Below, one piece after another: positions 1-27,476 of a stretch of 27,476 bases of DNA (its first letter is position 1; the number at the start of each line of letters is the position of its first letter). The translations under genes and the position numbers were made by a program. Below the pieces are notes generated by a model, which was given only the letters and a program-made list of their open reading frames with translations, had not been told where the DNA came from and made no database searches. The DNA is from a virus: IMG/VR virus record IMGVR_UViG_3300047667_000641, positions 1 to 27,476 of that record. One strand, given 5' to 3'.

Positions 1-2014
1 TTAGGGTCACGCGGTCGCCCGGATTTACCGGGCCGTAAGCACCGCTTAAACTTTCCCTGTAGAACTCAATGTCCGCGTTGTGTTGCGCAACTGTGCGACC
101 CTGTCCAGCAGTAATATCACCAATCGGCCCCTCGTCATCCCCGCCACTGCCACTACTGCGGCCCGAAGCCGCCCTTGCAGCCGCTGCTTGGCGTTGCATC
201 TGAAGCTGTTCGCGGCCCAAACGGGACTGCTCAATCGCACCGAGCATGCCCAGACGATCGGTTTCAGCAGACTCGGTACCTGCACGCAGTGCACCAAGCC
301 CAGCCTGTCCAGCTTCGCCAAGAGCTCCGCCAAACGTTGGCTGCGAAGACGACATCAGGGCCATACCAGCCTCAGCAAGCGCCATCCACTTGTCCTGCTC
401 GGCACGCTTTTCGCGGGCGTTCAACATCTTAATAAGCTCTTGCTCGTAGTCAGACGGAGCTCCGCCGCCTTGGGCAGCCATGCTTGCGATACCACCACCA
501 GACGGCGCCGCGCGTGAACCTTGCGATTGGGCAGGGGCTCCTCCGACGGGCGGCATAACGACACCAGAAAGAGCCGTTCCCATGTCCATTCCGGCATCGG
601 GCGCGCTTTCTTGTGCCGCAGCGGCGGAAACCGTTGGGCCAAGTTCGGCAAGACCTGCTCCAGTGTTTGCTTGCGGTGCAGTCGCGGCCTCCTCCATAGC
701 GGACGGGCCGTCGTTCGGGTTGGCCGTGACCCCAGCGACGTAGTTGGTATAAGGGTCGACAAGGTTGTTAACTATCTCTGCGGTGGTCACTGCCAAGTCG
801 CCCGTCTGTCCGGCCAAATAGCCCAATCCTGCCCCCGCAACTCCGGGGGCTTTGCTAATAGCGCCGACCCCCAGTTGCGCCAAATAGCCCAGATCACCAA
901 AAGCGCCGCCGCTTTGCCCAAGCTCACGGTTTGGATCGTAGTCGCCAATTGCAGTGATTGAGCTTGCGGTTAGATCTGTAGCGTCTCTTGCGGAGTCACC
1001 CCACCTGCCCAACGTTTCGCCAAAAGCGCCGGTGTCTATCGCGCCAACTGGACTGGGGCCATGCGGCGAGGGTGTAGGCATCGCAACAGGGCGGTCGTTA
1101 TTGACGGGACCTCGCGGGCTGGGGTACGACCGATTAGGCGGCTGCTCTATGCTAAACGGTTGCCCACTTGTTGGGTTTGGAGCGTTTAGCGCGGACGGCA
1201 CTCTCGGGAAGTCGTTCATAGCCGACGCGCCTTCGCCCCGCTGCCCCGACAGAAGCCGATTGGGCAGATTGGGTGCCGACCGAGCGTCAAACTCGGGAGC
1301 CTTGGGTTGTACGCCACGACCAGCGAGAGTCTGCATATCGAAAGGCTCAGGGCCCGACGACTCGCGCAGCAGGTCTTGAATATAACCGGCACGTTCATCT
1401 TCAAAAGCATCACCGGCTCTGAACGTGTCCTGCGTGCTTTCCGCGGACGACGGGTTAACTGCCAGCGGCGTCCCTGCAACAGTAGGTTCCAGAGCCATCA
1501 TGCTGGAACGCTCAACGCGCCTCAAGTGCTGCGCCTGCGCTTCGGGAGCAAGGCTGTCGAAGTATTCTTGAATGGACATACCTGCACGGTTGGCCATTGT
1601 CTGGATTGTGGGATCGGTCATAAGGCTGGAGATGTCACCACCTACAGGGCCACCTTCTTGCAACGATACGATCCCACCACCAGACATAGTCTGTGGAGCG
1701 GGGGAGCCTTGGGGCGGCATCGCTTGCTGGGGCATTGCACCGGTGTTTCCGTCCATGTCAGTCTGGGGAGCCATCGTGCCAGCCATATCGCCAGCGAACT
1801 GACCGGGCATGCCCGCAGCCGCCACAGCGTCTTGCGCCACAGTGGTCTCGTCTTTGCCTTGCTCCAAAGAAAACGACTCTTGCATCTTCTGACGGCGAGT
1901 GATCTCGCTCAACACCAAGAACTGCGGTGCTTGACCGGTGGGCATCTTCATTTCCGCCATAAGCTGGTCTTGCGACAGGCCCTTGAGCTTATCCTGCGTT
2001 TCGAGGATGTTCAT
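1..2014 (-). CDS. Internal virion / DNA-ejection protein (partial, runs off window)
   Basis: This frame opens with ATG at 2014 and has no stop through 671 codons to position 1, so its C-terminus lies outside the window. The start shares one base with the previous gene's stop (TGATG), suggesting coupled translation. The N-terminus (residues about 13-45) has a leucine-rich stretch followed by PTGQAPQFLVLSEITRR, which I recognise from N-termini of uncharacterised marine phage virion proteins. Residues 50-520 are low-complexity, rich in Gly, Ala, Pro and Ser, with two GGGI-type motifs (GGGIVSLQEGG near residue 112, GGGIASMAAQGG further on). A later helical block contains DKWMALAEAGMALM and a Gly/Ala stretch, then a Gln/Ala/Arg-rich helix. 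Position at the end of the structural operon and composition suggest a protein packaged in the head and ejected with DNA. No enzymatic domain is visible in the part present. Confidence 0.75.
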   Translation of the reverse strand, partial: MNILETQDKLKGLSQDQLMAEMKMPTGQAPQFLVLSEITRRQKMQESFSLEQGKDETTVAQDAVAAAGMPGQFAGDMAGTMAPQTDMDGNTGAMPQQAMPPQGSPAPQTMSGGGIVSLQEGGPVGGDISSLMTDPTIQTMANRAGMSIQEYFDSLAPEAQAQHLRRVERSSMMALEPTVAGTPLAVNPSSAESTQDTFRAGDAFEDERAGYIQDLLRESSGPEPFDMQTLAGRGVQPKAPEFDARSAPNLPNRLLSGQRGEGASAMNDFPRVPSALNAPNPTSGQPFSIEQPPNRSYPSPRGPVNNDRPVAMPTPSPHGPSPVGAIDTGAFGETLGRWGDSARDATDLTASSITAIGDYDPNRELGQSGGAFGDLGYLAQLGVGAISKAPGVAGAGLGYLAGQTGDLAVTTAEIVNNLVDPYTNYVAGVTANPNDGPSAMEEAATAPQANTGAGLAELGPTVSAAAAQESAPDAGMDMGTALSGVVMPPVGGAPAQSQGSRAAPSGGGIASMAAQGGGAPSDYEQELIKMLNAREKRAEQDKWMALAEAGMALMSSSQPTFGGALGEAGQAGLGALRAGTESAETDRLGMLGAIEQSRLGREQLQMQRQAAAARAASGRSSGSGGDDEGPIGDITAGQGRTVAQHNADIEFYRESLSGAYGPVNPGDRVTL

Positions 2015-3282
2015 CACTGCATTCCTTTATAGACACCAAGAGCCGATATGCCCGCACCGAGTGCTTGCTGCATTGGATTGTAGGGCGTCTCGGTTGTGGT
2101 TGACCCAGCGGCCGCCACGGGCATGCCCCGCAACAGCGCCGACTGATCAGCCAACTGTTGACGTGGGAAATTCTGCTGACGAAGGAAGTCTTGGTAGTTT
2201 ATGTCCAATCCGGCTTGATCACGCGCCATGTTACCAAGCCCTTGGGCCTCAAGAAGCTGCGCAGCCTGAACGTCGCCCTGATCAGCACGGTCCTGCAAGT
2301 TTGCCATTTGTGTTGCCATGTCGGCACTGAAGCCCATGGTCTGGAGCTGGAACTCCCTTTGGCGCATCGCTTCATCGGCGGTCGCGCCTTGGACACGACC
2401 CTGCTCTGCAGCGTTAGCGTTCTGAACGCGAGCCTGCTCATCGATATTGATACCTTGAGTCCGCGCAAGTTCGGAGGCTTGACCGGCCTGCACGCGCGCG
2501 GCTTCACTTGCATTCATATCCTGCACGCGGCCAGCTTCACCAACACCAATCCCTTGAACACGGGCTGCCTCTGCGGCGCGGGACTGTTCTGTGGTCATAC
2601 TTGCAGAACGGTCACGCTCGAATTGCTGCTGTGCTTGCTCGAACGCGCGCTGCGAACCTGATGCCTGAATGTCGCCCAGTTGGGTACTGAGAGCCTCGCT
2701 CGCAATACCTTCTTGAACAGCCTGCCGAGATCCACCGAAGGCGCCGGCACTGACAGCTTGCGCGTCACGCCCAGCGCGCCCACGGTCAAACTGCTCGTAG
2801 GCATCTTCTTGCTGACGGTTTACAACGGACTCCATGTAAGGTGACATATACTGGGCGGCTGTGGCCCCGTCGAACTGACGAGTCGGATCAAAACCAAATT
2901 CCTGAGCCCCGCCAAACTCCTGTGCCCCGCCAAACTCAGAGAACCCCGCATACGGATCAGCGACGCCGGCGTCAAAACCGTTAAACGCGGCAAAATTAGA
3001 CCCCTGTTGTTGACCCAGATCGCCAGCGAGAGAGCCCAATCCGCCCAGTGCGCCCCTCGCCGCATCAAAACCAGCACCCCCTTGCGCGGCATTATCGCGG
3101 ATCATGTCTTGGGATGTGCTTAAATCACCAGAGTCGCCAGCGATACGTGCGCCCGTAAAAGGCACGTACCCCTCTTCGCTCATGGATTTGCTTTTACCAA
3201 GAACGTCTTCGTAATACGGCTTGGCCCAATCAGGAACGTCCTGTGTGGTTGTCTGCTCGGTGGTTGATCCGCCCTTACTCAT
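2014..3282 (-). CDS. Internal virion protein with 11-residue repeats
   Basis: The 422-residue product starts MSKGGSTTEQ, followed by a short motif (VPDWAKPYYEDVL) that I recall from N-termini of marine phage structural proteins. Residues 110-131 hold a tandem EFGGAQ duplication. Residues 144-188 carry YMSPYMESVVNRQ and then GRDAQAVSAGAFGGSRQAV, also seen in uncharacterised phage virion proteins. Residues 241-306 are six 11-residue units, each starting R-V/T-Q, with Arg at 241, 252, 263, 274, 285, 296 and 307. This period fits a hendecad coiled coil. The C-terminus is small and hydrophobic. The start overlaps the upstream GNAT-like gene by 8 nt. I infer an ejection or internal head protein from its place between other such genes. 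A specific role is not shown. Confidence 0.8.
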   Translation of the reverse strand: MSKGGSTTEQTTTQDVPDWAKPYYEDVLGKSKSMSEEGYVPFTGARIAGDSGDLSTSQDMIRDNAAQGGAGFDAARGALGGLGSLAGDLGQQQGSNFAAFNGFDAGVADPYAGFSEFGGAQEFGGAQEFGFDPTRQFDGATAAQYMSPYMESVVNRQQEDAYEQFDRGRAGRDAQAVSAGAFGGSRQAVQEGIASEALSTQLGDIQASGSQRAFEQAQQQFERDRSASMTTEQSRAAEAARVQGIGVGEAGRVQDMNASEAARVQAGQASELARTQGINIDEQARVQNANAAEQGRVQGATADEAMRQREFQLQTMGFSADMATQMANLQDRADQGDVQAAQLLEAQGLGNMARDQAGLDINYQDFLRQQNFPRQQLADQSALLRGMPVAAAGSTTTETPYNPMQQALGAGISALGVYKGMQ

Positions 3283-3706
3283 CGTTCAGCTCCATCCTGT
3301 ATGCGACGTACTCGGGCTTCCACCCGCGCCGCTTCAATATACGCCCCCACGCCGCCCTGCCAAAACCTTCCAAGTGTTGGCATTTATTTGCACGCGCGTG
3401 CTTTTCCATTGCGTCAAGCGCTTCGTTTCGCCACGAAGATAGCCCAGATCCACCCACCCAGTCCATGGCCATCGCGCGCCGGTTCGGGTATTCAACCAAA
3501 CGTGTCGTATAAAACGCCACAGGGGCCCCGTCTTCCAATATCATCCATAGTACCAGTTCCCCGTTGATCACCGCTTTGTGCACACCTTCGATGGAAAACT
3601 TTCCACCCGAGGTGTCGGTTGCTAGTTCCAACATCTTGCTCGCCGCTGGCCACACTATATCTACAAGTTCTGGACGTACCGGCGATATGCGGACGTCTTT
3701 GGTCAT
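3275..3706 (-). CDS. GNAT-like acetyltransferase
   Basis: The 143-residue protein has the size and layout of phage GNAT-fold proteins. It has an N-terminal helix region, a central strand pair (ELVLWMILEDGAPVAFYTTRLVEYP), an aromatic loop (MAMDWVGGSG), a helix ending in CQHLEGFGRAAWGRILKR, and a final strand. The G-F-G-R-A-A-W-G-R segment sits where acetyl-CoA-binding GNATs have their pyrophosphate loop, though the classic R/QxxGxG/A motif is not clean. The start overlaps the upstream gene by ATGA, and its end overlaps the next gene by 8 nt, so it is embedded in the ejection-protein operon. Substrate is unknown. It could modify a virion or host protein, or be a catalytically dead structural GNAT. 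Family assignment is by fold pattern and memory of similar phage proteins. Confidence 0.65.
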   Translation of the reverse strand: MTKDVRISPVRPELVDIVWPAASKMLELATDTSGGKFSIEGVHKAVINGELVLWMILEDGAPVAFYTTRLVEYPNRRAMAMDWVGGSGLSSWRNEALDAMEKHARANKCQHLEGFGRAAWGRILKRRGWKPEYVAYRMELNDE

Positions 3707-4851
3707 GCAGGCATCATCTTATTCTGAGGAACCTCGGGGGCCTGCTTCTTTTTACCTGTTCGTTCGAGACGTACGCGGTCGTTCATGGTGTTTAGCGCTT
3801 GGGCACCCGCATCGCTTGAGCCGTTACCAAGACCGCTCACGACGTCCGCAGGGACGATGTATTCTCCGTCACTCAACAAAACGTCGTCTTGTCCGTCGAT
3901 GCTCGCAGGGATCATGTCACTCATGCCGTCCCCCGGTCCATCCAGCTTGCCCTCTGTCTTGGCTGCAGTTTCGCCCATCTCGCCGGACTGAACACGGTCC
4001 ACCAGATCACGCAGCGCAGCTTCGCCGTATTGCGCAAGAAACGCACCAAGAGCCACCTGTGGTTGAGGATGTGTGCCCTGCACGGCTGCGATGGCCGCGG
4101 ATATAACTTCACGTTCGTTCGGGGCAGGGGCGGACCCTCCGCGCGGCGTGGCGCCGATGTCGGCAATACCGCCCTCTCGCATCGCAACAGGGCCATATCC
4201 GGCCACCGTGCGCTCCACCATACCGCCCCCCAACATGCCTTTGGGCGCGTATTGGTTCATATAATCGGTGGTGTAAGGTGTGCTGACTCCGAAGTCGAAC
4301 TCAGGGGATTGGCCCGGAACAAAGTCGGCGCCGGGTGTGCGCGCTTCACGGTCCATTGGGCGCATTTGGGAAAGGTCGGGCCCTTCAGATCCTCCAGAAG
4401 ACTTGTTGCCACCGCCAGCAAGCAGCGCGCCTCCGACCTGACCGCCAAGCATTGAGCCAATGCCTTCCGCGGAAGATCCGAAAGCCATACCAGCGCTGGC
4501 TATATCTTTAAGCCCTGCTCCAGCGCTGCCGATTGAAGTGCCACCCATTAAGTTTTCCGGGCGAGCCATGGGACGCAGCGACTCTGCCATGTTTCCGCTG
4601 ACGTTGTTTGCAGAGGTTGCGGCCGCGCCTCCCATGCCTCCTGTAAGACTGCCCGCAAGGGAGCCTCCTGCAAAAGAACCAAGACCGGCACCGATGCCTT
4701 TTTTGATATCACCGGTTTCAACAGCTGTGCCAAGGCCTGAACCAATGGCACTCGCGACAAGAGGATTTGCGAGAAACGATCCAGCAGCGCCCAGAACCCC
4801 CGCGTTGGCAAGCCCTCCACCGAGGAAGCTAAAAAGAAGAGGTAAAACCAT
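3703..4851 (-). CDS. Gly/Ala-rich internal virion protein
   Basis: I place the start at ATG 4851 because GGAG lies about 7 nt upstream. An ATG five codons earlier (4866) has no such site. The 382-residue product begins with hydrophobic glycine-zipper-like segments (residues about 1-80, rich in GxxxG and Ala), which suggests membrane activity. The middle is low-complexity with one MREGGIADIG motif. The C-terminal 100 residues contain a striking motif, GPGDGMSDMIPASIDGQDDV, followed by LLSDGEYIVPADVVSGLGNG and then a basic tail. I recognise this block from many uncharacterised phage virion proteins. Together with its neighbours, this suggests an ejection protein able to interact with the host envelope. 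Function is inferred, not shown. Confidence 0.75.
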   Translation of the reverse strand: MVLPLLFSFLGGGLANAGVLGAAGSFLANPLVASAIGSGLGTAVETGDIKKGIGAGLGSFAGGSLAGSLTGGMGGAAATSANNVSGNMAESLRPMARPENLMGGTSIGSAGAGLKDIASAGMAFGSSAEGIGSMLGGQVGGALLAGGGNKSSGGSEGPDLSQMRPMDREARTPGADFVPGQSPEFDFGVSTPYTTDYMNQYAPKGMLGGGMVERTVAGYGPVAMREGGIADIGATPRGGSAPAPNEREVISAAIAAVQGTHPQPQVALGAFLAQYGEAALRDLVDRVQSGEMGETAAKTEGKLDGPGDGMSDMIPASIDGQDDVLLSDGEYIVPADVVSGLGNGSSDAGAQALNTMNDRVRLERTGKKKQAPEVPQNKMMPA

Positions 4852-4902
4852 GTGCGTCTCCAGCATCTATGTCGTATTAGTACCAAACTGCGCGAAGAAA
4901 GG

Positions 4903-5154
4903 CTACACTACAATTCTGAGCTCACCTGTCGCCGTTTTGTAAACATCCCCGTCAACAAGATCGCCAGTGATCGCAGCCGCGTTGTCGGCAAAGATCGGAA
5001 GGTCTGTGAGCTTGAGTGTGGTGGCCTGCACAGGGCCGACGTTTTGAGTCTGCTGCGCAAAGACTGCAAAAGACTGCACCAGCTGCGACATGTGACGCTG
5101 ACTGTACTCCGCCGGCGGGGATGGGAAGTACGGTATTGCTGTGGCACGGCTCAT
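4903..5154 (-). CDS. Small conserved tail-associated protein
   Basis: This 83-residue protein overlaps the end of the tail-hub gene by ATGA (5151-5154), so it is probably translated by coupling and made with the hub protein. It has a proline-rich start (PYFPSPPAEYSQRHMSQLV), a short helix (LVQSFAVFAQQTQN), then strands ending in GDVYKTATGELRIVV. I remember the pattern PAEY...LV.SF....QQ..N.GP, then L.LT.LP, from small proteins following hub genes in marine phages. No enzymatic motif is present. A role as a minor tail or tail-tip component is inferred from position. The next gene starts 51 nt downstream. Confidence 0.7.
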   Translation of the reverse strand: MSRATAIPYFPSPPAEYSQRHMSQLVQSFAVFAQQTQNVGPVQATTLKLTDLPIFADNAAAITGDLVDGDVYKTATGELRIVV

Positions 5155-7019
5155 CCTCGGCGACCATCGGGTCTAAAGTCGAGACGTGGGGCTCCCAGCC
5201 GCCATGCGGTGCAATCGCATGTAGAACTCACTCGTAGGCGTATCGATCTCCCCCGCAAGCGCAAGTAAACCTGCTCGGTGAACTGCTCAACGGGGACCGC
5301 GACTGTCTGCACAACATCCTGCGCATTGGAGCCGACATATGCCCCGCCCGAAAAGTTTTGCATCGACAATGTCATCGTAGCACTTGGGGCAGTAGCACCC
5401 TCTGAGCCAGTGAACGTTAGGTCGGGGATCATGCGCGTAACGAACATGAAGTTGTCACCGTCCCCGATATCGACTGGGCTGGACTCAATAAATGACCCCA
5501 GCGCCTGCGCGGGTTCAAAATCTCCGTCGGTGATACCTGTTTCGTGAAAGTAGAGATAGTTATCTTTGGAAGCGGCAATGGGTGATGAAAACACTGAGCG
5601 TGCGAGCCATGAGGTTCGGCTCAAGTCTCCGTAATACCAAAGATCCTGCAGGTAATTGTACACAACATATTTGTCATTGTCCTGAGATCCACTTGACGGG
5701 TAGAACCAATAAACCTCACCAAAAGAACCCTCATGTCCCGCGAAAACCTTGGCGTACTGGTTTTCGTTAATATCTCCAAAGACGTAATCTCTGACACTGC
5801 ACGGTATCTGCTGCACGAGCCCGTTGAACCTGTAAAACGAACCAACCCCCATCCACATAACCTCGTCACCGACCCCCACTGCTGCCTTGGGGCTCGCGAT
5901 CGAAGTGCCGAAAGCCACTTCGTTAATACCGAACGTGAAAGGCGGGCCGCTAAACTGCATAGCGTGCACGGACTCGTCCGTGATTACCAATGTCAAAAGT
6001 CTTGTGTGCACAGCCGCAATTATTTCATTGCCTGACCCTACGCGCAGGCTCCCTGCAGTGTTGTTGGGGCGAGACTCCCAGTCCGTAATACTTTCTGTGG
6101 CAGAAAACCGAATGAGCAAAGGGTCAAGCACCCCCGGTATAAACTCATCGTCTGTTCCGAAAACTATAACGTGACGGTCACGTTCAGACAAAAGAAGAAT
6201 GTTCGCAATTGTAGGTGAAGTGTTGGCGCCAGCAAGCGAGGTTATGTTTACACCACGGGAGGCAAACCCGCTCGTGCGGTCCCAATAGTAAACGCCACCG
6301 CCTCGTGGGGCAAATATAAGGTCTTCTCCAAAGTTTGTGTGGGTCCAAACGCGCAACTGGGCTCCGGCGATGGCGGTTGACGAGGCTTCACCCCAACCGC
6401 CCGCTCCCCAAGCCCCAGCTCCCCACCCTGTGCCGATCACAGAAGTGTCGAGACCCGTATTGACCTGATAGGCCCCCACCGTAGCGGCGCCGCCGTCAGA
6501 AGTGTCACTGGCGTTGGCTGCGACGGGCAACGCGATCTCATAGTTGTCGGAGTCTACAATGGCCGTTATTTGATATTCCGAGTTCAGCACCAGCGCGGTC
6601 ACAGCCCCACCAAGAGAAACGGCGTCCGTGAACGTGACAAAATCGTTTAACAGTGCCCCGTGGGTGACGTCTGTGACTGTTACGGTGGAACTTCCGTCAA
6701 CCGCCGCGAACGTGGCGTCCCCCGCGGCGGTTGTTGATCGGATTGGGGTTATGTCGCTATAGCCGCCACCTCGCCCAAGGTAGTATTTCAAGTGGGTCCC
6801 GACTCCCAAAAGCTGGGTTCCGTCCAAAACCCGCCAGCCAATAAGCGCGCGGCACGTGCCTAGAAACTGCAGTGATGAGATTTTTTTCCAGCCACCAATG
6901 GTCTCCGGCAAACCGTCGCGGAACCGCACCCGATTACCATCAAACCAGCCGCCCTCGTTTGCATACGCGGTGGTCTCACGGTTAACACCCGGCCTAAACT
7001 GGAGCTTCGTCAATGGCAT
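5151..7019 (-). CDS. Tail hub / packaged-DNA stabilisation protein, P22 gp10-like
   Basis: The 622-residue product has a good Shine-Dalgarno sequence (AAGAGGT) before ATG 7019. It begins with LQFRPGVNRETTAYANEGGWFDGNRVRFRDG, in which PGVNRETT and GGWFDGNRVRFR are hallmark segments of a tail hub family I know from podovirus-like and marine phages. Residues about 95-200 form a beta-rich, Gly/Ala/Thr-rich insertion. The rest repeats short beta blades with aromatic turns (VYYWDRTSGF, MWMGVGSFYRFNG, VYWFYPSSGS), as expected for a beta-propeller hub. By analogy with P22 gp10 it would plug the connector and carry fibres or the tail needle. The match to gp10 is by architecture and context, since sequence in this family diverges strongly. 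C-terminal RLGAPRLDFRPDGRRG is basic. Confidence 0.7.
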   Translation of the reverse strand: MPLTKLQFRPGVNRETTAYANEGGWFDGNRVRFRDGLPETIGGWKKISSLQFLGTCRALIGWRVLDGTQLLGVGTHLKYYLGRGGGYSDITPIRSTTAAGDATFAAVDGSSTVTVTDVTHGALLNDFVTFTDAVSLGGAVTALVLNSEYQITAIVDSDNYEIALPVAANASDTSDGGAATVGAYQVNTGLDTSVIGTGWGAGAWGAGGWGEASSTAIAGAQLRVWTHTNFGEDLIFAPRGGGVYYWDRTSGFASRGVNITSLAGANTSPTIANILLLSERDRHVIVFGTDDEFIPGVLDPLLIRFSATESITDWESRPNNTAGSLRVGSGNEIIAAVHTRLLTLVITDESVHAMQFSGPPFTFGINEVAFGTSIASPKAAVGVGDEVMWMGVGSFYRFNGLVQQIPCSVRDYVFGDINENQYAKVFAGHEGSFGEVYWFYPSSGSQDNDKYVVYNYLQDLWYYGDLSRTSWLARSVFSSPIAASKDNYLYFHETGITDGDFEPAQALGSFIESSPVDIGDGDNFMFVTRMIPDLTFTGSEGATAPSATMTLSMQNFSGGAYVGSNAQDVVQTVAVPVEQFTEQVYLRLRGRSIRLRVSSTCDCTAWRLGAPRLDFRPDGRRG

Positions 7020-7034
7020 GTCGCACCTCTTGGA

Positions 7035-7394
7035 TCAGTAGTGGTCTGGGTCTTGGCTATTGAGGAACCCGCCGAGCATGTCCGCGAGTTCACGCTTTGC
7101 TGGGTCCGGGTCAGACTTTAGGCGCTTTAGTCGCGTTGTCGTCTGGAACTCCCTTGGGAACTCCCAAAACAAGAGCGTGCATACCGTCCAATTGTGCAGA
7201 GTGTTGATCACAGTGAAGGCGACAACAGGAAGGGCGATAACCCACCGTCGCCAACCGACCCCCCAACCTTTACGGTCGAGCCAATGACCCGCGCTGAAAA
7301 CCATAAACACGGGCAGGACAATCGGCCCTAAAGCAAAGAAGACGCAGATGCGCTTAAATCCAATGATACGAGTTTCTGAATAGTTGTGGGTCAT
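7035..7394 (-). CDS. Two-TM membrane protein of unknown function
   Basis: The 119-residue protein overlaps the upstream gene by ATGA (7391-7394). It has two hydrophobic segments: residues about 15-35 (CVFFALGPIVLPVFMVFSA) and about 50-70 (WVIALPVVAFTVINTL). A basic, tryptophan-rich loop lies between them. The C-terminal half carries LFWEFPREFQTTTRLKRLK, a motif I remember from small membrane proteins in many phage genomes, and ends LNSQDPDHY. It might affect the host membrane during infection or lysis, or be a moron-type gene. No holin assignment is justified. The gene sits between tail fibre and hub genes rather than in the lysis cassette. Confidence 0.7.
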   Translation of the reverse strand: MTHNYSETRIIGFKRICVFFALGPIVLPVFMVFSAGHWLDRKGWGVGWRRWVIALPVVAFTVINTLHNWTVCTLLFWEFPREFQTTTRLKRLKSDPDPAKRELADMLGGFLNSQDPDHY

Positions 7395-7969
7395 GTTGTA
7401 AGTCCATATTCTGATGCAAGAGTAGCGGCTTGGATCGTTGCCGCGTCGAGAACAGCCTCACGCCCTGCCGATGTAGAGGCCGCAACCAATGCCGCGTCTG
7501 TCGCTTGACGCAACCCCGAAACCTTCGCAACTATCGCTTCAAAAACCACGGCTTTCGCCACGACTGCCGCCGCTTGATCCCCAAGGGTCGTACCCACGAT
7601 GTCAGCTTCGTCTTGGATCAACGCCACTTGGTCGGCCCGTGCAGTGTCAGCAATAACAGCCCGCGCCGCTTCTGCCTTAGAACCCCACGCCGATACTTCC
7701 GCTTTCGGATATTGGCTTGTGATTTGATCTGTGATGCTTTCGATAAAGCCTAGCATCGCCGCGCGTGCGGATTGGGTGTCAGGGTAAACGTCAGGGGGTG
7801 GGGGCAATTGGGCCAAGGTAATCCACCCCTCGCCGCTCCATTGGGCGATCCCGTCAGGCGGTGGTGTTTCTGCGGTGATCCAACCCACGGGACGACCTTG
7901 GCGGGGGCCAATTTCAGAAACGCCGCCCGAGAAAATGCGGTCTTTGTCGACGCTATAGATTGTACGCAT
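7391..7969 (-). CDS. Tail fibre assembly-like / fibre-associated protein
   Basis: The 192-residue product follows the beta-propeller fibre gene by 4 nt and has a CGGAG ribosome site before ATG 7969. Residues 1-60 form a short beta module rich in Pro and Trp (GWITAETPPPDGIAQWSGEGWI). After that the protein is almost entirely helical and Ala-rich. The segment ITSQYPKAEVSAWGSKAEAARA recalls the helical domain of tail fibre assembly chaperones (the DUF4376 type), where an S-W-x-x-K-x-x-E-A pattern is common. It is therefore likely to assist folding or attachment of the adjacent fibre, or to be a minor fibre itself. The assignment rests on position and pattern only. Confidence 0.65.
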   Translation of the reverse strand: MRTIYSVDKDRIFSGGVSEIGPRQGRPVGWITAETPPPDGIAQWSGEGWITLAQLPPPPDVYPDTQSARAAMLGFIESITDQITSQYPKAEVSAWGSKAEAARAVIADTARADQVALIQDEADIVGTTLGDQAAAVVAKAVVFEAIVAKVSGLRQATDAALVAASTSAGREAVLDAATIQAATLASEYGLTT

Positions 7970-7973
7970 TGGC

Positions 7974-9728
7974 TTACTCCGCTTTTATGAGGACGTTCGC
8001 GTTCGCGATTGAAACTTTTGGAACTGCAAACTCGGTGTCAATGTCATAGTTCTTCCCTTTGTATGTCGAAAAGAAAGGCGTTCCATTGTACCCCACGGTA
8101 AGATAGGTGCCAGTGCCGCTCCACGCCAAGGCGCTCGCAGTGCTTGTCGGCAGCGTTGTAAAGTCCAAAATCTTTGTGAACACGTCGCCCGAACGCTTAT
8201 AAACAGTGACGAAAGGTGAGTTGACGTGCGCAAGCCCCATATACGTGCTGTCTGCACTCCACGCTGCTGCGTTGCTTTCACCCGTGGGTAGCACTGCGGG
8301 GTCGCGTTGTTTTGTGAACACGTCGCCCGCACGCTTATAGATAGAGACGAAAGGCGAGATGTCGTGGGCGACAGTCAGGTGTACGCCGTCAGGGGAAAAC
8401 GCGACCCCTTTGCCCTCGCCCGTGGGTAGGGTTGCAGCGTTGGAAAGTTTTGTGAACACGTCGCCCGCACGCTTATAAATAGTGACGAAAGGCGAGGTTA
8501 TGTGCGCAACAGACATGTATACGCCGTCGGGGCTCCACGCGATGCCATTCCCGCTGCCTGTAGGTAGGGTTGCAGGGTTGGCAAGTTTTGTGAACACGTC
8601 GCCCGCACGCTTATAAATAGTGACGAAAGGCGAGGTTATGTGCGCAACAGACATGTATACGCCGTCGGGACTCCAAGCTACACCAAACCCCCTCTCTGTA
8701 GGTAGGGTTGCAGGGTTGGCAAGTTTTGTGAACACGTCGCCCGAACGCTTATAAATAGTGACGAAAGGTGAATCAAAGTGCACAACAGTTAGGTATACGC
8801 CGTCGGGACTCCACGCGATGCCATTGGCTGAGTCAGCAGGCAGGGTTGCAGGGTTGGAAAGTTTTGTGAACACGTCGCCCGAACGCTTATAGATATAGAC
8901 GAAAGGCGTCACGAAGTCCACAACAGTTAGGTATACGCTGTCGGGGCTCCAAGCGGCGCCTTTGACCGCGTTGCCGGTCAGAGCCGCAGGGTTGGGAAGT
9001 TTAGGGGCCTCGTCCCAATCTGGAAGTAAGCCAACCACCGTAAAAAGATCAGGGTAAGCCGATTGCAAATACACAGCCCCGTCTGTTCGCAATGATCCTG
9101 TGGGGATTGCGTCATTTGCCGTTACGGCGATGTCCCCAATAGCGTCAAGTAGGCCCGCTGCAATGAGCGCCTGCTTTGTGCGCAGCGGCGACATTAAACT
9201 ACTAGCATCCGTGCCGGCCTCGGCCGCGGCCTGAGTGGCCAGCGTCTGCTTTACACGAAGAGATGTTAAAAAATTGACGTTATCGGTCCCTGCTATAGCC
9301 TCGGCTTCGCTTGCAGCTTCCGACAAAGCCGTCACTGCGGCAGTTACACCGGCCCCGTCGCAGTAGACAATGGCTTTGGCGCCATCCGCAACGGTGACGC
9401 TTGCTCCAGATCCTTGGGTTAGCACGATGCTTTGGCCAGAGTCGTTGACCACAAAATACTGTTTTTCTTGGTCGTTTGGGCTGATAGTTACGGTGTTCGT
9501 TCCGCTGGGAGACCCGCCGAACACTAGCACTTTATTCTGCCCCTCGGACAGCGCTCCGTCGCTGGTTGCCAAAGTGTGAGTCGTGCCAGACAAGGTGACA
9601 GCACCGACCCCGTTGAGAACTCGATCAATGATATCAAAGTTTAAGTTTGCGGTTTGACCCCACAATCCAGCTTGCTCGGCATCGCCGGGCTTTTCGATGC
9701 CGCTATTTGCAGTGTAGGTACTTGCCAT
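7974..9728 (-). CDS. Tail fibre with seven-repeat beta-propeller inside a collar domain
   Basis: The 584-residue protein starts at ATG 9728 behind AAGG. Residues 1-135 are an anchoring module I know from marine phage fibres (MASTYTANSGIEKPGDAEQAGLWGQ is its start). Residues about 145-190 hold two helical linker repeats of the AGTD...SLRVKQTLA type. Residues about 193-235 match the first half of the phage tail-collar fold (IGDIAVTA, then IPTGSLRTDGAVYL and YPDLFTVVG). Seven repeats follow from residue 243: six of exactly 46 residues and a divergent seventh. Each has an AWSPDGVYL core and an SPFVTIYKR strand. The last 25 residues return to collar-like sequence (YDIDTEFAVPKV, then NVLIKA). I infer a seven-bladed propeller receptor-binding domain nested in a split collar domain. 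The receptor is unknown. Confidence 0.8.
   Translation of the reverse strand: MASTYTANSGIEKPGDAEQAGLWGQTANLNFDIIDRVLNGVGAVTLSGTTHTLATSDGALSEGQNKVLVFGGSPSGTNTVTISPNDQEKQYFVVNDSGQSIVLTQGSGASVTVADGAKAIVYCDGAGVTAAVTALSEAASEAEAIAGTDNVNFLTSLRVKQTLATQAAAEAGTDASSLMSPLRTKQALIAAGLLDAIGDIAVTANDAIPTGSLRTDGAVYLQSAYPDLFTVVGLLPDWDEAPKLPNPAALTGNAVKGAAWSPDSVYLTVVDFVTPFVYIYKRSGDVFTKLSNPATLPADSANGIAWSPDGVYLTVVHFDSPFVTIYKRSGDVFTKLANPATLPTERGFGVAWSPDGVYMSVAHITSPFVTIYKRAGDVFTKLANPATLPTGSGNGIAWSPDGVYMSVAHITSPFVTIYKRAGDVFTKLSNAATLPTGEGKGVAFSPDGVHLTVAHDISPFVSIYKRAGDVFTKQRDPAVLPTGESNAAAWSADSTYMGLAHVNSPFVTVYKRSGDVFTKILDFTTLPTSTASALAWSGTGTYLTVGYNGTPFFSTYKGKNYDIDTEFAVPKVSIANANVLIKAE
8037..9002 (-). repeat. Seven tandem 138-bp propeller repeats inside the fibre gene
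   Basis: Six units of exactly 138 bp (46 codons) run from 9002 to 8175, and a degenerate seventh continues to about 8037. Unit boundaries in coding order are 9002, 8864, 8726, 8588, 8450, 8312 and 8174. Units three (8589-8726) and four (8451-8588) are identical for about 80 bp at their distal ends and again for about 30 bp at the other end. They differ only in the middle, which encodes the loop before AWSPDG. This indicates recent duplication or gene conversion. These are protein-coding repeats and are not a CRISPR array. Confidence 0.9.
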
Positions 9729-9782
9729 GACTAAGCCTTCATATGAGGGTCAATGTTAAACTCAAGTGTAGCTTGTTGACGT

Positions 9783-10907
9783 TTACGGTGCAATAGGGGT
9801 CCAAACGTTGTCGTCATCCGGCGCGACCTCCGCCCAAGTGTTACCTGCCGCGGAGGTTATTGGGCTCCACGTCGTGTCGGAAGGTGGGGGCAGATTTCCC
9901 CAAACCAACACGCCGCGGCCACTAATGGCCGCATCCGCTGACACACCCGTTAGATAAACCACCTGCGCTGCGGTGAAATCTATGCTCCCCCCGGTGCTAG
10001 TGAAGGCGACACCGGTTAGTTCAAGGGGGATGACCGCTCCGAGGAGAACAGACCCGTTCGTTGATGCAAACGACACGCCGGTGATCGGCGACGTGAATGC
10101 AGTGCCCAATGAGCCCGCAGTGCTTGTAAGAGCATCGCCGGTGAGCGGGGTTGTGATGTGCGAGACCACGGAACCAGCGGCGCTTGTAAGAGCATCGCCG
10201 GTGATCGGGGTTGTCAGAGCGAGGCCGAGCGTGCCGGCGATGCTGGTGTAGGTCGCGCCGGTGAGCTCGATGGCACTGTCGGTGGTAAACAGAACAGACC
10301 CGACCGTTGACGTGAACGATGCACCAGACACAGGTGACGCGAATGCGGTTTCAAGCGATCCACCAGCACTCGTCAGCGAGTCGCCACTGAGAGGGGTTGC
10401 CAGAACGAGCCCAAGCGTGCCGTTTGCACTGGTATAATCGACGCCAGTGAGCTCAAGGTTGCTGTCGGCGGTGAACAGAACCGAGCCGGCCGCCGATGTG
10501 TACGACACGCCGGTCAACGGGGTTGTCAGATCAAGGCCAAGCGTGCCGTTTGTGCTGGTGTACGCCGCGCCGGTAATCTCAAGGGTGCTGGCGGTGCTAA
10601 ATGACACCTCGCCGCCCGTTGACGTAAATGCCTCAACCGATAGTGGCGACGTGAAACTTGTGCTGATATCCCCTGCGGACGATGTGAATGACACGCCTGC
10701 CAGCGGTGACGTGAATGCAGGATCAAGCGAACCGGCTGCGCTTGTTAGAGCATCGCCGGTCAGCCCGATTGCGAATGCCGCAACAATCGCGCCAACCGTT
10801 GACGTGAATGACGCAGTTGTTAGCGTGTCTGTGTACGTTGGCCCGCTCGGCGCGACATCAGTTGACGCGGCAAGAGCATTGGACGCTAGAGGTGAAAAAC
10901 CTAACAT
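9783..10907 (-). CDS. Repeat-built beta-structured tail protein
   Basis: The 374-residue protein has a 23-residue N-terminus (MLGFSPLASNALA...) and then about fourteen degenerate repeats of roughly 20 residues up to residue 325. The consensus is L-T-G-x-x-x-T-S-x-x-G-x-x-x-x-x-x-x-x-P, with an alternation between units starting L/I-E-L/I-T-G and units starting L/I-T-G or L-S-G. The composition is almost only Thr, Ser, Gly, Ala, Leu and Val. The last 45 residues change to a Trp/Pro module with WSPI, WAEV and WTPI at regular spacing. Such proteins are known in marine phage tail regions, but I know of no experimental function. A fibrous or beta-solenoid tail component is likely. The start codon has only a weak ribosome site. 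Repeat number probably varies between relatives. Confidence 0.75.
   Translation of the reverse strand: MLGFSPLASNALAASTDVAPSGPTYTDTLTTASFTSTVGAIVAAFAIGLTGDALTSAAGSLDPAFTSPLAGVSFTSSAGDISTSFTSPLSVEAFTSTGGEVSFSTASTLEITGAAYTSTNGTLGLDLTTPLTGVSYTSAAGSVLFTADSNLELTGVDYTSANGTLGLVLATPLSGDSLTSAGGSLETAFASPVSGASFTSTVGSVLFTTDSAIELTGATYTSIAGTLGLALTTPITGDALTSAAGSVVSHITTPLTGDALTSTAGSLGTAFTSPITGVSFASTNGSVLLGAVIPLELTGVAFTSTGGSIDFTAAQVVYLTGVSADAAISGRGVLVWGNLPPPSDTTWSPITSAAGNTWAEVAPDDDNVWTPIAP
9975..10840 (-). repeat. About fourteen degenerate 60-bp coding repeats
   Basis: The stretch encodes the roughly 20-residue TS..G repeats of the tail protein above. At DNA level the best-conserved piece is agagcatcgccggt, seen near 10129, 10189 and 10746. 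Other units are diverged. The repeats stay in frame throughout, so selection acts on the protein. Unequal recombination between units could change fibre length. Confidence 0.8.
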
Positions 10908-10937
10908 GATTTACCCAAATTTATCACCCTTCGTTTT

Positions 10938-11693
10938 CTAAACAAACGCAGAACCGTTCCAACGCTTTAAGGGCTTTGCCTCAAAAGCTGAACCGGTCCA
11001 ACGCTTTACAGGCTTTTGTACAAATGCTGATCCGGTCCAAACACCAATGGTGCCACCACTTACCGCAGCCTCAGCCTTTATCACCAACGTGAAGGTGGTG
11101 GCTTCTTTGTCTGATGCTATTGTGTACGCAGAAGGGTCTTCAGGGCTGGACGTTACGTTCTTTTGAGAAATAGCATGCCCTGCGTTACCAGAGTTATTAC
11201 TATACACAACTTGAGTGTATCCGGTGGGCTGAGTAGTGATATTTTCAGCGCCACGAATGACGAACCCCGCGAGTGCGAGTGTGTCGCCGGACCATCCCCA
11301 TGCACGCGAAGGTGGGTTCGGGTTTGCGGTTTTACTGCCGTTTGTTGTGGCATGGGCGGCGATGGGCGCAACCGATGTGTCCCACCCACTAACTTCAACG
11401 ACGTGTGCTGTGGTTTCTTTGTCGGAGTCAAAATCGAAAGGTTCACTGGTCCCCTCTGTACCATCTACCTCACGATACCAAATGAGGGAGCTTGCGCGGT
11501 TGCCGCTGGCGTTGTCTATGCCACCAATAAACACCAACTTGCTGCCGGTGTAGGTAACAGGCGCGGCGTCATCGACCCATCCCAGAAAGAAAACCACCAG
11601 ATTACCCGACGTCATGCCCGTCGGATAATTGACGTTGACCGTGTTGGCCTTAGCGGTTGTTGTGTCGTGTTGGACGACGACTGGGAATGCCAT
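10938..11693 (-). CDS. Beta-sandwich tail protein with three C-terminal W-GSAF repeats
   Basis: The 251-residue product starts MAFPVVVQHDTTTAKANTVN with an AAGG site upstream. Residues 1-210 look like a single beta-sandwich domain with alternating hydrophobic strands (TSGNLVVFFLGWVDD, SSLIWYREV, DTLALAGFVIRG). Residues 218-251 are three tandem units of W-T/N-G-S-A-F followed by KPV/LKR, the last unit cut short at the stop. Similar W-GSAF ends occur on other phage tail proteins. The protein lies between two fibre-like genes, so it is probably a surface-exposed tail or fibre component, possibly carbohydrate-binding. That role is inferred from fold pattern and position only. Confidence 0.7.
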   Translation of the reverse strand: MAFPVVVQHDTTTAKANTVNVNYPTGMTSGNLVVFFLGWVDDAAPVTYTGSKLVFIGGIDNASGNRASSLIWYREVDGTEGTSEPFDFDSDKETTAHVVEVSGWDTSVAPIAAHATTNGSKTANPNPPSRAWGWSGDTLALAGFVIRGAENITTQPTGYTQVVYSNNSGNAGHAISQKNVTSSPEDPSAYTIASDKEATTFTLVIKAEAAVSGGTIGVWTGSAFVQKPVKRWTGSAFEAKPLKRWNGSAFV

Positions 11694-11702
11694 TGCTAGA
11701 CC

Positions 11703-12011
11703 TTAGCTTGCAGCGTCTGCGGCATCACGCACAGCTTGCGCCCGAACAACCATAGCCATGTAATCACCGATGATTTTGTCTTTCCGCACCTTGAGTGACT
11801 GCCAGCCCTCATCATCTGGGTTTGCCAGTGCGGTTTCCTCAAGCCATTCGGCTGCAGGTGTCCATGTCTCCAACATCGCATCAAGTTTCCCGTGGGCTGT
11901 TGTGAGTGTTTCAATACCCCGTGATACGTCTGCATCGTGTGCCGTTGCGTCCACGACAATCTGCGCTAAGGCGCGTTCTGCTTTGAGATAGCTGTCTACC
12001 TTGAAAACCAT
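11703..12011 (-). CDS. Small helical fibre-associated protein
   Basis: The 102-residue protein has a strong ribosome site (AAAGGAAAG) before ATG 12011. It lies between a tail fibre gene (ending at 12071) and a tail beta protein (starting at 11693). The sequence is almost wholly helical: a first helix (residues 5-25, YLKAERALAQIVVDA), a heptad-like segment (35-60), then DDEGWQSLKVRKDKIIGDYMAM and an Ala-rich end. It has no cysteines and no membrane segment. Small helical proteins directly behind fibre genes are often fibre chaperones or trimerisation aids, so this is my preferred but unproven reading. Confidence 0.65.
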   Translation of the reverse strand: MVFKVDSYLKAERALAQIVVDATAHDADVSRGIETLTTAHGKLDAMLETWTPAAEWLEETALANPDDEGWQSLKVRKDKIIGDYMAMVVRAQAVRDAADAAS

Positions 12012-12070
12012 TTTCTTTCCTTTGCTTTAGAGCGTTTGCGTTAATAATCGAACCACGAGAGGCGTGACAT

Positions 12071-13594
12071 TTAGCTAGTATCCACCCACAAATCACCCAG
12101 CGCAGGCGAAGTTGGCTCTGTGGCAGAGACTGTTATTTTCGGTGTGGCGGCTAACTTGGTTTCCTCTGCCGTGGTATAGGAGGCTGTCGTGTTTGCAAGA
12201 ACCGCTGCGTATGCCTGAACGTCAACGCCAATCTCTAGGTCTAGGTTAGCCCGCGCCGCCGGAACGTCTAGCAAATCGGAAAGGTTGTTGCCCCGAAGTA
12301 AGCAACCAGCCAATCCGCTCGAACTGCCCCCCTGCACGCCGATCGTGTATTCCCTGAACTCTGTTAGGGTTGTGCCGCCTGTGTTCGTTGCGGTTTCGCC
12401 AATGATCCACCAGCCAAAGAAAGTCGCATTGCGCAGACGTTCGTTGAGGACGTAATCTTCTATTAGCAAGCCCGCGCGGGCCAGAGCAATGTTGGCGTAA
12501 TTGCCTTGTCCATACTGGATTGCAAATTGGCCGTTGCTAAAACGGTAGAGCCTATGCGCCACAAAAGTCCCAGAACCCAAAGCCGTGATGCTGCCCGCGT
12601 TGTCCCAAAACTTGACAAGGTTTGTCGCGTCTTCGGTTACGATAGCTGTCCTGCTGAGCAAATCATACGTTGCGTTGGTTACCGCGTCGAGGCCTAGAAC
12701 GTTTGCGTTGTTGATGTCGCCAGTGCCGCCGTATTCCATAATAGTACCGGCACCCACGTCAAAGCCCAAGTCTCCCGCCCTGCCTGTGATGATTTGACCG
12801 CCCTTGAATGGCACACCCTGCGCAAGCAATGCTTGGAATAAATCCCGCGTGCTGTTTGCGTAGTGTCCGATAGGGTTGCCTAGAAACTCAAAGCCTAGGA
12901 TGGTTTCTGCAACCGTGTCCACCGCAATGCGTATGGTAAACATCTTGCGCGACCAATCTTGCCGCGTCGGGATACTGGTTTGCTGTTGCAGGCTTCCCGC
13001 GTTGTCAATGTAAACGTAGGTTGAGGGCGAGGACAAGGTTGCAACCGTGATGCCTGTTGCGCCTGCGTATGCAATCGAAAAATAACCCTCGTCGCTGTAT
13101 ATCTCACCATTGACAGCCGGTAGTGAAAATGTCGTGCCGCCTACTGCAACTGAAGCGGTCGTATAGGAGCTTGTAAAACCTGTACCACGCGCCCGCAATA
13201 GGGCGGCGTCTGTCTTTTCAGCAAAGTCCTGCATGTCAGTAGCAACGGCAACAACAAGGCTTGTATCAACGAGTGATACGTTTGCCGCAGGCGGTAAGAA
13301 GTCGGCCGCGGTTGCACCCACGAAAACAGTGGCGGACCCTGACAAGTTAATGGCAGAATCCGCGTTGCTGCTTTCGCTTACTGTGCGGGTGAGCGTTGTA
13401 CCCGACGCGGTATAGGTCCCCGTGCCGATTTCAAAGGCAGTCGCCCCGTCCTCAATAACATAACGAACCACATTGCCGTCAATTACGCCTGCATCTGCAA
13501 ACGTCTGAAAGCTATCCTCAGCCGCGCCAAGGGTAATGGTCCCTGTACCCGTGGTTGCAGTGGCTACTTTGGCCCTATTGACTAGCACTACCAT
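12071..13594 (-). CDS. Tail fibre protein
   Basis: The 507-residue protein begins directly after the preceding stop, with no clear ribosome site, so coupling is likely. Residues 1-100 form a fibre attachment module: [19 protein letters not shown], then a segment ending [10 protein letters not shown] recall this type from fibres of Alphaproteobacteria phages. A short helical linker (105-135) is followed by a long beta-rich body. Near the C-terminus, [18 protein letters not shown] matches the common N-L-S-D-L-x-x-x-x-x-A-R-x-N-L fibre motif. The protein ends in [16 protein letters not shown]. The receptor is unknown. A single cysteine occurs in the C-terminal third (AGCLLRGN). Confidence 0.8.
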
Positions 13595-13999
13595 TTAAGT
13601 GAACGTCAACGCAGAACCAACGAAATCAAGCAACACAGACTCGCCGTCAGCCAGTGTGACCGAACTGCCCCGATCCGCGAACGCAACGAGCGGATCGCCT
13701 GCAACGGTCTCATCATAAATGACAACGTAACGCCACGCAGCGACAGACCCGCCCGAAGCTGTCAGTGTTATGTCTGCAAAGATAAGATCAAGAGTGCCAG
13801 ACGTCACCGCGCTTGATGTGGTCGTGAGGACACGCGCAGACAGGTTGGTGTAAGAGATTTGCGTGAGGTCTGCGATTACTGCGTCGGTCGCAGCGGTAGG
13901 CGCAACGTTTGTGAGCGCAATCGTGAATGTATCACTACCTACGTTTGCGGCTTTCGTCGCATAGCCGATCCACTCCGCGAATTTTGTTAGTGCTGCCAT
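13595..13999 (-). CDS. Small structural protein, paralogue-like of the next upstream gene
   Basis: The 134-residue product has a GGGAGA site before ATG 13999. It begins with MAALTKFAEWIGYATKAANV and then alternates Thr/Ala-rich strands. The C-terminal part, YVVIYDETVAGDPLVAFADRG followed by LADGES, lines up with IYNDTAAGDPSVMVLDFGSD of the neighbouring 145-residue protein (14039-14476). The last strand is hydrophobic in both. The two are therefore likely distant paralogues from an old tandem duplication. They sit between the connectors and the first tail fibre, so a minor tail or head-surface role is probable. I know similar unnamed proteins from other phages but no function. Confidence 0.7.
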   Translation of the reverse strand: MAALTKFAEWIGYATKAANVGSDTFTIALTNVAPTAATDAVIADLTQISYTNLSARVLTTTSSAVTSGTLDLIFADITLTASGGSVAAWRYVVIYDETVAGDPLVAFADRGSSVTLADGESVLLDFVGSALTFT

Positions 14000-14038
14000 T
14001 TTCCGTCTCCCGATTTCCGTGTTAAGAGTTAAACATCA

Positions 14039-14476
14039 TTACGCTATGCGAATGATGGCCGTTGACGCATCCGCCGTGGGGAACACAATTTGAAAGTCGC
14101 CCACGTTGGATATTTTGTCGCTTCCAAAATCCAAAACCATAACAGATGGGTCTCCAGCAGCAGTGTCGTTGTATATCAATGCACCCCGTGCCGTGATTGT
14201 AGCAGCGGTGAATGTGATATTATCAAAGTCCGCAAAAGCCGTGGTTCCGGCTGCCGCGGGTGTAACGTTTGTTAAAGTGCCGCCACCGGCTGCGTATGAG
14301 CCAGAGTCACCAACTTCGTTTGTTGCTGTGTATGCCGAAGTCGCGGCATCAAAAGACGCGGCGCTGCTATACAGAGCCAGCTTGAAAACATTGCCCGTGC
14401 TTGCCGTGAAGTTGTGTACCCCTTGAAGCAGCTCCTGCTTGAACGAAGTGCAAAGAAAGTTCCCCGAAAAAGCCAT
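14039..14476 (-). CDS. Small conserved structural protein
   Basis: The frame stays open upstream to 14755, but that part is antisense-like and overlaps the previous gene. ATG 14476 has GGAG in front and starts 1 nt after the previous stop, giving a 145-residue product. It begins MAFSGNFLCTSFKQELLQGVHNF and continues with a strand containing NVFKLALYSSAASFDAATSAYTATNEV. I recognise this N-terminus from uncharacterised phage structural proteins. It is rich in Thr, Ala and Gly and predicted all-beta. The second half is similar in pattern to the gene that follows (13595-13999). A minor virion protein is the best guess. Confidence 0.75.
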   Translation of the reverse strand: MAFSGNFLCTSFKQELLQGVHNFTASTGNVFKLALYSSAASFDAATSAYTATNEVGDSGSYAAGGGTLTNVTPAAAGTTAFADFDNITFTAATITARGALIYNDTAAGDPSVMVLDFGSDKISNVGDFQIVFPTADASTAIIRIA

Positions 14477-14477
14477 A

Positions 14478-14762
14478 TTAAAGTCTCCGTAGTAAGTCAG
14501 CCAGATCTGGATGACCCGCCTCGTTGAGCGCGTTATACACGGTTGTGCGGTCTGAGGCGATAGCTTCTTTGATACAACCAAGTACCACAGAAGAAACTTG
14601 TGTTTTATAAGCACGTGCCTGCTCGCGGATTGCAGGATGAGCACTGTCAGAAACAGACACAATCTTATCCGCGCATCTTGCCGCATGATGTTCGGGATTA
14701 AACCCTCGTCCCGATGTAGTTCGCACCTGCACCATAGGTGTTCCCATTGTTCCAACGTTCAT
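14478..14762 (-). CDS. Small conserved helical phage protein
   Basis: The 94-residue product overlaps the adaptor gene by ATGA (14759-14762), with AGGGGAGG upstream inside that gene. After a flexible start, ADKIVSVSDSAHPAIREQARAY and TTVYNALNEAGHPDLADLLRRL form two helical blocks with a conserved look. I remember this pattern (D-K-I-V-S-V-x-D-x-A-x-P-A-I-R-x-Q-A, then T-T-x-Y-N-A-L) from small proteins next to connector genes in marine phages. Function is unknown. It may bind the adaptor complex. It has no TM segment and no catalytic motif. Confidence 0.7.
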   Translation of the reverse strand: MNVGTMGTPMVQVRTTSGRGFNPEHHAARCADKIVSVSDSAHPAIREQARAYKTQVSSVVLGCIKEAIASDRTTVYNALNEAGHPDLADLLRRL

Positions 14763-15403
14763 TGAGACCTCCCCTGCCCGTCGCGATACTCGTCGCGTTT
14801 GCTACGCACCTCAATACCGCTCAGCTGAGCAAGCGCATCTGTGTATTGTTTTCGGTACATAGCCATTATGTCGGCTTCACCCTTGAGGAAAACGTAAGCC
14901 TCGACGAGCGAACCGTTGAGCAGCACAGCCTCTGCGTTTTCGCCGAGCCACGATGTGCCAGCATCCACAATGGACGGTGGATCATAATAGTAGTGCATCT
15001 CTGCGGTATAGGCTGCGTCAGTGGTCGGGGCGATGATTAAGTTTCCCGGATCGCCCACCGTTTCCCCATCAAACTGAGCGTAATAACGAGGCAGGCCCAC
15101 TGTGGACGGGTTTGGATAGGCTTCGCGCAGAAAGTTTACGTCCTTGTCGTATAGGTATGAATAGTTACCAGCGGCATCAATCAGGGCCAACGAAAAAACT
15201 GACAAGAAGTCAGAAGGGCGGGCCACGTACTGAGACCCCGCGGCGACCGTGGCCGTCGCGTTCTTGCGAAGCTCTGGGATCATGATCGTGCGGTACACGC
15301 GCTGCTCGGTTTGACGAACAAAGCGTGGAATGTCTGCCACGAACGTCGCTTCTCGCGTTTCCGTGTAGTCTTGGATCAAATCAACGAGATCAGTGTAGTT
15401 CAT
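14759..15403 (-). CDS. Head-tail adaptor protein
   Basis: The 214-residue protein has AGGAG before ATG 15403. It begins MNYTDLVDLIQDYTETREATF, followed by IPRFVRQTEQRVYRTIMIPELR. This is the helical N-terminus of a phage adaptor family that I associate with the phiSU10-type adaptor. The centre is beta-rich (LPRYYAQFDGETVGDPGNLIIAP, then TAEMHYYYDPP), and the C-terminus is again helical (LVEAYVFLKGEADIMAMYRKQY). In podoviruses this position is filled by ring-forming connectors below the portal. It would join the portal to the tail hub. Family placement rests on sequence memory and gene order. Confidence 0.7.
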   Translation of the reverse strand: MNYTDLVDLIQDYTETREATFVADIPRFVRQTEQRVYRTIMIPELRKNATATVAAGSQYVARPSDFLSVFSLALIDAAGNYSYLYDKDVNFLREAYPNPSTVGLPRYYAQFDGETVGDPGNLIIAPTTDAAYTAEMHYYYDPPSIVDAGTSWLGENAEAVLLNGSLVEAYVFLKGEADIMAMYRKQYTDALAQLSGIEVRSKRDEYRDGQGRSQ

Positions 15404-15406
15404 GGC

Positions 15407-15727
15407 TTAGTCTCCTGTAACGACGGTGACAGCGCCCACAGCAGCTGTGATATAAATCTCGGGATGCCCAACTGGTCGCCAACCAAACAGACCGATCGAC
15501 TGCAATCGGTTCGTATCGGGTCGCGGCTCACGTAGTGACATGGGATCAGTAATGCGCAACCTACCCAGAAAGTTCTGGGGCTGATCGGGGTCGGCCACGT
15601 CTTTTCCAACCCGTAGGCCGGTGCGTGTACCGTTGACGTATTCATAAACGAGATCCGACAACAGATACTGAAAACCTGTTTTGTCACAAATTCCAATGGC
15701 CTTGCTGCCGCGTGCAAACTGACCCAT
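15407..15727 (-). CDS. Small virion protein, degenerate zinc-ribbon-like family
   Basis: The 106-residue product starts at ATG 15727, sharing one base with the previous stop (TGATG). Near the N-terminus it has AIGICDKTGFQYLLSDLVYEY, then TGLRVGKDV, then HPEIYITAAVGAVTVVTGD at the end. Members I remember from other phages have C-x-x-C and a second Cys pair around GL.V, followed by P-Q and a PRP segment. Here NFLGRLRITDP and LREPRPDTN fit that frame, but only one cysteine (residue 14) remains. The protein would thus not bind zinc in the usual way. It lies between two connector genes, so it is probably a minor head-tail component. Assignment to the family is tentative. Confidence 0.65.
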   Translation of the reverse strand: MGQFARGSKAIGICDKTGFQYLLSDLVYEYVNGTRTGLRVGKDVADPDQPQNFLGRLRITDPMSLREPRPDTNRLQSIGLFGWRPVGHPEIYITAAVGAVTVVTGD

Positions 15728-16389
15728 CAGTAAATTCCCGGCGAGAAGAACGTCGGCGACTTATCGCGGTCTTCAGCCGCCGCAAGGGCGAACTGCTCGT
15801 CGTAGAGTTGCTTGAGGATCAAAACACGGGAGGCGGCCTCTGGCTTCTTCGAGGCAACTCTGAACGCCAAGCCCGCAACAAGGGCCGGCACAAACCTAGA
15901 CGGAACTGGTGCGCCTGTGCCAACGCCAGACGCCAACCCGTCGATCCCAGCCATTCGGTAAAAGAACAGTTCGTAGCTGTCGGCGCCGTCAGGCACCGGC
16001 CAGAGCGTCATGTTTGTGGTAAGGCCTCGATCAATATAAATTTGGGTGGGCCTGCCCAGCAAAGCCTTCGCCGACTGTGCCGCGTATGTTGAGACACTGA
16101 TCCTCTGCAGATGGGTGTCGGCTTGGCTTGTGCCTGTTCCGATACGCAGCTGATGCTCAATGACGTCAATGGTCTCGTCAGGTGCCGCGTACGTTGACTG
16201 GCCAGCAATCAATGGGATCGTTCCTGAAACCACGGTAAACAGGTTTAGACCGCGGTTCTGCCATTCAAGAGTCAACAGGTTCAGGCTACGTCTCGCGGAA
16301 CGCAAATCGTAGCCTGATCGCATCTCTACGCCGGCTTGCTCGTACGCCTCTTCAAAAAGCTCTGCAATATCGGGGACAACAACCGCCAT
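15727..16389 (-). CDS. Head-tail connector, P22 gp4-like candidate
   Basis: The 220-residue protein has AGGAAGTG before ATG 16389. Residues 5-55 are helical with the pattern ELFEEAYEQAGVEMRSGYDL followed by SARRSLNLLTLEWQNRGLNL, typical of tail accessory factors like P22 gp4. Residues 60-150 are beta-rich with a Pro-containing tip (ALLGRPTQIYIDRG, WPVPDGADSYELFFYRM). The last third is helical (FVPALVAGLAFRVASKKPE, then LYDEQFALAAAEDRDKS). It likely binds the portal ring after packaging. The P22 gp4 comparison is by size, layout and position, since overall identity cannot be judged by eye. A 1-nt overlap leads into the next gene. Confidence 0.7.
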   Translation of the reverse strand: MAVVVPDIAELFEEAYEQAGVEMRSGYDLRSARRSLNLLTLEWQNRGLNLFTVVSGTIPLIAGQSTYAAPDETIDVIEHQLRIGTGTSQADTHLQRISVSTYAAQSAKALLGRPTQIYIDRGLTTNMTLWPVPDGADSYELFFYRMAGIDGLASGVGTGAPVPSRFVPALVAGLAFRVASKKPEAASRVLILKQLYDEQFALAAAEDRDKSPTFFSPGIY

Positions 16390-16412
16390 AAATCACTTCC
16401 TAAACTGAAACA

Positions 16413-16652
16413 TTAGCGCACCGCGCCCTTTGTGTGCCCCTTCATACAGGCTCCGTCGCCTCGTGTCACCTTTCCACCGGCTTTCATACCGCCCACTCCA
16501 GATGGCGCGCTTGGTCCAGCTAGACCGCTAGGGCCCCCGTCAGCCCCGCGCTTGTCTTTTTTATCAGATTGGGCAGCGTTAATCAGCATTGCAAGCGGGC
16601 TAATCTTTCCCAGAACGCCCCCTATTTTCTTCTTTGTCACTGGCTTTTTCAT
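16413..16652 (-). CDS. Small basic protein with RGDG-C-KGHTKG end
   Basis: I choose ATG 16652 because AAAGGA lies just upstream, giving 79 residues. An in-frame ATG at 16700 overlaps the previous stop (TAATG) and would add 16 residues. The N-terminus is Lys-rich (MKKPVTKKKIGG), the middle is Gly/Pro/Ser-rich, and the end reads KAGGKVTRGDGACMKGHTKG plus AVR. The Gly-Gly-Lys-Val...R-G-D-G-x-C-x-K-G-H/K-T-K-G signature is one I recall from small proteins encoded in connector regions of diverse marine phages. Its function is not known to me. A basic tail binding packaged DNA or the inner connector surface is plausible. Confidence 0.65.
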   Translation of the reverse strand: MKKPVTKKKIGGVLGKISPLAMLINAAQSDKKDKRGADGGPSGLAGPSAPSGVGGMKAGGKVTRGDGACMKGHTKGAVR

Positions 16653-16699
16653 CCGATTTCCTTTCAATTGGGTGCCCATCTGGGCTCTCGAGATTGGCA

Positions 16700-16960
16700 T
16701 TAGCAGTTCCACGCTCGCAGGCTCTTGTTGATCCGGCTATCCGGGTCCTTGGCGGTCTTAGATGACGTGTTCTTGGCCTTCATGCCTTTCATTCTAGCAC
16801 AAAAGCTCTTGCGGCGCGCTGCATCTTTTTTGGTCTTAGGTTTCGGCGCAGGGGGCTTAAGGTTCATACCCTGTTTCTTCGCCGAAGCCCGACCCTTGGC
16901 GTTGAGTCCACCTTTGGGATTTTTCCCTGCCTTGCGAGTCCAAGCTGGAGATTTGGCCAT
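16700..16960 (-). CDS. Small Lys/Arg-rich conserved protein
   Basis: The start is placed at ATG 16960 behind AGGAG. An upstream in-frame ATG at 17002 lacks one. The 86-residue protein begins MAKSPAWTRKAGKNPKGGLN, continues with a Lys/Pro-rich linker, and ends ARMKGMKAKNTSSKTAKDPD followed by SRINKSLRAWNC. The charge is strongly positive. I remember the same start and end from phage and bacterial proteins annotated only as a domain of unknown function (I believe DUF6321, not checked). It probably binds nucleic acid. It lies between the lysis cassette and another basic protein. Confidence 0.7.
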   Translation of the reverse strand: MAKSPAWTRKAGKNPKGGLNAKGRASAKKQGMNLKPPAPKPKTKKDAARRKSFCARMKGMKAKNTSSKTAKDPDSRINKSLRAWNC

Positions 16961-16970
16961 TACAAAACTC

Positions 16971-17186
16971 CTATCTGCAGCCGTCAGGCCAGCAATTAAC
17001 AATCGTTATAAGCTCTAATCCCGTCGCCCGCATCCGATTAATATCACCGCCAGATAGAGCCTCTGCGTGAACACGGGACGAAGGGACCGCTCCGTCTAGG
17101 ATTGCCGCCGCGCGGGCTTCATCGGATGAACCGAGACAGCCCATCAAGGACAGCATCAGGATCAGTGGGAAGGCTATCTTTAACAT
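16971..17186 (-). CDS. Small lipoprotein, outer-membrane spanin (Rz1-like) candidate
   Basis: The 71-residue product begins MLKIAFPLILMLSLMGCLGS: one Lys, a hydrophobic core and an L-M-G-C lipobox, so lipidation at Cys17 is expected. The residue after Cys is Leu, not Asp, which fits outer-membrane sorting. The gene starts inside the inner spanin candidate, in a different frame, overlapping it by 68 nt (17119-17186). This is the usual Rz/Rz1 layout. An AGGGG site lies about 9 nt upstream of the ATG. The mature part is unusual for Rz1 because it is not proline-rich, and it ends NCWPDGC with two cysteines. An unrelated lipoprotein cannot be excluded, but order and overlap favour a spanin. Confidence 0.6.
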   Translation of the reverse strand: MLKIAFPLILMLSLMGCLGSSDEARAAAILDGAVPSSRVHAEALSGGDINRMRATGLELITIVNCWPDGCR

Positions 17187-17334
17187 CTCTTATATCCCCT
17201 GTTTGCTCTATATACGCCCGCGCGTTACGCAAGGCCTCCTCCGAACGGATCAGCGCGCCTCGCTGCACCGTAAATGCCACCAATGCGGCGCATAGGGCCA
17301 CGGACAGCCCGGCAATAATGTAGACGCGGATCAC
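17119..17334 (-). CDS. Inner-membrane spanin (Rz-like) candidate
   Basis: The start is GTG 17334, overlapping the stop of the 30-residue TM peptide (GTGA). A longer frame to 17460 is open, but its upstream part overlaps two other genes and looks out-of-frame. The 71-residue product has one N-terminal TM (residues 4-22, VYIIAGLSVALCAALVAF), a basic residue after it, and a charged periplasmic helix (RSEEALRNARAYIEQTGDIR) ending with PDAVLDGLSRFIR. This is the topology of an i-spanin, though shorter than lambda Rz (about 150 residues). It would pair with the overlapping lipoprotein to disrupt the outer membrane in the final lysis step. The assignment is by topology and gene order. Confidence 0.65.
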   Translation of the reverse strand: MIRVYIIAGLSVALCAALVAFTVQRGALIRSEEALRNARAYIEQTGDIRDVKDSLPTDPDAVLDGLSRFIR

Positions 17335-17423
17335 GTGAGCGCCGACACAAGGCCATAACCCACTAGGAACCCAAGGGCCGCCACAATTACAACAAACACG
17401 AACAACCCGCCCCCGCCTTTCAT
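17331..17423 (-). CDS. 30-residue single-TM peptide (holin-like candidate)
   Basis: This very short gene starts with ATG overlapping the endolysin stop (ATGA, 17420-17423) and ends with TGA overlapping the GTG of the spanin candidate (GTGA, 17331-17334). The peptide begins MKGGGG and then continues as one hydrophobic segment (LFVFVVIVAALGFLVGYGLV), ending SALT. The exact stop/start overlap at both ends and the hydrophobic content argue that it is translated. It may act as a small holin, an antiholin, or a membrane partner of the fused endolysin. No sequence family is recognised. It could also be a mere coupling linker between its neighbours. Confidence 0.6.
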   Translation of the reverse strand: MKGGGGLFVFVVIVAALGFLVGYGLVSALT

Positions 17424-18295
17424 GATACGCCACCCATGCAGACGCGGTAGCCAAAGGCACGACGATTAACCAAACCAGTCACGACACGGCCGCCCGACCT
17501 GTTGAAAAACGTATAACGGCGGCAGGCGTCCGCGAAATCGCCTCGGTTGATTGCAGCAAGAGAAGACGACTTTAGCACTGTGCCCGCGCCGACGTTCCAA
17601 GAAAGGTCAACGCCCACTGTTGCGTCAACTTCGGCAGGGATTGAACCGATAGTCACGCCTGTTCGGTAGATGCGCCAGTATTGATCCCGCGCGATCCGGC
17701 TCAAGCCTTCGGTGCATCGCTCAATTGTGCGAACGTCGCCCTGACGCACTGGCGTTCCGGTGTGGCTCGTCTCGCCAAAGCAGATCGTCCACAAATCGGG
17801 TTCAGCAATCGTGTCCAGATACGCCCGAACGCAAACACCGCTCGCGCTTTCGGTGCAGGAGAACGTCGGCCCGCTACCTTCCCATTGCTTGATCATGGGA
17901 ATTGCGTGCACCGCGGTTTCGTCCCATGTGGGTAATCGCTCAGACTGACCAACCAGCACGGGCTGCAATGGATCAGTACCCACTTGAACCTCGTCCATTG
18001 ACCAAGAGGCGGATGCCAAGAGAAACCACACGATGACGCTGATGAAGATGGTGAGCGCGAACACTTGAGCCGTTCGCCACAAGTCCGGCGCAACCTGATC
18101 AACAAACCAACCAATGACACCGAACAGCATGAAAAGCACCACGATGGGGCCGACGATATAGGGGTCATACCAGCTTGGGTATGGGTCTACAAAAGCCACC
18201 ATCACCTCGGCAAACAAATAAGTAATGGTCGCAAGCAACAGCGCCCAGAAAGAATAGGCCCGCATCTTGCGGCGTATGTTTGGGATTAGTTTCAT
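17420..18295 (-). CDS. Membrane-anchored endolysin: 3-TM domain plus GH24-type lysozyme
   Basis: The start is ATG 18295, with GGAG about 8 nt upstream. The frame stays open to 18376, but that part overlaps the previous gene. The 291-residue protein has a basic N-terminus (MKLIPNIRRKMR), then TM segments at about 14-36, 46-64 and 75-96. The positive-inside pattern puts the rest in the periplasm. Residues 130-291 resemble a GH24 lysozyme: KQWEG with catalytic Glu139, then YLD with Asp161, WTICFGET with Thr170, and a C-terminal NRRAFGYRVCMGG matching the R-R-x-x-E/G-x-x-L-C-x-x-G end of R-type endolysins. Six cysteines in the lytic part suggest disulfides. It would degrade peptidoglycan while tethered to the inner membrane. 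Three TMs resemble a class I holin, so the fusion may supply both functions. Confidence 0.8.
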   Translation of the reverse strand: MKLIPNIRRKMRAYSFWALLLATITYLFAEVMVAFVDPYPSWYDPYIVGPIVVLFMLFGVIGWFVDQVAPDLWRTAQVFALTIFISVIVWFLLASASWSMDEVQVGTDPLQPVLVGQSERLPTWDETAVHAIPMIKQWEGSGPTFSCTESASGVCVRAYLDTIAEPDLWTICFGETSHTGTPVRQGDVRTIERCTEGLSRIARDQYWRIYRTGVTIGSIPAEVDATVGVDLSWNVGAGTVLKSSSLAAINRGDFADACRRYTFFNRSGGRVVTGLVNRRAFGYRVCMGGVS

Positions 18296-18314
18296 TTCAG
18301 TTTCTCCATTTTTG

Positions 18315-18689
18315 CTATGATCCAAATACCACCCGCAAGATGCTCTCCTTGAAAAACGTAACGCCGGCGAACGCAATACTTCCGACTAACCCAAGCACAA
18401 TCATAGCACCCGCAAACTTAGCACGCCAACTCGTCACCATATCCGCGACAGGCTCAACACGATCCAAACGCGACACGATCTTTTTGTGACCTTGTTGCAA
18501 TTCCAAAAGCGTTTTGTTGACCTGCTCTCGATTGATTGTAGCAGCAACATTGGCGTCCCTGCGGTCTTCGCGGTCACGCTCAAGCCGGTTGTTCATAGCC
18601 TCGATCTGAGCAGTGAGCGCCCCTATCGCCTGAGCTGTGTTTTGTCTCTCTGCCATAGTATCATGGTCCCCGTGCAGTTTCTCTTCCAC
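18315..18689 (-). CDS. Coiled-coil protein with C-terminal TM
   Basis: The 124-residue frame begins with GTG at 18689, directly after the previous stop. ATG 18656 (MAERQNTAQAIGALTAQ) is an alternative start with GGGGA about 10 nt upstream, so residues 1-11 are uncertain. Residues 15-85 form a charged coiled coil (IEAMNNRLERDREDRRDANV, LLELQQGHKKIVSRLDRVEP). Residues about 95-117 are one TM (FAGAMIVLGLVGSIAFAGVTFF). The layout resembles the DUF1515-type proteins I remember from Rhizobiales and phages, which have a helical N-part and sometimes a terminal TM. It sits 19 nt before the endolysin and is therefore probably part of lysis or lysis control. Function is not known. Confidence 0.7.
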   Translation of the reverse strand: MEEKLHGDHDTMAERQNTAQAIGALTAQIEAMNNRLERDREDRRDANVAATINREQVNKTLLELQQGHKKIVSRLDRVEPVADMVTSWRAKFAGAMIVLGLVGSIAFAGVTFFKESILRVVFGS

Positions 18690-18965
18690 TTAGGCGTAGT
18701 ATATGGTCGCCGCAGTGATGTCGGTAATGGTCGAAACCACAGGACCGTCGGCGCAAAGAATACCGCCACCGGGGAGCTCCATCGGGGTCGTACTTGTCGG
18801 CGCAAAGTCCAAGTCAAGCACCACAGGTCCGCCCGATCCGTCCGTAATGGTCAGTCTACCCGCAGACCCGCCTGTTGTTACCTGAAATCCACGAATACGG
18901 GCACGCCCAACGCTGAGCGCCCCCGTTCCCGTAACGCGTTGCATTTGCACATCAGAAATATACAT
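18690..18965 (-). CDS. Small beta-rich virion protein
   Basis: The 91-residue protein follows the preceding gene after 14 nt and ends directly before the GTG of the next gene. It reads MYISDVQMQRVTGTGALSVG, then GFQVTTGGSAGRLTITDGSG and LPGGGILCADGPVV. The GGSAG...T-D-G-S/G-G and LPGGGI segments recur in small uncharacterised phage proteins in capsid regions, as far as I recall. It is predicted all-beta, has no TM and contains one cysteine. It may be a head decoration or fibre protein. It is the last structural gene before the lysis cassette. Confidence 0.65.
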   Translation of the reverse strand: MYISDVQMQRVTGTGALSVGRARIRGFQVTTGGSAGRLTITDGSGGPVVLDLDFAPTSTTPMELPGGGILCADGPVVSTITDITAATIYYA

Positions 18966-18979
18966 AACCTGCGCCCCTC

Positions 18980-19489
18980 TTACTGATCAGCAAACGCAGG
19001 TGCCGCGGCCGCGACGACACGTCCAGAGATCTGCCAATTGGTTGCGTTCAGAGCCATGACCGTCACCTGAGCAGCGCCGGGAACGTTAGCTTGGAACTTG
19101 GAGTTCGAGTTGCCGTCCGAGAACACCACAGAAACGGCGCCGTCACCGGTGTTGTCAAAAGAAACACCGCCAATGAAGAAGTTAGCGTCGGCCCCTGTGT
19201 TGACAATAAAGTCTGTCGCATCAGCTGCGCCGCCAGCATAAATGAAGGTGAACATCGCGCCGGCGACCGGTGCGGGGAGGGTGTAGGTGTTGTCTTGGGT
19301 ACCATCAGGCACTAGCAAAACGCGGCCGCTGTGGTCAGCGTTGGTCAAGGTGACGTTGCCGTCTGCCAATGAAACCGGAAGGCCGCCGAGTGTTGAAACT
19401 TCGGAGATGGTGCCCGTTACCGGATCTTTGGAAACAATTTTGAAATCGCTTTCCGAACGGATTGGGCCTGAGAAGGTGGATTTAGACAT
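18980..19489 (-). CDS. Beta-rich structural protein downstream of capsid
   Basis: The 169-residue product begins MSKSTFSGPIRSESDFKIVS and is rich in Gly, Ala, Asn, Thr and Asp, with many short strands (ADHSGRVLLVPDGTQDNTYT, ATDFIVNTGADANFFIGGV, VSVVFSDGNSNSKF). I know this N-terminus from structural proteins in marine phage capsid regions. AGAGG at about 19494-19498 serves as ribosome site, directly below a perfect 8-bp inverted repeat in the leader. The gene is separated from the major capsid gene by a terminator, so it may be expressed from readthrough or its own promoter. A capsid-surface or fibre-like role is likely but unproven. Confidence 0.7.
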   Translation of the reverse strand: MSKSTFSGPIRSESDFKIVSKDPVTGTISEVSTLGGLPVSLADGNVTLTNADHSGRVLLVPDGTQDNTYTLPAPVAGAMFTFIYAGGAADATDFIVNTGADANFFIGGVSFDNTGDGAVSVVFSDGNSNSKFQANVPGAAQVTVMALNATNWQISGRVVAAAAPAFADQ

Positions 19490-19499
19490 TGTAAAACCT

Positions 19500-19533
19500 C
19501 TTGCACAAGGGTTGGCCGTACAGTCTGTGCAAG
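19500..19533 (-). promoter_or_regulatory. Inverted repeat in the 5' leader of the 18980-19489 gene
   Basis: The sequence cttgcaca at 19500-19507 is repeated as tgtgcaag at 19526-19533, giving a perfect 8-bp stem with an 18-nt loop. It lies 10 nt upstream of the start codon and touches the ribosome site. In RNA it could form a hairpin that limits access to the start or marks a processing end. It could also be a dyad operator. It has no T-run, so it is not a terminator. Confidence 0.45.
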
Positions 19534-19601
19534 TTCAGGGCAGGCGCCCGTCTGCACGGCTTCTGAGTCCTGCAATGCGTTTACCCTAGCACCGGTCTTG
19601 A

Positions 19602-19634
19602 CAAAAGAAAAGGCCCCACCGAAGCAGGGCCTTT
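19602..19634 (-). terminator. Rho-independent terminator behind the major capsid gene
   Basis: Read on the minus strand, AAAGGCCC (19627-19634) pairs perfectly with GGGCCTTT (19609-19616) across a 10-nt loop and is followed by TCTTTTG. The structure starts 27 nt after the capsid stop at 19661. This is the only convincing intrinsic terminator I find in the window. Confidence 0.8.
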
Positions 19635-19660
19635 CAACGTCGCATCCTTGGTTAAAAGGA

Positions 19661-20569
19661 TCAGGCGCCCGGCGAAGCGAACATGCCCAACGGGTCCGAA
19701 GATCCGAAAGAATAACGCTCACGAGCCTTATACCGAACATTGCCGCTGTCGAAGTCGCCTTCCATCGCGGTCGCCATAGCCACACGTTCAAAGTGCTTCA
19801 TGCCGTTCGGAACGTCCGTCTTGAGGAACCATGCGTCATTATCGGTCAGATAATGGTTCACAGCGTACCCTTCAGGAATGGCACCCATCACTTTCAAAGC
19901 GTTGGTGTCATTGTCGGCTGTACCAACCCGCAACTCTGTTTGCAGAAGGCGTGTCGCCACAAACATCAAGGCAGGGGGGACAATCAACTTGCGAACACGT
20001 GCCGCGATCAACAGACCACGTTCATCGACAAAAGCAGCAATGTCGATGATCGCCTGTTCGAGAGAGGTCTCGTTCAGGTCAGCATCCGTGGTGGGACGGT
20101 TGGTGTTGGTACTGCCCGAAACCGTGGGGTGTGCCGTGTTGAACAAACTCACACCATCGCCCGACTTGAACGTGGTGAAACCTTGGTTCAGCAGTGCCGC
20201 AGCTTTCACCTGTTTGGTGAACGCCATGGCACGCGCAAGCGCCTTGGTATAACGAGCAGACAAAGAGTCGTACAGGTTGTCTTCCATCGCTTCTTCGGTG
20301 ATCGAGAAACCCATGGCCACAGTCTCGTGATTGTAACGAGCTGCGAAGGCTTCCTGAGCCGTGTCATACGAAATGGACGCCCCTTCGGACTTTACAGGTG
20401 CCGCGCCGAAGCCCGACAGCTTCACTTCTTCTTCAAAGCTACGCTCTGAGGTTTCCGTGTCGTAGATTTCCGCATGCTCGCCTTCGTACTTGGCGTACTC
20501 AAGTCCGAACAGTGCGTTTAGACCGGGAACGAGTTCCTTGATGGCCTGTGCGCGTGAAATGGTAGCCAT
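19661..20569 (-). CDS. Major capsid protein, Mu gpT-like
   Basis: The 302-residue protein has the strongest ribosome site in the region (AGGAGGG before ATG 20569) and a terminator directly behind it, as expected for the most abundant virion protein. It begins MATISRAQAIKELVPGLNAL. The middle holds GASISYDTAQEAFAARYNHE, TVAMGFSITEEAMEDNLYD and AALLNQGFTTFKSGDGVSLF, then NTAHPTVSG. This set matches the Mu gpT type of HK97-fold major head subunit. No protease gene or N-terminal delta domain is visible, and a separate scaffold gene lies upstream (21725-22660). The C-terminus ends with RYSFGSSDPLGMFASPGA. The call is well supported by sequence and order. Confidence 0.85.
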   Translation of the reverse strand: MATISRAQAIKELVPGLNALFGLEYAKYEGEHAEIYDTETSERSFEEEVKLSGFGAAPVKSEGASISYDTAQEAFAARYNHETVAMGFSITEEAMEDNLYDSLSARYTKALARAMAFTKQVKAAALLNQGFTTFKSGDGVSLFNTAHPTVSGSTNTNRPTTDADLNETSLEQAIIDIAAFVDERGLLIAARVRKLIVPPALMFVATRLLQTELRVGTADNDTNALKVMGAIPEGYAVNHYLTDNDAWFLKTDVPNGMKHFERVAMATAMEGDFDSGNVRYKARERYSFGSSDPLGMFASPGA

Positions 20570-20582
20570 TTACTGACCCTCC

Positions 20583-21245
20583 TTATACACCAAGCGCGTT
20601 GTCGTAGGAATGTACCCCGACATTGAGCTTGACGATGAACTCTGGATACAGATCGTCTTCCGTACCCTTGACGATGTCGACGATGCGAACCGCGCGATTG
20701 GCTGTTGCAACGATACCGGCGCCATTGGTTCCAACAATCAGGTTTACACCCGAGTTGCCGGTTGTGGCATTGCCAGCTGTGGCATAGCCCAATGTGGCGT
20801 TCTTTCCGATAACACCCGGCCAACCAGAGCCGTCTGTGCCAGAGTTGAACGTCCCCAATGCTTCAGTTCCTTTAACTTGGAACAGAACCGCAGGGTCATC
20901 CATAACCATCACAAAAACCTCAGAGCCGCCGCCAGTGATGACGTTTGCAGGGAGGTACTGATTGATAACCGGCTGACCCTCGGACGACACGTAGTTCGCA
21001 CCGACACAAACACCAACGATGCCTGCAGTAGGGACGACAGACGTGGCGGCAAGAATTTGGCCGACAGGTGAGGTTGCGACAGCGGAGGGGAGGCCTGCGC
21101 TGCTAAGAACGACGAGATCACCGTTAAAAATAGCAGCTGTGTTGTTAGCTGCGACTTTATACTCACGGATGGTCCCACCGCTGAACGGACGTCCGCCAAT
21201 CGCTTGGATTGCACGGGTGCCGTAGGGAGTGGCTACTTTGGCCAT
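20583..21245 (-). CDS. Probable capsid decoration protein
   Basis: The 220-residue protein sits directly upstream of the major capsid gene, with AGGAGAG before ATG 21245. It begins MAKVATPYGTRAIQAIGGRP and continues with IFNGDLVVLSSAGLPSAVAT, then a beta-rich body with MVMDDPAVLFQVKG. Proteins with a P-Y-G start, the F-x-G-D-x-V segment and a D-D-P-x-V-L-F-x-V/I strand are common next to capsid genes in marine phages, where they are taken as decoration or minor capsid proteins. The C-terminus ends NVGVHSYDNALGV, with histidine and tyrosine as often seen in that family. No enzymatic motif is visible. Confidence 0.7.
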   Translation of the reverse strand: MAKVATPYGTRAIQAIGGRPFSGGTIREYKVAANNTAAIFNGDLVVLSSAGLPSAVATSPVGQILAATSVVPTAGIVGVCVGANYVSSEGQPVINQYLPANVITGGGSEVFVMVMDDPAVLFQVKGTEALGTFNSGTDGSGWPGVIGKNATLGYATAGNATTGNSGVNLIVGTNGAGIVATANRAVRIVDIVKGTEDDLYPEFIVKLNVGVHSYDNALGV

Positions 21246-21282
21246 GTCTCTCTCCTAAGAATAGGTTTCAGGGTGGCAAGCA

Positions 21283-21732
21283 TTACTTGCCAAAATTGGT
21301 TGTTCGGCTGGTGCGCTCCGGGTTGAGAACCGGCATACGGGAGTCAGACGTGCGCAAATAGTTGTTATCAACTGCTTCCATTTGAGCCTTGGCTTCCATG
21401 AGTTGACCTTCAGTGCGATCGTCTGCAATTTCTTGCGAGATGCTGCATAGGATGAGCCCCCCGATTTCGATATTCCCTTTGAAGCGCGAGCCCTGATCGG
21501 AAATAACCATTAACTCAGGATGTTCAGTGGCTTTGACAGGCACGTACCCTTCGCGAAAGCGCTTGGAGACGTTCATGTTATCGGCGTTACCCAACGATCC
21601 TGTGCGAACCCAACGAAACTTAACACCGTTTCGGGGGTCGGGAGTTGGAAGGAGTGACTGACGCTTCCACGTTGATTTGCGCTCAGTTTTTTCGCGCGTC
21701 TCTTGTGTGCGTGGCGTACGATCTTCAGTCAT
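21283..21732 (-). CDS. Small conserved head-region protein
   Basis: The 149-residue product overlaps the scaffold gene by 8 nt (21725-21732). It has a charged disordered start (MTEDRTPRTQETREKTERKS) and then PDPRNGVKFRWVRTGSLGNA, RFREGYVPVKATEHPEL and SRFKGNIEIGGLILCSISQE, followed by a helix. The fold appears to be a small beta domain with a Trp-Arg-strand and a G-x-V-P-V loop. I recall such proteins between scaffold and capsid in marine phage genomes but not a function. It may help scaffold-capsid interaction or be a minor head protein. Confidence 0.7.
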   Translation of the reverse strand: MTEDRTPRTQETREKTERKSTWKRQSLLPTPDPRNGVKFRWVRTGSLGNADNMNVSKRFREGYVPVKATEHPELMVISDQGSRFKGNIEIGGLILCSISQEIADDRTEGQLMEAKAQMEAVDNNYLRTSDSRMPVLNPERTSRTTNFGK

Positions 21733-22660
21733 TCTTCATATCCTTCATGATTTGCGCCGCGTATTCTTGAGGAGTTAGCCCGAGGCGCTTGGCGAGAGCC
21801 ACCGCAGACTTGGTCAGAACGATCTTGCGCGGTGTTTTCGACGAGCGAGTCGTCGGGGCAACCACGGAACCTGCGTTACGTGCTGGTGTCTTCACTTCAA
21901 CTTCGACTCTAGGTTCGTCGAACTTATCAGAGAAGCGCTTCCGCATGGAAGCGTCCAACTCAGTGTAGTAGCTTTCACTGTTCGGATCAACACCGCTCTT
22001 TACAAGCCGCTCATGAACACCGAAAGCATATCCGGTCATCTCGGTATCCGTCTGGAACCAAGGGTTAGCCTCGGCCCAGTCCAGCGCCTCCTTGGGAGGT
22101 TTTGCGACCGGCTGGGCAGCAGCAGGTGCAGACGGCGCTGGACGGGCCTCGGGCTCCGGCTGAGCTCTGTAGTTGCTCAGCTGGCGCATCTCGCCTTGTA
22201 GATCGTTAAGGCTTGTCTGTGCTTCAAGCATGGCATCGGCGTCGCCCGCCTCGTATGCCTTCTTGTAGTTAGCTTTCGCTGACTCAAGCTGAGTCTCAAC
22301 GCGGGCTTTGGCCTGCGATACGACAGCACCTTGACCGTCTGTCAGGCGCTTTCGCATACCATCCATCTCGGTCTTGGTTGTTGTCGCGTACTTGACAGCC
22401 TCTTCGCGCATGCGCTCGGCGTTCTCACGACCACGTCGTTCCTCGTGGAACTCGTACTTCAGCTTGCTAATGCGCTTTTTTACGCTTTCGCTGTAGCCTT
22501 CAAGCTCGTCGTCCTCGGGAATATCCGGCTTGGCGCCTTCTGCGCGAGGCGGTTTGCCGCGGTCAGCCTCCGGCGTGTCATCCTCAATTTCAATTTCAAA
22601 CTCGTCGTCTGCGCCATCGGCGTCCTCGACATCAAAATCTTCTTCAGCTAATTTGTTCAT
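21725..22660 (-). CDS. Capsid scaffolding protein
   Basis: The 311-residue protein starts within the previous stop (ATGA, 22657-22660). Its first 50 residues are strongly acidic (EEDFDVEDADGADDEFEIEI is typical). A long helical, charged stretch follows (residues 55-160, with KRISKLKYEFHEERRGRENA and AKANYKKAYEAGDADAMLEA-type heptads). Then comes a Pro/Ala linker (168-192), a small domain and a basic C-terminal helix-turn-helix (RKIVLTKSAVALAKRLGLTP, then QEYAAQIMKDMKND). This order of acidic head, coiled coil and basic coat-binding tail is classical for phage scaffolds, as is its place between portal and major capsid. No protease is seen. Confidence 0.8.
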   Translation of the reverse strand: MNKLAEEDFDVEDADGADDEFEIEIEDDTPEADRGKPPRAEGAKPDIPEDDELEGYSESVKKRISKLKYEFHEERRGRENAERMREEAVKYATTTKTEMDGMRKRLTDGQGAVVSQAKARVETQLESAKANYKKAYEAGDADAMLEAQTSLNDLQGEMRQLSNYRAQPEPEARPAPSAPAAAQPVAKPPKEALDWAEANPWFQTDTEMTGYAFGVHERLVKSGVDPNSESYYTELDASMRKRFSDKFDEPRVEVEVKTPARNAGSVVAPTTRSSKTPRKIVLTKSAVALAKRLGLTPQEYAAQIMKDMKND

Positions 22661-23025
22661 GCTCTGCTATACCCGCGAGGGTCCTCCACAACGGCTTCGA
22701 CAGTGTCGTCATTGATGATGCGGAACTCTTTCCCCATCACTTTGAAGCGGGTTCCTGAATAAGAACGGAAAATTACGAAATCCCCCTCTTTGCACCATGG
22801 CCCGCCGGGGAAACGATCTTTGTCAGAATAGGCGGACTCGCCCACCTGCATCACGAACCCTATGATAGATGCGACCTCTTCGGCATCCACCATGCTACCG
22901 GGTCTGATGAGGCCACCTTCGGTCTTTTCATCGATCTCGGGTATGGTGATGAGGATTTTATACCCAACCGGCACAGGGAGTTTGGCTTTGAGAACAGTGT
23001 CCTCGGTTTTGTTGTCTGTGTACAT
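22657..23025 (-). CDS. GroES-like co-chaperonin
   Basis: The 122-residue protein has AGAGGTAG before ATG 23025. The segment VPVGYKILITIPEIDEKTEG followed by GLIRP matches the beta-strand and roof region of Cpn10/GroES (P-x-x-x-x-V/I-L-I...E..T.GGI-I-x-P). Later VMQVGESAYSDKDRFP and WCKEGDFVIFRSYSGTRFKV match the V-x-x-V-G-x-x-A-Y...F...P-x-C-K-x-G-D-x-V pattern of phage GroES-like proteins, ending NDDTVEAVVEDP. It would replace or supplement host GroES with host GroEL to fold capsid proteins, as T4 gp31 does. Its place just upstream of scaffold and capsid genes supports that. The mobile-loop region near residues 45-55 is short. Confidence 0.8.
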   Translation of the reverse strand: MYTDNKTEDTVLKAKLPVPVGYKILITIPEIDEKTEGGLIRPGSMVDAEEVASIIGFVMQVGESAYSDKDRFPGGPWCKEGDFVIFRSYSGTRFKVMGKEFRIINDDTVEAVVEDPRGYSRA

Positions 23026-23091
23026 GTCTACCTCTGCAGTGATCTCGGTCCACCGTAACCGTGCGCGGAGTATCCGCGATTGTGTGTCACC

Positions 23092-23283
23092 CTATTGATC
23101 TATGAAGCGTTCTTCCAGCGTTTTTATGTCCTCTTCAACAGCACACAGCTCTTTATACCGTGACGACACTTTGAGATAGTCCTCAAAGTTTTTAACGCCC
23201 CCGCTAAGAAGGAACTGTTCCAAAGGCTCTTTACGCTCCTTAATCCTGCGATGCAGAATGCCAAATACAGTTTCGTCCATCAT
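23092..23283 (-). CDS. Small helical protein behind portal
   Basis: The 63-residue product overlaps the portal stop by ATGA (23280-23283). It has the pattern MMDETVFGILHRRIKERKEP, then LEQFLLSGGVKNFEDYLKVS and a helix to the end (YKELCAVEEDIKTLEERF). It is charged and helical with one cysteine, and has no TM. I remember similar short proteins just after portal genes in marine phages. Coupled translation suggests it acts with the portal, perhaps in assembly. Function is unknown. Confidence 0.7.
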   Translation of the reverse strand: MMDETVFGILHRRIKERKEPLEQFLLSGGVKNFEDYLKVSSRYKELCAVEEDIKTLEERFIDQ

Positions 23284-25787
23284 TCACCCTTTTTTCCAGA
23301 GTCGGTCAGACCCTTTGCCGCCGTTTGAACCAGCGTAGTGCCCGCCTTTATGGCCTCACGTTTCTCGGCGCTGTTGTCGCCTGCGATCTGAGTGGCAAGT
23401 CTGACGCCCACACGCGCGCCCTCTCTCTCGTTCTCGGCCTCGGTGCGCTCACGTTGCACTTCGATGTTGGCAGCCTTGTGGGCCATGTCCAGCTCCAGCT
23501 GAGCCTTTTCGAGCGCCATCTCGTGCTTGGCGATCTCTTCCTTGAGCGACTGGGCACGGTCCTTGATCTCCAGCTCTTTCATCTGGATCTGGGTCAGCGG
23601 GTTCTGAGCCTCTTCTTGCGCGCTCTTCTGTGCAGCCTCGGCCTTGTTGGCTTGTAGCAGCTTGGCGGCAGCCATTGCAGTGACCTGTGACAGCTGAACT
23701 TCCACGTCTTCCGGCATCGGCTCGTCTTCAGGCGGCAGCGGTACACCCATCTGCTTCTCCAGCTCCTTACGGTACTGGAACGCGACATGCTCTGTTATGT
23801 GGGCCATCATGGCGGAGCCAATGGCGGCCGCGAACGGCGACTGACCGATGATCTGCTTGAGCTTGGGATCTTCCATGGCAGCCATGTGGACAGCAATGTG
23901 AGCCTCTTGATCCTGATACAGGTACGCTTTCACGGGCTCCTGCTTTAGAATGGCCATGTTTTCGCTAACTGGATCTTTTGGCGCGATGTCTTCGGGTAGC
24001 TTGATGATCTGATCAGCGTCCTGAATACCCATCACTTCGAGCATTTGGCGGTGAAGTTTGCCCATATCATAGAGCTGTGGCGCCTGCTGGGCCAGCTGCA
24101 GAGCCGCTTGATATTGCACGATCCGCTGCGCCATTGTGGACGCGTTCGGATCTGAAACAGGAATAACGTCCACGGTCTTGGCATTGAAGTCATCGCGACG
24201 ACTGAACTCACCAACCACCTCGTAGGCATACTCGTCGGGCATGAAATCATGGATAACACGTGACAGAATGCGGAGTTCTTTGTGCATTGCGGCGTGCATA
24301 CGTGCCTGTACGCCAGACAAAACCTTCATCGAACGTTCCATCAGGGCCAGCGTCGTGCCAACAGGCGCGTTTGCGCTCATGTCGCCAACCTGAATGTCCG
24401 CCACGGAGCCGATCCGGCGCCCCTCGTCCACGAGATTGCCCAAAAGCTGATATAGAACACCCGACGGCTCTTTGAACGGCAATGGGAAGATGTTGTCGCG
24501 AATTGCACCCGCTGGAACATCAACGTCACGGAACTCACCCGGCATCAGTGGGCCGGTTTCGCCTTTTATACGCATACCTTTTGTTTTTAGACCTGCGGGA
24601 AGGTTGGAAAGCGTACCGGCGTCGATCAGCTGGCGCATAATGGAGGTGGCCGACTTGGCGAGACCGCCAATGAGGTGAATGAGCCCTGTACCGTAGAAAC
24701 CCAAACCGGGCAGGTAGGAATAGTGCGTGAAGTGCATGCGTTTGCGCTTCTTTTCGTCGTCTTCGTACCAATTTCGGCGGATTGAGAGAATGGTCTTCGA
24801 TGAAAGGTCGATCGTAACAACATACGGCCGCGAAATACCGTCAGCATCCTCATACGGCTCCGGTAGATCGATATCCACGTGCATTTCCAGCAGCGTGTGG
24901 CGGTCGTCGTCACTCACGGTGCCCTCGCTACCCTCGATCTCGTCGTATTTGTCCTGAATTTCGCTCGGTTCAGCGGTTGGTTCGGGAAGCTCCACGTCAA
25001 CATAGAACTTTGACACCTGAAGTTTGCGAACTTCGTTGGGGTCTTTCTTCATAACGTGTGTATAGCGCGGGCAGGCCTCTAGGCTGGAGGCGCCATAGCC
25101 AATAACGAAGTCCTCGGCCGGCACAAATACCGACACAGGGCGCTCAAGAACGGGATCGTAGTAGACTTTCTTGAACGCAGACCCCGCCAGCGGCAGCTGG
25201 AACGTCATCTGCTCCATCTCATCGCGATATTCCACCATCTCCTCTGTTATGAGGTAGTTCAGCTCGTTCTTGACGCGCACCGATTGCTCGAACTTGTCGC
25301 GTGTCATCTTGCCAACGATCTTGGTGTTGGCTGGGCCCGCGGCGGGCATCATCTCGCTCATGGCCTGAGCTTGGAACCGCACCACAGCTTCAGACAGCAT
25401 CGGGTGGAACACCCCCGAGGCGCCCTGCCAAGGCATGGTGCGCTCCTCGATCTTCATCCCAAGCAGGTCAAGCCCTTTAATATAGGCGTTTGCCCACTCT
25501 TTTCGGCTAAGTTTGTCTGTGGTAAAACTCTCCACCAGATCAGAGGCAATATCGTCAAGCTCGTCCTCGTCCAGCAGCTCGGCAAAGTTGGTGTCGTGCT
25601 CAAGGTCTTCAGGCTCTACCGCGTCATCGTTCGAGATGTCGTCGTCAAACTCAATGATAATCTCACCGTCTTCGGTCGCCATCGTCGTGATCTTATCACT
25701 GTCGGGCATCTTGACATCGATCGCTTCGAGATCGGGGTTATCGCTAATCTCGATCTCGAACGGTTCCATTGGTTTAGTAACGGCCAT
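23280..25787 (-). CDS. Portal protein, P22-like
   Basis: The start is ATG 25787, with AGGAG 8 nt upstream. A GTG one codon earlier is less likely. The 835-residue protein is long for a portal (P22 gp1 has 725). It has an acidic N-terminal extension of about 85 residues (DGEIIIEFDDDISNDDAVEP), then AYIKGLDLLGMKIEERTMPW and the conserved QGASGVFHPMLSEAVVRFQA. The core has QLPLAGSAFKKVYYDPVLER and FVPAEDFVIGYGASSLEACP. After a helical crown come long charged helices (AKHEMALEKAQLELDMAHKA) resembling the P22 barrel. It forms the dodecameric DNA entry ring and terminase docking site. The next gene overlaps its stop. Confidence 0.85.
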   Translation of the reverse strand: MAVTKPMEPFEIEISDNPDLEAIDVKMPDSDKITTMATEDGEIIIEFDDDISNDDAVEPEDLEHDTNFAELLDEDELDDIASDLVESFTTDKLSRKEWANAYIKGLDLLGMKIEERTMPWQGASGVFHPMLSEAVVRFQAQAMSEMMPAAGPANTKIVGKMTRDKFEQSVRVKNELNYLITEEMVEYRDEMEQMTFQLPLAGSAFKKVYYDPVLERPVSVFVPAEDFVIGYGASSLEACPRYTHVMKKDPNEVRKLQVSKFYVDVELPEPTAEPSEIQDKYDEIEGSEGTVSDDDRHTLLEMHVDIDLPEPYEDADGISRPYVVTIDLSSKTILSIRRNWYEDDEKKRKRMHFTHYSYLPGLGFYGTGLIHLIGGLAKSATSIMRQLIDAGTLSNLPAGLKTKGMRIKGETGPLMPGEFRDVDVPAGAIRDNIFPLPFKEPSGVLYQLLGNLVDEGRRIGSVADIQVGDMSANAPVGTTLALMERSMKVLSGVQARMHAAMHKELRILSRVIHDFMPDEYAYEVVGEFSRRDDFNAKTVDVIPVSDPNASTMAQRIVQYQAALQLAQQAPQLYDMGKLHRQMLEVMGIQDADQIIKLPEDIAPKDPVSENMAILKQEPVKAYLYQDQEAHIAVHMAAMEDPKLKQIIGQSPFAAAIGSAMMAHITEHVAFQYRKELEKQMGVPLPPEDEPMPEDVEVQLSQVTAMAAAKLLQANKAEAAQKSAQEEAQNPLTQIQMKELEIKDRAQSLKEEIAKHEMALEKAQLELDMAHKAANIEVQRERTEAENEREGARVGVRLATQIAGDNSAEKREAIKAGTTLVQTAAKGLTDSGKKGE

Positions 25788-25836
25788 CACTGCTTCTCCT
25801 GTGTTCGTCTGGTGGCACTATAACGACGAGATTGCA

Positions 25837-27384
25837 TCAATAATAGCCCTCTGTCATCGGCAGCTTAAACTCGGGCTCATCGATCTCGTCTGTCGGCAGT
25901 GAAATAAACCCACCTTGGCGGAACCGCATCAATGCCATGATCGTCGTGTCGACGTGGTCGTCGTTCGATCCGTTCGGGAACGCAGCCACTTCTTCAACGA
26001 CTTCTTCTGCCCAGCGCGTGTCTGGCGCCCAGACGAGCCCTGACGAGAGTATGTCAGCAACACTGTTGAGACGCGCGGTCTTATCGCCGGTGCCGCGGTG
26101 CGGCGTGTATTCTTGGACCGCCAACCCGGTGCGGCGCATCTCTTGGTACAGCGGCACCCCGTTGGACTTCTTCTCGACGATAAACGCGTCGGGCTCCCAC
26201 TCTCTATAAACCTCCATCGCACGGAGCTTTAGTTTGGGGTACTCTAGCCGTTCCTTGATCGCATGCAGCAGGATGATCTGATAGTGGCCCTCTTCCTCGT
26301 TCATGAACACGCCCCACACGGTAATCGACGTGAAGTCGGCACGGTTTGACGTTTCGGCTGCGGCGTCCAGTGAGGCGATGATATACTCGCAGTTCGGCGG
26401 CTGGTCCTTCAACCAATCACGCCACCACTCCCGCTTGATGATCGCGCCTTCTTCAGAGGTGGGCTGCTGCTGATACTGGGCGTTCCACTGAAACACCGGC
26501 ATGGAGGCCTTGGTGCGCAGCAGCGCCTTCAGATCAAAGAACTCCGGCCACAGGGCCTTTTCAGTTATATCGCCGGTCGTCGGGTCCTCGTGTGACAGGA
26601 TGGCAGGAAACTCGAACACCTCGTATTGATCCGAGCCCTCGTTCTTGGTCATGTCGCGCACAACCCGCCCGATCAGATCGTCCATGTGCCAACGTGTTCC
26701 GATTATCGCCACTGCCCCGAACGGCATCAGACGCGTACGCGCGCCGAACGTGAACCACTCGTAGGCTTTCTCGAACACCGTGAAGTTACCATTCAACACG
26801 TCCTGCTCAGAGTGTACGTCATCACAGATCAACATATGGGCGCCGCGACCGGCCAGCGCCGAGCCAACACCGCAGCCGAAAAAGCCGCCGCCGTGGTTGG
26901 TATTCCAGCGCCCAGCACTCTTGCTATCGGTTGAGAGTTGAACGTCCGGGAATATCTCTTTGTACTCGTCGGTCGCGATCAAGTTACGGATTTTACGTCC
27001 GAAGTCCACCGCGAGGTCTGTGGTGTGGGAGACCAGCATGACTTGGTGCGTCGGGTTGCGCCCTATATACCATGCAGCAAAATACGTGGACACAAGGTGG
27101 CTCTTGCCGTGCCGCGGCGCCACGGAGACACACAGGCGGTCTTTTCGACGCGCTTCAATGTCCTCAAGCAGGCTCGCGAGCCGCCTGTGGTGGGCACCCA
27201 CCTTATAGTCGTGCTGCATGTGCAAGCAAAACGGTATAAGATTGTCGCGGATCTTCTTCACGCGCTGCTTCTCTGACAGATCGGTGACGATCTCGTCGAG
27301 TTCCTTCAGCTCTTCTTCACTGAGCTGGTCGACGTTGTTCATCAACAGATCGATGTCCGCCTGTGTGAAACCCTCGTCCAGCAT
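25837..27384 (-). CDS. terL: Terminase large subunit
   Basis: The 515-residue protein packages DNA through the portal. The ATPase domain shows a Walker A-like VSVAPRHGKSHL (Lys94, Ser95), a Walker B MLICDDVH with Asp188 and Asp189, and the motif AIIGTRWHMDD (about 227-236), the probable coupling segment. The nuclease domain has ASLDAAAETSNRADFTS (Asp340), FIVEKKSNG (Glu404) and NDDHVDT (Asp479), consistent with an RNase H-like metal site. The N-terminal 45 residues are helical and acidic and could bind a small subunit. The start has only a distant AGGA. A small subunit gene is not recognised, unless it is the truncated upstream frame. Packaging type cannot be told from this sequence. Confidence 0.9.
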   Translation of the reverse strand: MLDEGFTQADIDLLMNNVDQLSEEELKELDEIVTDLSEKQRVKKIRDNLIPFCLHMQHDYKVGAHHRRLASLLEDIEARRKDRLCVSVAPRHGKSHLVSTYFAAWYIGRNPTHQVMLVSHTTDLAVDFGRKIRNLIATDEYKEIFPDVQLSTDSKSAGRWNTNHGGGFFGCGVGSALAGRGAHMLICDDVHSEQDVLNGNFTVFEKAYEWFTFGARTRLMPFGAVAIIGTRWHMDDLIGRVVRDMTKNEGSDQYEVFEFPAILSHEDPTTGDITEKALWPEFFDLKALLRTKASMPVFQWNAQYQQQPTSEEGAIIKREWWRDWLKDQPPNCEYIIASLDAAAETSNRADFTSITVWGVFMNEEEGHYQIILLHAIKERLEYPKLKLRAMEVYREWEPDAFIVEKKSNGVPLYQEMRRTGLAVQEYTPHRGTGDKTARLNSVADILSSGLVWAPDTRWAEEVVEEVAAFPNGSNDDHVDTTIMALMRFRQGGFISLPTDEIDEPEFKLPMTEGYY

Positions 27385-27392
27385 GCTAGTTT

Positions 27393-27476
27393 CTAATCCT
27401 CATCCACAACGCGAAATTTGCCCCGATTGTAGTCTTGTGAAGCCTGCGACGTTGACGCGATCATTCTCTCAAAGTG
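27393..27476 (-). CDS. C-terminal end of an unidentified gene (partial)
   Basis: An open frame enters from the right edge and ends with TAG at 27393-27395, 8 nt before the terminase start. It encodes the last 27 residues, containing FERMIASTSQASQDYNR and ending FRVVDED. The position suggests a terminase small subunit or other packaging gene, but the fragment is too short to identify. Confidence 0.5.
   Translation of the reverse strand, partial: HFERMIASTSQASQDYNRGKFRVVDED

Follow-up and report, generated by a model that had tools for sequence, protein, structure and literature searches.

We analysed a window of 27,476 nucleotides of viral DNA, that is, the whole stretch from position 1 to 27,476 of the IMG/VR record IMGVR_UViG_3300047667_000641. 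The window is a minus-strand phage structural block with genes for terminase, portal, major head protein and further head proteins, and the same block continues with a fibre-like gene cluster, a virion structural protein (phrog_3287; 5151-7019), which we take to be nozzle-like, and an ejection protein. The gene studied here sits between the head genes and this nozzle/ejection-type pair. Its open frame lies on the minus strand, and the plus-strand reading of 7974-9728 is full of stops. We also observed a DNA-identical copy of the gene in another IMG/VR contig of 58.5 kb, so that an assembly accident of the window is unlikely. The gene product is probably a tail-fibre or adhesin subunit of an HTVC023P-type podovirus, and its parts are as follows.

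7974..9728, minus strand: whole gene of a putative tail-fibre protein of 584 aa (open frame, and the identical gene in the second contig)
9351..9728, minus strand: residues 1-126, N-terminal domain common to HTVC023P-type podovirus tail proteins (tblastn)
9144..9350, minus strand: residues 127-195, predicted helical linker (low-confidence helices in the single-sequence model)
9030..9143, minus strand: residues 196-233, tail-collar N-terminal half (Pfam PF07484 and a nine-collar profile)
8997..9011, minus strand: residues 240-244, lone D-type strand, or velcro (resembles the D strand of each blade, ..KLxNP)
8049..9002, minus strand: residues 243-560, seven 46-residue WD40-like propeller blades (periodicity, AF2 and Foldseek)
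7977..8048, minus strand: residues 561-584, collar C-terminal half, with the TEFAVP strand and the terminal VLIKA strand (tail-profile score)

Repeats were also seen in three other minus-strand genes of the window. The neighbouring gene (9783-10907) encodes a 374-aa protein built of repeats (LTGVSFTSxxGSV..) that matched no family, a 251-aa protein of the fibre cluster ends in 13-residue repeats (WTGSAFVxKPVKR; 10938-11040), and an 18-bp tandem repeat (FGGAQE; 2894-2949) lies within the predicted ejection protein.

The nearest relatives of the portal belong to Pelagibacter phages HTVC023P and HTVC027P, Planktothrix phage Pag-Yong1, phage DSL-LC04 and Roseobacter phages CRP-901/902. In tblastn, residues ~1-126 of the fibre protein were 30-36% identical to tail proteins of HTVC027P, Pag-Yong1, DSL-LC04 and CRP-902, whereas the downstream parts of those tail proteins differ from ours; the end of the Pag-Yong1 protein, for instance, reads as an S74-type chaperone. 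A shared N-terminus followed by differing C-terminal modules is what is usually seen when a constant domain for attachment is combined with an exchangeable tip, and residues 1-126 are probably the virion attachment domain. Because the gene lies in a structural block and its N-terminal domain is common to annotated tail proteins having other C-termini, we predict that the protein is a probable part of the virion.

Next to the linker and the first collar half lies the blade array. AWS/AFS motifs occur seven times, at residues 259, 305, 351, 397, 443, 489 and 535, and every interval is 46 residues. Self-identity at lag 46 was 63%, and only lags 46 and 92 exceeded 20% among lags 20-99, so the periodicity is not due to chance. 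Tandem Repeats Finder independently reported a 138-bp array of 6 copies with 79% matches. Per 46 residues, 22-42 are identical among blades 1-6 and 14-18 for blade 7. Identity between blades at the DNA level is 43-93%, and blades 3 and 4 share a single long stretch of 81 identical bp. The earlier note had described six exact 46-residue repeats and a divergent seventh; it was right about the spacing, which is exactly 46, but not about the sequences, which are not exact copies.

The single-sequence AF2 model already placed four strands in each blade, although it resolved only the propeller. With 10 sequences, AF2 again gave four strands per blade, with a pTM of 0.79 and a propeller pLDDT mostly of 75-96. 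Among solved structures, the best Foldseek matches were closed seven-bladed proteins, namely the designed propellers 7big/7bie (TM normalised by target 0.78-0.81) and the WD40 domain 5yzv (0.79-0.85). In aligned members of the family, a D-like strand precedes blade 1 and the last blade (7) lacks its D strand. As closure by an N-terminal D strand is described for WD40 proteins (PMC3419727), the lone strand at 240-244 should close the last blade. Among 96 complete, non-identical family ORFs, the array spans seven blade lengths in 70 and six in 13, and the predominance of seven argues against an open array. The model, the Foldseek matches and the blade counts in the family thus support a closed seven-bladed WD40-like ring, as had been proposed, and no solenoid. 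The blades are WD40-like by their profile scores and not strict WD40 repeats: PF00400 scored 19.8 bits against a cut-off of 27, and YKR occupies the position of the WD dipeptide, while PD40 (25.8 > 20.9) and the WDR19 propeller model (58.9 > 27) passed.

We then considered the segments on either side of the propeller. Pfam Collar (PF07484) matched residues 198-233 over profile positions 1-36 of 57 (E = 0.0018), and this match bears out a first collar half at residues ~193-235 as read in the earlier note, though the full-length score of 18.6 bits (21.6 bits in the genome scan) is under the 24-bit cut-off. The elements GDI...DG...YPxLF are present, and the N-half alone scored 42.9 bits against a profile of nine uninterrupted collars. 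The tail, YDIDTEFAVPKVSIANANVLIKAE at residues 561-584, contains the TxFxxP and terminal IK strand elements as TEFAVP...LIKA. Residues ~558-584 had been taken for the end of the collar, and this was also supported: a tail profile built solely from collar proteins having no WD40-like insert (CGphi29 gp38, L133, L135 and L158) gave residues 561-584 a score of 13.8 bits, which was reached by 0 of 1639 scored shuffles, and the tail co-occurs with the N-half. Canonical collars run on as GTTYGxGDGSTTFNLPDLRG, followed by a long segment and the terminal IIKT. In the fibre protein, the propeller occupies the position of the TTYGxGDGS loop, TEFAVP replaces TTFNLP, and only a few residues then lead to LIKA.

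When the flanks were joined in silico, they scored 27.2 bits to PF07484; in a separate test against the canonical-collar profile, the C-half joined to the N-half gave 44.3 bits, a value that 82 of 500 shuffled tails also reached, so that the real tail brought no gain. A PDB sequence search with the joined collar returned no meaningful match. As the joined score is no better than that of shuffles, the case for the C-half is a comparative one, made by its co-occurrence with the N-half and by a paralogue in CGphi29.

The same layout was found in L018/L166, L067/L165, L097/L168, L201, L219, L177/L203 and gp37 of Salicola phage CGphi29, and was partly visible in L094, L125, L136, L141 and L142. The insert is 331 aa long in the fibre protein (P0001), L166, L165 and L168, 330 in L201, and 329-338 in Salicola gp37 and L219. 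In all split records scanned, the PF07484 match ends at profile position 34-41, except in L219 where it extends weakly to 51; in the genome scan the 24-bit cut-off was passed by L219, L201, L137 and gp38. Among 101 complete family ORFs, the tail was present in 7 of the 9 propeller ORFs having the collar N-half and in 0 of the 92 lacking it ([[92,0],[2,7]], Fisher p = 2e-9, which is only a guide since the ORFs are related and kinship is uncorrected). The uninterrupted form is seen in CGphi29 gp38, directly downstream of gp37, where the same collar has a 12-residue loop and the tail follows right behind the N-half; both genes lie adjacent at L004:3473-5977, one having a seven-blade-length insert and the other the short loop. 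Moreover, in L133:11046-13118, L135:292-2199 and L158:5306-6526 the same collar halves flank TSPDGxxWTxRTSG repeats, which look like a BNR-like propeller. L158, found by a pattern scan, is the one MAG contig having a split collar with a different insert; a scan of genome contigs for bacterial carriers of relatives confirmed none. In another variant, two identical ORFs (L134:10806-12353 and L140:11345-12892) hold only two blades between the halves, so that exactly five are lacking; they are either an assembly collapse or a real short form.

The near-constant split point, the co-occurrence of the halves and the uninterrupted CGphi29 paralogue support, by comparison of sequences, the earlier proposal that the propeller is inserted between two collar halves; the predicted site is the loop that links the YPxLF helix to the TxFxxP strand, and both flanks would then belong to one collar domain. 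One could argue instead for a plain fusion, in which the propeller follows what is left of the collar N-half and the C-terminal tail has no relationship with the collar. The shuffle result on the canonical profile speaks for such a fusion, as do the flanks in the monomer MSA AF2 model, where their pLDDT is only ~30-40. However, a tail unrelated to the collar would not be expected to occur among family ORFs only alongside the N-half, to stand also behind a BNR-like insert, and to follow the N-half directly in the insert-free gp38. We therefore consider a simple fusion very unlikely.

The top face of a WD40 propeller is built from the bc and da loops and carries the contact hotspots R1-2, R1 and D-1, while the ab and cd loops make up the bottom face (PMC3419727). 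Of the 46 columns, those with the highest entropy were 30, 14, 12 and 31 in 28 blades from four split-collar members, and 30, 12, 14 and 31 in the 843 blades of the remaining family, a non-overlapping set. R1-2 and R1 correspond to columns 12 and 14, and D-1 to column 30 or 31, a placement uncertain by one residue. As the hotspot positions were looked up after the first entropy table, the 843-blade set serves as the replication. Entropy averaged over whole loops did not differ significantly between top and bottom (p = 0.17). Within the fibre gene, pN/pS was 0.74 in the variable columns and 0.56 elsewhere; both are below 1 and give no sign of positive selection. DGR targeting, as in a DGR-diversified adhesin, was rejected, since no reverse transcriptase (RVT_1) was found in nine records, the fibre-gene record and eight related ones, several of which are fragments. 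The chain enters the propeller at strand D and exits after strand C, both at the bottom, so both ends should leave from the face opposite the variable one, and this would place the collar below and the variable face outward. Such an outward-pointing face fits a predicted receptor-binding head, a reading that the face-specific variability supports.

Two other functions of the propeller were weighed against receptor binding. It could be a rigid part of the tail with a structural or spacer function, or a dock for another phage protein, having no contact with the host; the seven-bladed propeller of the SU10 nozzle protein is indeed structural (PMC9509320), and WD40 propellers often dock other proteins (PMC3419727). 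In this window, however, the nozzle-kind virion structural family is matched by a different gene, the phrog_3287 gene described above. A conserved phage partner is also less likely, as the terminase of the phage, used as query, matched none in the other split-collar records, some of which are fragments. Finally, the contact positions are the most variable columns, which goes against a structural or docking role, and we regard this role as unlikely. The variability of the ligand-facing positions argues in the same way against an enzyme that attacks polymers of the host surface, whether of lactonase, depolymerase or sialidase type. Propeller enzymes do exist in phage tailspikes, such as the K1F endosialidase, and the fibre protein has weak Pfam matches to Lactonase and SGL. 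Those scores are below the cut-offs in the fibre protein, though Lactonase passes in some relatives, and the blades are near-uniform; no acidic or metal-binding residue is obviously conserved in particular blades. An enzymatic propeller thus appears highly improbable.

We favour, as the probable explanation, a fibre having an attachment N-terminus and a collar-nested propeller whose variable top face binds the host, where trimerisation, orientation and binding are predicted features. Residues 1-126 would attach the fibre to the virion. The collar loop from the YPxLF helix to the TxFxxP strand would be replaced by a complete seven-bladed WD40-like propeller, closed as a ring by the N-terminal velcro strand, and the two ends of the propeller would leave from its bottom face at the collar. 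The top face would then point away from the fibre and could bind a host surface molecule, sugar or protein. A trimeric collar is probable, and each fibre would then carry three propellers.

The closest known counterpart is CGphi29 gp37 (SLPG_00037, AGH31831; probably UniProt M4QPW5, judged from the 562-aa length), in which a collar N-half is likewise followed by a seven-blade-length propeller and an FDPQTEF tail, and whose predicted structure appears to rank first among the viral hits (TM 0.76 over 390 columns). It differs in that the matched part is only ~31% identical, the terminase is unrelated, the protein is annotated only as hypothetical, and gp38, which has no propeller, stands behind it. 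The view that collar domains are usually continuous, from which the earlier note had started, needs qualifying, since the trimeric collar/flower motifs of T4 gp11 and gp12 already bear inserted parts (PMC3004832). In T4 gp12 the insertion lies between motif strands 2 and 3 and is no propeller (PMC3004832), whereas in the fibre protein the insert fills the loop that precedes the TxFxxP strand, and the segment behind that strand, an extended one in canonical collars, is cut to a few residues. Propellers are also present in known or putative phage receptor-binding proteins, namely Gp45 of S. aureus phage phi11, PRD1 P2 and phiKZ gp131C (PMC4901313). Gp45 is likewise closed by its own N-terminal strand; Gp45 and P2 are five-bladed, gp131C has a seven-bladed C-terminal domain, and none is described there as nested in a collar (PMC4901313). 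Thus, propeller adhesins and insertions in the T4 gp11/gp12 collar/flower motif are known already. What appears to be new is the nesting of a propeller in the helix-to-strand loop of the collar, of which we found no description in the open-access literature, subscription papers being mostly outside the search.

The collar loop could be a general socket, into which unrelated phages insert WD40-like or BNR-like propellers or which they leave empty; we put this forward tentatively, with the balance tilting slightly against it. If true, such a socket would allow receptor-binding heads to be swapped while the trimerising end of the fibre stays undisturbed. It is hard to recognise from sequence which parts of an uncultured phage bind the receptor. 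A collar split at a fixed point, together with contact positions readable from the repeats, provides a marker of the binding head and a few candidate residues. The two CGphi29 genes, of which one has the propeller and the other lacks it, are a natural comparison in a cultured phage and make the question testable.

The blades belong to the same family as phrog_19311 and the phage propellers having YKRSGDxFTKL blades (such as ctYwJ313 and POR1), most members of which lack the collar halves and have the propeller alone or with other C-terminal parts. Some long ORFs of the family, in L027, L105 (14 blade motifs) and L085 (11), hold two propeller-sized arrays or more than seven blades, and a very large protein of Xanthomonas phage XacN1 (L007:1268-8960), annotated as a phosphodiesterase, contains a propeller of the same family.
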